From Deltaproteobacteria bacterium (GTDB lineage: Bacteria; Myxococcota_A; UBA9160; UBA6930), in NCBI GenBank assembly GCA_016875395.1, contig VGRF01000020.1:1-64000 (forward strand): a stretch of DNA of 64,000 nucleotides, read 5' to 3'. Positions within the stretch are counted from its first letter, which is position 1, and each line of letters starts with the position of its first letter. Below, piece by piece: positions 1-64,000 of the stretch. The position numbers and the translations under genes are program-made. The notes beneath the pieces were generated by a model. That model worked only from the letters and a program-made list of their open reading frames with translations. It had not been told where the DNA came from and made no database searches.

Positions 1-15
1 AGAGAGCGCCCCCGC

Positions 16-40
16 GGGGGGGGGGGGGGGGGGGGGGGGG
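16..40. repeat. Homopolymer of 25 G just before the first gene
   Basis: An uninterrupted run of 25 G ends one base before the ATG at 41. Such runs are a known artefact of two-colour Illumina chemistry at read and contig ends, and it lies 15 bases from the window edge, so an assembly artefact is the first explanation. A true slippage-prone promoter or RBS tract cannot be excluded. Either way, the real upstream sequence of the first gene is not reliably visible. Confidence 0.9.
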
Positions 41-556
41 ATGCGTCGTTCGTTGCGCCATCTCGCAATCTCGCTGCTCAGCATTCTCGCGCTGAGCGCG
101 GCGCCAGCGCTCGCGAACTCCGCGGAGGATCAAATCCGCGCGACGTTCATCCTGTTGCTCAGCAAGTACGTGACTTGGCCGGACGGAGCGTTCGCCTCTC
201 CGACAGCTCCCATCGTCGTCGCCGTCGTCGGCAACCCCGCGCTCGCTGAACGGATGCGCGCACTGGCGAATGGCCAGGTCCTCGAAGGGCGCGCCTTCGA
301 GGTTCGCGCCGCCGCGGACGCCGCAAGCGCCGCTGGAGCGCACATCGTGTTCGTCTCCTCGCCCGACGAGTCGAGAGCGCTCGCCAGCGCGAAGCCGATC
401 CGCATCAGCGAGAAGCCGACGAAGCTCGCCGACACCGACATCGCGATTCGCCTGGAGTCCGGCCGCGCCGCGTTCGCAGTGAACCGCGGCGACGTCGCGA
501 GGCGCGGCCTCAAGCTCAGCTCGAAGCTGATGCGGCTTGCCTCGAGCTTCGAATGA
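41..556 (+). CDS. YfiR-family (DUF4154) periplasmic protein
   Basis: The 171-residue product starts with a signal peptide (about residues 1-25, cut near APALA) and then fits the YfiR/DUF4154 fold. It has an early segment on [14 protein letters not shown], a central VVGNP strand and a C-terminal [14 protein letters not shown] segment. In Pseudomonas, YfiR is a periplasmic repressor of the diguanylate cyclase YfiN and binds its CHASE8-type sensor. Here the stop overlaps the start of the next gene (ATGA), and that gene is a chemoreceptor-like protein with a CHASE8-like sensor, not a cyclase. I infer that YfiR gates that receptor. The start is the only ATG giving a signal peptide, but it follows a suspicious poly-G run, so promoter and RBS cannot be judged. 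Confidence 0.85.
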
Positions 557-2535
557 GCCAGCAGACGTCGCTTCGCGCCGCGCTCACGCGCTCCATGCTG
601 CTCGCGACCGGCGGTGCGCTCGGCGTCGCGTTGGCGGCGATGCTCGCGCTCGAGGCTTACGTGGTGACGCGCGATGCGGAGCGCAGCCTCGCGACCGTCG
701 GCGAGGTGATCTCGACGTTCTCGCAGGCCGCGTTCGAGTTCGACGACGCCGATGCCGCAGCGGAAGCCCTCGCGACGCTCGCCAATCAGCCCGACGCGGC
801 GTACGCCGTTCTCGTGAAGCCCTCGGGTGAAGTCTTTGCGTCGTGGGGCGAGATCCCGGAGGATGTCGCCGCGCTCCCCGAGCAAGCGTCCGGCGCCTCC
901 CTGCTCGCCAATCAGTCCGTTTGGAAGGCTTCGATCAGCTCGGGCAGCCGCTCGCTCGGCACGCTGGTGCTGAGCACGAGCTTGAACGGCGCATTCGCGC
1001 AGATCGCCTCGATGGCGGCCGTGATGACTGCGATCGCGCTCGGCGCGTTCGCGATCGCCGCCGTGCTCTCGGGCCGTTTGCGCGACGAGATCGCACGCCC
1101 TCTCGCGGAGCTCGCCCGCAGCGCCGAGGCGATGGCGGGCGGAGACCTACGCGCCGAAGCCAAGATCGCGCGCGAAGACGAGATCGGCGGACTCGCAAGC
1201 AGCTTCAATCGCATGGGCCAGAGCCTGCGTGCCCTCGTCGCGCAGGCGCGCGAGAGCTCGCACGCCATCGCGGGCGAAGCGAAGCGCCTCTCCGACGCAG
1301 GCAACGCGATGCTCGACGACGCGCGCCAACACGAAGGCGCCGCAGCCGACACCGCGACCTCCGTGGAGCAGCTGAGCACCCAGGTCGCCGAGCTGAGCCG
1401 CACGACGGGAGTTCTCGCGGAGAGCGCGAAGCAGGCGAGCGACACCACCGCCGCGACCGACCGCGCCCTCACCGCTTCGGCGAGCGGCGTGAACCAGCTG
1501 TTCGAGACGGTGGACGAAACCGCTGCCTCGGTGCTCGAGCTCACGGCCGCCGTGCGCCAGATCGCCGGCAACGCGAGCCAACTCGGCGATGCCACCAAAT
1601 CCACCGCCGACGCGATGCTCTCGCTCGATCAGGCCCTGCGCGAAGTCGAGAGCAACGCGCGCGAGAGCCGCGATGCGACGCAGCAGGCCGCCGACGCAGC
1701 CCGCAGCGGCGAGGCGGCGGTAGACCAAGTCGTCTCCGGGATGGGCGCCGTCGCGCACGGATTCGGCGAGGTCGAGCGCATCGTCGGCGACCTCGCGCAG
1801 CGCTCGAAGGCGATCGAGCAGGTGCTGCGGGTCATCGAGGAAGTCGCGGATCAGACGAACCTGCTCGCGCTCAACGCCGCGATCATCGCGTCGCAGGCCG
1901 GCTCGCACGGACAAGCTTTCTCGGTCGTGGCGGCCGAAGTGAAGGGCCTCGCCAAGCGCACCGCCGCATCCGCGCGCGAGATCGGCAGCTCCATCGGCTC
2001 CGTGCTGAAGGGCATCGACGCCGCCGTGGCAGCGACCTCGTCCGGCGCAGAGCGCGTGCGCGAAGGCACGCGGCGCTCGGAGGAGGCCGGCGCTGCGCTG
2101 CGCGTGATTCGCACGAGCGCCGAGCGCTCGAGCGGCGCGGTCGACGCAATCGCGCGCGCGGCCGAGGATCAGGTGCGCGGCATCGAGACGTTTTCGGCGG
2201 AGCTGATGCGCGTGCGCACGATGGTCGACGAGATCGGCCGCGCGACGCGCGAGCAGGACAACGCGGGCGGCGACATTCAGCGCGGCATCGAGACCGTGCG
2301 CGATCTCGCAGAGGGCCTGAAGCGCTCGACGGGCGACCTCTCGGACCAGAGCCGCGTCTCGTCGCGCGCCGTCGAGAGCGTCGCGACGGCGCTCACGCAG
2401 ATTCGCGACGGCGCCGAATCCCAGCGCGCCGCCGCCGGCCACATCCTCGAGGCGACGCACGTCTTCCGCGATGGCGCTGCCGAAACCACGCGCCGCGCCG
2501 AGTCGATGCGCGCGACGGTGAAGGCGCTGCACTAA
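553..2535 (+). CDS. Methyl-accepting chemotaxis-type receptor with CHASE8-like sensor and HAMP
   Basis: The 660-residue membrane receptor has TM1 at about 16-37 and a periplasmic domain of about 110 residues. That domain carries the CHASE8 pattern ([11 protein letters not shown], then a [15 protein letters not shown] strand). TM2 follows at about 152-175, then HAMP ([20 protein letters not shown]) and a long coiled-coil signalling domain. The hairpin tip reads [27 protein letters not shown]. It is clearly the MCP tip, but the consensus AAIEAARAGEQGRGFAVVA is changed at several places, so CheA/CheW coupling may be atypical. No che genes are in the window. It is translationally coupled to the YfiR gene, so it probably reports envelope or redox state sensed by YfiR. 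Its ligand and downstream kinase are unknown. Confidence 0.9.
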
Positions 2536-2645
2536 CGCAGCGCGGCGCTGGAACGGGAGCTGGGGCGGTTTACGGGGTAGGTGGGGTGCGGGGCGTCTTG
2601 CCGTTTCTCGACACCGAGATCCAGCGCCTCTTGCTTGTCGACTTC

Positions 2646-2675
2646 GCAAACCGCGTCGAAGACTCCGCGGTTTGC
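2646..2675. repeat. Perfect 10-bp inverted repeat between convergent genes
   Basis: GCAAACCGCG and CGCGGTTTGC are separated by 10 bases in the 252-base gap between the chemoreceptor and the convergent lipoprotein gene. The location suits a bidirectional terminator, but no T-tract follows on either strand. The rest of 2536-2787 shows no convincing gene. Confidence 0.5.
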
Positions 2676-2787
2676 TGCGCGCTTCGCTTGCGGTCTCGGC
2701 CGACATGCTTGGGTGGAGCGTTCGACTGCGAGGGTGTTCTGGCGTTTGCGTGGCGCGTCGGTCTTGGTTGCTCTGGCTTGCGCCCAG

Positions 2788-3174
2788 TCAGCTCGTGGCT
2801 TGGGCGTTGGCTGCTTGCGAGCTCCGGTTGCTGCATGGATCGCCGTGCGCGACTTCGAAGCCGGTGATCCAGTCTGAGGGGGGAGCTTTGCCGGCGGGGT
2901 CGATGCAGCGGAGGCGGAGCTCGTTGAGGAGGGAGCTGGCGTCGAGGGCGACGCATTGGCCGGTTGTTAGGCGTGGATGCTCGGGGTGCGGGATCCACGC
3001 GGCGGACGCGCGGTCGTAGAGCTCGAGCTCGATCGTCTCGGTTTCGCAGTCGCCGCGGGGGAAGTAGACGAGCTCGCGCGCCTGCGCTGGCGGTCCGGCG
3101 GCGCTGCTCGCGGGTGGAGCCATGCACGCCGCCGCTGCGCCGATTGCGAGCGCCAACCCGAGCATGCGCGTCAT
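2788..3174 (-). CDS. Small predicted lipoprotein, function unknown
   Basis: The 128-residue product begins with a hydrophobic signal ending in AAAAC (Cys17), a plausible lipobox. The mature part is about 110 residues and includes several Cys (GDCETET, TGQCVAL, LRCIDP, GDPCSN) that could form disulfides. I recognise no family. The start codon overlaps the stop of the upstream metallopeptidase-like lipoprotein gene (ATGA), so the two are translationally coupled and probably work together in the envelope. A longer upstream reading frame exists but is Arg-rich and lies entirely within the neighbour, so I reject it as the start. Confidence 0.7.
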   Translation of the reverse strand: MTRMLGLALAIGAAAACMAPPASSAAGPPAQARELVYFPRGDCETETIELELYDRASAAWIPHPEHPRLTTGQCVALDASSLLNELRLRCIDPAGKAPPSDWITGFEVAHGDPCSNRSSQAANAQATS

Positions 3175-4460
3175 CGGCGCAGCTCGCGCATGCGCGCCGA
3201 CACTTCGGGATGCGCGCGCAGGTACGCGGCGAAGCTCGCGATGCGGGGCTCCTCGGCGAGTGCGAGCAGCTGCGCGCGCTGCGGCGCGGCGAGGTTCGAC
3301 GCGAGCAGGATGCGGCGCCCGCTCGCCTCGACGAAGAGCGTGCCGAGCACGGCGGCGCGCGATCTCACGACGCGCGCCAGGCGCTCGGCCGCGGCGGGCT
3401 CGTCGAGCTGCACGAGCCAGGCCGCGCCCTCCTCGCCTCTGCACGCGAGCAGCCACGCGCGATCGCCATCCCAGCCCGCGCCGCCGATTTCCGCGGCCGC
3501 CGCAGACGCGCAGCGATCGAGCAGCCACACGCGCGCGCCGAGCTCTCCATACGTGTTGGTGGCCACGACGCGGCAGCCGGGCACGCGCGGCGCGCGCGGA
3601 AGCTGCGCGAGCGGCGTGCGCTGCGAGGCATCCAGGTACTGCGCTGGGTGCAGCAGCTCTTCGCTGCTGAGCGGCGGGTCCGCAGCGGCGGCGTCGAGCG
3701 CGGGAGGGCCGCCGCGCCGCGCGAGGCGGTCGGCGAGCGCATAGCCGAGCGGATATGTCGCCGTGGTGGACTCCGCGAGGAGGCGCGGGAAGCCGTCCAA
3801 GGACGCGATCTGGGCGCGGAACTGCACGTCGAAGGCGGCAGGATCCGGCGGCGCGGGGCCGCCGCGCGCCGCAGCATCGTGCAGCTCCACCCAGGTGGCC
3901 TCACCTTCGAGCAGCGCGGAGAGCGCGAACGCGATGTCGTCGTCGCCGGCGAGGCCGAACAGCGCGCCTAACAGCTCGCCGCGCTGATCTTGCAGCGCGT
4001 GCACGAGCTCGTGCACTTCGAGCGAGCCGCCGCTCGCGGCACCCGCCGACTCCGCGCCGGCGACGGCGTAGAAGGCGCGATCCGCCTGCGAGTACATCCC
4101 GGCGATGCTGCCGCTCGCGAGCTCGAGCAGCAGTGCGCGCAGATCGGCCCCCGGCGGCACGAGGCCGAGCGCCGCGGCGAGGCGCGACTCGGCCGCGAGC
4201 TGCTCGCGAGGGGCGAAGCGGTCGATCTCGGCGTCGAGCAGCCGCTCGACGTCGGCGGGCGCGATCTCGAACGCGCGCACGGGCTCGGTGAAGCGCGCGC
4301 CGCGCACGGCCTCGACGCGCGCGACGAACGGAGCGAGCGCTTCCGGCGCGATCGGCGCGAGCTGCACCTGCGTTGCCGGCGCGTCCGGGGGCGAGGGCGG
4401 CGCACAAGCAGCGAGCGCGAGGACCAGCGCGAGGGCGAGCGCCGAATGCGAGCGAGACAT
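3171..4460 (-). CDS. Putative HExxH zinc metallopeptidase lipoprotein
   Basis: The 429-residue product has a lipoprotein signal ending LALAAC (Cys19). The mature protein carries HELVHALQDQ at about 150-159, a classic HExxH zinc motif, followed about 30 residues later by ALLEGEATWVE. That spacing suits a gluzincin-type third ligand (Glu). The HELxHALQDQ plus EGEA combination is seen in uncharacterised bacterial metallopeptidases. The C-terminal half has no motif I recognise. The chosen ATG gives the signal peptide; upstream in-frame codons run into the divergent gene region. It is first in a two-gene unit with the small lipoprotein downstream. Substrate unknown; an envelope protease is inferred. 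Confidence 0.8.
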   Translation of the reverse strand: MSRSHSALALALVLALAACAPPSPPDAPATQVQLAPIAPEALAPFVARVEAVRGARFTEPVRAFEIAPADVERLLDAEIDRFAPREQLAAESRLAAALGLVPPGADLRALLLELASGSIAGMYSQADRAFYAVAGAESAGAASGGSLEVHELVHALQDQRGELLGALFGLAGDDDIAFALSALLEGEATWVELHDAAARGGPAPPDPAAFDVQFRAQIASLDGFPRLLAESTTATYPLGYALADRLARRGGPPALDAAAADPPLSSEELLHPAQYLDASQRTPLAQLPRAPRVPGCRVVATNTYGELGARVWLLDRCASAAAAEIGGAGWDGDRAWLLACRGEEGAAWLVQLDEPAAAERLARVVRSRAAVLGTLFVEASGRRILLASNLAAPQRAQLLALAEEPRIASFAAYLRAHPEVSARMRELRR

Positions 4461-4518
4461 GGGCGCGACCGTAGCCGCGAGCGAGTCACCCGCGGCCCCG
4501 CGCGAGCCACTCCCCCGC

Positions 4519-4812
4519 ATGACCACGCCGCAGCGCCGCCGCTTCGACCACTTCGCGATCGAGCTGTCGCTCGCGATCGGCGAGCGCGTCCCGCGCCATG
4601 CGCTGTGGGAAGCGTGCGCGCGCCACCTCGAATCGGCGGCTGCGCTCGGCGCGTTCTGCCGCGCTGGCCTCAGCGAGTTCCTCGCGAGCGTCGGCGCGGC
4701 GCCGCTCGAAGGCCGCGCGAGTGCGCGGCTCCTGCACGAGGTCGCGCGCTTCGATCCCGCGCGCCGCACGCCGGAAGAGGTGCTCGGGTCGCTCTTCGCG
4801 AGCCGGCCCTAG
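4519..4812 (+). CDS. Conserved-looking small hypothetical protein (97 aa)
   Basis: This short acidic/basic soluble protein starts MTTPQRRRFDHFAIEL and is predicted to be mostly helical, with no signal peptide or membrane segment. It is transcribed divergently from the metallopeptidase lipoprotein (58 bases apart) and its last four bases overlap the end of rdgB on the other strand. Its base composition and frame usage fit a real gene, but I recognise no family and can propose no function. Confidence 0.6.
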   Translation: MTTPQRRRFDHFAIELSLAIGERVPRHALWEACARHLESAAALGAFCRAGLSEFLASVGAAPLEGRASARLLHEVARFDPARRTPEEVLGSLFASRP

Positions 4813-5408
4813 CGCTCCGGGAGCAGCGCGAGCGCGGGTGCGAGCGCCACCAGCGCGCGGGCGCGATGCGAGATGCGGTTCTTCTCCGCCTCGGCGAGCT
4901 CGGCCATGCTGCGCTCCTCGCCGGCGGGCGCGAACACCGGGTCGTAGCCGAAGCCGCCGGCGCCGCGCGGCGCTTCGAGAATGCGCCCGGCGCACTCGCC
5001 GCGCCCCTGCCACGTCTCGCCGCTCGGCAGCGCGAGCGCGGCGAGGCAGACGAAGCGCGCAGCGCGCGACGCGCTCGGGCCGCGCTCCGCGAGCTCGCGC
5101 AGTAACAACTGCACGCGGCCCGCGTCGTCGAGGGCGTCGCCGCCGTAGCGCGCGGAGAGCGGACCCGGCGCGAAACCGAGCGCTTCCACCTCGATGCCGG
5201 AGTCGTCGGCGAGCGCGGGCAGGCCGCTCGCGCGGGCCGCGCTGCGCGCCTTCGCGAGCGCGTTGGCGGCGTAGTCCGAGCCTTCGGGCGGCAGCTTCAC
5301 CTCGGGATGCGCCGCGAGGCTCTCGGGCGCGAAGCCATCGCCGAGCAGCACGGCGAGCTCGCGCAGCTTGCCGCGGTTGCCCGTGGCGATCAGCAGGCGC
5401 GTCGGCAT
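4809..5408 (-). CDS. rdgB: XTP/dITP diphosphatase (RdgB/HAM1)
   Basis: The 199-residue enzyme hydrolyses non-canonical purine nucleotides (dITP, XTP) to monophosphates and so keeps them out of DNA and RNA. It shows the family landmarks in order: IATGNRGKLREL at the N-terminus, the metal-binding LADDSGIEVEAL, SARYGG, the GGFGYDPVF segment, and AEKNRISHRARA near the end. The length is normal. It is 6 bases downstream of rph, which in turn overlaps the amidase gene, so the order amidase-rph-rdgB is probably one transcript. rph-rdgB is a common pair. Confidence 0.96.
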   Translation of the reverse strand: MPTRLLIATGNRGKLRELAVLLGDGFAPESLAAHPEVKLPPEGSDYAANALAKARSAARASGLPALADDSGIEVEALGFAPGPLSARYGGDALDDAGRVQLLLRELAERGPSASRAARFVCLAALALPSGETWQGRGECAGRILEAPRGAGGFGYDPVFAPAGEERSMAELAEAEKNRISHRARALVALAPALALLPER

Positions 5409-5414
5409 CGCTCG

Positions 5415-6152
5415 TTAGGGGGTCACGCCCGCGGCTTCGAGCGCGGCGCGCTGGAGGCGCGTCAGCTCCGCGATGCCCGCGAGCGCGAGCGAAGTCATCT
5501 GCTCGAGCTCCTCGCGGGAGAACGTCGCGCCCTCGCCGGTGCCCTGCACTTCCGCGAGCCGCCCACTGCCCGTCGCCACGACGTTCATGTCCACCTCGGC
5601 GCGCGAGTCCTCCTCGTACGGCAAGTCGAGCACGACGCGACCACCGACGACGCCCACGGACACGGCCGCGATCGAGTCGCGCAGCGGGCTCTTGTCGATC
5701 GCGCCGCGGCGACGCAGCCGATGCGTGGCGAGCGCGAGCGCGGTGTAGGCGCCCGTGATCGAGGCGGTGCGCGTGCCACCGTCGGCCTGCAGCACGTCGC
5801 AGTCGACCCACAGCGTGCGCTCGCCGAGCGCCGCGGGCTCGACGATCGCGCGCAGGCTGCGGCCGATCAGGCGCTGGATCTCGAGCGTGCGGCCGGACTG
5901 CTTGCCCTTCGCCGCCTCGCGCTCGGTGCGGCGATCCGTCGAGCCCGGCAGCAGCGAGTACTCCGCGGTGACCCAGCCCTTGCCTTGCTTCTGGAGAAAG
6001 CGCGGCACGGTCTCCTCGACGCACACCGTGCACAGCACCTTGGTCGCGCCGAACTCGCACAGCACCGAAGCGAGGGGATTGTCGGTGAAGTCCGGGATCA
6101 GTCTCACCGTCCGCAGCTGCTCGGGCAGACGCCCATCGAGCCTCTTCATCAC
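5415..6152 (-). CDS. rph: Ribonuclease PH
   Basis: The 245-residue phosphorolytic 3'-5' exoribonuclease trims tRNA 3' ends. Diagnostic parts are the start [19 protein letters not shown], the [16 protein letters not shown]-like N-terminal strand (here [15 protein letters not shown]), [21 protein letters not shown] with the conserved Arg/Thr phosphate contacts, IGRSLRA, and the [19 protein letters not shown] core. Its start overlaps the stop of the amidase gene by four bases and rdgB follows after six. No oddities seen. Confidence 0.97.
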
Positions 6153-6934
6153 TCGCCTCCGCTTGCGGCCTTCATTCCCGCGCGCGCGTCTTGCTGCTCG
6201 CGAAACGCGGCGATCGCGCGCGCGAGCCCGCTCGCGATGCGCTCGCGCTCCGCGCCTTTGCGCAACGCCTTCTCGTCGCTCGGGTTGGTAATGAAGCCCA
6301 CCTCGACGAGAACCGCCGGCATGCGCACGCCCATCAGCACGACGAACGGCGCCTGCTTCACGCCGCGCGAGCGAGCGGCGCCGCGCGAGAGCTCGCCCTG
6401 CGCGAGGCGCGCGAACGCCTGCGAGTCGGCGAGATGCTGCGTCGCGAGCAGGTCGCCGAGGATCGCGAGCACGGGGTCGCCTTCTGCGAGCTTCGCCGCG
6501 CCGGCGCCGAAAGCCGCGTTCTCGGCGCGCGCAAGCTCTTCCGCTGCCTCGTCACTCGCTTCGGGCGAGGCAAAGAACGTCTCGATGCCGCGCACGCTCG
6601 CGCTGCGCGAGGCGTTGGCGTGAATCGACAGGAACAGATCCGCACCCGCGGCGTTGGCGATGCGCGTGCGCTCGTCGAGCGAGACGAACGCGTCGCCCGC
6701 GCGCGTGTGCGAGACCGCGATGCCGCGCGCGCGCAGCTTCTTCGCGAGCCGCTGCGCGAGGTCGAGCACGAGCTCCTTCTCGACGAGGCCTGCGGGCCCT
6801 TCGGCGCCGCGGTCGTCGCCGCCGTGGCCGGCGTCGATCACGACGCGATCGAAGCGATCGCGCGCGCGCGGCGTCTCTCCGAGCGCTGGCGCCGTCGAAA
6901 GCGCGAGCGCGCACGCGAGCGTGAGTGCTCTCAC
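6149..6934 (-). CDS. N-acetylmuramoyl-L-alanine amidase (Amidase_3 / AmiC type)
   Basis: The 261-residue protein has an N-terminal signal peptide (ending near TAPALG) and a single Amidase_3 domain. It starts [18 protein letters not shown], where His and the Glu-containing loop bind zinc, followed by [21 protein letters not shown] with the second zinc His, and a C-terminal [15 protein letters not shown] with the catalytic Glu. It cleaves the amide between MurNAc and the stem peptide in the periplasm. It has no AMIN or SPOR targeting domain, so it is the minimal form. It is first in the amidase-rph-rdgB unit and divergent from the VWA gene, with a 102-base promoter region between them. Confidence 0.95.
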
Positions 6935-7036
6935 GAAACTCCCCCCGAGGTCGCAACGTATCGGAAGCCGCGCGGAACCTGGAGCCCTGCGCGCGTTTCT
7001 GGCAGCACCGAGTCGCTCCCTTATCTTGGCCGGCCC

Positions 7037-9142
7037 ATGAAGTCACCGCGCCTTCTGACGTTCGCCCTCGTCTCCCTAATCGGTGCCGCCGCACTCGCAG
7101 CGGACCCCGCCGTCGTGCGACCGCGCATGCAGGTGGGCAAAGAAGTGTTCACCGCGGGCACCGCGTTCTTCATCGCCGCGAAGAACGACGAGGGCGCCGT
7201 GGCGGTGGCGACCGCGCACCAGTTCGAGATCGGAAAGCTCGTACGCACGACCGAGGTCAGCTTCGAGACCGCGCGCACGAAGCGCCGCGCGAGCGTCTCG
7301 AGCCGCTTCCTCGTCGCGCCGGGCAAGGCGTTCTCGTCGGCGACGGAGGGCGTGCTGTCCGAGGACTTCATGGTGTTCGCACTCGACCTGAAGCCGAGCG
7401 GCGTGCGCGTGCTCGAGCCCGACGTGAACCCCGTACAGAGCACGCTCAATCAGCGCGTGCGCATCCTCGGCGTGCCGAGCGGCACCAGCGCCGACGAGGA
7501 CGACCTCTTCGGCACCGTGCGGGCCGCGACCGAGGGCCGCATCGAGGTGCGCCTCGACGTACCCGCAGATCTGCGCGGCTGGGGCGGCGCGCCGGTCGTG
7601 CGGTATCCCGGCGACCAGGTCATCGGAATCCTCGAAGCCGCCTGGCCCGAGGAGAACGAGGGCACGCTGCGACTCGGCATCGCGCCGATCGGCGCGGTCC
7701 TCTCGGCGATGACGAAGCCGCTCGCAGCCGGGCGCGGCGAAGCGTTCGCGAAGTTCGTGCACCTCGCGCCGAAGGAGGAGATCGACGCGGTCGCGAAGGC
7801 GCCGTCCGTCGGCGACGACGTCGACATCGGCGAAGAGCGCGAGCTCGCACAGGGCGAGGCGCTGCTCGGCGAGGCGGGCGCGCTCTCGACGACGCTGAAG
7901 CTCGAGATCGAGGAGCCGCACGACGGCGGGATCGTGGGCAGCCCCGAAGGCGCCTTTCTTGCGGGCCGCGCGCTCGCGCTGCTCGGCGAGTTCAAGCGTT
8001 TCGACGTCATCGTCGTGATCGACACCTCGAGCTCGACGAGCGGCGCCTCGGGTGCGGACATCAACGGCAACGGCGTCGTCGGCGCGTCGGGGCTCTCGGG
8101 CATCTTCAAGCAATCCGACCCCGGCGATTCGATTCTCGCCGCCGAGATCGCCGCGGCGAAGCGCGTGATCGAGAGCCTCGACCCGCGCAACACGCGCGTC
8201 GGAGTCGTCTCCTTCGCGGGCGAGTCGGGTCAGCGCGACCCGTACACGGGCATGATCTACGAGAGCAACATGCCCGCCGCGATCACCGAGGAACCGCTCA
8301 CCACGAACTTCGAGCGCGTCGGCAAGTCGCTCGACCGCATCTTCAAGCGCGGGCCGCAGGGCGCGACGAACATCACCGAGGCGGTGCGCATGGCGGTGCG
8401 CGAGCTGCGCGGCTTCCGCGGCAGCCTCTCGAAGCCGGACTCCGGCAGCCAGAAGGTCGTGATGTTCTTCACCGACGGCCGGCCCACCGCGCCGTACCCG
8501 ATGGAGTTCAGCTCCGAGAACACGCGCTCCGTGCTGCGCGCGGCCTCGCAGGCGCGCCGCGCGGACGTGCAGATCCACACGTTCGCGATCGGCAAGGAAG
8601 CGCTCGATAACCCGATCACGTGCGTTCAGCTCGCGGCCTACACCGGCGGCTACTTCTTCCCCGTGAGCACGCCCGGTGACCTCCCGAACGTCGTCGAGCA
8701 AGTGAACTTCGCGAACCTCGAGTCGCTCGAGATCAAGAACCTGACGAACGGTTCCGGCGCGAGCGAGACGATCATCAACGCCGACGGCTCGTTCGGCGCG
8801 CTCGTCCCGGTGCAACCGGGGCTCAATCGCCTCGAGGTCGTGGCGAAGGCGACGGACGGCACGTTCGCGCGCGAAGAAGTGACCGTGAGCTACGCGCCCG
8901 GCGCGCCCTCCGCGACGCTGCCGCGCGAGCTCGTGGCGATGCGCAATCGCCTGCTCGAGCGGCGCCTGATCGCGATCAAGCGCGGGCGCATCGAAGCGGA
9001 GCGCGAGGCGGCCGAGACCGCGCGCAAGGAGCTCGAGATCAAGATCAAGCGCGAGCGCGAGGCGGCGACCGCCGAAGCCGAGAAGGAGCGCCGCAGCCTG
9101 CGCATCGAGCAAGCGCCGGAAGACGAGGAAGATGACCGGTAA
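7037..9142 (+). CDS. Secreted VWA protein with an inactive trypsin-like N-terminal domain
   Basis: The 701-residue product has a signal peptide (cleaved near ALAAD, about 22). Residues about 35-225 follow the trypsin/HtrA plan: GTAFFIA, the ATAHQF histidine at 61, SEDFMVFALD near 110, and a closing strand GWGGAPVV at 181-188. The catalytic Ser of GxSGxP is Gly there, so peptidase activity is not expected. A von Willebrand A domain follows from about 322, with a good MIDAS motif (DTSSS at 329-333) and FFTDGRP. The C-terminus (about 640-700) is a charged Arg/Glu coiled coil. I infer a periplasmic or surface adhesion or scaffold protein that binds peptide and metal-dependent ligands. It is alone in its transcription unit. 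Confidence 0.85.
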   Translation: MKSPRLLTFALVSLIGAAALAADPAVVRPRMQVGKEVFTAGTAFFIAAKNDEGAVAVATAHQFEIGKLVRTTEVSFETARTKRRASVSSRFLVAPGKAFSSATEGVLSEDFMVFALDLKPSGVRVLEPDVNPVQSTLNQRVRILGVPSGTSADEDDLFGTVRAATEGRIEVRLDVPADLRGWGGAPVVRYPGDQVIGILEAAWPEENEGTLRLGIAPIGAVLSAMTKPLAAGRGEAFAKFVHLAPKEEIDAVAKAPSVGDDVDIGEERELAQGEALLGEAGALSTTLKLEIEEPHDGGIVGSPEGAFLAGRALALLGEFKRFDVIVVIDTSSSTSGASGADINGNGVVGASGLSGIFKQSDPGDSILAAEIAAAKRVIESLDPRNTRVGVVSFAGESGQRDPYTGMIYESNMPAAITEEPLTTNFERVGKSLDRIFKRGPQGATNITEAVRMAVRELRGFRGSLSKPDSGSQKVVMFFTDGRPTAPYPMEFSSENTRSVLRAASQARRADVQIHTFAIGKEALDNPITCVQLAAYTGGYFFPVSTPGDLPNVVEQVNFANLESLEIKNLTNGSGASETIINADGSFGALVPVQPGLNRLEVVAKATDGTFAREEVTVSYAPGAPSATLPRELVAMRNRLLERRLIAIKRGRIEAEREAAETARKELEIKIKREREAATAEAEKERRSLRIEQAPEDEEDDR

Positions 9143-9187
9143 CGACTCGCGCTCTGCACGCGCGGCGCGAGCGGAGCCGACGCGGCT

Positions 9188-10270
9188 TCAGGGCCTCGCT
9201 TCGTAGAACGCGTTCACCGCGTGATCGATGTCGAGGCGCTTGAAGCGCGTGAAGCCTGCTGCCCCGGTCATCTCGCGCGCACAGCCCTCGTGAAAGCCGA
9301 GCGTGCCGAGGCCTAGGCCGCCCGGCTCCGAGAGTGCGGACGACATGCAGGTGAGCACCGAGAAGCCGTACATCAGCGACGCCATCGGGTTCTTCGCCAC
9401 GTTTTCCTGATAAGTCGGCAGCGCCTTGATGTCGGCGATCCAGAGCACGCCATCGGGCGCGAGCGCTCTTCGGATCGCGGCCAGCGCACGCTCGGGATGC
9501 GTCATGTCGTGCAGGCAGTCGAAGGTGAGCGCGAGCGCGAACGAGCCGTCCGCCGGCAGCGGCTCCTCGTCGACGTGATGGAACGTCACGTTCGTGACGC
9601 CGGCCGCGCGCTTGTTCTCCTCGGCTCGCGCGAGCGCGAAGCGAGACAGCTCGTAGCCGTGGAAGTCGCTCCTCGGAAACGCCTTCGCGAGCTCGATCAG
9701 CGCGGCGCCCGAGCCGCAGCCGACGTCGGCCGCTTTCGCGCCCGCCTCGAGCTTCGCCTTCAGGCCCTCGATCGCGGGCACGCCCACGCGCACGAGGAAG
9801 TTCTTCACCCAGGGCGCGAAGCCACGCTCGATGCCGCGCGCGCCCTCGGGACCGATCGCGTCGTAGGGCAAGCCCACGCCGCTCTGGAACGCGCCGCGCA
9901 GCTGCTCCACCAGCGCGAGGGTCTTCGGCAGCTGCGAGAACATGCCCGCGCCGAACGCGGGGTGGCGCTCGTTCGCGAGCACCGCGGCGCCTTCGGGCGA
10001 GAGCGCGAAGCGGCCGTCGGGCAGCGTGTCGAGAATTCGCGCCGCGCCCTGGTTGTAGAGCCACTCGCGCACCCAGCGCTCCGCGAGCTTCGTGCGGCCG
10101 GCGAGCTCCTGGGACGTCGCGGGGCCGCCCTCCGCGAGCGCGCGGTAGAGGCCGAGCTCGTCGCCGAGGTAGACGAGCGACGAGGTGACCGCGCCGTTCA
10201 GCAGGCCGAAGACGTGCTTGGCGTATTCCTTGAGCTTCTCGGAGTCGAGCTTGCGCTGGATGGTGTCCAT
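9188..10270 (-). CDS. SAM-dependent methyltransferase with N-terminal winged-helix domain
   Basis: The 360-residue protein has an N-terminal helix-turn-helix/dimerisation region (about 15-100: VTSSLVYLGDELGLYRAL, TSQELAGRTKLAERWVREWL). This is followed by a class I methyltransferase Rossmann fold with the SAM loop ADVGCGSG at about 181-188 and LTFDCLHDMTHPERAL as motif IV. The arrangement resembles the Rv2258c-type family, whose substrates are mostly unknown. The gene sits alone between the VWA gene (convergent, 45 bases) and the YkgJ-type gene. No neighbour indicates the substrate. Confidence 0.88.
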   Translation of the reverse strand: MDTIQRKLDSEKLKEYAKHVFGLLNGAVTSSLVYLGDELGLYRALAEGGPATSQELAGRTKLAERWVREWLYNQGAARILDTLPDGRFALSPEGAAVLANERHPAFGAGMFSQLPKTLALVEQLRGAFQSGVGLPYDAIGPEGARGIERGFAPWVKNFLVRVGVPAIEGLKAKLEAGAKAADVGCGSGAALIELAKAFPRSDFHGYELSRFALARAEENKRAAGVTNVTFHHVDEEPLPADGSFALALTFDCLHDMTHPERALAAIRRALAPDGVLWIADIKALPTYQENVAKNPMASLMYGFSVLTCMSSALSEPGGLGLGTLGFHEGCAREMTGAAGFTRFKRLDIDHAVNAFYEARP

Positions 10271-10307
10271 GCGCGCAGCATGACGCAGCCCCGCGCGCCG
10301 CGGCTAG

Positions 10308-10838
10308 CTAGCGCGCGCGCGACTTCGCGCGAACCCGCAGCAGCTCGCGCTCGTGGCCGGTCGCGTGCTTCTTTGCGACGTGCGCCTGGTAGCGCGCGAA
10401 GGCGCGCGGCCGCGTCTTCTCGAGCCACGCGAGGAACTCGCCCGCGCTCACCCACGCGAGCTTGTCGGGCGGGCCGTCGGCGGGCGTGAAGCGCTGCTCG
10501 CACTCGCGCCAGTCGAAGTCTTTGCAGATGGCGGGGCGTGCTTCGTACACGCCGCAGAGCCCGGCGGGCGAGAGATGCTCGCAGCGCGTGCGGAACAGCA
10601 CGTGCCACGCGTCGTCCCAGTCGACGAAGACCTCGACGTTCGCGTGGTAGAGGTACCAGACGACCTGGTCGTACTCCTTCGGCGTCGTCGGCCCGTCGAT
10701 CTCGACCGCGACGTAGGTGCAGCACTTGGCGCACTCGAAGCAGGGGTGATCGTTCTCTTTCTCGATCACGGGCAATAACAACTCGCCGTTCTCGTCTCGC
10801 CGGTCCACGCGCGCGGGCTCCCTAACAGGGGCGCGCAC
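10308..10838 (-). CDS. YkgJ-family cysteine cluster protein
   Basis: The product is 176 residues or slightly fewer. It has the CxxCxxCC cluster near residue 33 (PCFECAKCC), then RCEHLSPAGLCGVYEARPAICKDF. This arrangement of Cys is typical of the YkgJ/DUF (CxxCxxCC) family, thought to bind zinc or an Fe-S cluster, with no established function. The longest frame begins at a GTG at 10838. A second GTG at 10808 (before DRRDENGEL) is about as plausible, because neither has a strong Shine-Dalgarno, and the region before DRRDE is weakly conserved-looking. Transcribed alone. Confidence 0.85.
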   Translation of the reverse strand: MRAPVREPARVDRRDENGELLLPVIEKENDHPCFECAKCCTYVAVEIDGPTTPKEYDQVVWYLYHANVEVFVDWDDAWHVLFRTRCEHLSPAGLCGVYEARPAICKDFDWRECEQRFTPADGPPDKLAWVSAGEFLAWLEKTRPRAFARYQAHVAKKHATGHERELLRVRAKSRAR

Positions 10839-10874
10839 GGTATCGAACGCTGCGCCCAGGTCATGGCCCGCGCG

Positions 10875-11576
10875 CTAGCGCGTGGCCGCGAGCTCCCGGG
10901 GCGTGTACTCGCGCGTGTCGCTGAACAGCTTGAGCGGCGCCCAGCCGGGCACCTCGGACATGCGCGGCATGCCGCGCGTCATTGCGCCGGTCGGGTCGAT
11001 CACGAAGGGGTCGTCGGGGCTCTCGAACCAGAGCGTGACCATGTGGTGTTGGCCGTCGCTCTCGCGGTAGACGATCGCGCGGAAGACTTCCTGCTCGGGG
11101 ATGCCGAGGTCGCGCAGCAGCGTGAAGGGCAGCAGCTCGAGTCCGTCGCAGTCATCGCCATCCGCGGCGAGCGTCTCCTCGAGCGTGGCCCAATGGTCGA
11201 AGGCGCCATCGGGCCGGTAGTGGCTACGCGAGTTCTCCTGGATCCACGCGGCCACCTCGCGCACCTGCGCGCGGCGCTGCTCGCGCCGGAACGCCTCGAA
11301 CTTCTCGCGCAGCGTCGCGCTGTCTGGCGCAGCCGCCGCCTCGGGGGCGCCCGACACGGAGGCCGGCGCCTCGGCGACGTCGGCCTGCGCGGCGCGCTCG
11401 CGCGCCTGCCAGCCGGCGATCTTCGGGCTCCACGGATCGTCGAGAGCCGGGGCGCTGAAGTATGCGAACGGCCCGATCGCGCGATCTGCCATGGGCATGT
11501 GCGCGCAGCCCGGCGTCAGTGACGCGACGAGCAGCAGAGATGCAACGATTCGGCGGGCAGCGCGAGGACAGGGCAT
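10875..11576 (-). CDS. Predicted lipoprotein with transglutaminase-like cysteine protease fold
   Basis: The 233-residue protein starts with a signal ending LTPGC (Cys24), a slightly imperfect lipobox. The C-terminal half carries the bacterial transglutaminase-like cysteine peptidase pattern: GDDCDGLELLPFTLLRDLG with Cys143, YRESDGQHHMVTLW with His177/178, and FVIDPTGA with Asp194. Together these form a credible Cys-His-Asp triad. Related proteins (BTLCP/LapG-like superfamily) cleave or bind surface proteins. No LapD-type partner is near. Residues about 60-110 form an Ala/Glu/Arg-rich helix that probably acts as a spacer from the membrane. Substrate unknown. Confidence 0.78.
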   Translation of the reverse strand: MPCPRAARRIVASLLLVASLTPGCAHMPMADRAIGPFAYFSAPALDDPWSPKIAGWQARERAAQADVAEAPASVSGAPEAAAAPDSATLREKFEAFRREQRRAQVREVAAWIQENSRSHYRPDGAFDHWATLEETLAADGDDCDGLELLPFTLLRDLGIPEQEVFRAIVYRESDGQHHMVTLWFESPDDPFVIDPTGAMTRGMPRMSEVPGWAPLKLFSDTREYTPRELAATR

Positions 11577-11632
11577 GGCCCTGTTCGCATCGGCTCAGGC
11601 GTGCGGCGAGTTGAGCGCCGCCCCGCAGGACT

Positions 11633-11770
11633 TCAGGCCGGAATCGGGGCGCCCATGCGCACGAGCGCGAACAGGATCAGGACGAACGCGACGATCGCGG
11701 GGATCCCGCCCACGATGTAGAGGATCGCCACCGCGTCGACTTTGCCCTTGGGCTCTTGCTGATCCGACAT
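11633..11770 (-). CDS. Small single-pass membrane protein (45 aa)
   Basis: The product has a short polar start (MSDQQEPKGKVD) followed by one clear membrane span (about residues 14-38, AVAILYIVGGIPAIVAFVLI) and a short tail. The ATG at 11770 has a good Shine-Dalgarno (GAGGAA, about four bases upstream). An in-frame ATG at 11785 would add five residues but lies over that RBS, so I prefer 11770. It is divergent from the MFS gene with about 100 bases between. Small-membrane-protein function cannot be inferred. Confidence 0.65.
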   Translation of the reverse strand: MSDQQEPKGKVDAVAILYIVGGIPAIVAFVLILFALVRMGAPIPA

Positions 11771-11869
11771 CGTTTCCTCGCGCATCACCGAGAGTTCGTG
11801 GAAGGCGGCGCACAGTACCCACGAGCGTTTCCGGCGTCGAGGTGTTCTTCTGTGCGGGAGGGGGATCGC

Positions 11870-13033
11870 GTGGAGCTTCGGCGGAAAGTCGCGCTCGTCG
11901 CGGCGCTGTACTTCGTCGAGGGCTTCCCGATGGGGATTTTCTCCGACGTGTGGCCCGTCTACCTGCGCGACGCCGGCGCGAGCCTGGAGACGATCGGGCG
12001 CATGTCGCTGCTCGGTCTCGCCTGGACGCTGAAGGCGCTCTGGGCGCCCGCCGTCGACGCCGTCGGCGAGTGGCGGCGCTGGATCACGGCCGCGCTCGTC
12101 GTGATGGCGTGCGCCGTCGCGCTGCTTCCCGGGCACGCGGCGGGCAGCGCAGCGATCGTCCTGATCCTCGCGTTTTGCCTCGCCTCGGCGACGCAGGACA
12201 TCGCGATCGACGCTTCGGCCGTCGCCCTGACCGCACGCGGCGAGGAGGCCCAGCTCTCGTCGGTGCGCGTCGCGGTGTATCGCGTCGGGAAGCTCGCCTT
12301 CGGCGCGGGCGGCCTCGTGCTCGCCGACCAGCTCGGCTGGGCCACGCTGCACGGCGCGTTCGCGCTCGCGATCGCGGTGTTCGCGCTCGCCTCGCTCGCG
12401 CTGCCGCGCCTCCAAGGCGTCGCGAGCGAGCGCGCCGACTGGCTGCGCGGGCTCAGAAGCCTCGCGCGGCCGGGCTTCGTCGGCGCGCTCGGATTCCTCG
12501 TGTTCTTCCGCCTCGGCGATCTCGCGATGGGACCGATGGTCGGCCCGTTCTGGCGCGACCACGGGCACTCGCTCACACAGATCGGCCTGATCCCGAGTGG
12601 CGTCAGCGCACTCATGGGCATTCTCGGCGCGGCGCTCGGCGGCGTGCTCGTCGCGCACACGTCGATCGCGAAGGCGCTCGTCGTGGGCGGCGCCCTCGCC
12701 GCCGCGTCGAACCTCGGATACGCCGCCGCCGCGGTCGCCGGCGCGCCGCTCGCCGCCGTGACGGGTGCATCGCTCGCCGAATCGATCTGCGGCGGCGTCG
12801 CGAGCGTGACGCTGGTGAGCCTGCTCGTGGGCGCGTGCGAGCGCGAGCACGCGGGCACGCAGTTCGCGGTGCTGACGGCGCTATCGCCGCTCGTGGGGCG
12901 CCTCGTGGGCGGCGTCTCGGGCGATGTCGTCTCCGCGACGAGCTACGCCGCGTGGTTCGCGCTGACCGGTGCGCTGACGCTGCCGGCGCTCGCGTTCGTG
13001 CCCGCGGCGGTGCGCTGGGGGCGACGCGAGTAG
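11870..13033 (+). CDS. AmpG-like MFS transporter
   Basis: The 387-residue protein has about 12 hydrophobic segments. The N-terminus (ALYFVEGFPMGIFSDVWPVYLRDAGASLETIG, then GLAWTLKALWAPAVD) matches the AmpG subfamily, which imports anhydromuropeptides for cell-wall recycling, and LASATQDIAIDA is another AmpG hallmark. I choose the GTG at 11870, because GGGAGGGGG lies just upstream and it begins right at the first membrane segment. An in-frame GTG at 11852 and an ATG at 11756 add non-conserved residues. No ampC/ampD neighbours occur, so muropeptide is the likely but unproven substrate. Confidence 0.85.
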   Translation: MELRRKVALVAALYFVEGFPMGIFSDVWPVYLRDAGASLETIGRMSLLGLAWTLKALWAPAVDAVGEWRRWITAALVVMACAVALLPGHAAGSAAIVLILAFCLASATQDIAIDASAVALTARGEEAQLSSVRVAVYRVGKLAFGAGGLVLADQLGWATLHGAFALAIAVFALASLALPRLQGVASERADWLRGLRSLARPGFVGALGFLVFFRLGDLAMGPMVGPFWRDHGHSLTQIGLIPSGVSALMGILGAALGGVLVAHTSIAKALVVGGALAAASNLGYAAAAVAGAPLAAVTGASLAESICGGVASVTLVSLLVGACEREHAGTQFAVLTALSPLVGRLVGGVSGDVVSATSYAAWFALTGALTLPALAFVPAAVRWGRRE

Positions 13034-13049
13034 CCGAGCCCGAAACCGC

Positions 13050-13072
13050 CACTCCGTGCCGGGCACCGAGTG
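13050..13072. terminator. GC-rich hairpin between convergent genes
   Basis: CACTCcGTGCC and GGCACcGAGTG form a near-perfect inverted repeat (one mismatch) in the 54-base gap between the MFS gene and the convergent small periplasmic-protein gene. It is well placed as a bidirectional terminator, but no T-run follows. Confidence 0.4.
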
Positions 13073-13087
13073 GCCGATGGCTCTGAG

Positions 13088-13561
13088 CTAACTGCGCCAC
13101 TCCTCGGGCACGCCCGCGAGGTTCGCCTCGATGCCGAGCTGCCGGAGCTTGCGCTCGAGGCGCTCGATCTCCTCGCGGTGCCTGCGCAGCTCGGTGCGGA
13201 GCTGGAAGTCGACGGGCGAGCGGCTGGTGTCGGTCTCGCTGCCGGGGATCGGATTCACCGACCAGGCCGCGCCGGCGGCGTCCTCGAGCTTCACCTCGGT
13301 CGCCTCCAGGGCCTCGCGCTCCTTGACCAGATCGGCGCGCACCTCGTGGAAGCGCCGTCGCCACTCGCCGCGCGTGAGGCCGCCCTTCTTGTCCACCGCG
13401 TAGGTGCGGTCCTCGGGCAGGGTCAGCAGCTGGTCGAGGGCGACCGCGGGCTCCGCCGCGACCGGCTCCGCAGGCGGCGCCCCGGACTCCTGCGCCAGCG
13501 CAGCGACCGCGAGCCACCAACCGACGCACACCGCGCCCGCGGCGAAGCCAACCCGACGCAT
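13088..13561 (-). CDS. Small exported protein with coiled coil, function unknown
   Basis: The 157-residue product has an N-terminal hydrophobic export signal (ends near AVAALAQ), then an Ala/Pro/Glu linker. A charged region of about 85 residues (RTYAVDKKGGLTRGEWRRRF, then two heptad-like helices: EVRADLVKEREALEATEVKL and LRTELRRHREEIERLERKLR) predicts a short coiled coil. No family is recognised. It is likely a periplasmic structural protein. It lies divergent from the PilT-type ATPase gene (about 130 bases apart). Confidence 0.68.
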   Translation of the reverse strand: MRRVGFAAGAVCVGWWLAVAALAQESGAPPAEPVAAEPAVALDQLLTLPEDRTYAVDKKGGLTRGEWRRRFHEVRADLVKEREALEATEVKLEDAAGAAWSVNPIPGSETDTSRSPVDFQLRTELRRHREEIERLERKLRQLGIEANLAGVPEEWRS

Positions 13562-13692
13562 CACGACTGCTCCCGTGCAGGCGGCCGAGCATAACCGGCG
13601 CGGCGCGGTGTTTCGGTCAAGCGAGCCCTCGCGTTTGCCGATGAATGAGCGAATCGCTTGCCACCTCCTGAGGTTTGGGGAGCCCGCTGCGC

Positions 13693-14826
13693 ATGGATCG
13701 CGAGAAACTTCACCGCCTGCTTCGGCTCGGGATCGAGAAGGGCGCATCCGACATTCACTTCCAAGTCGGAAATCTGCCGCTCTACCGCTTCAACGGAAAC
13801 CTGGTGGAGCTGGGGTACAAGGTGCTCTCCGCGCAGGACACCGAGGCGATGGTCGCGCTCTTGCTCGAGGGCGATCCGCGCGCGCGCACGGACTTCAACG
13901 AGGTCGACCTCGCGTACGAGCTGCCCGGCGAGGGCCGCTTCCGCGCCAACATTTCTCGGCAGCGCCGCTTCTACAACATCGTGCTGCGCGTCATCCCGCT
14001 GCAGATCAAGGCGCTCGACGAGCTGAATCTTCCGTCGGTGCTGAAGGACATCGCGCAGGTGAGACGCGGCCTCGTCCTCGTCACGGGCGCGACGGGCATG
14101 GGCAAGTCCACCACGCTCGCGGGGATGATCAACGAAGTGAATCGCGCCCGGAAATGCAAGATCGTCACGATCGAGGACCCGATCGAGTTCGTGTTCACGC
14201 ACGAGAAGGCGATCATCAGCCAGCGCGAGATCGGCACCGACACCGAGAGCTTTCCGGCGGCGCTGCGCGCGGCCCTGCGCCAGGACCCCGACGTGATCAT
14301 GGTCGGCGAGATGCGCGACCTCGAGACGGTCGACACCTCGCTGAAGGCTGCGGAGACCGGGCATCTCGTCTTCTCCACGATTCACACGGCGGACGTGGCT
14401 TCGACGATCAACCGGCTCGTTTCATTCTTCCCGGTCGACGAGCAGCTGGCGGTACGCGGGCGCATCGCGGACAACGTGAAGGCGATCGTCTCGCTGCGGC
14501 TGCTGGTGAACAAGAAGGAAGACGCGCGCGTGCCGGCGGTCGAGATCCTGCGCTCGACTCGCTCGATCCAGGAGTGCATCCGCGACGCGACGCGCACCGC
14601 CGAGCTCACGGACTACATCGCGCGAAGCCGGCCAGAGCGCATGCAGACGTTCGATCAGCATCTGCTCGATCTGCTGAAGGCGAACAAGATCAACACCGAG
14701 ACCGCGCTCGCGGCGGCGTCGAACCCGACGGACTTTCAGACCAAGCTGCAGCTCGAGGGGGACGAGGAGGTCAGCGGGTCCGACGTCGAGAAGGACGACG
14801 CTTTCGGCTCGGACGTGCGGTTCTAA
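13693..14826 (+). CDS. PilT/PilU-family type IV pilus retraction ATPase
   Basis: The 377-residue protein has an N-terminal PAS-like domain (GASDIHFQVGNLPLYR), Walker A GATGMGKST at 132-140, Asp box IEDPIEFVF, Walker B DVIMVGEMRDLETV and HLVFSTIHTADV (His box). The acidic C-terminal tail (SDVEKDDAFGSDVRF) and length slightly above PilT recall PilU. Such ATPases depolymerise type IV pili from the cytoplasmic face of the inner membrane. I start at the ATG at 13693; the TTG at 13675 would have its GAGG almost touching it. The GAF/kinase-like gene follows after three bases, so the two are co-transcribed. No other pil genes are present here. Confidence 0.93.
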   Translation: MDREKLHRLLRLGIEKGASDIHFQVGNLPLYRFNGNLVELGYKVLSAQDTEAMVALLLEGDPRARTDFNEVDLAYELPGEGRFRANISRQRRFYNIVLRVIPLQIKALDELNLPSVLKDIAQVRRGLVLVTGATGMGKSTTLAGMINEVNRARKCKIVTIEDPIEFVFTHEKAIISQREIGTDTESFPAALRAALRQDPDVIMVGEMRDLETVDTSLKAAETGHLVFSTIHTADVASTINRLVSFFPVDEQLAVRGRIADNVKAIVSLRLLVNKKEDARVPAVEILRSTRSIQECIRDATRTAELTDYIARSRPERMQTFDQHLLDLLKANKINTETALAAASNPTDFQTKLQLEGDEEVSGSDVEKDDAFGSDVRF

Positions 14827-14829
14827 CCG

Positions 14830-16107
14830 ATGCGGACCGTCACCCAAACGGCCAGCGGCGCCGGCGGCGACCCCCTCTCCGCTGTACTGCGGCACGCGAC
14901 CGCCAGCGCCGCCGAGCTCGCACGCGGCGCCGCCCTGCTCTTCGCGCGCGGCCACGCACCCCGTGCGGGCGTTGCCGCGTCTCTGCGTGCGGCCGCGGGC
15001 TTCGCGTCGGCAGAAGAGGCGCGCAGCGCAGCACGCGCGACGGACGCGCTCGTACAGAAGGCCACCGAGACGCGCGAGCCGGTCCGCGCAGCAGGCGTGC
15101 AGGGATTCGGGTCACGCGTCAGTGCCGGGGCGATCGCCCTGCCCCTCACCGTGGGCGAGCGAGGCTGGGGCGTGCTCGTCGTCGGTCTCTCGGCGCCGCT
15201 CGACGAGCGTGCGAACGCGACGCTCGCGTTGATCGCGCAGGCCGCCGCGACCGCGCTCGATCACGCCCACCTCGAGGCGCGCATCGAGCGACTCGAGAAG
15301 GAGCACGCTCCTGACGCCGCCGGCGAGTCCGGCGAAGAAGTGCTGAAGCTTTCGGAAGCGCTCTTCGCGCAGGACATCGAGCTGCTGCGCAAGAGCGAAC
15401 AGCTCGGCAAGGTCGAGCGCCTGAAGAGCGACTTCATCGAGAAGATGTCGCGCGAGCTGCGCACGCCGCTGAACAGCATCATCGAGGCGATCATCGCCGT
15501 GCTCGCCGGCGAGAACGAGCAGCTCTCGGAGTCCGCCAAGCAGAGCCTGCGCGCGGCGCTCGACGACGGCACGGCCTTCCAGCGCACGCTGCAGAACATC
15601 CTCGACCTGTGGCGCATCAAGCAGGGCGAGCTGCCGGTGCAGCTGCAGGAGGTGAACTTCCGCGAAGTGGTCGAAGAGGCGATCTTCAGCGTGCAGGACA
15701 CGCTCGCCGGACGCGACGTCACGATCGAGCGCACCGTCCACGAGATGCCGAAGTTCCGCGCCGATCTCGCGAAGGTGAACCAGATCTTGTTCCTGCTGCT
15801 CGACAACGCCGTGAAGTTCACGCCGCGCGGGAAGATCGAGATCGAGGCGAGCGTCGCGCGTGGCGAGCTGCGCTGCTCGGTGCGCGACACCGGCATCGGC
15901 ATCTGCGCGGACGACCGCCAGTTCATCTTCGACGAGTTCTTCCAAGTCGAAGACGCGAGCTCCCAGCGTTACCGCGGCGCGGGCCTCGGGCTCACGCTGG
16001 TGCGCGAGCTCGTGACGCTGCTCGAGGGAAGCGTCGAGGTCGCCAGCGAAGTCGGCCAGGGCACGTCGGTCACGTTCACGGTGCCGATTCGCTTGTTAGG
16101 GACCTAG
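14830..16107 (+). CDS. GAF-domain sensor kinase lacking the phosphoacceptor histidine
   Basis: The product has 425 residues. The N-terminal part (about 10-145) is a GAF-like sensor ending in a helix. A coiled coil follows, then a HisKA-type dimerisation helix and a complete HATPase domain: LLLDNAVKFTPRG (N box), DTGIGI (G1), FDEFFQVE (F box), GAGLGLTLV (G2). The H box reads EKMSRELRTPL; the normally invariant His is Arg208 (codon CGC), so autophosphorylation on this site is not possible. ATP binding looks intact. No membrane segments are present, so it is cytoplasmic. It sits three bases after the PilT/PilU gene, suggesting a regulatory or trans-acting role in pilus control. It may pair with a normal kinase elsewhere. 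Confidence 0.9.
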   Translation: MRTVTQTASGAGGDPLSAVLRHATASAAELARGAALLFARGHAPRAGVAASLRAAAGFASAEEARSAARATDALVQKATETREPVRAAGVQGFGSRVSAGAIALPLTVGERGWGVLVVGLSAPLDERANATLALIAQAAATALDHAHLEARIERLEKEHAPDAAGESGEEVLKLSEALFAQDIELLRKSEQLGKVERLKSDFIEKMSRELRTPLNSIIEAIIAVLAGENEQLSESAKQSLRAALDDGTAFQRTLQNILDLWRIKQGELPVQLQEVNFREVVEEAIFSVQDTLAGRDVTIERTVHEMPKFRADLAKVNQILFLLLDNAVKFTPRGKIEIEASVARGELRCSVRDTGIGICADDRQFIFDEFFQVEDASSQRYRGAGLGLTLVRELVTLLEGSVEVASEVGQGTSVTFTVPIRLLGT

Positions 16108-16133
16108 CAGCCGCTCGGCCGCGGCCCTTCGCG

Positions 16134-16346
16134 CTACGCCGGGCCTTCTTCGCTCTGCGAGTAGTCGGGCTTCACGAGGCCCGCCGCGATTTCGCGCAGC
16201 GACGTCACGACTTCCTTGTTCTCGGCGGAGTCGACGAGCGTGCGCGCGCCCTTGCGCAGCTGCTTGGCGCGGATCGACGCCATCTGCACGAGATCGAAGC
16301 GGTTCGGCACTTTCGCGATGCAGTCTTCGATCGTGATGCGGGCCAT
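16134..16346 (-). CDS. rpoZ: RNA polymerase omega subunit
   Basis: The 70-residue protein begins [20 protein letters not shown] and continues [14 protein letters not shown], the conserved core of omega, which wraps the beta-prime C-terminus and helps assemble RNA polymerase. Length and sequence are normal. It is convergent with the kinase-like gene and not next to spoT or gmk as in enterics. Confidence 0.96.
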
Positions 16347-16445
16347 CGGAATCTCCCTGGGTGACGCGGAAGGGGGCGCAAGCTAACGGCGATCGGCGAG
16401 CCCCGAAACGGGTCGACCGAGATGCGCTCGCCCAGAGACAGGAAA

Positions 16446-16473
16446 CCCCGGCGGGCGTTGCCGCCAGCCGGGG
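16446..16473 (-). terminator. Rho-independent terminator after the tiny Lys-rich gene
   Basis: CCCCGGC at 16446-16452 and GCCGGGG at 16467-16473 form a 7-bp G/C stem with a 14-base loop that has internal complementarity. Read on the minus strand it is followed by TTTCCTGTCT. It lies about 35 bases past the stop of the 16-residue gene and upstream of rpoZ, so it probably ends that short transcript. Confidence 0.65.
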
Positions 16474-16508
16474 TCCGAAGACTTCGTAATCGTCTCTTTC
16501 GAGCTCGA

Positions 16509-16559
16509 CTACTTCTTCTTCGCGGCCTTCTTCTTGCCGCCCTTCTTCTTGGCTGCCAT
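16509..16559 (-). CDS. Tiny lysine-rich peptide MAAKKKGGKKKAAKKK
   Basis: This 16-codon frame encodes only Met, Ala, Gly and Lys, nine of them Lys. It has a plausible Shine-Dalgarno (AGGGGGTGA about seven bases upstream) and its own hairpin terminator downstream, which argues for real expression. Similar Lys/Ala-rich tails occur in histone H1-like bacterial proteins; a nucleic-acid-binding role is inferred from charge only. An RNA function of the transcript, with the peptide incidental, is an alternative. Confidence 0.55.
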   Translation of the reverse strand: MAAKKKGGKKKAAKKK

Positions 16560-16836
16560 CTCTGGGTCACCCCCTGGTTGATGGTTCGAGCACCTCATCG
16601 GCGATCGAACCGGCGACTTGAAGGCAACTGCGCCTTCTTCCGTCGCTGCTCTCGGCGTTTAGGCCGGGAGTTGCGAGCGAAACTAACCCCTGCCGCTCCG
16701 CCGAGTCAAGGGAGAAATGCAAAAGAATCATGCCCTTGCCTACGAAGCTGCGAATCCGCGAGCGACCGAGGCTGCGCGCCTTGACTCGCGAAAACGTCCT
16801 GCCTAACTCTCCGCGTCTCATTCGGAAGGACTCGTC

Positions 16837-16926
16837 GTGGGAAGCGTCGTCAAGAAGCGCCGCAAGAAAATGCGCAAGCACAAGAAGCGCAAGATGCTGA
16901 AGCGGCAGCGCCACAAGAAGCGCTAG
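16837..16926 (+). CDS. bS22-like small ribosomal protein (AURKAIP1/COX24 domain), 29 aa
   Basis: Starting at GTG with GGAAGGA six bases upstream, the frame gives a 29-residue very basic peptide. It begins MGSVVKKRRKKMRKHKKRK and ends RHKKR. This is the pattern of the AURKAIP1/COX24 domain family, which includes mycobacterial small-subunit protein bS22 (MGSVxKKRRKxM). It probably binds 16S rRNA in the 30S subunit. It is transcribed alone. A GTG start and tiny size mean gene finders often miss it. 16927-17091 downstream holds nothing I can support. Confidence 0.85.
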   Translation: MGSVVKKRRKKMRKHKKRKMLKRQRHKKR

Positions 16927-17091
16927 CGCAAGCGACGCGCGCAGCGAGGCGAAGCCGAGCGGAGAACGACGCGGCAGCGAAGCGCGCAGCGAGGCGAATC
17001 CGACGGAGATCCCGCGCGCACCCCGAGTCGACCGCGCGCAAGACCGGCAGCGCTGCCGCGCCGCGGCGAGAGTTGTTGGGGCGATCGGTTG

Positions 17092-17577
17092 TTAGGCGCT
17101 CTGCTGGGCCGGCGCGGCGCGTTCGCTCCACCAGCGGCGCAGCTGGCCCACCATCCGGTTCAGCGGATGCCGGCGCGGCAAGAATCCGAGTGGCGGCCGC
17201 CCGCGCGTTCCGAGATCTCGCAAATCGCTCTGCATCGAGCCATTCGCGGGATCGATCATCAAGCCGCGGCGCAAGTACCGAATCGCCTCAGCTTTGAAGC
17301 CGAACGCGAGGTGGACGCGCGCGAGGTTGTGATAGAGGTCGGGATTGAAGAACTCCTCTTTCGCGGCCGACCGGCACAGCTCGAGCGCGCGGTCGAAGCG
17401 CCGCTCGACGAGCGCGATCGACAGTCCGTAGAACGAGCGGTAGCGCGGGTTCGCGCGATCGATCTGATGCGCCGACCGAAAGTGGTCGAGCGCTTCCGCT
17501 GCGGCGTCACCCGCCAGCGCCTCGCGTCCCGCTCGAAAGTGATCCTCTGCCGTATGCGACGCCATCGTCTGCTCCAC
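17092..17577 (-). CDS. Tetratricopeptide-repeat protein
   Basis: The 161-residue soluble protein has about three TPR units (AEDHFRAGREALAGDAAAEALDHFRSA; RYRSFYGLSIALVERRFDRALEL; PDLYHNLARVHLAFGFKAEAIRYLRRGLMIDP), followed by a basic tail rich in Arg/Trp (RRHPLNRMVGQLRRWW). The GTG at 17577 has GGAGGGG just upstream; the ATG at 17565 is an alternative that removes four residues. TPRs mediate protein-protein contact; no partner is indicated. The 193 bases upstream, towards khpA, hold only short G/C hairpins. Confidence 0.85.
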   Translation of the reverse strand: MEQTMASHTAEDHFRAGREALAGDAAAEALDHFRSAHQIDRANPRYRSFYGLSIALVERRFDRALELCRSAAKEEFFNPDLYHNLARVHLAFGFKAEAIRYLRRGLMIDPANGSMQSDLRDLGTRGRPPLGFLPRRHPLNRMVGQLRRWWSERAAPAQQSA

Positions 17578-17770
17578 TGGCCCCTCCGCGCGTGATCGAC
17601 CTCACCGCAGCGTGGAGCGATTCGCAAACGACGTGCCGCGCCATCGCCGGCGCGCAAGTCGGGGCGCGAAGTGCGCGCTGGCGCGGGCGCATTCGGCCGG
17701 CGCGCTCGCGAGGGGCGAAGTCCCCACGAGTACGAAACTGAAATCGCGGGTTACGAACTCGGCGAGCGCC

Positions 17771-18004
17771 TCAGTACTCGATGATCTCGAGGATGTACCG
17801 CTTCTTCTCTTTGCCACTCGCGGCCGCCATGATCGTGCGAATCGCAGACGCGTGCGCGCCGTGCTTGCCGATCACTTTGCCGAGATCGTCCTTCGCGACG
17901 CGCAGCTCGAGCACATGCGCGTGCTCCCCGATCACTTCCTTGATCTGCACTTCGTCCGGCTTGTCGACGAGCGCTCGCACGATCGCCTCGATGAGCTGCT
18001 TCAT
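17771..18004 (-). CDS. khpA: KH-domain RNA-binding protein KhpA
   Basis: The 77-residue protein is the single-KH-domain KhpA type: MKQLIEAIVRALVDKPDEV, then ELRVAKDDLGKVIGKHGAHASAIRTIM with the GKHG RNA-binding loop. It binds RNA in the cytoplasm, usually with KhpB, and affects small-RNA or mRNA stability and cell division. It usually lies between rpsP and rimM, but here it stands alone, four bases downstream of the GST-like gene's stop, so it may be the last gene of the envelope operon's transcript. Confidence 0.93.
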   Translation of the reverse strand: MKQLIEAIVRALVDKPDEVQIKEVIGEHAHVLELRVAKDDLGKVIGKHGAHASAIRTIMAAASGKEKKRYILEIIEY

Positions 18005-18008
18005 GCCG

Positions 18009-18743
18009 CTACCCCGTCTCGAGCCCCCGCCCCGTCCCCGCGAACTTCAGTCTACGCCGATTCGGCCGACTTCGGGGCGCTAATTTTTCCTCGGGGAACG
18101 CGTACGCGCGCAGGAGCGCTCGAATCGCCCGCCAGCCGACTGCGTTCGCACTGGCACTCGGGTCCTCGAGCCGAGGAGACCCGTTCGGATCACCCCGGCG
18201 AGAGAGGTGCCTGAGCTCGAGCTCGCAGAGCAGCTCCCGCACCAGGCGCGCCTCGGGATTCGACTCGGCTCCGACGAGGATCAGGACCTCCAGCGGCTCG
18301 CGCGACGGCGCCACGCGCGCGCCGCGCGCTCCTCGCAGCAGGGACGCGAGGGAACCGGCGAGCGCGGGAGTCGTGTGCGGGCGCGGCGCGGCGGGTGCGT
18401 ACTGCGCGTAGAGATACGACACGATGTCCGACGACTCGTACAGCGCGCGCGACTGATTCGGATCGACGAGATACGGGAACTGCGCTTTGCCGCCGCGCGC
18501 GATCACCTCCGGCCGAAAGCGCGTTCCACCCTTCGGGCACGGCCGGATCTCGGCCTCGAGACCCAGCGCCTCGAGCGCCGCGCGAACGCGCTGGCAGTAC
18601 GGGCACGCCTCGAACTCGTAGAGGATCAACGGCAGCGCCGGAGGAGTTGCTGCGACGCGCGGAGGCTGAGCACCGCGCAGCCACGTCGCGGCGCGCGAAG
18701 TCGCGAGCTGGAGCGAGTCCGCGAGCGCCGAGTGCGTGCGCAT
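18009..18743 (-). CDS. GST/glutaredoxin-fold protein with a tandem second domain
   Basis: The product has 244 residues. Residues about 38-118 are a GST N-terminal (thioredoxin-fold) domain: ILYEFEACPYCQRVRAALEALGL with CPYC, a QFPYLVDPN cis-Pro segment and LYESSDIVSYL. A second copy starts at about 150 (LEVLILVGAESNPEARLVRELLCELEL). It lacks the Cys motif and seems about 16 residues shorter than usual, because the QVPYLVDPN part is missing. It then runs into a 25-residue basic extension, so degeneration or a small frameshift is possible. It may reduce disulfides or bind glutathione; substrate unknown. Its ATG overlaps the barrel gene's stop (TGATG), placing it at the end of the envelope operon. 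Confidence 0.78.
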   Translation of the reverse strand: MRTHSALADSLQLATSRAATWLRGAQPPRVAATPPALPLILYEFEACPYCQRVRAALEALGLEAEIRPCPKGGTRFRPEVIARGGKAQFPYLVDPNQSRALYESSDIVSYLYAQYAPAAPRPHTTPALAGSLASLLRGARGARVAPSREPLEVLILVGAESNPEARLVRELLCELELRHLSRRGDPNGSPRLEDPSASANAVGWRAIRALLRAYAFPEEKLAPRSRPNRRRLKFAGTGRGLETG

Positions 18744-20095
18744 CAGAAGAACCACTCGGCGATCGCGAAGCCGATCGCTTGCTGCGCTCCGAACTGGGAG
18801 CGCCGCGGGCCAGCGAAGAGCTGCGCGCCGAGGCGCAGCTCGAGCGAGTTGAAGCCCGTGTACGAGACGATCGGCGCGAAGGCCGCGCTCGAGCCCGTCC
18901 AGTCGTAGAGCACGAGCAGGTCTACGCGAACCGCCGCGGTGACGTCGGCCCCGAGCTGTGCACCGGTGGTGTGCTTCGCGAGCGAGATCACGCGCGAGCC
19001 GCCGAAGCGCTCGGAGCCGTGGGGGCGCGGTACGTCGCCGATCGAGGAACCCGTCGAGGCGAAGAACGGGAGCAGCACGCCCGCGCGACCGCGACCGAAG
19101 CCGAGCGCGTTCCCGTCGTAGAGGTGCTCGAATAACAAGTACACGCCGGGGCCGACATCGAGCGTGTAGTCGATCGAGAACACCGCCTGCCAGAACTTCG
19201 CGAGCTGGCGAGACGCCGCGTCGTCCAGCAGCCACACCTCGCGCTCGGGGTCCGTCCACACCGCTTCGATGCGCCACGCCGCACCGCCGAGATTTCCCGC
19301 GAGATCCGCGCCGGCGGCCCATGCCTGCTCGAACGAGCCGGCGAGCAGCGACACATCGACGTCGCGCACGACGCCGTGAAAGCGCAGCGCGTAGCGCGAC
19401 TCGTGCGCGTGGTCGCCCGGCGCGGCGACGGCCTGCAGGTAGTTGTCGCCATCGATCATCCAGCGCGCTTCCACCGCGTCGATGCCGCCGAACTCGTCGC
19501 TCTCGATCGCGAGCGGGCCGACCGCGGAGAGGCGATCGATCGGGTTCCAGAGGCGGCCCGTCCCCCAGGCGAGGCGCTGCCGCCCGATTGTTAGGTGGAG
19601 GCGAGCGCCCTCGTAGCGCACGTAGCCGCGATACAGCCGATGCCGCCAACGGAAGTGGTCGCCGCGCGGCTCGAGCCCGAACAGCTCGATCTCGTCTTCG
19701 AGATCGAGCAGCGTCTCTGGCTCGTCCCCGAGCGCGCCCTCGAACGTGTCCAGCGTGCCGCCGCGCCACTCGTGGTCGTAGGTGAGCGTCGCGGACCACT
19801 GCTTCGAGGCGCGGGCGTCGAGCGTCACGCGCGCGCGCGTGAGGCTCAGCCACACGTCCTTGTCGCCCACGGCCTCGAAGCCCGCGCAATCGGCGAAGGT
19901 CGCCGCCGCGAGGCAGCTCGCATCGCTCCCTGCGCGCGTCAGGAACTCGTCCGCGCTCGTGCCGTTCGTCGTCGTCAGCACCTCGCGCAGCGAGCCTGAC
20001 GACTCGAGGACACGCTCGCCCGAGCGCCACAGCTCGCGCGCGGCGCTCGTCTGCGCCGCGAGCAGCAGCGCCAGCGCGAGCACCGCTCGCTTCAC
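18743..20095 (-). CDS. Outer-membrane beta-barrel protein (DUF1302-like)
   Basis: The 450-residue product has a signal peptide (to about TSAA, 19) followed by many alternating aromatic/hydrophobic strands: WSATLTYDHEWRGG, LHLTIGRQRLAWGTGRLWNPID, YRGYVRY, VDLLVLYDWTG. It ends in Phe (AEWFF), as expected for a BamA substrate. The LTIGRQRLAWG..NPID signature fits DUF1302/alginate-export-like barrels. It overlaps the ATPase gene by four bases and belongs with the two permeases and LolA-like protein, which suggests it is the outer-membrane end of a transport system. I infer export or lipid/lipoprotein traffic, cargo unknown. Confidence 0.82.
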   Translation of the reverse strand: MKRAVLALALLLAAQTSAARELWRSGERVLESSGSLREVLTTTNGTSADEFLTRAGSDASCLAAATFADCAGFEAVGDKDVWLSLTRARVTLDARASKQWSATLTYDHEWRGGTLDTFEGALGDEPETLLDLEDEIELFGLEPRGDHFRWRHRLYRGYVRYEGARLHLTIGRQRLAWGTGRLWNPIDRLSAVGPLAIESDEFGGIDAVEARWMIDGDNYLQAVAAPGDHAHESRYALRFHGVVRDVDVSLLAGSFEQAWAAGADLAGNLGGAAWRIEAVWTDPEREVWLLDDAASRQLAKFWQAVFSIDYTLDVGPGVYLLFEHLYDGNALGFGRGRAGVLLPFFASTGSSIGDVPRPHGSERFGGSRVISLAKHTTGAQLGADVTAAVRVDLLVLYDWTGSSAAFAPIVSYTGFNSLELRLGAQLFAGPRRSQFGAQQAIGFAIAEWFF

Positions 20096-20781
20096 GCGCC
20101 GCCCTTCTCGTCCGCGACCACCTGCCCGTCGCGCAGGCGCACGACGCGATGCGCGCGCGCGATCACCTGCGGATCGTGCGTCGAGAACACGAACGTCACG
20201 CCGCGTTCGTGGTTGAGGCGCTCCATCGTCTCGATCAGCTTCGTCGCGGTCGTCGAGTCGAGGTTCGCGGTCGGCTCGTCGGCGAGGATCACGCGCGGCT
20301 GGCTCACGATCGCGCGCGCCACCGCGACGCGTTGCTGTTGGCCACCGCTCATCTCGAGGGGCCGCTTGTCCGCGATCTCTGCGAGCCCCACTTCCGCGAG
20401 CATCGCGAGCGCGCGCTCGCGCCGCTCCTTCGCCGGCACGCCCTGCAGCTCCATCACGAACTCGACGTTCTCGCGGGCGGAGAGCACCGGGATCAAGTTG
20501 AAGGCTTGGAACACGAAGCCGAGCTTCTCGAGCCGCAGCTGCGCCAGCTGCGAACGCGACAGCGCGGCGAGGTCCTGCCCGTCGATTGCAACGGCGCCCG
20601 ACGTGGGCGCATCGAGCGCGCCGAACAGGTTCAGCAGCGTGGTCTTGCCCGAGCCGCTCGGGCCTGCGAGCACCGTGAACTCGCCCGGCTCGATCGCGAG
20701 CGAGACGCCGCGCAGCGCCCAGGTCTGAATTCCTCGCACGTCGTAATGCTTGGAGACGTCACGCGCGTCGAGGATCGGCAT
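20092..20781 (-). CDS. ABC transporter ATPase (LolD/MacB type)
   Basis: The 229-residue ATPase has Walker A GPSGSGKTT at about 40-48, the signature MSGGQQQR, Walker B RVILADEPTANLDS, and the H-loop FSTHDP. The family (LolD, MacB, FtsE) drives FtsX-type permeases for lipoprotein release or drug/peptide efflux. Its start overlaps the downstream permease stop by one base (TGATG) and its end overlaps the barrel gene. It is cytoplasmic, the energy source of this envelope operon. Confidence 0.95.
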   Translation of the reverse strand: MPILDARDVSKHYDVRGIQTWALRGVSLAIEPGEFTVLAGPSGSGKTTLLNLFGALDAPTSGAVAIDGQDLAALSRSQLAQLRLEKLGFVFQAFNLIPVLSARENVEFVMELQGVPAKERRERALAMLAEVGLAEIADKRPLEMSGGQQQRVAVARAIVSQPRVILADEPTANLDSTTATKLIETMERLNHERGVTFVFSTHDPQVIARAHRVVRLRDGQVVADEKGGA

Positions 20782-22031
20782 CAGGTTCTCCGCAGCGCTT
20801 CGGCGGGGCGAATGCGCACGGCGCGCAGCGCAGGCCAGAAGCCCGCGATCAGCGCCGTGATTCCGGCGACCCACAGCGGCGCCCACACGTCCCCGGCTCG
20901 CGCGACCGGCTTCAGCAGCGTCGGCACGCCGAACTCGCGCATGCCCTCGCTCCAGGCTGCGAGATCGATGCCGTCGCGCAGCAGCCAGATCGCGCCGAAG
21001 CCGAGCGCGAGCCCGAGCGCGACGCCGGTGACCACGAGCACGACGCTCTCCGCCGTGACGATCGCCACCATGCGCGCGGGCAGCATGCCGATCGCGAGCA
21101 TCACGCCGATCTCGCGCGTGCGCTCGAACACGCTCATCAGCAGCACGTTCGCGATGCCGAAGGCCATCGCGACGAAGATTGCCGCGTAGATCACCCAGCC
21201 CATCTGGTCGAACAGCCCGAGCAATGCGACGAGCATCGGCTCGAGCTCGCGCCACGTCTCGACGCGGGCGGATTCGCCGAGTGCGCGCTTCGCGACCGCG
21301 CTCGCTGCGGCGAGCTGCTCCCCGTCGCGCGCGCGAAGCGCGACCTCCGAGATCTCGCCGGGAATCGCGTAGAGCCGCTGCGCCTCGTCGATGCGCACCA
21401 CGACGACGCTCTCGTCGAGCTCGCGCGACGGCGCGTTCACGATCCCGCCCACGCGGAACGACTCGCCCGTGAGATCGCCGCGCGCGTCCTGCACGGAGAG
21501 CACGACCTTCCCGCCCACCTCGACGCCGAGCCGGCGCGCGAGCCCGGACCCGATCACGACGCGGCGCGGCTCGCCGAGCCACGCGCCGGTGCGCACGAAG
21601 CTCGCGAGCGTCGACACGCTCGGCTCGCGCTCCGGGTCCGCGCCGAGCACGCGCACGCCCACGCTCGCGCGCGGCGACTGCGCGAGGCCTTCGCCGCGCA
21701 CGCGCGGCGCGACACCGCTCAGTGTCGGCGCCCCCTCGAGCGCCGCGAGCGACTCGGCCAGGGGCAGCCGCCGCTCGAGCGGCGGCGCCTCGTTCCAGTC
21801 GGGCGCGTGCGCTTGGAGGTCGCCGATCTCGGTACGAATCGCCGTCTCGACCATCTGCTCGATCAGCCCGAACTGCAGCGCCATCGCGAGCACGAGAGCG
21901 CCGAGGCCGATCGCGACGGCCGCGAGCACGACGCCGCTGCGCCGCGGCTGGCGCCCGAGCCCGCGCAGCGCGAGGCGCCAAGTACTCGGGCGCGCGAGTG
22001 AACGCGCGAACTCCATCGGCGCGGGCGCCAT
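20781..22031 (-). CDS. FtsX-family ABC permease (second of two)
   Basis: The 416-residue protein has one N-terminal membrane span (VVLAAVAIGLGALVLAMAL), a large periplasmic MacB_PCD-like domain (about 50-260), and three C-terminal spans (IYAAIFVAMAFGIANVLLMSVFERTREIGVMLAIG and onward). This is the LolC/LolE/MacB topology. The C-terminus WPALRAVRIRPAEALR is the FtsX-family end motif. The start at 22031 (MAPAPMEF) overlaps the preceding permease stop (TGATG); MEF at 22016 is an alternative. It probably forms a heterodimer with the other permease. Confidence 0.92.
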   Translation of the reverse strand: MAPAPMEFARSLARPSTWRLALRGLGRQPRRSGVVLAAVAIGLGALVLAMALQFGLIEQMVETAIRTEIGDLQAHAPDWNEAPPLERRLPLAESLAALEGAPTLSGVAPRVRGEGLAQSPRASVGVRVLGADPEREPSVSTLASFVRTGAWLGEPRRVVIGSGLARRLGVEVGGKVVLSVQDARGDLTGESFRVGGIVNAPSRELDESVVVVRIDEAQRLYAIPGEISEVALRARDGEQLAAASAVAKRALGESARVETWRELEPMLVALLGLFDQMGWVIYAAIFVAMAFGIANVLLMSVFERTREIGVMLAIGMLPARMVAIVTAESVVLVVTGVALGLALGFGAIWLLRDGIDLAAWSEGMREFGVPTLLKPVARAGDVWAPLWVAGITALIAGFWPALRAVRIRPAEALRRT

Positions 22032-23266
22032 CACAGGCTCCGCAGCGCGTCGACGGGACGCGCGGAGGCAGCCTTGGCCGCGGGATAGAGCGCCGAGAGC
22101 AGCGCGATGCCGATCATCAGCGCCGTGGCCGCGAGCGGATTCCACGCTTCGAGCTTCCACGTGATGATCGGGTCGACGCCGAACTGAGCCGTCATCTGCG
22201 CGACTTCGCCGGTCAGCGGAATCGGATTCTGCTCCATGATCGCCGCCCCCGGAATGGCGAGCGCGAGGCCCACCGCGAGCCCGACACCGGACAGCAGCAG
22301 CGACTCCACGTAAACGAGCCGGAACAGCGCGCGCGGCTGCAGGCCGAGCGCGAGCATCACGCCGAGCTCGCGCTGCCGCTCGAGCACGGACATCAGGATC
22401 GTGTTGAGCAGGCCGAACGTGACCACGAGCACGAGGATCCCGAGCATCGAGTAATTCTGGGCGTCGTCGATCACGAGCATCTGCTCGAGCTCGGGCATCA
22501 CGCGCTGCCACGGGTTCACGTCGAGCGCCTCCGCAGAAACGGTCGTCACGGCGGAGGCCACCGCTGCGCGCGTCTCGGCGAGCCGCGCCGCGTCGCGCGC
22601 GAGCAGCGCGATCTCGCTCACGCGCTCCTCGTACACGAGCAGCGCCTGCGCATCGGCGAGCGAGATCAGCGCGAGCGAGCGGTCGAGAGTCGGGTCCGGC
22701 GCGCGCAGCACGCCGCGCACGCGGAACATCTCGTACGCGTTCTCGAGCGTGTAGGCGACGGTGAACACGAGCAGCTCGTCGCCCACGTCGACGCGCAGCG
22801 CCTCGGCGACGCGCTCCCCGAGCACGATCTCGCGCTCGCCGCCGCCGAGGAACTCGCCGCGTACCACGCGCTCGGGCCACACCGACACGGCGCCCTCGCG
22901 TGCGGGATCCACCCCGAGTAGCGCTACTCCCTGCGAGGCCGGACCGTTCGAGAGCAGCGCGAAGCCGTTGACGCGCGGCGCAGCCGCGGCGACGCCCGGC
23001 GCGCCGTCGATGGCGCGCGCGAGCGCGGGCGTCCAGCGCGCGAAGCGCTCGAGCGTGCGGTCCTCGAGGTAGCCCGCGCCGGTCACCTGCAGGTGGCCCG
23101 CGTGCATGCGCACGTTGGTCTCGATCATGCCTTCGTGCACGCCCGTCGTGAGCGCGATCATGTGCACGACGAGCACGACCGCGAACACCGCGGCGGCCAC
23201 GGTGAGCCCCGTGCGCCGCTTGTTACGGCCGATGTTTCTCCATGCGAGGCGCAGGATCACGGTCAC
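22031..23266 (-). CDS. FtsX-family ABC permease (first of two)
   Basis: The 411-residue protein has the same topology as its neighbour: a span near 20-40, a periplasmic domain, and three C-terminal spans around NYSMLGILVLVVTFGLLNTILMSVLERQRELGVMLALGLQP. The N-terminal AWRNIGRNKRRTGLT is typical of the family. The C-terminus is ASARPVDALRSL. It follows the LolA-like gene after 13 bases. Paired with the ATPase and the second permease, it would make a complete inner-membrane ABC unit of the LolCDE/MacB class. Confidence 0.93.
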   Translation of the reverse strand: MTVILRLAWRNIGRNKRRTGLTVAAAVFAVVLVVHMIALTTGVHEGMIETNVRMHAGHLQVTGAGYLEDRTLERFARWTPALARAIDGAPGVAAAAPRVNGFALLSNGPASQGVALLGVDPAREGAVSVWPERVVRGEFLGGGEREIVLGERVAEALRVDVGDELLVFTVAYTLENAYEMFRVRGVLRAPDPTLDRSLALISLADAQALLVYEERVSEIALLARDAARLAETRAAVASAVTTVSAEALDVNPWQRVMPELEQMLVIDDAQNYSMLGILVLVVTFGLLNTILMSVLERQRELGVMLALGLQPRALFRLVYVESLLLSGVGLAVGLALAIPGAAIMEQNPIPLTGEVAQMTAQFGVDPIITWKLEAWNPLAATALMIGIALLSALYPAAKAASARPVDALRSL

Positions 23267-23279
23267 CTCAGCGCAAGGT

Positions 23280-24074
23280 TCAGTCTCTCCGCGTCAGATT
23301 CCGCTGCGTGAAGATGTCGTCCGCGAACTTCTCGCCGAAGCGAATCTCGTTCACCTCGATGCGCGTCTCGTGGCCCGGCTTGTCGAGCGGCGTCATCGAC
23401 CAGCGGTGCGGATACACGCGGCTGCCCACGGCACGCAGGTCCGAGAGGGTCATCACGCGCAGCTTCTCCCCGGCCTCGTCGAAGAACTCTTGGCGCACGG
23501 GCACGAGGCGCGCAGCGTCGACCCACACCGCGATGCGGCCCCACACGACGGGCGCGCCCTCCTTCGGCACGTGCTCGATCACGAAGGCGCGCGAGCCCTG
23601 ATGACTCGGGTCGACGCCGAGCCAGCGATGCGTGTAGTCGTCGAGCGTCGACGACTCGCGCACGAGGTCGTCGTTCGTGAAGTCCGAGCCCATCCACGAC
23701 TGCAGCATCATCGAGGGCGGGATGCGGATCGTGCGCTCGACGCGCGGGATGTAGCTCCACAGGTTCGGATGCAGCTTCAGGAACGCCGTGCCCTTGTCCT
23801 TCGCGGGCTCGAGCACGCGAACGAAAGAGCGCTTCCCGCCGCGATCGTCCCAGCTCTGGAAGCGCATGCGGCGCGGCTCGGGCAGGCGCGGCGACTTCAC
23901 GATCATCGTGGCGTCGAGAAAACCCGACTCGCCGCGGAAGTTGTTCTCGACGCGCTCGGCGACTTCGCGCGCGGTCGGCGAGGCCGGCGGGGGCTCGAGC
24001 GTCTGCGCGCTCGCTGACGAGGCCCACAGCGCGCACGCCATCGCCGCCATCGCAGTTCCGATTCGCTTCGCCAC
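23280..24074 (-). CDS. Outer membrane lipoprotein-sorting (LolA-like) periplasmic protein
   Basis: The 264-residue protein has a signal peptide (WASSASAQ, about 23) and the half-barrel motif set of COG2834/LolA-like proteins: FRGESGFLDATMIVKSP, RRMRFQSWDDRGGKRSFVRVLEP, WSYIPRVERTIRIPPSMM, LPLDKPGHETRIEVNEIRFGE-like C-terminus (FGEKFADDIFTQRNL). It is expected to bind lipid or lipidated cargo in the periplasm. It is first in the operon, upstream of the two permeases, ATPase, barrel and GST-like genes. This gene order suggests it is the shuttle for this particular ABC system and not general LolA. Confidence 0.87.
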   Translation of the reverse strand: MAKRIGTAMAAMACALWASSASAQTLEPPPASPTAREVAERVENNFRGESGFLDATMIVKSPRLPEPRRMRFQSWDDRGGKRSFVRVLEPAKDKGTAFLKLHPNLWSYIPRVERTIRIPPSMMLQSWMGSDFTNDDLVRESSTLDDYTHRWLGVDPSHQGSRAFVIEHVPKEGAPVVWGRIAVWVDAARLVPVRQEFFDEAGEKLRVMTLSDLRAVGSRVYPHRWSMTPLDKPGHETRIEVNEIRFGEKFADDIFTQRNLTRRD

Positions 24075-24134
24075 TTCGGCTCTCCGCTCCGCGAGGGTGG
24101 CGCGCTCGCGCGGGTTGTCACTGGCCCGCGCAGG

Positions 24135-26930
24135 TCAACGCCCGCGTACTTCACTCCGCTCCCAGGCGCCGCCATCGACGCGGCGCAGCTCGGTCGTGGG
24201 CCAGTACGCGAGATCGATCTCGAGCGTGATCACGCGTTCGCGGCCCTCGAGGTCCGCGACGAAGAGTCGCAGCGAGGCGCCGTCCGGCTTGTGCGCGACC
24301 GCGGCGAGGAACGCGTCGAGGTCGCGCACCGGCGCACCGTCGACCGCGAGAATGCGCCACGTGGGCGAGAGCCCGTGCGCCTCGGCGGGCGTGCCGCGCC
24401 AGCGGCCTGCCACGTACACGCCCTCGCGCGGGAGGCCGCGCTGCTGCGTGAGCGCCGCGGGCGATTCCTGCAGCAACGCGCCGCCCCAGAGCAGCACGCG
24501 CTCCGCAGCAGTCGGCGGCGCCACCTGCGCCTCGAAGCTGGCGCCCACGAGCGCGCCGTCGCGCACCACACCGAGCTCGACGCGTCCGCTCTGCACCGCG
24601 CGCTCGAGCGCGTGCAGGCTCACGAGCGCCCGCCCTCCGAGCCGCACGACGAGGTCGCCCACGCGCAGCTGCTTCTCCGCAGGCGTGCCGGGGGTCACGC
24701 GACGCACGACCAGCGCGCGGCGCGCATCACCGTCCGCGCGCTCGAGCTCCGCCGCGATCTCGTCGGGCAGGCCGCGCTCGCGCGCACGGAAGAGCGGGAT
24801 CGCCTCCAGCTCTGCGCCGAGCGTCCGCCAGCCCCCGCCATTCGTCGCGAGCCAGTCCTGCACGAGCGCGATCGGCACTCCGGCGAAGAACGAGTTCGAC
24901 TTGCCGCCGGCGTCGGTCGAGAACGAGGCCCACAGCGCGCGCACGCGGCCCTTCTTGTCGGCGAGCACGCCGCCGATGCCAGCGGCGTCTTCCGAGAGCG
25001 AGATCAGGTCGACGTTGGTCTCGCGGAACCGCGGCGTGTCGGGCACCGGGATCGCGGGCACGTCGACGCGCTCGACCTTCGTGCTGCGGCCGAGCAGCTG
25101 CTGGCGCGCCGTCATCGAGACGAGCCACACCTTCTCGCCCGGCGAGAGCGGCGTGGGATCGAGCTCCGCGTTCGCGAGCGGAGTCGCGCCTAACAAGCCG
25201 GGGTCGTAAGAGACGAGCGCGAGGTTGTGCTCGGGGTGCAGGGCGACCACGCGGCCGGGAATCACGGCGGAGCCGCCTATCACGAGCTCCACGTCCCCCA
25301 ACAAGATCGGCACCGTGTCGCGATCGGTGATCACGAGGCCGCGCGCCGCGTCGACGACGAGACCCGCGCCAGAGAACTGTCCCCCTTGCACGCCGTCGAC
25401 GGGCAGCGCCACGTCGAAGCGGACCTGCACGAGCGAGTGCGCGAGGCGCGGCACCGGGCCGGGGCCCTCCGTCGCGAGGTTCACCGCGACGCGCGGCGCG
25501 GGCTTCGGCGGCGGCGGCGGATCCGACGCGCGGCACTTCCAGGCCGGCTCGCCGTCTGCGCGGTCGCAGCGCTGCATCGGAAACCAGCGCCGGTCTACGC
25601 GCAGCGGCGCAATGCGCGGCGCGCCGGTCTCGCCGAGGGGCCGCAGCTGGACGCGCACGAGATCGCCGTCGGGGCGCTTCGTGAGCTCGCGCTCGAGCTC
25701 CGCGAGGCTGCCGATCGGGACGCCGTCGAGCGCCTCGATCACCTGCCCCGCGCCGATGCCCGAGCGCCCGAAGGCGTAGCCCGACGACGCGAGGTAGACG
25801 CCGCGCACCGGCATCGCGTAGGCGCGCGCGAGCTGCAGCGAGAGCGGCGTGACCACGCCGCCGCCGAACTCGAGGAAGCTCGCGGGCGTGACGGCATGCA
25901 GGTCGCCCACCGGCAATTCGAGCGTGAGCGGTTCGCCGCCGCGCTCGATCTCGAGCGCGACCGTCGCGCCGACTTTCGCGTCGAGCACCTCTTCCAGCGG
26001 CACGAAGCCCGTGAGCGGCTTGCCTTCGAGCGCGACCACGATGTCGCCCGGCGCGAGATTCCCGTCCGCGGGGCCCTCGGGCGAGACCTCCTGCACCACG
26101 AGCATGCCCACCGCTTCGGGGTTCGCGCGCCGCACGCGCGCCTCGGTCTCTTTGCGCAGCCCGAGCCGCTCGAGGTCGTAGTAAGGGCGCTGCACGAACA
26201 CGGTCTGCAGCGTGCCGCGCATGACGACTTCGCCCGCCTGCAGCAGGCGCAGCGCGCGCAGCGGGCGGTCGAGTGGGAGGTAGAAGCTCGTCGCGCTGCC
26301 GCGGGAGCCGCCTGCGTTGAGCGCGATCACGCGGCCCGCGCGGTCCACCACGGGCGAGCCCGAGGAGCCGCCCGACGTGCTCGACGCGGCTTGGTAGTAG
26401 AAGGTGTTGAAGTCGTTGAACGAGCCGTTGCCGTAGCTCGGCGCGTCGCGATCGAGCCGCGCGAGGGTGCCCGCGAGGATCGAGAGCTTCTCGCCCGAGT
26501 CGTTGCCGATCACGCGCAGCTCGACGCCGACGCGCGCCGCCTCGGGCGCGAGCGGCAGGGCGACGGCTTGCATGAATTGCAGTGCTTTCGGGTCGTAGCG
26601 GTAGAAGCCGAAGTCGTGGACCGGATCGCGGTAGATCGGGACGACCTCGATCTCCTCGTGATTGAGGAAGATCGCGTGCGCCTTCACCGGACCGGGCTGC
26701 ACCACGTGGCGGTTGGTGAGGATCAGTCCGCGCTCGGCGTCGACGACGAAGCCCGTCGCCACCGAGGTCGACGGCCCCTCGGTGTCGAAGGCGCGCACCG
26801 CCGAGACCTTGAGCGCGACCACGCCGCGCGCGACGCGATCGATCGTGGCTTCCCAGGGATCCGCTGCGAGTGCAGCGCTGGTGCTGAACGAGAGGACCGT
26901 TGCGACCACCCCACGTGCGAGCTGTCTCAC
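24135..26930 (-). CDS. Large HtrA-like protease with one active and one degenerate trypsin domain plus PDZ domains
   Basis: The 931-residue protein is secreted (signal ends near SAALAA). The first trypsin domain has an intact triad: NRHVV (His75), PVHDFGFYR (Asp106), SSGSPVV (Ser190). A PDZ domain follows (about 300-370, AVGMLVVQEVSPEGPA) and probably a second (GVYLASSGYAF). After a Pro-rich linker (DPPPPPKPAP) a second trypsin domain starts. Its His site reads ITDRDTV and its Ser site DAAGIGGVL, so it is catalytically dead. PDZ-like modules follow (RRVTPGTPAEKQLRVGDLVVRL; GTPAEAHGLSPTWRILAVDG). This active-plus-dead layout recalls yeast Nma111/Ynm3 and plant Deg7. The GTG start overlaps the ribE stop. 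Confidence 0.88.
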   Translation of the reverse strand: MRQLARGVVATVLSFSTSAALAADPWEATIDRVARGVVALKVSAVRAFDTEGPSTSVATGFVVDAERGLILTNRHVVQPGPVKAHAIFLNHEEIEVVPIYRDPVHDFGFYRYDPKALQFMQAVALPLAPEAARVGVELRVIGNDSGEKLSILAGTLARLDRDAPSYGNGSFNDFNTFYYQAASSTSGGSSGSPVVDRAGRVIALNAGGSRGSATSFYLPLDRPLRALRLLQAGEVVMRGTLQTVFVQRPYYDLERLGLRKETEARVRRANPEAVGMLVVQEVSPEGPADGNLAPGDIVVALEGKPLTGFVPLEEVLDAKVGATVALEIERGGEPLTLELPVGDLHAVTPASFLEFGGGVVTPLSLQLARAYAMPVRGVYLASSGYAFGRSGIGAGQVIEALDGVPIGSLAELERELTKRPDGDLVRVQLRPLGETGAPRIAPLRVDRRWFPMQRCDRADGEPAWKCRASDPPPPPKPAPRVAVNLATEGPGPVPRLAHSLVQVRFDVALPVDGVQGGQFSGAGLVVDAARGLVITDRDTVPILLGDVELVIGGSAVIPGRVVALHPEHNLALVSYDPGLLGATPLANAELDPTPLSPGEKVWLVSMTARQQLLGRSTKVERVDVPAIPVPDTPRFRETNVDLISLSEDAAGIGGVLADKKGRVRALWASFSTDAGGKSNSFFAGVPIALVQDWLATNGGGWRTLGAELEAIPLFRARERGLPDEIAAELERADGDARRALVVRRVTPGTPAEKQLRVGDLVVRLGGRALVSLHALERAVQSGRVELGVVRDGALVGASFEAQVAPPTAAERVLLWGGALLQESPAALTQQRGLPREGVYVAGRWRGTPAEAHGLSPTWRILAVDGAPVRDLDAFLAAVAHKPDGASLRLFVADLEGRERVITLEIDLAYWPTTELRRVDGGAWERSEVRGR

Positions 26931-27532
26931 GCGCGCCGCTCCGGCAGCATGCGCTCCAGGTACTTGCGCACGTATCGCCCCAACACGTCGGCCTCCAGGT
27001 TCACGCGCGCGCCCACGGCGAGGTCGCGCAGGTTCGTCACCTCGAGCGTGTGCGGAATCAGCGCCACGTCGAAGCCGTCGCTCGCGACGCCCACGATCGT
27101 GAGCGAGACGCCGTGCACCGTCACGCTGCCCTTGGGCACGCACTGGTCCGCGAACTCGCGCGAGGTCGCGACGAACAGCTGCACGTCCTCGCCGCGCCTG
27201 CGCCACTCGCGCACGCGCCCCGCCTCGTCGACGTGGCCCTGCACGATGTGCCCGTCGAAGCGCGCGCTCGCGCTCATGGCGCGCTCGAGGTTGACGCGCG
27301 CGCCGGGCGCGAGGTCGCCGTGCGCGGTCTTCTCCAGCGTCTCGCGAATCGCGTCGAAGCGCAGCTCCTCCGCGTGCGACTCGACGATCGTGAGGCAGCA
27401 CCCGTTCACCGCGACGCTGTCGCCGAGCCGCACTTCGCGCGCGAGGTGCGAACGCACCGCGATGCGCGTGGTCTCGCCGCGCGGCGTGATGGCGGAGACC
27501 TCGCCTACGGCTTCGACGATGCCGGTGAACAT
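26927..27532 (-). CDS. ribE: Riboflavin synthase, alpha subunit
   Basis: The 201-residue enzyme makes riboflavin from two molecules of 6,7-dimethyl-8-ribityllumazine. It has the duplicated lumazine-binding fold: MFTGIVEAVG start, SVAVNGCCLTIV, FDGHIVQGHVDEAG linker, SVTVHGVSLTIV in the second half, and LEADVLGRYVRKYLER at the end. The ATG at 27532 has GGAGG just upstream. Longer upstream codons run into the gap before thrC. It lies between thrC (70 bases upstream) and the HtrA-like gene (GTGA overlap). No other rib genes are in view. Confidence 0.96.
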   Translation of the reverse strand: MFTGIVEAVGEVSAITPRGETTRIAVRSHLAREVRLGDSVAVNGCCLTIVESHAEELRFDAIRETLEKTAHGDLAPGARVNLERAMSASARFDGHIVQGHVDEAGRVREWRRRGEDVQLFVATSREFADQCVPKGSVTVHGVSLTIVGVASDGFDVALIPHTLEVTNLRDLAVGARVNLEADVLGRYVRKYLERMLPERRA

Positions 27533-27602
27533 TTTCCTCCCTCGGTCGCGGGCGAGCTGCGCGGCGGGCGCAGCGGCCGAGGCCGAGCCGCGCTGATCCG
27601 CT

Positions 27603-30289
<2,687 letters not shown>

Positions 30290-30292
30290 GGC

Positions 30293-31495
30293 CTAGGCCC
30301 CCGCGCTGCGGAGGAACTTGCGGATGCCGCGCACGGCTTGGCGCGTGCGGTGCACGTTCTCGATCAACGCGAAGCGCACCCAGCCCTCGCCGTTCTGCCC
30401 GAAGCCGACGCCGGGCGAAACGGCGACCTTCGCCTCGAGCAAGAGCCGCTTGCTGAATTCGAGCGAGCCGAGCGCCTTGAACGGCTCGGGCACCGGCGCC
30501 CACACGAACATCGTGCCGAGCGGCTTCTCGATCTTCCATTGCCCCGCGCCCGGCTTCGCGAGCCCGTCGATCAGCGCGTCGCGCCGCGCCTTGTACTCGG
30601 CCACGGTCTCTTCGACGCAGTCCTGCGGCCCGCGCAGCGCGACGATCGCGCCCACCTGGATCGGGGTGGGAATACCGTAGTCGAGGTACGACTTGATTCT
30701 CGTCAGGGCGTGGATCATCTCGCGGTTGCCGGCGCAGAAGCCGACGCGCCAGCCCGCCATGTTGTGGCTCTTCGAGAGAGAGATGAACTCGATCGCGACG
30801 TCCTTCGCGCCTTCGACCTCGAGGATGCTCGGCGGCTTGTAGCCGTCGTACGAGATCTCCGCGTACGCGAAGTCGTGGATCACCATCAGGTGATGCTCCT
30901 TCGCGAACGCAACGAGCCGCTCGAAGAATGGCTTGTCCACGATCATCGTCGTGGGGTTGTGCGGGAAGCTCACGATGAGGAGCTTCGGCTTCGGCCACGT
31001 GCGCTTCACCGCCGTCTCGAGATTCGCGATGAAGTCGGTCTCGGGGCCGATCGGCACGTGGCGCAAGTCGCCGCCGGCGATCACGACGGCGTACTGATGG
31101 ATCGGGTAGGTCGGATCCGGCGCGAGCACGACGTCGCCGGGCCCCACCGTTACGAGCACGAAGTGCGCGAGACCTTCCTTCGCGCCGATCACTGCGATCG
31201 CTTCGCCCTCGGGATCGAGCTCGACGCCGTGGTTGCGCTGATACCACTCGCACACCGCGGCGCGCAGGTTCGGCACGCCTCGCGAGGCCGAGTAGCGATG
31301 CGCGTGCGGATCGAGCGACGACTCGCGGATCTTCTCCACGATGTGCGGCGGCGTCGGCATGTCGGGGTTGCCCATGCCGAGGTCGACGATGTCCTCACCG
31401 GCCTTGCGCCCCGCGTGCTTCAAGGCCACGACCTCGGCGAGGACGTAGGGCGGAAGGCGGCGGAGCTTGTCGAAATCGTGGCGGATGGCGGACAC
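30293..31495 (-). CDS. alaC: PLP-dependent aminotransferase, AlaC-type
   Basis: The 400-residue class I aminotransferase has [21 protein letters not shown] at the N-terminus, [33 protein letters not shown] with the conserved Asp/Tyr, [15 protein letters not shown] carrying the PLP Lys, and [10 protein letters not shown] near the end. It matches the AlaC glutamate-pyruvate transaminase family that often heads hom-thrC operons. The amino-acid substrate is inferred from the family, not visible residues. It is first of alaC-hom-thrC and divergent from vapBC, with about 150 bases between. Confidence 0.9.
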
Positions 31496-31642
31496 GGGAG
31501 CCTCTTCGGATTCGGAGAAAAACGCTGTAGGGGCGCGAAGCTACGAAGGTTTCCGGGGGTGGGCAAGGAAGCCGTGGCGCACTCCGGAGACCCACCGCGG
31601 AGCGTCGCGGTTTGGCGCTGTGGTGGCTCTACGGAGCCGCCG

Positions 31643-31658
31643 ATATGGTCGCCCATAT
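31643..31658 (+). promoter_or_regulatory. Perfect ATATGG-N4-CCATAT palindrome at the vapB start
   Basis: ATATGG and CCATAT flank TCGC. The site overlaps both candidate vapB start codons (31645 and 31657). VapB antitoxins commonly bind palindromes at their own promoter; the AT-rich arms stand out in this GC-rich DNA. An operator for autorepression is inferred. Confidence 0.55.
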
Positions 31659-31917
31659 GAAGACGACCATCGAGCTACCGAAGGGCTTGCTCCGCGAAGC
31701 GAAGGCGCTGGCCGCTCGCGAGAGCACGACACTGCGCGCCCTGATCGAAGAGGGCCTGCGGCTCCTGCTGAAGCAGCGCAAAGAGAAGACCCCGGAGTTC
31801 AAGCTGCGTGATTGCCGGTTCGGTGGTGAAGGCCTTCAACCCGGTTGGGATCTGAACGACTTCTCGAAGATGCGAGCTGCTTCCTACGGCGAACGGGGCG
31901 GAGACGTCGAGAAGTGA
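31657..31917 (+). CDS. vapB: VapB-type antitoxin
   Basis: The 86-residue protein has an N-terminal ribbon-helix-helix DNA-binding domain (MKTTIELPKGLLREAKALAARE, STTLRALIEEGLRLLLKQ) and a flexible C-terminal tail (about 50-86, LNDFSKMRAASYGERGGD), which would wrap the toxin. The ATG at 31645 would add four residues; the palindromic operator spans both. Its stop overlaps the toxin's GTG start (GTGA). It neutralises the PIN toxin and represses the promoter. Confidence 0.85.
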   Translation: MKTTIELPKGLLREAKALAARESTTLRALIEEGLRLLLKQRKEKTPEFKLRDCRFGGEGLQPGWDLNDFSKMRAASYGERGGDVEK

Positions 31918-32348
31918 TCGCAGTCGACACCAACCTGCTCGTCTATGCGCACCGGACCGAGCACGACTGGAACGAGCGGGCAGCGGAGCTCATGCGTGAG
32001 CTCGCGGAGGGCGGCGCTGCCTGGGGAATCCCATGGCAGTGCATCGGGGAATTCTTCGGCCTCGTCACGCACCCGAACATCTACAAACCTCCTACGCCAG
32101 CAGCGGTCGCCTTCGCCCAGATTGAAGCCTGGCTGAGCTCTCCGCGTGTCCTTCTCTTGAGCGAACGCGACATGCCGTGGAGCGAGCTCCGCCGGCTCCT
32201 CGAGGCTGGGCGAATCGTCGGTCCGCGCACGCACGACGCGCGCATCGCCGCGGTGTGCATCTCGCACGGGGTGCGCGAGCTATGGACTGCGGACCGCGAC
32301 TTCGGTCGCTTCCCTTCACTCGCGACACGCAACCCGCTCGCGGGCTGA
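31914..32348 (+). CDS. vapC: VapC-type PIN-domain toxin
   Basis: The 144-residue protein starts MIAVDTNLLVYAHR (GTG start) with the first acidic residue of the PIN triad. IGEFFGLV supplies the middle Glu, and THDARIAAVCISHGVRELWTADRDFGRF supplies the C-terminal Asp residues. Together they form the four-acid PIN nuclease site. VapC proteins cleave RNA, often tRNA, in the cytoplasm. The pair is complete and looks functional. It is divergent from alaC and ends nine bases before the NTF2-like gene. Confidence 0.88.
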   Translation: MIAVDTNLLVYAHRTEHDWNERAAELMRELAEGGAAWGIPWQCIGEFFGLVTHPNIYKPPTPAAVAFAQIEAWLSSPRVLLLSERDMPWSELRRLLEAGRIVGPRTHDARIAAVCISHGVRELWTADRDFGRFPSLATRNPLAG

Positions 32349-32357
32349 GCTCGCGCA

Positions 32358-32900
32358 TCAGCGCGGCAGCGTCGCCTCTTCTTCCGGCGTGAGCCTGCGC
32401 AGCCGCTGCGGCGTCATCGGCCCGTCGCTGTAGGTGTCCTCGCCGGTGCACGTGCCGCTCGCGTCGTAGTGAAAGATCGCGGACTGGCGATACGAGAACA
32501 CGAAACTCCCTGATGAGTCGTCGCACGGAATGCCCATCGCAACGAGCGCGCGGCCCGGGAAGACGATGTGCATCCAGCCCTCGTGGAACAGCGCGCGATC
32601 GTCGATCACCCAGCGCTCCACGTCGTACCGCAGCTTGTTGTAGCCCTGCGCGAAGATGTTCTCGTAGAAGCCCCGCACAGCCGCCCCGCCCTTCGGGCCG
32701 AAGTCGCCGACGCCCGAGCCGTAGAAGTGGTACTGCGGCTCCGCGCACTGCGTCTGCATGATCGCCTCGACGTCGCCGCGCAGCTCCGCGACGAGATGCG
32801 CGCGGAAATTCTCGAGCAGCGCGCGGTGCCGCGGATTCGCGGTGGCGGCGATCTTCGCGTCGACGGGCGCGAGCGTGTGCGAAATGGAGAAGTCGATCAT
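32358..32900 (-). CDS. NTF2/SnoaL-like protein
   Basis: The 180-residue protein has an NTF2-like cone fold predicted from HRALLENFRAHLVAELRGDVEAIMQTQC, KGGAAVRGFYENIFAQGYNKLRYDVERW, FHEGWMHIVFPGRALVAMG and SYRQSAIFHYDASG. Members include isomerases, cyclases and dehydratases, but most are uncharacterised. No catalytic pair is clear enough to name one. The start is ATG at 32900, overlapping the permease stop by four bases. It is translationally coupled to the APC permease, so both may serve the same small-molecule pathway. Confidence 0.72.
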   Translation of the reverse strand: MIDFSISHTLAPVDAKIAATANPRHRALLENFRAHLVAELRGDVEAIMQTQCAEPQYHFYGSGVGDFGPKGGAAVRGFYENIFAQGYNKLRYDVERWVIDDRALFHEGWMHIVFPGRALVAMGIPCDDSSGSFVFSYRQSAIFHYDASGTCTGEDTYSDGPMTPQRLRRLTPEEEATLPR

Positions 32901-34252
32901 GCGCGGCCCCGCTTCAGACGTGCGAACAAGAAGTAGAACGGCACGCTCGTCGCGGAGACCGCGAGCGACCAGAGCGCCGACTTCGGCGAACCGACGAGCA
33001 GAGACGCCGCGATCGCGAGGTTCGCGGCGAGATACAGCGCAGGCACCACGGGGTAGCCCCATGCGCGATACGGGCGCGCGAGCTGCGGCTGGCGCATGCG
33101 CAGCGCGTAGAGCGCGGTCACGTCGGCGCTGGTCGCGAGCAGGATCGCGAACGTGGTGAAATCGAGCGCGCCGGGATAGGTCTGCAGCAACGCGATGATC
33201 GAGATCGCGACGGCGGCCTGGAGCCAGAGCGCGACGGCCGGCGTTGCGTGGGTCTCGTGAACCCTCTCGACGCCGGGCACGAACAGGCCGTCGAGCGCCA
33301 TCGCATAGGCGATGCGTGCGCCCACGAGCACCGTCGCGTTCAGCGTGCCGAGGATCGAGATCAGCACGAAGCCTTGGATCAGCTTCCCGCCGATGTCGCC
33401 GAACAGCACCGTCGCCGTCGCGGCGCCGACATCGCTCGCTTGGCGCAGCTCTGCGAGCGGCAGCGCGTAGAGGTAGACCGCGTTGATCACGATGTAGATC
33501 GCGGTGCAGAGCGCGAGCCCCGCGAACAGCGAGCGCGGAAGGTTGCGTTGCGGCTCCTTCAGCTCGCTCGCGACGTACACGATCGCGTTCCAGCCGAGGT
33601 AGCTGAACAGCACGGGCGACATCGCCAGGGCGAAGGCCGTGAAGCTCGCCGCCTCGGTCGCTCCCGAAACGAGGGGGAACAGGTTCGCGACCTCGCCGCG
33701 ACCCGTGAACGGCGCGACGAGGCCGAACGAGAAGAGCGCGATCACCTTCACGTAGCCCGTGACGTTGTTCGCCCACGCGCCGTACTTGAGGCCCGCGACG
33801 TTCAGCCACGTGCAGGCGAGCGTGGTGAGCGCCGCCAGTAACAACACGCTCGGCAGCGACCAGCCGTACAGCGCGCCGACGCGGTCCGCGAAGCCGACGG
33901 CGAGCGTCGCCACGGTGCCGGCGAAGATCGCGAAGAACGTGATCCAGCCGACGACGAAGCCGGCGACGGGATGGAACGCGCGCCGCAGGTAGACGTAGTC
34001 GCCGCCCGCGTGCGGGAACATCGCCCCGAGCTCGGCGTTCGCGAGCGCACCCGCGAGCGAGAGCGCACCTCCGACGAGCCACGCCGCGAAGATCAGCCCC
34101 GCGTGCGGCAGCCGATCCGCGATCTCGCCGGGCGTGAGGAAGATCCCCGAGCCCACCACCGACGCGACCACGAGAAACACCGCATCCTGCAGCCCGAGCT
34201 GCGGTCGCAGCTTGTCGCGCGGATCACGCTCGGACGTATTCGACTCGATCAA
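32897..34252 (-). CDS. APC-family amino acid permease
   Basis: The protein is about 451 residues with 12 hydrophobic segments and the family start DAVFLVVASVVGSGIFLTPGEIA (GSGIF substrate loop). It continues with GGDYVYLRRAFHPVAGFVVGW and SYLGWNAIVYVASELKEPQRNLPRS. Substrate is likely an amino acid or polyamine, not determinable here. I start it at the TTG at 34252, which has GGAGG eight bases upstream and overlaps the upstream stop (TTGA). An upstream ATG frame at 34345 would add about 31 Arg-rich residues inside the neighbour. Confidence 0.88.
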   Translation of the reverse strand: MIESNTSERDPRDKLRPQLGLQDAVFLVVASVVGSGIFLTPGEIADRLPHAGLIFAAWLVGGALSLAGALANAELGAMFPHAGGDYVYLRRAFHPVAGFVVGWITFFAIFAGTVATLAVGFADRVGALYGWSLPSVLLLAALTTLACTWLNVAGLKYGAWANNVTGYVKVIALFSFGLVAPFTGRGEVANLFPLVSGATEAASFTAFALAMSPVLFSYLGWNAIVYVASELKEPQRNLPRSLFAGLALCTAIYIVINAVYLYALPLAELRQASDVGAATATVLFGDIGGKLIQGFVLISILGTLNATVLVGARIAYAMALDGLFVPGVERVHETHATPAVALWLQAAVAISIIALLQTYPGALDFTTFAILLATSADVTALYALRMRQPQLARPYRAWGYPVVPALYLAANLAIAASLLVGSPKSALWSLAVSATSVPFYFLFARLKRGRA

Positions 34253-35721
34253 CCGCGCCGCCTCCTTCGGAGCAGCGCGATCACGCCCAATGCGGGGAGC
34301 AACTCGGGCCCAATCCCGCAGGACCCGGACGAGACACCCTCCCAACTGTCGTTGGGCCCGAAACAGCCGAAATCCGCTGGATAGTCGATCATGCCGTCGG
34401 CGTCGTTGTCGACGCCATCGTCACACTCCATCCCGTTCCGACGCTCGAGCCAATCAGTCGGCCCCGAGCACCCTGCGTCCGCAGAGTCGACGCGCCCGTC
34501 GCCGTCATTGTCAACGCCGTCGCTGCAATCGGGTCCACTGGTGGGGCGCGCGAGATAGTGCCCCACTGCGGAGTTTCCTACGGTCGCGTGGATCGGATCG
34601 TTGTTGAGAGATGCGATCGGATTGCCGCCGTTCGTCCAGAGTCGTGACACACTCGTTCCAGTGAGGTTGCCGCCAACGTTGACTCCGTGCGCCGCATCGG
34701 TTCCATCAGTCGCCCCGATCAGCGCGATCAGGCTCTGTACTCCCGGTGAGTTGGAAGGGTGAGAGCCCGATTGAAAAGGAATCCCGGCGTCGCTCCAGAG
34801 CTCTGAGACGCCCGCGCTGTCGGACATCGAAAACCCATGTTGCGTCACGTAGACAGAGTTCCCGACATTCACGGGACTCATTCCCCTCGTGACCGTGAGG
34901 TCGAGCCACTCGAGTCCGCTGCCGAGGTCCAGCGTGAGCTTCCCGTCTCCCGTGACCGCGAAGTCGACGGAGATCAGACAGCTCGGCGCGCCTGCTTCTG
35001 AGGCGTCGGACGGACAGTCGCATTCGGCATCGCCGCCGCCTCCGGGCGCGAAGTCGATGAATGTGTCGCCGTCTTGATCCCGCCCATCGTCGCACTCGAA
35101 GGCGTCGCTCCGCTCGAGCTCGTCGGTCGGTGAGTCACACCCCGGGTCTGTCGGGTAGTCCGCGAGGCCATCGCGGTCGTTGTCGACTCCGTCAGAGCAA
35201 TCGGCGCCGGTGGAGGGCCGCATCAGGTAGTGTCCAACGATCGGGTTGCCGAGGGTGGAGTGAATCGGCGAACCGATGATGTCTGCGCTCGGCACGGCCC
35301 CGCCGATCGAGAGCCATGCTACGCGAGCTCCTGACGCTCCCAGCGGGTCGGCGTAGGTGCCGTGGGCACCGATGGTGCCCTCGGTCGCTCCCAAAAGCGC
35401 AACGAGGTTCTGGGCGCCCGGCGAGTTCGCGCCACTCGCTCCAGTTTGGAATGGGATCCCCGCGTTCAACCACAGTTCCGAGACATCGCTGCGCGCTGCG
35501 TGAGTGAACCAATGGAGCGTCAGGTAGGGGTGGCCGTGGAGATACGTCGACTCCTTCCCCTTGAGCAGCGTGAGATTCAACCACTCTCGATTCGCAACAG
35601 TGTCACGAACGAGCAGGCCATCGCCGGTCGAAAGGAAGTCTCCGGTCTCGACCTCAGAGTGAACTCGCTGCCCGCCGGCGACTGCAGCAACCGACAGAAG
35701 CAGCACGTGTACGGTTCGCAT
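34249..35721 (-). CDS. Secreted, internally duplicated protein with DNDxDG repeats and an Arg-rich C-terminal tail
   Basis: The 490-residue product has an N-terminal signal peptide. Two similar domains of about 110-140 residues (near 26-170 and 250-385) share WLNLT/WLDLT, VSELWLNAGIPFQTG / VSELWSDAGIPFQSG, and a LIALIGATDGT line. Four acidic cysteine motifs of the form CSDGVDNDGDG..D lie at about 180-235 and 390-460, resembling calcium-binding thrombospondin-type-3/MopE-like repeats. The end (SCGIGPELLPALGVIALL plus RRRRRG) resembles a C-terminal sorting tag of the MYXO-CTERM/PEP-CTERM kind. GC content is visibly lower than neighbours, suggesting transfer. Function unknown; a surface or matrix role is inferred. 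Confidence 0.8.
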   Translation of the reverse strand: MRTVHVLLLSVAAVAGGQRVHSEVETGDFLSTGDGLLVRDTVANREWLNLTLLKGKESTYLHGHPYLTLHWFTHAARSDVSELWLNAGIPFQTGASGANSPGAQNLVALLGATEGTIGAHGTYADPLGASGARVAWLSIGGAVPSADIIGSPIHSTLGNPIVGHYLMRPSTGADCSDGVDNDRDGLADYPTDPGCDSPTDELERSDAFECDDGRDQDGDTFIDFAPGGGGDAECDCPSDASEAGAPSCLISVDFAVTGDGKLTLDLGSGLEWLDLTVTRGMSPVNVGNSVYVTQHGFSMSDSAGVSELWSDAGIPFQSGSHPSNSPGVQSLIALIGATDGTDAAHGVNVGGNLTGTSVSRLWTNGGNPIASLNNDPIHATVGNSAVGHYLARPTSGPDCSDGVDNDGDGRVDSADAGCSGPTDWLERRNGMECDDGVDNDADGMIDYPADFGCFGPNDSWEGVSSGSCGIGPELLPALGVIALLRRRRRG

Positions 35722-35757
35722 GACTGGTGCCTCCGCCCCGCGAGGCTAGCCAGCCCT

Positions 35758-35772
35758 GTGCGTTCGACGCAC
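35758..35772. repeat. Short GTGCG/CGCAC hairpin
   Basis: GTGCG-TTCGA-CGCAC forms a perfect 5-bp stem in the 66-base gap between hppA and the secreted-protein gene. There is no T-tract, so termination is only a possibility. Confidence 0.3.
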
Positions 35773-35787
35773 TCCGGCGACGGCTTG

Positions 35788-37815
35788 CTACGCGAGGAAC
35801 GGGATCAGCAGCAGCGCGACGATGTTCACGAGCTTCAGCATGGGGTTGATCGCCGGGCCCGCGGTGTCCTTGTAGGGATCGCCCACGGTGTCGCCGGTGA
35901 CCGCGCTCTTGTGCGCGTCGCTGCCCTTCTTCTCGCCCGCGAGCGCGCCGCTCTCGATGTACTTCTTCGCGTTGTCCCACGCGGCGCCGCCCGTCGTCAT
36001 CGAGATGCCGAGGCACACGCCCGCGACGATCGAGCCGATCAAGAGGCCACCGAGGCCCTCCGCACCGAGCGCCAGCGCGACCACGATCGGAATCGCCGCC
36101 GGGATCAGCGCGGGCGCGACCATCAGGCGCAGCGCAGCGGCGGTCACGATGTCGACGCAGGTGCGGTAGTCCGGCTTGCCCGTGCCTTCCATCAGGCCCG
36201 GGATCTCGCGGAACTGGCGGCGCACTTCGTCGACGACCTTGCCGCCGGCCTCGCCGACCGCGCTCATCGCGAAGGAGGCGAACACGAAGGGGGTCATCGC
36301 GCCGATGAAGAGGCCGGCCATCACCTTCGGGTCCGACAGCAAGAAGTTCGCCGTCACGCCCGCGAGCTTCAGGTCCTCGATGAACGTCGCGAACAGCGCC
36401 ACCGCTGCGAGGCCCGCCGACGCGATCGCGTAGCCCTTCGTCACCGCCTTCGTGGTGTTGCCGAAGGCGTCGAGCGGATCCGTCACCGCGCGCACGTCCT
36501 TGCCCAGCTCCGCCATCTCCGCGATGCCGCCGGCGTTGTCCGTGATCGGGCCGTAGGCGTCGATCGAGACCACGATGCCTGCGAGCGAGAGCATGCTCAT
36601 CGCCGCGATGCCGACGCCGTAAAGGCCCGCGAGGTCGTAGGTCGCCCAGATCGCGGCCACGATCACGAGCACCGGGATCACCGTGCTCTGCATGCCGACG
36701 GCGAGGCCGGCGATGATGTTCGTCGCGTGGCCGCCCTTGCTCGCGGTCGCGATGTGCACGACGTGCGGCGAGTTGCCGCCGGTGTAGTAGTCTGTCACCC
36801 ACATCATCGCGCCCGTGACGACTGCGCCGACCGCAGCGCAGAGCAGCAGCGCGTTTGCGCTGAGCTCAGCGGGAATCGCGGTCTGGCCGTTGATGAACCA
36901 CACGCCCGCGAGCATCAGGAGCGATGCGATCGCGAGGCCCTTGTACATCGCGCCCATCACCGCGGGCGTCTCGCCGGCGGCGGGCTCGCTGATGCGCACG
37001 AAGTACACGGAGATGATCGAGCCGACGATGCCGACGGCGCCGACCGCGAGCGGATACAGGAACATCGCCTCGCTGCCGGGATAGAGGATGTGGCCGAGCA
37101 GCATCGCGGCGGTGGCGGTCACGCCGTAGGTCTCGAACAAGTCCGCGGCCATGCCCGCGCAGTCGCCGACGTTGTCGCCCACGTTGTCGGCGATCACGGC
37201 GGGGTTGCGCGGATCGTCCTCGGGAATGTCCTTCTCGACCTTGCCGACGAGGTCCGCGCCGACGTCGGCGCCTTTGGTGAAGATGCCGCCGCCGAGGCGC
37301 GCGAAGACCGAGATCAGCGAGCCGCCAAAGGCGAGGCCGATCAGCGCGTGGGTCTTCTCGAGCGCACCGGGCGCTGCCATCACGAGCGCGGTGAGCGAGA
37401 TCAGGCCCGCGCCGACGACCATCATGCCCGTCACGGCGCCGCCCTTGAAGCTGAGGTCGAACGCGGGACCGAAGCCGCTGCTCGCCGCCTTCGCGACGCG
37501 CACGTTGGCGCGCACCGAGACGTTCATGCCGATGAAGCCCGCCGCCGCGCTCGCCAGCGCACCGACCAGGAAGCCGATCGCGTACCACATGCCGAGCGAC
37601 GGCACGACGGCGATGAGAATCAGCAGCGGGACGCCGACCATCGCGACCGTGCGGTACTGACGGCTCAGGAAGGCCTCGGCGCCCTCGCGAATGGCAGCCG
37701 CGATCTCGTTGGCCTTGTCGGTCGAGGTCGGCGACGCCAGCACCGCGCGATACCAGAGACCGGCGAACACCACGGCGAGAACGCCGGCAGCAAGGGCAAG
37801 TACCGAGAAATCCAT
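35788..37815 (-). CDS. hppA: Membrane H+-translocating pyrophosphatase (K+-independent type)
   Basis: The 675-residue integral membrane pump has about 16 spans. It hydrolyses pyrophosphate and moves protons out of the cytoplasm. Key motifs: [21 protein letters not shown] (substrate and Mg site), [39 protein letters not shown], and [38 protein letters not shown] near the end. The Lys in GNTTKA marks the K+-independent, H+-pumping class (K+-dependent ones have Ala). Start at 37815 has GGAG five bases upstream. In this organism it probably recycles biosynthetic pyrophosphate into proton-motive force. Confidence 0.96.
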
Positions 37816-38154
37816 GACATCTCCTGAGCAGTCTTCGAGAAACGGGGCGTGAGTGGGCCCCGCGCGCGCCGAGGTAACGGCGAGGCGGGCGCTCGCTGCG
37901 AGCGTGCGGAGCGATGCACCGGCCCGGTCGCGGCGGGCCGCACGATAGGGGCATGACCCGCGTGATTCCAGAGGAATTTGGCGCACGGCGCGCGCAGAAC
38001 TCCGTTCGGAAGCAGGCGAGATCAGCGATGCTGGACGCTCCCTGGACTCGCGGAATCGAGGATCCGGCGTCTGACGCTGAACTTGCGATTTCTCCGGAAT
38101 CGAGGACTCGGCGTCTGACGCTGGACTATCGATTCCCAACTTGGGAGGCGAACC
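37816..38154. other. Intergenic region between divergent hppA and ThDP-enzyme genes
   Basis: These 339 bases contain the hppA RBS on the minus side and, on the plus side, a 40-bp tandem repeat (separate entry) just before the GGGAGG RBS of the ThDP enzyme gene. I see no gene or RNA here; promoters for both directions should lie in it. Confidence 0.7.
38051..38134. repeat. Two imperfect 40-bp tandem direct repeats
   Basis: Copies at 38051-38090 and 38095-38134 (period 44) start CGGAATCGAG and end GCGATT or TCGATT, differing at about five positions. Each contains GCGTCTGACGC, a small palindrome. They lie directly upstream of the ThDP enzyme gene (ATG at 38155) and could be regulator binding sites or remnants of a repeat family. 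Confidence 0.8.
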
Positions 38155-39708
38155 ATGAACGGCGCAGAGGTCCTGATCGAGACGGCGCGGCGCGGTGGCG
38201 TCGAGGTGTGCTTCGCGAACCCCGGGACGACCGAGATGCCGCTCGTCGCGGCGCTCGACAAGGCGCCGGGCGTGCGCGCGGTGCTCGGCCTGTTCGAGGG
38301 TGTGTGCACGGGCGCCGCCGACGGCTACGCGCGCATGAGCGGCAGACCGGCCGCGACTTTGGTGCACCTCGGCCCCGGCCTCGCCAACGGTCTCGCGAAT
38401 CTGCACAACGCGCGCCGCGCGCGCGTGCCCGTCATCAACTGGATCGGCGACCAGACCGTCGAGCACCTCCCGTTCGACGCGCCGCTCACCTCCGACATCG
38501 CAGCGCTCACGGGCTGGACGGGCTGGACGCTCGCGGTGAAGAGCGCGAGCGAGATGGCGGAAGCGAGCGCAGCCTCGATCGCGGCGGCGCTCGGCCACCC
38601 CGCGCGCATCGCCTCGCTGATCCTGCCTGCGGATGCGCAGTGGGATCCCGCGAGCGCGGCCATCACACCTGCGCCGCGCGCGAGCGCCCCGAGCGCGGCG
38701 CCCGAGCGCGTGCGCGAAGCCGCTCGGCTGCTGCGCGCCGGCGGCGGCTACGTGCTGCTCGGCGGCGACGCGCTCGGGCTGCGCGGCCTAACAGCTGCCG
38801 CGCGCATCGCCGCAGCGAGCGGCGCGACGGTGCTGATCGAGACGTTCCCGTCGCGCATGGAGCGCGGCCGCCACCTGCCGAGCTTCGCGGGTCTCCCGTA
38901 CTTTCCCGAGCAGGCGCGCGCCGCGCTCGCGAAGGCGAAGAGCCTCGTGCTCGCCGGCGCGCGCGAGCCCGTGGGCTTCTTCGGTTACGCGAACGAGGCC
39001 CCGCGCCTCGCACCTGCGAACGCGCCGCTGTGCGCGCTCGCGGATCCCGACGCCGGCATCGACGCCGCGGGCGCGCTCGAAGCGCTCGCCGACGAGCTCG
39101 GCGCGCCCGCGCGCGTCGAGATTCCCGCGCGCGCGCACGAGAGCTTCGCACCCACGGGCGCGAAGCTCGACCTCACCTCGCTCGGCCGCGCGCTCGCGTC
39201 GCTGCAGCCCGAGAACGCGATCGTCGTGAACGAGGCGGCCACGAGCGGGCTGCCCTGGAACGCGGGCGCCGCCGCGAGCGCCGCGCCGTTCACGATGCTG
39301 GGCCTGACAGGTGGCGCGATCGGTCAAGGCCTCCCGACCGCGCTCGGCGCCGCGATCGCGTGCCCGGATCGCCGCGTGATCGCATTCCAGGCCGACGGCA
39401 GCGGGCTCTACACGCTGCAGTCGCTGTGGTCGATGGCGCGCGAGGGTGTGAACGCCACGGTCGTCGTCTGCGCGAACCGCAAGTACCGCATCCTCCAGGC
39501 GGAGCTCGCGCGAGCGGGCATCGCCGAGCCGGGTCCGAAGGCGCGCGCCCTAACAGATCTCGGCAGCCCGACGATCGACTGGACCGCGCTCGCGAGGGGC
39601 TTCGGCGTACCGGCCGTGAGCGCCGCGACGGACAGCGAGCTCGTGGAGGCGCTGAAGCGCTCGCTCGCGACGCCGGGGCCGACGCTCGTGGAGGCGGTGC
39701 TGGCGTGA
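38155..39708 (+). CDS. ThDP-dependent enzyme, acetolactate synthase large-subunit-like
   Basis: The 517-residue enzyme has the three-domain pyruvate-oxidase-like plan: [14 protein letters not shown] with the catalytic Glu of the helix ([16 protein letters not shown]), a middle domain, and a C-terminal ThDP-binding motif [21 protein letters not shown]...CANRKYRIL (GDG variant ADG). Annotated relatives are called acetolactate synthase large subunit or benzoylformate decarboxylase-like; I cannot decide the substrate. No small regulatory subunit is near, which argues against a genuine IlvB. The RBS GGGAGG precedes the ATG. The gene is monocistronic, or followed by the broken M48 gene 60 bases on. 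Confidence 0.85.
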
Positions 39709-39768
39709 GCGCGCGATCCGCCGCGCGCGGCGTCGCGTAGCGCGCGCACTTCGCGCCCCGAGGTTCTC

Positions 39769-40366
39769 ATGCCCGACAGCTTCGATCCGGTCGCCGCCAC
39801 CGAAGCGCTCCTCGCCACGGTTCCGCCCGACGTCGCGGCGCGCTCCGACGCGTACTTCGAGGGCGGCTACTGGCTGTTGTTGTGGGGCGCGCTCTGGTCG
39901 ATCGCCGCTGCGTGGCTGCTGCTGTCCTTCGGCGCCGCGGTCCGCATGCGGGCACTCGCGGAGCGCGTGACGAAGCGTCCGAGCCTCGTCGCGCTGATCT
40001 TCGGCGCGCTCGCGATCGTCGCGATCACGCTGCTCGAGCTGCCCTGGACGATCTACGCCGAGTTCGTGCGCGAGCACGAGTACGGCCTCGCGACGCAGGG
40101 CTTCGGCGCGTGGCTCGCGGAGCAAGGCATCGCGCTCGGCGTGGACGTCGTGATGCTCGCGCCCGCGATCGCCGCGCTCTGCGCGCTGATTCGCCGCGCC
40201 GGGCGTGCGTGGTGGGCTTGGGCCGGCGCCGGCGCGCAAGCTCGCGCCAGGCCCGCTCGAAGAGGCGCTGATGTTCGATCACCCGTCGGGGCGCAGCCGC
40301 ATACTCATGGCGATGCGCTGGAAGGCGGAGCAGCGCGGGCGAGCGGACTCAGTGGGTGAGCCGTAA
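39769..40366 (+). pseudogene. M48-family (Ste24/CAAX-type) metalloprotease with its catalytic core deleted
   Basis: The first about 150 residues (FDPVAATEALLATVPPDVAA, a SDAYFEGGYWLLLWG segment, AERVTKRP, FVREHEYGLATQGFG) match the N-terminal membrane region of M48 proteases. Around 40235, in the next frame, the sequence becomes APGPLEEALMFDHPSGRSRI, the typical C-terminal end of these proteins (FDHPSGRSRI...MRWKAE), and stops at 40364. The middle of about 200 residues with HExxH is absent. So roughly 600 bases were lost, with a frame change. It overlaps the convergent CBS gene by 18 bases. Confidence 0.85.
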
Positions 40367-40867
40367 CAACTTCGCCGACGAGAACACGCCGCGCAGGCGG
40401 GTGCCCGCCGCGCTCTCGACGACGGGCAGGTGCGTGCGGCGCGAGCGCTTGAACGCATCGAGCACGTCGCTCACGCAGAAGTGCGCGAGGTCCTCGAAGC
40501 GGAGCACGCTCCAGTCGAGCGTAGACTCCATCAGGTGTCGCACGAGCACTTCGTCGCGGCGCATGTTCGCTTCTTGCGCGGTGCGCAGCGGCTTCTCCCC
40601 CATGATGTCGTAGGCCGTGATCAGGCCGAGCACGCGCGTGCGCGGCTCGTCGAGCACGAACGCGGAGCGCACGCCGGCGTGGCGCATGTGCTCCAGCGCG
40701 GTGTCGATCGCGTCGTCGCGGCGCACGCTCACGATGCCGTGCTCGTTGAAGTCGGTCATCACGCTGCGCGCCGGGTCCGTGAGCTTCACGTGCCACGCGC
40801 CCGTCTGCGGCGGCGCCAGCTCCCCGGTCAAAGAGACGAGCTCGAGCTTGCTCACGACAGTTCCCAC
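40349..40867 (-). CDS. CBS-domain pair protein
   Basis: The 172-residue protein is mostly a CBS pair: DFNEHGIVSVRRDDAIDTALEHMRHAGVRSAFVLD (CBS1), RVLGLITAYDIMGEKP, and SVSDVLDAFKRSRRTHLPVVE (CBS2) ending GVFSSAKLLRLTH. Stand-alone CBS pairs bind adenine nucleotides and regulate partner enzymes or channels. No partner is evident nearby. It lies convergent with the wrecked M48 gene and ends inside its last codons. Confidence 0.88.
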   Translation of the reverse strand: MGTVVSKLELVSLTGELAPPQTGAWHVKLTDPARSVMTDFNEHGIVSVRRDDAIDTALEHMRHAGVRSAFVLDEPRTRVLGLITAYDIMGEKPLRTAQEANMRRDEVLVRHLMESTLDWSVLRFEDLAHFCVSDVLDAFKRSRRTHLPVVESAAGTRLRGVFSSAKLLRLTH

Positions 40868-40899
40868 TTTCCGGCGGCGGAGCCTTCGTCAACTTGCGA

Positions 40900-41752
40900 T
40901 CACAGCTTCCCTTCTTGCATGAGATCGACCGGATCGCGCAGGCCTAACATCCAGAGGTAACCACCCGCGCTCGCGATCGCGTCGTGCACCGCGTATCCGA
41001 GCACCTCCTGCGCGGCGCGCGGCAGCGTGCGCGCGATCTCGGGCGGCACGGCTAGGTAGTTGTTCTCCTCGGTGCGCAGCCAGCCCACCACGTACGAGAT
41101 GTGGAGCCCCGGCCGCCACTCGCTCGCGGTCGAGTTTGCGCCCGCCCCGTGAATCGTCGAGCCGAGGTAGATCACCGCGCTGCCCGCAGGCATCACGGCG
41201 TCGGCGATCTCGTGCTGCTCGGGCTTGCGCGTGTGCGGCCAGCGGTGACTGCCCGGTACGAGCCGCGTCGCGCCGTTCTCCACGCGGAAGTCTTCGAGCG
41301 CGATCATCGACGCGACCTGCACCTCGGGATGCGGCCGCGGCAGGTGCACCCACACGAGCTCGTCGCGGTGCAGCATCTGCGCGGCGGCTCCGGGACCGCG
41401 ATCGATCAGGTGCCCGAGGTTCAGCTGATAACGCGCGCACGCAGGCAAGAGCACGCGGTCGCACACGCCGAGGAAGATCGGGTGAGTCATCACCTCCGTC
41501 GCGAACGTGCGGGACTGCGCGGCCATCCCGTTCACGTGCCGCGTCTTGTCGCCGAAGAAGAACTGGATCGCGGGGTTCAGGTGCTTGAGCCCGGGGCTCG
41601 CAGCGGCGCGCGCGCGCGACTTCGTCCCGGACGCGCGCGGTGACGTCGCTTGTTAGGAAGCCCTCGACGATCACGCCGCCGTCGTCTTTGAGAGCTTGAT
41701 GGATCGCGTCGAGCGAGTCGGTCGCGCGGAGGCGCTGGAGGCAGGCGGGCAT
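40900..41752 (-). pseudogene. Phytanoyl-CoA dioxygenase-family gene with a frameshift
   Basis: A GAGGAG RBS precedes the ATG at 41752. The first part (LRATDSLDAIHQALKDDGGVIVEGFL) is in one frame. After a (GC)6G run at 41606-41618 the protein continues in another frame as SPGLKHLNPAIQFFFGDKTR and on through MLHRDELVW (HxD iron motif), TRLVPGSHRWP, VIYLGSTIHGAG (second His) and RPGLHISYV. 853 bases is one over a multiple of three, fitting loss of one GC pair. If real, the gene is dead; if a sequencing error, it encodes a normal Fe(II)/2-oxoglutarate dioxygenase of about 284 residues. Confidence 0.85.
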
Positions 41753-41827
41753 GTCGGGCTCCTCGGGCTGACGAGCAGCGGCGCGATTCATCCTACCGCG
41801 CCGCTGCACGCCGCTTCGTGCCCGATC

Positions 41828-43153
41828 TCACGCGGCGCTGCGCGCCACGATCTCCCGCAACTGCACGTCGCTCACCTCGCGGCTTCGCGCCGCGAGCTGC
41901 TGGAACGCGCGGAACGCGCGCTCGCACTGCGCCTCGCTCAGCACCTCGCCGAGCGCAGCGACTCGCGCCGCGAAGCGCGCGCGCCCCGAGAGCTTGCCGA
42001 GCACGATCTCGCTGCCGACGGGATGCCCGATCCACGCCGGGTCGAGCGTCTCGTACGTCTCGCGGTGCTTCAGCACGCCGTCTTGGTGGATGCCCGAAGC
42101 GTGGCGGAATGCGTTGCGCCCCACGACGGCCTTGTTCGCGGGCACCTCGATCCCGCTGCGCTCGGCGACGATGCGCGAGAGCGCGTAGAGCGTGTCGAGC
42201 TTCAGCGCTGTCGTCATGCCGAGCCGCGCGCCGTGCACGCGCAGCGCAGCGGCCACCTCTTCGAGCGAGGTGTTGCCCGCGCGCTCGCCGATGCCGTTGA
42301 TGGTGCACTCCACCTGGCCAGCGCCCGCGGCGATTGCGGCGAGCGAGTTCGCGGTGGCGAGGCCGAGGTCGTCTTGACCGTGGAACGAGATCGTCGCGCG
42401 CTCGAGCTCCGGCACGCGCGCGCGCACGCCGCGAATCATCTCGGCGACTTGCTCGGGCGTCGCGCATCCCACGGTGTCGGGCAGATTGAGCGTGCGCGCT
42501 CCCGCCGCGAGCACGGCGCGCGCCAGCTCCGCGAGAAACTCCGGCTCTGCGCGCGTGGCATCCATCGGTGAGAACTCGACGTCATCCGTGAATTCGCGCG
42601 CGCTTCGCACCATCGCCGCGGCCATCGCGACGACCTGCTCGCGCGATTTCCCGAGCTGATGCGCGAGCTGCATGTCGCTCGCGTTCACGAACACGTGGAT
42701 GCGCGGCGCACGCGCGTGGCGCAGCGCTTCTCCCGCCGCGGCGACGTCGCGCGGCACCGCGCGCGCGAGCGCGCACACGCTGGCATCGCGCACTTCGAGC
42801 GCGACGGCCGCGACCGCGGCGGCTTCTTCCGGCGAGCTCACCGGAAAGCCCGCCTCGATCACGTCCACGCCGAGCGCGTCGAGAAGCAAAGCGATCTCCG
42901 CCTTGTCGTGCGCCGAGAAGCACACGCCGGCGGACTGCTCGCCGTCGCGCAGGGTCGTGTCGAAGATCGCGATGCGCCGGGCAAGCGCAGCGCGCAGCGA
43001 GGCGGAGTCTTCGGAGCCGAGCGGAGATCGAACAGCGGCCTCGATCTGCGGCGGGACCTCGGGGTGCGCTGATCGGGCACCCGGTGTCGACGGACTTGGC
43101 GAGGGTGCGGCCGCGTTGCTCGGGACTCGAGATCGATCGTGAGAGCTGGGCAT
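41828..43153 (-). CDS. leuA: 2-isopropylmalate synthase, short form
   Basis: The 441-residue enzyme condenses acetyl-CoA with 2-ketoisovalerate, the first step of leucine synthesis. Catalytic region: IFDTTLRDGEQSAGV at about 63, ALGVDVIEAGFPVSS, VEFSPMDATRAEPEFL, NLPDTVGCATPEQVAEM, NGIGERAGNTSLEEV, and HASGIHQDGVLKHRETYE. It ends soon after, lacking most of the C-terminal regulatory domain. The metal-binding HxH motif reads FHGQDD: His258 then Gln260. The first about 55 residues are a Pro/Ser/Ala-rich extension. Its leader contains a Leu-rich peptide and attenuator, supporting a leucine role. The ATG has AGGAG five bases upstream, inside a hairpin. Confidence 0.88.
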   Translation of the reverse strand: MPSSHDRSRVPSNAAAPSPSPSTPGARSAHPEVPPQIEAAVRSPLGSEDSASLRAALARRIAIFDTTLRDGEQSAGVCFSAHDKAEIALLLDALGVDVIEAGFPVSSPEEAAAVAAVALEVRDASVCALARAVPRDVAAAGEALRHARAPRIHVFVNASDMQLAHQLGKSREQVVAMAAAMVRSAREFTDDVEFSPMDATRAEPEFLAELARAVLAAGARTLNLPDTVGCATPEQVAEMIRGVRARVPELERATISFHGQDDLGLATANSLAAIAAGAGQVECTINGIGERAGNTSLEEVAAALRVHGARLGMTTALKLDTLYALSRIVAERSGIEVPANKAVVGRNAFRHASGIHQDGVLKHRETYETLDPAWIGHPVGSEIVLGKLSGRARFAARVAALGEVLSEAQCERAFRAFQQLAARSREVSDVQLREIVARSAA

Positions 43154-43158
43154 GAGGT

Positions 43159-43194
43159 CTCCTGGTTCGCCCGCCCGCGGCGCCGTACCAGGAG
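43159..43194 (-). promoter_or_regulatory. Hairpin covering the leuA Shine-Dalgarno
   Basis: CTCCTGGT at 43159-43166 and ACCAGGAG at 43187-43194 are perfect complements. On the minus strand the downstream arm contains AGGAG, the leuA RBS, five bases before ATG. The structure would hide the RBS, so translation may be controlled as well as transcription. Confidence 0.6.
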
Positions 43195-43219
43195 TTCTCG
43201 CGATTTCGACCCTCGAAAC

Positions 43220-43260
43220 ACGAAGCCCTCTCCGGCCGGCGCGGCGGGAGAGGGCTTCGT
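43220..43260 (-). terminator. Leu-operon attenuator: 14-bp perfect inverted repeat
   Basis: The 14-base arms (43220-43233 and 43247-43260) are perfectly complementary around a 13-base GC-rich loop. On the minus strand the stem is followed by TGTTTCGAGG, a short T-run. It lies 13 bases past the leader-peptide stop and about 65 bases before leuA, as expected for a transcription attenuator. Confidence 0.75.
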
Positions 43261-43273
43261 GGTGCGCTGCGCG

Positions 43274-43342
43274 CTAGCCCCTTCCCGCCCTCCGAAGGAG
43301 GAGCAGGCCGAGGGCCAGCAGGCTGTGCGCGTTTCGTTGCAT
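43274..43342 (-). CDS. leuL: leu operon leader peptide (22 aa, seven Leu)
   Basis: The 22-residue frame begins MQRNAHSLLALGLLLLRR and ends in a short Arg/Gly tail. It has seven Leu codons, four consecutive (CTG CTC CTC CTT) after LLALG. Leucine-rich leader peptides followed by a terminator hairpin are the hallmark of leucine attenuation (as in enteric leuL). The RBS is weak. Ribosome stalling at the Leu run when leucyl-tRNA is short would prevent the downstream terminator. The Leu run itself contains CCTCC-TTC-GGAGG, a possible pause hairpin. Confidence 0.75.
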   Translation of the reverse strand: MQRNAHSLLALGLLLLRRAGRG

Positions 43343-43423
43343 CGCGGGGTGGAGTAGCCGAGCCCGCGCGTGAGTGTCAATGCGCGACACCGAGCGGTGT
43401 CGGCCCCGTGATACGGTCGCGCG

Positions 43424-44224
43424 ATGAAACGCGACACCGGCTACCTCGAGCGCGACGGCGAGCGCATCTACTACGAGGTCAGCGGCGACGGCCCGCCGCT
43501 CGTGCTCACCCATGGCGCCGGCGGCAATCACGCGGTGTGGTTTCAGCAAGTTCCCCACTTCGCGGAGTCGCGGCGCGTCGTGCTGTGGGACCAGCGCGGC
43601 TTCGGCCGCTCCACCGCGCGCGGCGGCCCTAACAGCCCGGCGCGCGCCACGGCCGATCTCGGCGCGCTGCTCGACCATCTCGGCATCGCGCGCGCCGACG
43701 TCGTCGGCCAGTCGATGGGCGGTTGGGCCGTGCTCGGGCTCGCGCTCGCTCAGCCCGCACGCGTGCGCTCCCTCGTGCTCGCCGACACGCCGGGAGGCAT
43801 CGACACGCCGGAGCTGCGAGCCAGCTGGGCGAACGTGGGCCGCGGGGCCGGCTTCGCGACGAATGAGCTCGGCCGCCATCCCGCTGTCGCACCGGACTTC
43901 TTCGATCGTCGTCCCGAGCGCGCCGTGCTCTACCAGCAGCTCGGCGGCTTCGGCGATCCGAAGCTCGCCGACGTGCTGCCGAGCCTCGTCGCCGCGCGTC
44001 ACGACGCCGCCGCGCTCGCGAAGCTCGCGTGCCCGGTGCTGCTCCTCGTCGGCGAAGTCGACGCGCTGTTCTCGCCTTCGCTGATCGCCGCGAGCGCGAA
44101 GCAGCTCCCGCCCGCATGTCGTGCGCGCGTCGTCACGATCCCGCGTGCAGGGCACTCGCCGTACTTCGAGGAGTCGGACGCGTGGAACCGCGCGGTGGGC
44201 GAGTTTCTCGCGGGCGCGGGCTGA
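43424..44224 (+). CDS. Alpha/beta hydrolase
   Basis: The 266-residue protein has the oxyanion-hole HGAGGNHAVW, the strand VVLWDQRGFGRS, the nucleophile elbow GQSMGGW (Ser near 109), the Asp region LLVGEVDALFSP and a late His (RAGHSPYFEE). A complete Ser-Asp-His triad is likely. Substrate unknown; the group includes esterases, lactonases and C-C hydrolases. It is divergent from leuL and convergent with putA. Confidence 0.9.
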   Translation: MKRDTGYLERDGERIYYEVSGDGPPLVLTHGAGGNHAVWFQQVPHFAESRRVVLWDQRGFGRSTARGGPNSPARATADLGALLDHLGIARADVVGQSMGGWAVLGLALAQPARVRSLVLADTPGGIDTPELRASWANVGRGAGFATNELGRHPAVAPDFFDRRPERAVLYQQLGGFGDPKLADVLPSLVAARHDAAALAKLACPVLLLVGEVDALFSPSLIAASAKQLPPACRARVVTIPRAGHSPYFEESDAWNRAVGEFLAGAG

Positions 44225-44231
44225 GTCGGGG

Positions 44232-47201
44232 CTACTCCACGAGCTCCGGCGCAAAGCCGCGCCGCAGCGTGTTCTCCGTGACGACTCGCGGATCCGCGAA
44301 CTGCAGCAGGTAGCTCGGGCCGCCCGCCTTCGTGCCGATGCCGCTCATCGCGAAGCCGCCGAACGGCTGGCGCGCGACCAGCGCTCCGGTGGAGCCGCGG
44401 TTCAGGTAGAGGTTGCCGACGCGGAAGCGCCGGCGAGCCTCGTCGAGATGCGCGGGCGAGCGTGAGTAGACGGCGCCGGTGAGCGCGAACTCGCTGCTCG
44501 TCGCGACGTCGAGCGCGTGCGCGAAGTCGCGCGCGCGAAACACGGCAAGCACGGGGCCGAACAGCTCGCGCTGCATCAGCGCGTGCTGCGCGTCGTCGAC
44601 CGCGAGGATCGCGGGCGGCACGAAGCAGCCGCCGCTCGGCGCAGCGCCGACGAAGAGCTTGCGCGCGCCGGGAGACTCGATCGCGGCGAGCAGGCGCTGC
44701 TGCGCTTCGGCGTCGACGACGGGGCTCACCGTCGTGCTCGCGAGATGCGCCGCGCCTACCGCGAGCGAGCCCGCCGCCGCGGCGAGACGCGCGACGAACG
44801 CGTCGTACACGCCGTCGACGACCAGCGCGCGCGAGCAAGCGGAGCACTTCTGCCCGGCGTAGCCGAACGCGCTGCGCAGCACGCCCACGACGGCCTCGTC
44901 GAGGTCCGCATCGTCGTCCACGACGATCGCGTTCTTGCCGCCCATCTCGCACACGACGCGCTTCACCTGTCGCTGCCCCGGCCGCGTCTTCGCTGCCGCC
45001 TCCACGATCGCGAGGCCGACACTCTTGCTGCCGGTGAATGCGATCTGCGCGACCTCGCGATGTGCGACCAGCGCAGCGCCGACCTCTTCTCCGCTCCCTG
45101 GTACAAACGCGACGACGTCAGGCGGGAAGCCCACCGCGAGCATGCGGCGATGCAGCTCCTGCGCGATCGCGCTCGACTGCTCGGCTGGCTTCAGCACGGC
45201 CGTGTTTCCCGCAACGAGTGCCGCCGTCGCCATGCCCGTGAGAATCGCGAGTGGAAAGTTCCACGGCGCGATCACGACGCACACGCCGCGGCCCTCATAC
45301 GAGAACGTGTTCTCCTCTCCGAGCGCATCGCCCACGCGCCGCGGCCCGAGCTCGACGAGGGCTTGGCGCGCGTAGTAGCGACAGAAGTCGACGGCTTCGG
45401 CCACGTCGGCATCCGCTTCGCGCCACGGCTTTCCCACTTCGAGGCACTGCAGCGCAGCGAGAGCGCAGCGGTCTCGCTCGATCGCGTCCGCGAGCGCTTC
45501 CAGCAGCGCGGCGCGCTCGGCGAGCGGCCGATCGCGCCACTCGGGCCAGGCGCCCGCCGCGGTCGTTACTGCCGTGTCTGCGTCGGCGACGCTCGCGAGC
45601 TCGACGCGCGCGACGCTGCGCGATGCATCCGAAGGCGATGCGCGCTCGAAGCTGCCGGCGGGCTTCGCGACGTGCCCTGCGATCGCGACGCGCACGTCGA
45701 TCGGAGACTGCGCGTGCGCGGCTTCGACCGCAGCCGCAAACGCGGCCCGCTGTGCGCCGTCCGCGAAGTCGGTCGGTGGGCAGCCCTCGAACGGAGTCGC
45801 GAGGTCGCCGCGCTTCATGCGAGGGGGCGCCGCTTGCGGCCCGGCGCTCGGCTGCGGCGCGGCGAGCAGCGCGCTCGGGTCCGCGTGCTCGTGATGCGAG
45901 AGGCGCAGGAAGCCCGCGTTCGCGGTGTTCTCGAGCAGGCGCCGCACGAGGTACGCCATGCCGGGCAGCAGCTCGCCGACCGGCGCGTACACGCGCACGC
46001 GCCGCCCGCTCGCCCGGATCGCGGCGCGCTCGGGCTCCGCCATGCCGTAGAGCATCTGCACCTCGTACGCGCTCGGCGGAACTCCTGATTCCTCCGCGAC
46101 CGCGAACGCGTGCGCGAGCGAGCGCAGATTGTGCGAGCCGAACGCGGGCGCGGTCTCGGCATGCGTCTCGAGCAGCCGCCGCGCGAGACGCTCATAACAA
46201 GCGTCGGTCTCCGCCTTCGTGCGCCACACCGGCGCGGGCCAGCCGTTCTGATCCGCGAGCACCGTCTCGTAATCCCAGTACGCGCCCTTCACGAGCCGAA
46301 TCGTGAGAGGCGCGCCGCGCCGGCGCGCGAGCGCCAGCAAGCGCTCGTAGATCCGCTCCGCGTCGCGCAGGTAGGCCTGCACCACGACGCCGAGGTGCGG
46401 CCAGTCTCTCAGCTCGGAGTGCAGCGCGATGCGCTCGAACGTGTCGTACGCGATGCCCGCGCTCGCCCACTGCTCGAGGTCGACGTTGAGGAACGTGCCG
46501 CGACGCCTGCCTTCGAGGAACAGCGGAAGCGCGCATTGAACGAGCCGCGCGACCGACCCCTCGTGATCGACGGCGTCGATCTGCGGGTCGAGCGCCGACA
46601 GCTTCACGCTCACGTTCGCGCGCGGGATCTCGCGCTGCGCTCCGCGCTCCAGCACTTCGTCGCGCGGCCAGCTCGCGATCTGCGCGGGCAGGTTCTCGAT
46701 CAGATCGCGTTAGCGCGCGAGGTAAGCCGCCGCCTCCGGCTCGCTGAGCGTCGCTTCGCCCAACAGATCGACCGTGAAGCCGATGCCGGCGTCCCACAGC
46801 CTGCGCAAGCTCGGCAGCGTGTCGCGCGCATCGCGCCCCACGATGAAACGCTGCGCCATCGCCTCGACGTTCTTGCGCAGCGCCGCCTGCGCGACGCTGC
46901 CCGTGATGCGCGACGTCGTCGCGCGCAGCGCGGTCGCGATCGCCGCGGGCAGCTCGCGCCCGTCGCGCAGCAGCATCTCCTCCACGTGCTGCGCCACCTG
47001 CTCGCGCGTGCGCAGCATCGGAAACGCGTCGACGAAGCGGAACAGGTCGACCTTGAAGCTCGCGTCGCGCATCGCCCACGCGAGCAGCTGACCCTCCCAG
47101 TACGCGGAGGAGAACACGCCCGGCGTCTCGCCCTGCGCGCGCTCGAACAACTCGCGACCGATGGCTTGCACGCGGGCCTCGAGCGCGGCGGGGCTCGTCA
47201 T
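44232..47201 (-). pseudogene. putA: PutA-type proline/P5C dehydrogenase gene interrupted by an in-frame TAA
   Basis: The reading frame is continuous for 990 codons from MTSPAALEAR at 47201 except for one TAA at 46710-46712 (codon 164). The reading continues in the same frame as RDLIENLPAQIASWPRDEVL after AAAYLAR. Family members have Tyr here, so a TAC/TAT to TAA change fits. The proline dehydrogenase part has RLVKGAYWDYE; the aldehyde dehydrogenase part has APWNFPLAI, CEMGGKNAIVV and GQKCSACS (catalytic Cys). The product would oxidise proline to glutamate. The C-terminal part could restart at GTG 46655 but lacks part of the first domain. Its ATG overlaps recG's stop. Confidence 0.85.
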
Positions 47202-49567
47202 CCCACCCCCACCAGCGCGAGCCGCTCGCCCCAGCGCGTCTCTACCGCGCGCGCGAGCTCGGGCGCCCGTAACAATTTGCGGTCGCGGCGAACGGTCTCG
47301 CGCGCGGCTTCTTTCGCGAGCGCGACGAGACGCGCGTCGCGCACGAGGTCGGCGAAGCGCAGGTCGGGCAGGAAGCCGCTCTGGCGCGTGCCCAGGAAGT
47401 CGCCGGGGCCGCGGATGCGCAGGTCGTGGTCCGCGATCACGAAGCCGTCGGTCGTCTCGAGCATCGCGCGCAGGCGCGCCTCGCCTTGCTCGGAGCTGCC
47501 GCGCGCGACGAGCAGGCACGTGCCGGGCTTCTTGCCGCGGCCTACGCGGCCGCGCAGCTGGTGCAGCTGCGCGAGGCCGAAGCGCTCGGCGTGCTCGATC
47601 ACCATGAGCGTGGCGTTGGCAACGTCGACGCCGACTTCGATCACCGTGGTCGAGACGAGGATTTGCGTCTGGCCGCGCTTGAACGAATCCATCGCCGCGG
47701 CGCGCTCGGCCTGCGTCTGCCGCCCGTGCACGAGGTCGACGCGCTGCTGCGGGAACGCGCGCCGGATCGCTTCGGCGCTCTCGGTGGCGGCGCGCAGGTC
47801 GACCTTCTCGCTCTCCTCGACCATCGGGTAGACCACGTACACCTGCTCACCCCGCGCGAGCGCGGCGCGCACCGCCTCCATCACGCGGCGGCCCTCGCCC
47901 GCCCGTAACAACTCCGTGTGCGCGGGCGTGCGGCCGGGCGGCAGCTCGTCGATCACGGAGACGTCGAGGTCGCCGAACAGCGTGAGCGAGAGGCTGCGCG
48001 GGATCGGCGTCGCGGTCATCACCAGCATGTGCGGCTCGAGGCCGGCCGGCGCGCGCGCGGCGAGCGCAGCGCGCTGCAGCACGCCGAAGCGGTGCTGCTC
48101 GTCCACGATTGCGAGTGCGAGGCGCGCGAAGCGCACGTCCTCTTGCACGAGCGCGTGCGTGCCGACGACGAGCTCGAGCTCGCCGGCAGCGAGCTGCGCG
48201 CGAATCGCGCTCGCCTCTGCGCGCGGCGTAGAACCCGTGAGCAGCGCCATACGCAGGCTCGGCACGAGCGTGCGCAGAGTGGCGGCGTGCTGCTCCGCGA
48301 GAATCTCGGTTGGCGCCATCAGCGCGCTCTGCGCGCCCGCCTCGGCGACCGCGACTGCGGCGAGCGCCGCAACCGCGGTCTTGCCGCTGCCGACATCGCC
48401 CTGGAGCAAGCGCGACATCGGATGCGGGCGCGCGAGATCGCGCGCGATCTCGTTCCACGCTCGCTGCTGCGCACCGGTCAGGGAGAATGGCAGCGCAGCG
48501 AGCGCGGCCCGCAGCCTCGCGCCGTCCGGCGCGATCGCGATGCCCGCCTTCTGGGCGCGCTCGGCGTGCCGCAGCGCGAGGCCGAGCTCGAGCAGGTACA
48601 GCTCCTCGAGCACGAGCCGCTCGTGCGCGGGCGTCGCGCGCGCGCGCAGCGCGTCGGGGTCGGCGTCGCGGCCGGGCTTGTGGATCGCGCGCAGCGCGTC
48701 CGGCGTCGCCGGCAGGCCGCGCTCCGCTGCGAGCTTCTCGGGCAGCGCGTTCAGCACGAGGTCCGCGTAGTCCGCGACCGCGGCCGCGATCATGCGGCGG
48801 AACGTGCGCGGCGGGATGCCCTCGGGCGTCGCGTAGTCGGGCACGACGCCCTCGCTCCCGCCGTCCCCGGATTCCCCTAACACATCGATCTCGGGGTGAA
48901 TGATCTCCTTGTCGAAGCGGAAGCGCTTCACGTCGCCCGTCACGCGCAGGCGCACTCCCTTCTTGATGGAGCTCGCGACGGCCTCACCGCCGCGAAACCA
49001 CTTGAGATTGATCGTTCCGGTGCCGTCGCCGACGACGGCCTGATAGATGCGCCCGCGGCCGCGGATCGGCACGAAGTCCGCGAGGATCACCTCGCCGACG
49101 AACGTGCCGCGCGAGCCGGGCGGCAGCTCGCCGATGGTCTTCTGATCGCGGCGGTCGTCGTAGCGCGTGGGCAGGTGGAACAAGAGGTCCGCGATCGTGC
49201 GCAGCCCGCGCTGCGCGAGCTGCTGCGCGCGCTTCGGGCCGACGCCCGGCAGCGTCGCCACCGCGCGCGCGATCGCGCGGTCCGGGTAGCCCGCGTCGCG
49301 CAGCGGCGCGAGATCGTGCAGCGAGTCGGCGGTCGCGCGGCGGCGCGCTTCGCTCTCGGCGAGCGGCGCCGCGAAGCGTGCGCGCACTGCCTCGAGCAGG
49401 CGCCGCGCTTCGGGCGGAATCGCGAGCGCGAGCGCGCGGTCGGCGGCGGTTGTTACGGACGCCTCGAGATTGCGCACGCGATCCGCGCGCGCGAACTCGT
49501 CCTTCGCCGCGAACTCGAGCGGCGCAGCGACCGCATCGAGCGCGGCGGCGAAGGGCGTCGCGTGCAT
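47198..49567 (-). CDS. recG: ATP-dependent DNA helicase RecG
   Basis: The 789-residue helicase reverses stalled forks and branches Holliday junctions. N-terminal wedge/OB domain: LPGVGPKRAQQLAQRGL, DRRDQKTIGEL, VGDGTGTINLKWF. Helicase motifs: GDVGSGKT (Walker A), MAPTEILAEQH, IVDEQHRFGV (DExH-like), VMTATPIPRSL, VATVIEVGVDV-like STTVIEVGVDVANA, and QLHQLRGRVGRG. The last about 60 residues end RDRKLLRAPELARAV. Its stop overlaps the putA ATG. Length is in the normal range with a slightly long N-terminus. Confidence 0.95.
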   Translation of the reverse strand: MHATPFAAALDAVAAPLEFAAKDEFARADRVRNLEASVTTAADRALALAIPPEARRLLEAVRARFAAPLAESEARRRATADSLHDLAPLRDAGYPDRAIARAVATLPGVGPKRAQQLAQRGLRTIADLLFHLPTRYDDRRDQKTIGELPPGSRGTFVGEVILADFVPIRGRGRIYQAVVGDGTGTINLKWFRGGEAVASSIKKGVRLRVTGDVKRFRFDKEIIHPEIDVLGESGDGGSEGVVPDYATPEGIPPRTFRRMIAAAVADYADLVLNALPEKLAAERGLPATPDALRAIHKPGRDADPDALRARATPAHERLVLEELYLLELGLALRHAERAQKAGIAIAPDGARLRAALAALPFSLTGAQQRAWNEIARDLARPHPMSRLLQGDVGSGKTAVAALAAVAVAEAGAQSALMAPTEILAEQHAATLRTLVPSLRMALLTGSTPRAEASAIRAQLAAGELELVVGTHALVQEDVRFARLALAIVDEQHRFGVLQRAALAARAPAGLEPHMLVMTATPIPRSLSLTLFGDLDVSVIDELPPGRTPAHTELLRAGEGRRVMEAVRAALARGEQVYVVYPMVEESEKVDLRAATESAEAIRRAFPQQRVDLVHGRQTQAERAAAMDSFKRGQTQILVSTTVIEVGVDVANATLMVIEHAERFGLAQLHQLRGRVGRGKKPGTCLLVARGSSEQGEARLRAMLETTDGFVIADHDLRIRGPGDFLGTRQSGFLPDLRFADLVRDARLVALAKEAARETVRRDRKLLRAPELARAVETRWGERLALVGVG

Positions 49568-49613
49568 GGGGCGCAGGGTAACGGCGTCCGCGGCGGGCCC
49601 GCGTACGCCGCCG

Positions 49614-52832
<3,219 letters not shown>

Positions 52833-52836
52833 TTCC

Positions 52837-54042
52837 CTAATTCCCCTTGGCGATCTGCGCTCCGCTGACTCTCTCGCCGCGTTTGTGGCGAAGCGTCATC
52901 TCTCGGAAGCGCGAGAAGAAGTAGTCGACGTCGTGCGGGCCCGGAGACGCCTCCGGGTGGTACTGCACGCTGAAGAGCGGCCGGCGCTGATGCGCGAGGC
53001 CCTCGACCGTGTCGTCGTTGAGGTTGATGTGCGTGATCTCGACGGGCTCGCCCGCGCGGCGCAGCGAGTCGGCATCGACCGCGTAGCCGTGGTTCTCGGC
53101 GCAGATGGCGACCTTGCCCGTCGCGAGATCCTTGCCCGGCTGGTTGCCGCCGTGGTGCCCGAACTTCAGCTTCTTCGTCTCGCCGCCGAGCGCGAGGCCG
53201 AGAATCTGGTGCCCGAGGCAGATCCCGAAGATCGGGTAGTCGTCTGCGAGCGAGCGCACGTTCTCGCGAATCGCCTGCACTGCGGCTGGGTCGCCGGGCC
53301 CGTTCGAGAGGAACACTGCGTCGGGCTTCATGGCGCGAACTTCCGAAGCGGGGGTTCGCGAAGGCACCACCGTCACGTCGAAGCCCTGGTCGACGAGGCG
53401 GCGCAAGATGTTGCGCTTCACGCCGAAGTCGTACGCGACCACCTTCAGCGTCGGCTCCGGCCGCGCCGCCCGCTTCAGCTGGCCGTCGACGCCGCGCCAG
53501 CCCGGCTCGCTCCATTGATAAGTGCGCTTCGTGCTCACCTCGTACGCGAGGTCCGTCGCCTCGAGCCCCGGCGCCTTGCGCGCGCGCTCGACGAGCTCCT
53601 CCGCGCCCTGGTGCTCGGGGTCCGTGCTGATCACGCCGTTCTGGAAGCCCGTGTCGCGGATGCGCCGCACGAGCGCGCGGGTGTCGATGCCGCTGATCGC
53701 GGGCACGCCGAAGCGCGCGAGAAACTCCGGCAGCGTCTCCGTGGACCGGAAGTTGCTCGGCTTCGCGAACATCTCCTTCACCACGAACCCGCGCAGGAAC
53801 GGCCGCGCGGCTTCGTCGTCCTCGGGGTTCGCGCCGACGCTGCCGATCTGCGTGTACGTCATCGTCACGATCTGGCCGGCGTAGCTCGGGTCGGTCAGGA
53901 TTTCCTGATAACCCATCATCGAGGTGTTGAAGCACACCTCGCCGGCGGCGGTGGCGCGCGCGCCCCAGGCGATGCCGCGGTAGATCGTGCCGTCGGCGAG
54001 CGCGAGCGCGGCGGGCGCAGGCGCGGAAGCGGGCTTGCTCAC
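52837..54042 (-). CDS. carA: Carbamoyl-phosphate synthase small (glutamine amidotransferase) subunit
   Basis: The 401-residue subunit hydrolyses glutamine. N-terminal domain: [45 protein letters not shown]; class I amidotransferase part: [29 protein letters not shown] with catalytic Cys, and [11 protein letters not shown] with the His. Overlaps pyrC by four bases (ATGA) and precedes carB by four bases, so transcription order is pyrC-carA-carB. Confidence 0.97.
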
Positions 54043-55334
54043 GGAACCAGCACTCCTCGGTCAGCGTGATAGACGAGCCGCCCGTTCACGAGCGTGTGCG
54101 TGACGCGGCCGTGCATCTCCTGCCCGGCCCACGGCGAGTTGCGGCTCTTCGAGAATCCCTTCGCCGGGTCGTAGATCCATTTCTTCTCGGGGTCGATCAC
54201 CACCACGTCGCCCGGTGCGCCCGCTTCGAGCCGCCCCTGCGCGAGCCCGAGCACGCGCGCGGGGTTCACGGTGAGCGAGGCGACCAGCTGTTGCGCGGTC
54301 ACCGAGTTGTTACGAACCAGCGCGAGCACGACGGACAGCGCGGTCTCGAAGCCGAGGATGCCCGGCGGCGCCGCGGTGAACTCCACGTCCTTCTCGTGCA
54401 CCGCGTGCGGCGCGTGATCCGTTGCGATCGCGTCGAGCGTGCCGTCCGCGAGGCCCGCGACGCAGGCGGCGACGTCCGCCGCGCTGCGCAGTGGCGGCGC
54501 CATCTTCGTGTTCGTGCTGAAGCCGAGCGTCGCCTCGTCGGTCAGCGTGAGGTGATGCGGCGAGACCTCCGCGGTGACGTGCACGCCGCGGTTCTTCGCG
54601 TCGCGAATCAGCGCGACGGCGCCCGCGGTCGAGACGTGCGCGACGTGAAGGTGCGCGCCGGTCAGCTCCGCGAGCTGGATGTCGCGCGCGACGTGCACCG
54701 TCTCGGCGATCGCGGGATTGCCCGGCAGGCCGAGCTTCGTCGACACCGGACCCTCGTTGACGACGCCATCCTTCACGAGGCAGCGGTCCTCGGCGTGCAC
54801 CATCACCGGCTTGCCCGTCAGCTTCGAGTACTCGAGCACGCGGCGCTGCATGCCGCTGTCCATGATCGTCTTGCCGTCGTCACTGAATGCGACGGCGCCC
54901 GACTTCGCGAGCGCGACCATCTCGGTCATCACCTCGCCCGCGAGCCCCTTCGTCGCCGCCGCGACCGGCAGCACCTTCACGGGGCAGTCCTGCCGCGCGC
55001 GGTCGAGGATGTAGTCCGTGACCGAGGGGTCGTCGTTCACCGGGTTCGTGTTCGCCATGCAGGCGATCGTGGTGAAGCCGCCCGCAGCCGCGGAGCGCCC
55101 GCCCGACGCGATGTCTTCCTTGTACTCCTGACCCGGCTCGCGCAGGTGCGTGTGCAAGTCGATGAAGCCCGGCGTCACCCAGCAGCCGCGCGCGTCGACC
55201 ACGTCGGCGCCGTTCGCCGCGAGCTTTGCGCCGACCGCTTCGACCACGCCGTTCGCGAGCAGCACGTCCGCGACCTCGTCGCGTCCGCTCGCGGGATCGA
55301 TCACGCGCCCGCCTTGGATCAGAACTCGGGACAT
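54039..55334 (-). CDS. pyrC: Dihydroorotase (class I)
   Basis: The 431-residue zinc enzyme closes N-carbamoyl-aspartate to dihydroorotate. Landmarks: [23 protein letters not shown] (metal-binding HxH), [40 protein letters not shown], and [17 protein letters not shown] (active-site Asp). Ends with a [14 protein letters not shown] tail. It overlaps carA; pyrB lies 67 bases upstream on the same strand. Confidence 0.96.
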
Positions 55335-55401
55335 GGGGGGAGCACTCCTTGTTAGGCCGCTACCGCGTTGACTTCGCTCGCGGCCTCGATGTACACGCGC
55401 G

Positions 55402-56328
55402 TCATGCGGCCTGCTTGCGCCGGCCGGCGAGCAGGTAGAGCACGGCCATGCGCAGCGCGACGCCGTTGCGCACTTGGTCGAGGATCACGCTGGGCCGCCG
55501 ATCGGCGAGATCGTGCGAGAGCTCGACGCCGCGGTTCACGGGGCCGGGGTGCATCACGATCGCGTCGTCCTTCGCGAAGCGGAGCTTCTGGCGATCGAGG
55601 CCGAACGTGGACGAGTACTCGCGCACGGTCGGGAACGCGGCGCCGGTGAGGCGTTCCGTCTGGATGCGCAGCGCCATCACCACGTCCGTGCCGTCGAGCG
55701 CCTCGCGCAGCGACGAGTACGCCTTCACGCCGAGCGACTCCACGTGGGCCGGCATCATCGTGGGCGGCCCCGCGACGCGAACCTCGGCGCCCATCTTGCG
55801 GAAGCCGTAGATGTTCGAGCGCGCGACGCGCGAGTGGGCGATGTCGCCGATGATCGTCACGGTGAGCCCGTCGAGGCGCCCCTTCTCTTCGAGCACGGTC
55901 ATCATGTCCAGCAGCGCCTGCGTCGGGTGCTCGTGCGCGCCGTCGCCCGCGTTGATCACGGGCGCATCGAGCTCGTCGGCGATGCGCTTGGGCACGCCGC
56001 TCACCTTGTGCCGGATCACCACCGCGTCGGGATCCATCGCGTCGAGCGTCTTCGCGGTGTCGAGAATGCTCTCGCTCTTGGTGAGGCTCGACGACGAGGG
56101 CGAGAAGTTCACGACGTCTGCGCTGAGGCGCTTGCCCGCGATCTCGAAGCTCGTGCGCGTGCGCGTCGACGGCTCGAAGAACAGGTTGATGATCGTGCGC
56201 CCGCGCAGCGTCGGGACTTTCTTCACGTCCCGCTCGCCGACCTCCTTCATCTTCATCGCCGTATCGAGAATCTTCTCGATGTCGTCGCGATCGAGGTCTT
56301 CGATGCTGAGCAGACCGCGCCCCATCAT
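55402..56328 (-). CDS. pyrB: Aspartate carbamoyltransferase catalytic subunit
   Basis: The 308-residue enzyme joins carbamoyl phosphate and aspartate. Carbamoyl-phosphate loop: [96 protein letters not shown]. Intact. Its start overlaps the pyrR stop by one base (TGATG). No pyrI regulatory chain is present, so it is probably the unregulated trimer type. Confidence 0.97.
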
Positions 56329-56945
56329 CAGGCCGCTCCTCCCGCGTCGCCGGCTCTCGCCGCGCTGGCGCTCCGTAACAACACCACTTCGAGCGCGGCG
56401 CCGTTCGCGCGCATCTGCACGCGGTCGCCGCGCTGCGTGGGGATGTTCTTGCCGACGTAGTCGATCTTGATCGGCAGCTCCCTGTGGCCGCGGTCGACGA
56501 GCGCTGCGACTTGGATCGAGCGCGCGCGGCCGAAGTCGAGCAGCGCGTCCATCGCGGCGCGGATCGTGCGGCCCGTGCTCGCGACGTCGTCGACGAGGAT
56601 CACGACGCGCTCGTCCACCGAGCTCGGCATCTCGGTGCGCCGCAGGCGCGGGCGCGCCCCGCTCGAGACGAGGTCGTCGCGATAGAGCGTGGTGTCGAGC
56701 GTGCCGACCAGCGGGTCGATCCCGGCGATCTCGCGCAGGTTCGCGAGGAGCTGCTTCGCGAGCGGCACGCCGCCGTTCGGGATGCCGACGAGGTAGAGGC
56801 GCGAGATGTCGTCGTTCTTCTCGACGATCTCGTGCGCGATGCGCATCAGCGCGCGGCGAATCGCGGCGTCGTCGAGGAGAAGCGACTCGGAGGGCGCTGC
56901 GTCCGTGCTTGCGCGCGCGTGCTGTCCGGAGCCGTCGTTCGCCAT
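56328..56945 (-). CDS. pyrR: PyrR bifunctional regulator / uracil phosphoribosyltransferase
   Basis: The 205-residue protein belongs to the PyrR family, which binds pyr mRNA in many bacteria and has weak uracil phosphoribosyltransferase activity. Core: [41 protein letters not shown], the PRPP loop [26 protein letters not shown] and [24 protein letters not shown]. The PRPP loop has AS where LYT/LFT is common. It heads pyrR-pyrB-pyrC-carA-carB. I find no Bacillus-style anti-antiterminator in the 215-base leader, so control of this operon by RNA binding is unproven here. Confidence 0.93.
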
Positions 56946-57099
56946 CGAGCGCCTTTCTCCGCCTCGCGGGACGGAGTTAAAAGGAGCGAAGGGTCAGAAG
57001 CGGCGCGCAACGTAGCCAGCGAGATCGCGCGCGCTAGGGCGCGCGGAAGAAATTCCGACGGAGTGCGCGTGAGTTGCCGGCGCCGGCGACGCCAGGGAA

Positions 57100-57128
57100 G
57101 GCCAATTGGGGTCTGGCACGGATTGGCC
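57100..57128 (-). terminator. GGCCAAT/ATTGGCC hairpin after lepB
   Basis: GGCCAAT at 57100-57106 and ATTGGCC at 57122-57128 form a 7-bp stem with a 15-base loop. On the minus strand CTTCCCTGG follows, only a weak T-run. It lies about 33 bases past the lepB stop and before the pyr operon, so it may end the lep transcript. Confidence 0.45.
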
Positions 57129-57160
57129 GGCGCGGCGCGGTGGCGCTCCGTGCCTCGGGC

Positions 57161-58033
57161 CTAGGGCTTCTCCGCCCGCAGCGCCCGCTTCGTCGCCCCC
57201 ACCAGCTCCGGCGTCTCGCCGGGCGGGAAGCACTCGACGAACCCGCCCATCCGCTCCCAGCGCATCTTGTTCACGAGATTGTCGATCCACGTGAGCGGGT
57301 TCAGCAGCGAGAGCCACGTGCCGTTCCAGTCCCACGACCAGTAGTTGAGGCCCGCGGGCCCGGCGAGCGCGGCCTTGTCGACCGTGCCGGCCCAGCGTCC
57401 GTCCTTCGAGTTGTCGCGGTTGTCGCCCATGAACAGGTAGCGGTCCTCGGGCACGATGAACTCGCTCACGTCCTGTCTAGGCTTGTAGTCTGGCTGATCG
57501 AGGATGTAGTGGCGGCAGTCGCCGAGCGTCTCGATCAGGAGATCGCGCGCGATGCCGTCGGCCGCGACGTACTCGAGGCCCGTGTCTTCGAGCGGGACCG
57601 GCTCGCCGTTCAGGATGAGGCGCTCCTTCTGGTACGCCACGCGATCTCCGGGGATCGCCACGAGTCGCTTCACGAAGTTTTCGGTGGGAAGCTCGCGGTG
57701 CTGATCGGGCGGGAAGATGTCGCCGCCAAAGCCGCGCGCGAAGCGGAACACCACGACCTCGCCGCGCTCGGGCTCGCGCACCGCGGGCAAGCGCGAGTCG
57801 ACGCCGGGGGCCTGCGCGCCGTACACGAACTTGTTGACGAAGACGTGATCGCCGATCAGCAGCGTCGGGACCATCGATTCGCTCGGTACGTAGAAGGTCT
57901 GGAACACGAACGTGCGGATCAGCAGCGCGATGCCGACCGCGACGGCGAGGCCCGGCAGCTCGTCGCGAAACCAGTTCGGCTCGCGCGCCGGTGCATCCTT
58001 TGCCTGCTTCGGGTCCGCCTTGGCTGCGCTCAT
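57161..58033 (-). CDS. lepB: Signal peptidase I (longer paralogue)
   Basis: The 290-residue protein has one clear N-terminal membrane span (about 27-44), then catalytic Ser53 in SESMVPT and Lys122 in VKRLVAIPGDRV. Later blocks: ERLILNGEPV and YLFMGDNRDNSKDGRWAG. It cuts signal peptides at the periplasmic face. A C-terminal hydrophobic stretch (NYWSWDWNGTWLSLLNPLTWIDN) may be a second anchor. It overlaps the shorter lepB paralogue by four bases. Confidence 0.95.
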   Translation of the reverse strand: MSAAKADPKQAKDAPAREPNWFRDELPGLAVAVGIALLIRTFVFQTFYVPSESMVPTLLIGDHVFVNKFVYGAQAPGVDSRLPAVREPERGEVVVFRFARGFGGDIFPPDQHRELPTENFVKRLVAIPGDRVAYQKERLILNGEPVPLEDTGLEYVAADGIARDLLIETLGDCRHYILDQPDYKPRQDVSEFIVPEDRYLFMGDNRDNSKDGRWAGTVDKAALAGPAGLNYWSWDWNGTWLSLLNPLTWIDNLVNKMRWERMGGFVECFPPGETPELVGATKRALRAEKP

Positions 58034-58641
58034 TCGTCCCCTGCTCCGCTCGTCTCGAAGCGCGGCCCGTCCCCTAACAACGTCGCCACCACGCCCACGA
58101 TCGCCTCGCGCGGAATCGCGCCGAAGTTCCGGCTGTCGGCGCTGTGGTCGCGGTTGTCGCCCAGCACGAAGTAGTGGCCATCGGGCACGACTTCCTCGCA
58201 GTCGCTGCGCTGCGCCTCCGGGTCGTCGAGCACGGCGTGCTCGATGCCGCCGATGCGCTCGCGCAGGCCCGCGAGGGCGCGCCCCGCGCGGTCGACGCGC
58301 AGCGTGCCGGTGCGCCACTCCTCGGCCGCGACGCCGTTCACGAACACGCGCCCGTTGCGCACGGCGACGCGCTCGCCCGGCAGCGCGACGACGCGCTTCA
58401 CGAAGCGCTCGCCCGCGCGCTCGAACACCACCACTTCGCCGCGCTCGGGCGCGACGAGCTTGTTCACGAACAGGCGATCACCGGCTTCGAGCGTCGGAAG
58501 CATCGAGTCGGAAGCGACTTGGAACGGCTCGAGCGCGAAGGCGCGGATCGCGAGCGCCGCGAGGAGCGGGACGGACGCCGCGAGCGCGATCGCGGCGCGC
58601 TGCGAGCGCGAAGCGGGCGCCGGATTCGCGGCGGCGGCCAC
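58030..58641 (-). CDS. Signal peptidase I (shorter paralogue)
   Basis: The 203-residue paralogue has an N-terminal span (about 16-36), Ser46 in SDSMLPT, Lys82 in VKRVVALPGERV, GRVFVNGVAAEEW and YFVLGDNRDHSADSR. Both catalytic residues are present, so it should be active. The GTG start at 58641 overlaps the lepA stop (TAGTG), and its stop overlaps the next lepB by four bases. So lepA and the two signal peptidases form one operon. The division of labour between the two is unknown. Confidence 0.9.
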   Translation of the reverse strand: MAAAANPAPASRSQRAAIALAASVPLLAALAIRAFALEPFQVASDSMLPTLEAGDRLFVNKLVAPERGEVVVFERAGERFVKRVVALPGERVAVRNGRVFVNGVAAEEWRTGTLRVDRAGRALAGLRERIGGIEHAVLDDPEAQRSDCEEVVPDGHYFVLGDNRDHSADSRNFGAIPREAIVGVVATLLGDGPRFETSGAGDE

Positions 58642-60443
58642 TACTCGTCCCCGAGCCGCAGCGCCGCGAGGAACGCTTCCTGCGGAATCTCGACCGAGCC
58701 CACGCGCTTCATGCGCTTCTTGCCCTCTTTCTGCTTCTCGAGCAGCTTGCGCTTGCGGGTGATGTCGCCGCCATAACACTTCGCCGTGACGTTCTTGCGC
58801 AGCGCCTTCACCGTCGTGCGTGCGATCACCTTCGAGCCGATCGCGGCCTGAATCGCCACCTCGTACTGCTGGCGCGGGATGAACTCCTTGAGCTTCACGG
58901 CGAGCTCGTTTCCGCGGGTATGCGCCTTCTCGCGATGCACGATCAATGAGAGTGCGTCCACCGCATCTCCGTTCACGAGAATGTCGAGCTTGATGAGGTC
59001 GGCCGGCTGGTAGCCGATCAGGTCGTAGTCGTAGGAGCCGTAGCCGCGCGTCACGCTCTTGATCTTGTCGTGGAAGTCGCTCACGACCTCGGCGAGCGGC
59101 AGCTCGTAGCGAATCTGCACGCGCGAGCCGTGCACGGAGATGTCGCGCTGCACGCCGCGGCGGTCCTGGCACAGCGCCATGATCGGGCCGACGTAGTCGT
59201 TCGGCGTGTGGATCGTCGCGAGGATCACCGGCTCCTCGACGTGATCGAGCACGCCGGGGTCCGGTAGCGCGGCGGGCGACTCGATCTCGAACGTCTCGCC
59301 GTCGGTCTTCACCACGCGGTACCGCACGGTGGGCGAGGTCGTGATGAGCGAGAGGTTGTACTCGCGCTCGAGCCGCTCCTGGATGATCTCGCCGTGCAGG
59401 AAGCCGAGGAAGCCGCAGCGGAAGCCGAAGCCGAGCGCGGCGCTGGTCTCGGGCTCGTAGCGGAACGAGGAGTCGTTGAGGCGCAGCTTCTCGAGCGCTG
59501 CCTTGAGCGGCGCGTAGCCGTCGGGATCCGTGGGGTAGAGGCCCATGAACACCATCGGCTTCACTTCACGGAAGCCGGCCAGCGGCTGCGCTGCGGGCGA
59601 GCGCGCGAGCGTGACGGTGTCGCCGATGTGCACCTCGTCGAGCGACTTGATGCCGCAGAACACGATGCCCACTTCGCCCGCGGCGAGCTGGTCGACCTTG
59701 CGCGGATGCGGGTCGAGCACGTCGAGCTCGTTGATCTCGTGCTCGACCTTGTCGGCCATCAGCAGCGCGAGATCGCCGCGCTTCAGCGTGCCTTCCTGCA
59801 CGCGCACGAGAACCGCAACGCCCATGTACGGGTCGAACCACGCGTCGAAGATCAGCGCGCTCGGCCGCGGCGTCGCGGGGTCGCCCTTCGGCGGCGGCAC
59901 CACCTCGACGATGCGCTCCAGCACCTCGCGCACGCCCTGCCCCGTCTTCGCGCTGATCGGCAGCACGCCCTCGGCCTCGAGACCGATCACGTCCTCGATC
60001 TCTTGCGCGGCGCGGTCCGCGTCCGCCGCGGGCAGGTCGATCTTGTTCGCGACGGCGACGATCGCGAGGTTGGCGTCGAGCGCGAGGTAGGCGTTCGCGA
60101 GCGTCTGCGCCTCGATGCCCTGCGATGCGTCGACCACCAGGATCGCGCCCTCGCAGGCGTGCAGCGCGCGCGAGACTTCGTACGAGAAATCGACGTGTCC
60201 CGGCGTGTCGATCAGGTTGAGGACGTACTCGACGCCGTCGCGCGCGGTGAACTTCATGCGCGCGGTCTGCGCCTTGATCGTGATGCCGCGCTCTTGCTCG
60301 AGCTCCATCTTGTCGAGGAACTGCGCCTTCTTCTCGCGCTCGCTGAGCGTGCCGGTCGCTTCGAGCAGGCGATCCGCGAGCGTCGACTTGCCGTGGTCGA
60401 TGTGCGCGATGATGCAGAAGTTTCTGATGCGGGCGGGATCCAT
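58641..60443 (-). CDS. lepA: Elongation factor 4 (LepA)
   Basis: The 600-residue GTPase acts on stalled or newly assembling ribosomes. GTPase motifs: [15 protein letters not shown] (G1), ERGITIKAQ (G2/switch I), DTPGHVDF (G3), [11 protein letters not shown] (G4). The LepA-specific C-terminal domain contains [40 protein letters not shown] place the start at ATG 60443 (MDPARIRNF), the usual LepA N-terminus; the longer frame adds 29 non-conserved residues. Confidence 0.96.
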
Positions 60444-60592
60444 GATCGTGACGAGGCTACCGGCGTTGGAGGTGGCGCGAGCAGGAATCCGGTGGTCGCG
60501 AGCGCGCTGCAGAGACGCTGCAGCCGGCAAGGAGTTGACTCGCGGCTGAGCGTCCAGTCGTGGTCACGATGCTGGGATTGCCCAGGCGCAAG

Positions 60593-61561
60593 TTAGGCGT
60601 TCGGACGCGGCACGCCGAGGGCGTCGTAGAAGTAATCGCGCGTGCGGCGCAGGCCCTCTTCCACCGGCACGCGCGGCTCCCAGCCCAGCTCGCGTTTGGC
60701 GAGCGTCGAGTCGGGGCGGCGCGTCTTCGGGTCGTCGGGCGGCAGGGGCTTGTGGGCGATCTTGCTCTTGCCGCCGCACATCGTGTTGATGCGCTGCGCG
60801 AGCTCGAGCATCGAGACCTCGGCCTGGCTGCCGATGTTCATGGGCCCGACGTAGCTCGAGTTGAGGAGCCGCCAGATGCCTTCCACGAGGTCGTCCACGT
60901 AGATGATCGAGCGCGTCTGCGAGCCGTCGCCGTAGACGGTGAGGTCCTCGCCGCGGATCGCCTGCGTGAAGAAGTTCGGGATCGCGCGGCCGTCGTTCAC
61001 CTGCATGCGCGGGCCGAAGGTGTTGAAGATGCGCACGATGCGGATGTCGACGCCGTGGTGGCGGTGGTACGCCATCGTCATCGCCTCGGCGAAGCGCTTG
61101 GCCTCGTCGTACACGCCGCGGATGCCGACGGGGTTGACGTTTCCGTAATAACTCTCGGGCTGGGGCGAGACGAGGGGATCGCCGTAGCACTCGCTCGTGC
61201 TTGCGAGCAGGAAGCGCGCGCCCTTCGCTTTGGCGAGGCCGAGCGCCTTGTGCGTGCCGAGCGAGCCCACCTTCAGGATCTGGATCGGGAGGCGCTCGAA
61301 GTCCGCGGGGCTCGCGGGCGAAGCGAAGTGGAGGATCGCGTCGAGCTCGCCGTTCACGTGCAGGTAGTTCGTGACGTCGTAGTGCTCGAACGAAAACTTC
61401 GCCTGGCCGAGCAGGGGCTGGATGTTCTCGATGTTCCCGGTGAGCAGGTTGTCGAAGACGATGACCTCGCAGCCCTCCGCGAGCAGGCGCCGACACAGGT
61501 GCGAGCCGATGAAGCCGGCGCCACCCGTGACGAGCACGCGCTCGAGTTTCCGCTTCGACAT
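60593..61561 (-). CDS. UDP-glucuronate decarboxylase-like SDR enzyme
   Basis: The 322-residue extended SDR has the NAD fold [29 protein letters not shown], the YDEAK catalytic Tyr/Lys pair ([12 protein letters not shown]), and [20 protein letters not shown]. These are typical of UDP-glucuronate decarboxylase (UXS), which makes UDP-xylose. Sugar 4-epimerase or dehydratase activity cannot be excluded by sequence. It lies 18 bases after rmlD, so both sugar-nucleotide enzymes are co-expressed, probably for surface polysaccharide. Confidence 0.87.
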
Positions 61562-61579
61562 GGATCCTCCGAGGCCTCC

Positions 61580-62425
61580 CTAACGATTCGGTGCGTCCGG
61601 CGAGGAGAGGTACGCGGCGAGCGCCTCGCGCCAGTGGCGAGGCGTCACGCCGAGCGACTTCGCTTTGCCGAGATCGAGGACCGAGTAGGCCGGGCGCGGC
61701 GCAGGCAGCCCGAGCTGCTCGGTCGTGAGAGGCTCAATCGGCCGATCGGCGAAGCCGCAAGAGTCGAGAACGGCGCGCGCAAACTCGAGCCAAGTGGCCT
61801 CGCCGTCATTGGCGAAATTCACGGCGCCGCTCGCGCCCGCGGCGACGAGGGCGACGATCGCCTCGGCGAGATCGCTCGCGTACGTGGGGCGGCCGCGCTG
61901 GTCCGCGACGACGCGCAGCGGCTTGCCCTCGCGCGCTTGCGCGAGGATCGCGGCGGGGAAGTTGCGCCCACGCCCGTACACCCAGCTCGTACGCACGACG
62001 AGCGCGCCCGGCGCCGCGAGCGCGGCCCGCTCGCCCCCGAGCTTCGTGCGCCCGTACACCGAACGCGGCGCCGGCGCGTCGTCCTCGCGAATGGGCCGCG
62101 ACGCGTCACCGGCGAACACGTAGTCCGTCGAGAGCTGCAAGAGCTTTGCGCCGCTCTTCGCGCATGCCGCCGCGAGGCGTGCGGGCGCCTCGGCGTTCGC
62201 CCGCTCGGCGAGCTGCGGGTCGCGCTCGCACGTGTCCACCTTGGTGAGCGCCGCGCAGTTCACGACGACGCGCGGCGCGTGCCGGGCGAACGCGCGCGCG
62301 ACGGCCTCGGCGTCGCACACGTCCAGCTCCGCGTGCGAGGGCGCCGCGAAGCGCTCACCGCGCGAGCCGAGCACCCGCTGCAGGGCGCTGCCGAGCTGCC
62401 CCGATCCGCCGGTGATTAGGTACAC
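61580..62425 (-). CDS. rfbD: dTDP-4-dehydrorhamnose reductase (RmlD)
   Basis: The 281-residue SDR has ITGGSGQLGSALQRVL at the N-terminus, VVVNCAALTKVDTCERDP, LQLSTDYVFAGD, and YGRTKLGGE with catalytic Tyr/Lys. RTSWVYGRGRNF and RPIEPLTTEQLGLPAPRPAYSVLD follow, as in RmlD. It makes dTDP-L-rhamnose in the last step. It starts 13 bases after the SPOR gene. The other rml genes are not in this window. Confidence 0.93.
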   Translation of the reverse strand: MYLITGGSGQLGSALQRVLGSRGERFAAPSHAELDVCDAEAVARAFARHAPRVVVNCAALTKVDTCERDPQLAERANAEAPARLAAACAKSGAKLLQLSTDYVFAGDASRPIREDDAPAPRSVYGRTKLGGERAALAAPGALVVRTSWVYGRGRNFPAAILAQAREGKPLRVVADQRGRPTYASDLAEAIVALVAAGASGAVNFANDGEATWLEFARAVLDSCGFADRPIEPLTTEQLGLPAPRPAYSVLDLGKAKSLGVTPRHWREALAAYLSSPDAPNR

Positions 62426-62438
62426 GGCGCGCCGCGGC

Positions 62439-62951
62439 TCAGCTCGACTCGCGCGCCAGCACCCACGTCGGCAGGCGCTGCTCGCGCTTCAGCTTGTCCG
62501 CGAGGGTGTCGGCGTCCGCGCGCGTCGAGATCGGACCCACGCGCACTTTGAAGCGCGCGCCATTGCCGCCTTGATCCGCGACGTAGGCCGGGTGCCCGAG
62601 CTGCTTCAGCTCCGCCGCGAGATCGTATGCCGCACCCTGCGTCGCGAACGCGCCGACTTGCACCGCGAATCCGCCGCTCGGCGGCGGTGCCGAGACCGCG
62701 GGCGTCGCCGGCTCGCTCGCGGCAGGCGCGCGCTCGGAGTCGCCCGCGTCCGCGACCTGCTCGCGCACCGGCGCCTTCTCCGGCAGCGGCACCTCGGTGG
62801 TCTTGCCGCTCACGTGATCGGCGACGAGCGAGGCGTCCCAGATCGCGGGCGCGAGCAGGCCGACGCCGAAGCCCGCGACCATCAGCAGCAGCGCGCCCCC
62901 GATCGTCGCGATCCAGCTCGTGCCCGCGCGCTTCGCCTGCGTCTCGCTCAT
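62439..62951 (-). CDS. SPOR-domain membrane protein
   Basis: The 170-residue product has a short cytoplasmic start, one membrane span (about 13-35, IATIGGALLLMVAGFGVGLL), a Pro/Ala/Glu-rich linker and a C-terminal SPOR domain (about 100-170: GGFAVQVGAFATQGAAYDLAAELKQLG, ARFKVRVGPISTRADADTLADKL). SPOR domains bind denuded glycan at the septum. Its ATG overlaps the argS stop (TGATG), a common argS-SPOR arrangement. It likely assists cell-division envelope remodelling. Confidence 0.92.
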   Translation of the reverse strand: MSETQAKRAGTSWIATIGGALLLMVAGFGVGLLAPAIWDASLVADHVSGKTTEVPLPEKAPVREQVADAGDSERAPAASEPATPAVSAPPPSGGFAVQVGAFATQGAAYDLAAELKQLGHPAYVADQGGNGARFKVRVGPISTRADADTLADKLKREQRLPTWVLARESS

Positions 62952-64000
62952 CACATCCGCTCCGGCGCGCTCATGCCGAGCAGGCGCAGCCCGTTCGCGA
63001 TCACCGTGCGCACCGCGGCCACGAGGCCGAGGCGCGCGGCCGTGAGCTCCGCGTCGTCGGAGAGCACGCGGTGATTCTTGCCGTCCTGGAGGTACGGGTT
63101 CCACAGCGCCGCGACGTCGCGCGTGTAGTACGCGACGTGGTGCGGCTCGCACGCCTCCGCCGCGCGCGCGACGACGTCGGGGAACTCGGCGAGCTTCCGA
63201 ATCAGCTCGATCTCTTCGGGCAGCGCCAGCCGCTCGGCGTCGATCTCGCCCGCCTTCGGCAGGGTCACGCCGCGCTCCGCCGCCTGGCGCTCGATCCCGC
63301 AGCAGCGCGCGTGCGCGTACTGCAAGTAGTAGGCGGGGTTCTTCGTCCAGTCGGTCTCTTTCGCGAGATCGAGGTCGAAGTCGAGGTGGCTCTCGGGCCG
63401 GCGCTGAATCATGAAGAAGCGGAACACGTCGGCGCCGACATCTTTCAGCACCTCGTCGACGGTGATGAAGGTTGCGCGGCGCGTGGACTGCTTCACGGTC
63501 TGGCCACCTGCCGTGAGCGTCACGAACTCGTGAATCACGAACTCGACACGCTCCGCCGGCAGCCCGAGCGCCGCGAGCGCGGCCTTCACGTACGGGCCCT
63601 GGTCTTTGTGATCGGCGCCCTGCACGTCGACGATGCGCTCGAAGCCGCGCTCGAGCTTCTGGCGGTGGTATGCCACGTCGGGCAGCAGGTAGGTCGGCTC
63701 GCCCGACGACTTCACCAGCACGCGATCGCGCGCGAGGCCGAGATCGGTCGCGCGCAGCCACACCGCGCCGCCTTCCTCGAACACGCGCGTGGTCTTGCGC
63801 AGGTCCGCGAGCGCGCCCTCGACGCGCTTCTCCTCGTACATCGTGAGCTCGTTCGTGTACACGTCGAACGTGATGCCGAGCGCGTCCTGCGTCGCGCGGA
63901 TCTCGGCGAAGATGCGCTGCTCCGCTTCCATGCGAAAGCCGCGCTCGCCCGGCTCCGCGAGCCAGCCCTCGCCTTCGCGATCGATCACCGCCTGCGCGAT
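62951..64000 (-). CDS. argS: Arginyl-tRNA synthetase, C-terminal part (continues past the window)
   Basis: About 350 residues are visible; the 5' end lies beyond the window edge. The frame is open to base 64000. It includes GEPTYLLPDVAYHRQKLERGF, VDVQGADHKDQGPYVKAAL, the KMSKR-like VKQSTRRATFITVDEVL, ESHLDFDLDLAKETDWTKNPAYYLQYAHARC, and the anticodon-binding end RVLSDDAELTAARLGLV..LLGMSAPERM. These are standard ArgS blocks. It is the first of argS-SPOR-rmlD-UXS on the minus strand. Confidence 0.95.
   Translation of the reverse strand: MAQAVIDREGEGWLAEPGERGFRMEAEQRIFAEIRATQDALGITFDVYTNELTMYEEKRVEGALADLRKTTRVFEEGGAVWLRATDLGLARDRVLVKSSGEPTYLLPDVAYHRQKLERGFERIVDVQGADHKDQGPYVKAALAALGLPAERVEFVIHEFVTLTAGGQTVKQSTRRATFITVDEVLKDVGADVFRFFMIQRRPESHLDFDLDLAKETDWTKNPAYYLQYAHARCCGIERQAAERGVTLPKAGEIDAERLALPEEIELIRKLAEFPDVVARAAEACEPHHVAYYTRDVAALWNPYLQDGKNHRVLSDDAELTAARLGLVAAVRTVIANGLRLLGMSAPERM

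Follow-up and report, generated by a model that had tools for sequence, protein, structure and literature searches.

The window analysed here, a 64,000-nucleotide stretch of bacterial DNA, encodes on its minus strand (41828-43153) a leuA gene whose product of 441 aa was recognised by family profiles as a short type I 2-isopropylmalate synthase (IPMS) with HMGL-like and HCS_D2 domains. The LeuA_dimer allosteric domain is absent from the protein by the same profiles, and its scores below the NCBIfam cut-offs are in keeping with the missing C-terminal domain. Its N-terminus carries about 55 extra residues, an extension that most relatives lack or have in shorter form. Ahead of leuA a sequence-only reading had described a leucine leader at 43154-43342; this range is correct, and the strand, which it did not give, is minus for all elements, that is the leader ORF, the stems and leuA itself. 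The ORF (MQRNAHSLLALGLLLLRRAGRG*, 43274-43342) reads ATG...CTG CTG GCC CTC GGC CTG CTC CTC CTT CGG AGG GCG GGA AGG GGC TAG and encodes, as had been claimed, a 22-residue peptide with seven leucines, four of them consecutive. The clustering of Leu codons in a short ORF recurs, in the same conserved frame, in 63 leaders. The CCTCC-TTC-GGAGG motif noticed over the Leu codons lies at 43301-43289 and folds as a 1:2 (pause-like) hairpin, CCUCC-UUC-GGAGG; in relatives a local hairpin is kept with a shifting register, as judged by eye.

Downstream of the ORF, folding and alignment revealed a terminator-like hairpin formed by strands 3 and 4 (43219-43261). Its outer stem, which pairs 43261-43247 with 43233-43219 (-37.6 kcal/mol, shuffle z -7.9), is present and perfect as the earlier reading had it, at a length of 15 bp and not 14. 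It is followed by a short U tract of only three residues (UUU, 43216-43218), and a strict terminator scan of the window left it uncalled. In relatives the tail past strand 4 is richer, with 5.4 T per 12 nt versus 1.9 in the next spacer and up to eight consecutive T. An element that had gone unnamed is the antiterminator, whose 5' strand, strand 2 (GGCGGGAAGGGGCU, 43276-43289), lies within the last leader codons and pairs with strand 3 (AGCCCUCUCCCGCC, 43243-43256) at 13 of 14 positions, with one mismatch (43289-43276 with 43256-43243; -28.2 kcal/mol, shuffle z -3.6). Antiterminator and terminator are mutually exclusive, strand 3 being common to both. The leader stop codon (43276-43274) abuts strand 2, so that a ribosome there would cover it. 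The leader fold as a whole has a shuffle z of -5.1.

Comparison with relatives had been proposed as the check on these stems, by way of covariation. Across 21 aligned leaders 91.7% of terminator cells are paired and seven pairs show two-sided changes, above both shuffles and slid controls. The antiterminator is paired in register in 87% of cells as against 56-62% when slid, and its covariation goes little beyond column composition in the shuffle control of the same 21 leaders. At equilibrium the terminator usually outcompetes the antiterminator; folding of the starved versus replete states in this way was thus of limited use, and an attenuation model requires co-transcriptional kinetics.

The leader frame and the stems, whose lack of conservation had been named as grounds for rejecting the idea, are both kept in relatives, and across an order conservation extends to the Leu-rich frame, the antiterminator, the terminator and the hairpin at the leuA Shine-Dalgarno (SD). 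Within the GTDB family every short leuA with upstream DNA available has a Leu-rich leader, in which strand 2 follows the pattern GGCGGGAGAGGG, strand 3 the pattern CCCTCTCCCGCC and strand 4 the pattern GGCCGGAGAGGG. The order adds further leaders, including one with the terminator side only (L110) and one that is masked (L111). A covariance model (E<=0.01) gave matches in 69 of the order's 80 genomes and in 78 of the 91 in the class, counts that include partial matches, some to the terminator only and some antisense. Three matching genomes lie elsewhere in the phylum, in two of which (L192, L193) the leader precedes a type I IPMS. The gene after the best leader matches is an IPMS by family profiles, that is, an enzyme making the amino acid to be sensed. 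Statistically, the leuA relatives do not count as independent cases. An Rfam scan of the leader, leucine leader families included, gave no match at gathering score, and only chance-level matches to unrelated families (E 2.6-3.1). Among the papers and Rfam families searched, the leader family and its habits appear undescribed, and the class to which it extends leader-peptide attenuation is one for which these sources describe no case.

The promoter suggests how the leader is read. A TTGACA -35 box is predicted at 43375-43380 and, after an 18-nt spacer, a probable -10 box, TACTCC, at 43351-43356, 8 nt ahead of the leader ATG. Of 63 leaders, 61 have TTGAC 35-40 nt (mode 38) ahead of their start; as the search covered 28-48 nt and preferred TTGAC and distances near 38, the spread of distances is somewhat favoured by the rule, while the near-universal TTGAC is not. 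A TA-rich hexamer usually sits 17 nt past TTGAC and 6-12 nt ahead of the start codon, and an SD-like motif precedes the leader ORF at only 12 of the 61 loci with TTGAC. A generic promoter scan of the window made no call at this site. From the geometry of the two boxes and the scarcity of SD-like motifs we predict that the transcript starts at or near the leader ATG and that the leader mRNA is therefore leaderless or nearly so.

Within the Leu run one codon stands out. CTT serves as the last leucine codon (43295-43297 in the window) of 62 leaders out of 63, against a share of 5.1% among the Leu codons of sampled genes, and normally two codons separate it from the GCG of strand 2. The window's genome carries tRNA-Leu anticodons GAG, CAG, UAG, CAA and UAA. 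CTT and CTC, the commonest Leu codon, should be read by the same GAG tRNA. An RNA-structural reason for the fixed CTT is possible, and its near-invariance makes it a natural test case for the choice of a control codon.

The last element of the leader is the second stem that had been described as holding the leuA Shine-Dalgarno. Indeed the SD (AGGAG, 43159-43163, 5 nt ahead of the ATG) is sequestered in a hairpin (43159-43194) whose 8-bp stem, CUCCUGGU/ACCAGGAG, pairs 43194-43187 with 43166-43159 (-22.4 kcal/mol, z -3.0). To place this in context we separated type I leaders, which precede a type I IPMS, from type II leaders, which precede a distantly related, yeast-type IPMS. Upstream pairing of the SD has a mean probability of 0.90 (median 0.99) in type I and 0.72 in type II leaders versus 0.51 in 104 control genes, which were taken from 20 sampled stretches and the window and had their start sites assigned by a crude rule. 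With shuffled spacers the mean is 0.60 for type I and 0.51 for type II. The uninterrupted helix that holds the SD is on average 6.6 bp long in type I leaders, 4.4 bp in type II and 2.4 bp in controls. The p-values for type I leaders against controls, 1e-9 for pairing and 3e-9 for helix length (6.6 versus 2.4), are optimistic owing to the crude control start sites and the kinship of the leaders. The arms of the hairpin vary yet still pair, as in CUCCUGGU/ACCAGGAG, GCUCGCUCC/GGAGUGAGC and GGCUCCG/CGGAGCC.

Taken together these features point to a ribosome-mediated, leucine-sensing transcription attenuator followed by an SD-hiding hairpin of putative regulatory role, a reading to which we assign a probability of about 85%, the anatomy being laid out above and the dynamics proposed from it. 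The class of mechanism is already known. The RNA would begin at or beside the leader AUG, and the peptide would probably be translated from this leaderless 5' end. With ample leucine the ribosome would reach the UAG abutting strand 2 and cover that strand, allowing the 3:4 terminator to form. When charged tRNA-Leu is scarce, the ribosome would stall in the Leu run ending in CTT and leave strand 2 free to pair with strand 3 while strand 4 is still to be made, giving read-through into leuA. In the read-through RNA the leuA Shine-Dalgarno would then be closed off in a stable hairpin of its own, with the probable effect of lowering or gating leuA translation and so limiting leaky expression.

What the SD hairpin does is the point on which other readings differ. 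The earlier suggestion of transcription attenuation with possible translation control stands insofar as the hairpin is conserved anatomy; a coupling through strand 4 is unsupported in the window. Such a coupling would make the leader a six-strand dual switch, in which 2:3 pairing frees strand 4 (GGCCGGAG) to pair with the anti-SD arm (strand 5) and open the SD, and 3:4 pairing leaves 5:6 to hide it, so that transcription and translation are controlled jointly. When strand 4 was freed in the window leader the SD remained paired (0.96 versus 1.00), and 26 type I leaders behaved no differently from leaders with a shuffled strand 4 (p 0.42). In type II leaders, however, freeing strand 4 lowered SD pairing from 0.82 to 0.60, beyond the effect of a shuffled strand 4 (p 0.001), and pairing of strand 4 with downstream sequence exceeds that of shuffles (p 2e-5); the same behaviour is seen in a few leaders of type I (L106, L112, L116). 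Strand 4 and the SD have GGAG in common, and some complementarity to the anti-SD arm is thus automatic. Opening of the SD hairpin by strand 4 is therefore unsupported in type I and partly supported in type II leaders, and we consider the dual switch improbable.

A much stronger competitor, which we place only a little short of even odds, is that regulation is solely by transcription attenuation and that the SD hairpin either acts as a constitutive dimmer of translation or simply results from high GC. A search for an opening partner in type I leaders found none, and SDs in these genomes are often half paired anyway (0.51). Type I helix length and pairing are nevertheless far above those of control genes and shuffles, and differing arms keep pairing, an excess that argues against a GC by-product and not against a constitutive dimmer. 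A translational control in which the Leu-codon run itself pairs with the leuA SD, as in the actinobacterial LEU element, would draw on the partial complementarity of the window's Leu codons (CUCCUCCUU) to AGGAG. The SD, though, is paired to the local arm of its hairpin, and many relatives have CUGCUU and similar in place of CUCC; the pairing is not conserved, and such a mechanism is exceedingly unlikely here. Whether attenuators gate translation as well could be tested on the SD hairpin.

The window LeuA has no allosteric domain and the attenuator may for this reason stand in for a lost feedback inhibition. A second, long LeuA elsewhere in the window's genome has the allosteric domain and no leader, and long LeuA paralogs were likewise found without one. 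Most of the order's other genomes have the leader ahead of the yeast-type IPMS, which has the allosteric domain. This type occurs in 48 of the 91 class genomes and the short type in 25 genomes of the order, while in three more class genomes (L175, L178, L187) the leader is followed by a type I IPMS; short or type I and yeast-type enzymes co-occur in none of the 91. Several loci of each enzyme kind have a co-oriented recG upstream. Within one genus, one genome (G011) has the short type and another (G012) the yeast type, and over 20 kb the two are alike only in the leader (78% over 132 nt), their neighbourhoods differing; these leaders are each other's best match. The short-type leader L105 is nearest to yeast-type leaders, whereas three yeast-type leaders of family f9 are more alike mutually than to the short-type leaders of that family. 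Since the enzymes never co-occur and the leader sometimes tracks taxonomy and not the enzyme, the gene was apparently swapped under the leader, which seems, judging by similarity and not by a tree, to have persisted and sometimes moved during the exchange. Two distantly related, mutually exclusive enzymes behind one leader would make this a case of a regulator outliving the gene it regulates. A broader proposal, which we regard as speculative and rather unlikely, is a portable leaderless module, consisting of the scaffold and one fixed CTT codon, that was kept during the synthase swap and retuned to Trp codons before a transporter, with the ladder of the yeast-type branch also gating translation.

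Several known systems resemble parts of this leader. The Bacillus subtilis trp leader combines transcription attenuation with an SD-hiding hairpin in the read-through RNA, and its TRAP protein senses tryptophan. The combination is similar here; the proposed sensor is the ribosome and regulation of the SD hairpin is putative. The leu attenuator of E. coli and Salmonella (leuL) likewise has a short peptide with a run of Leu codons, a leucine biosynthesis gene downstream and an antiterminator competing with the terminator. In Salmonella its sensitivity was reported to come from rare CUA codons (PMC1183508), and the window leader similarly uses a rarer Leu codon, CUU. As it has no Rfam match, the window leader has no detectable sequence or structure relation to leuL, from which it also differs in that strand 2 is contained in the final codons of the leader, the leader is probably leaderless, an SD-hiding hairpin comes next and the family precedes two kinds of IPMS genes. 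The actinobacterial LEU element (PMC1262725) shares a Leu-codon leader ORF ahead of leuA and a paired leuA SD; there the Leu codons and the SD together form the base of a pseudoknot, and the description includes no terminator, whereas the window SD sits in its own local hairpin and a terminator-like stem is present. The Sinorhizobium trpL attenuator (PMC7298713) also acts by transcription attenuation with a leader ORF at the RNA 5' end (leaderless), but it is alphaproteobacterial, with Trp codons ahead of trpE(G).

Related scaffolds were seen at other loci. A similar one precedes an MFS transporter at L170, L176, L177, L183, L185, L195, L198, L209 and L211, with a strand-2-like G-rich stretch and a CCCTCTCCCGCC-type terminator. 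In most of these leaders Trp codons replace the Leu run (L176 ...AWTVWKWKVGGGAPGR, L195 ...SWWKRAAGEEWPD, L170 MSARRDWCWQ...) and a few have TTGAC 35-39 nt ahead of the start, making the scaffold a candidate tryptophan attenuator of the transporter. Seven loci of one family (L196, L197, L204-L207, L210) carry a terminator-like hairpin, ACGAGAACCCCTCCCGCC..GGCCGGAGGGGTTCTCG, with a GGAGGGGGACTCC-like stretch upstream, and no clear leader peptide or target gene at these loci. Near leuA in the window, an ORF at 38155-39708 resembles, by eye only, a thiamine-diphosphate enzyme of the acetolactate-synthase kind, which is possibly also present in the related locus L234. Finally, two loci of genus g31 (L186, L190) have diverged Leu leaders, MSSRVRTHDQKLLSLLLLALQPLIKREEVLSA and MSNPARNELLLGLLELALILRLSQREEVSFA, ahead of a yeast-type IPMS, in which strand 2 is changed and the TTGAC-38 nt-ATG geometry is kept.
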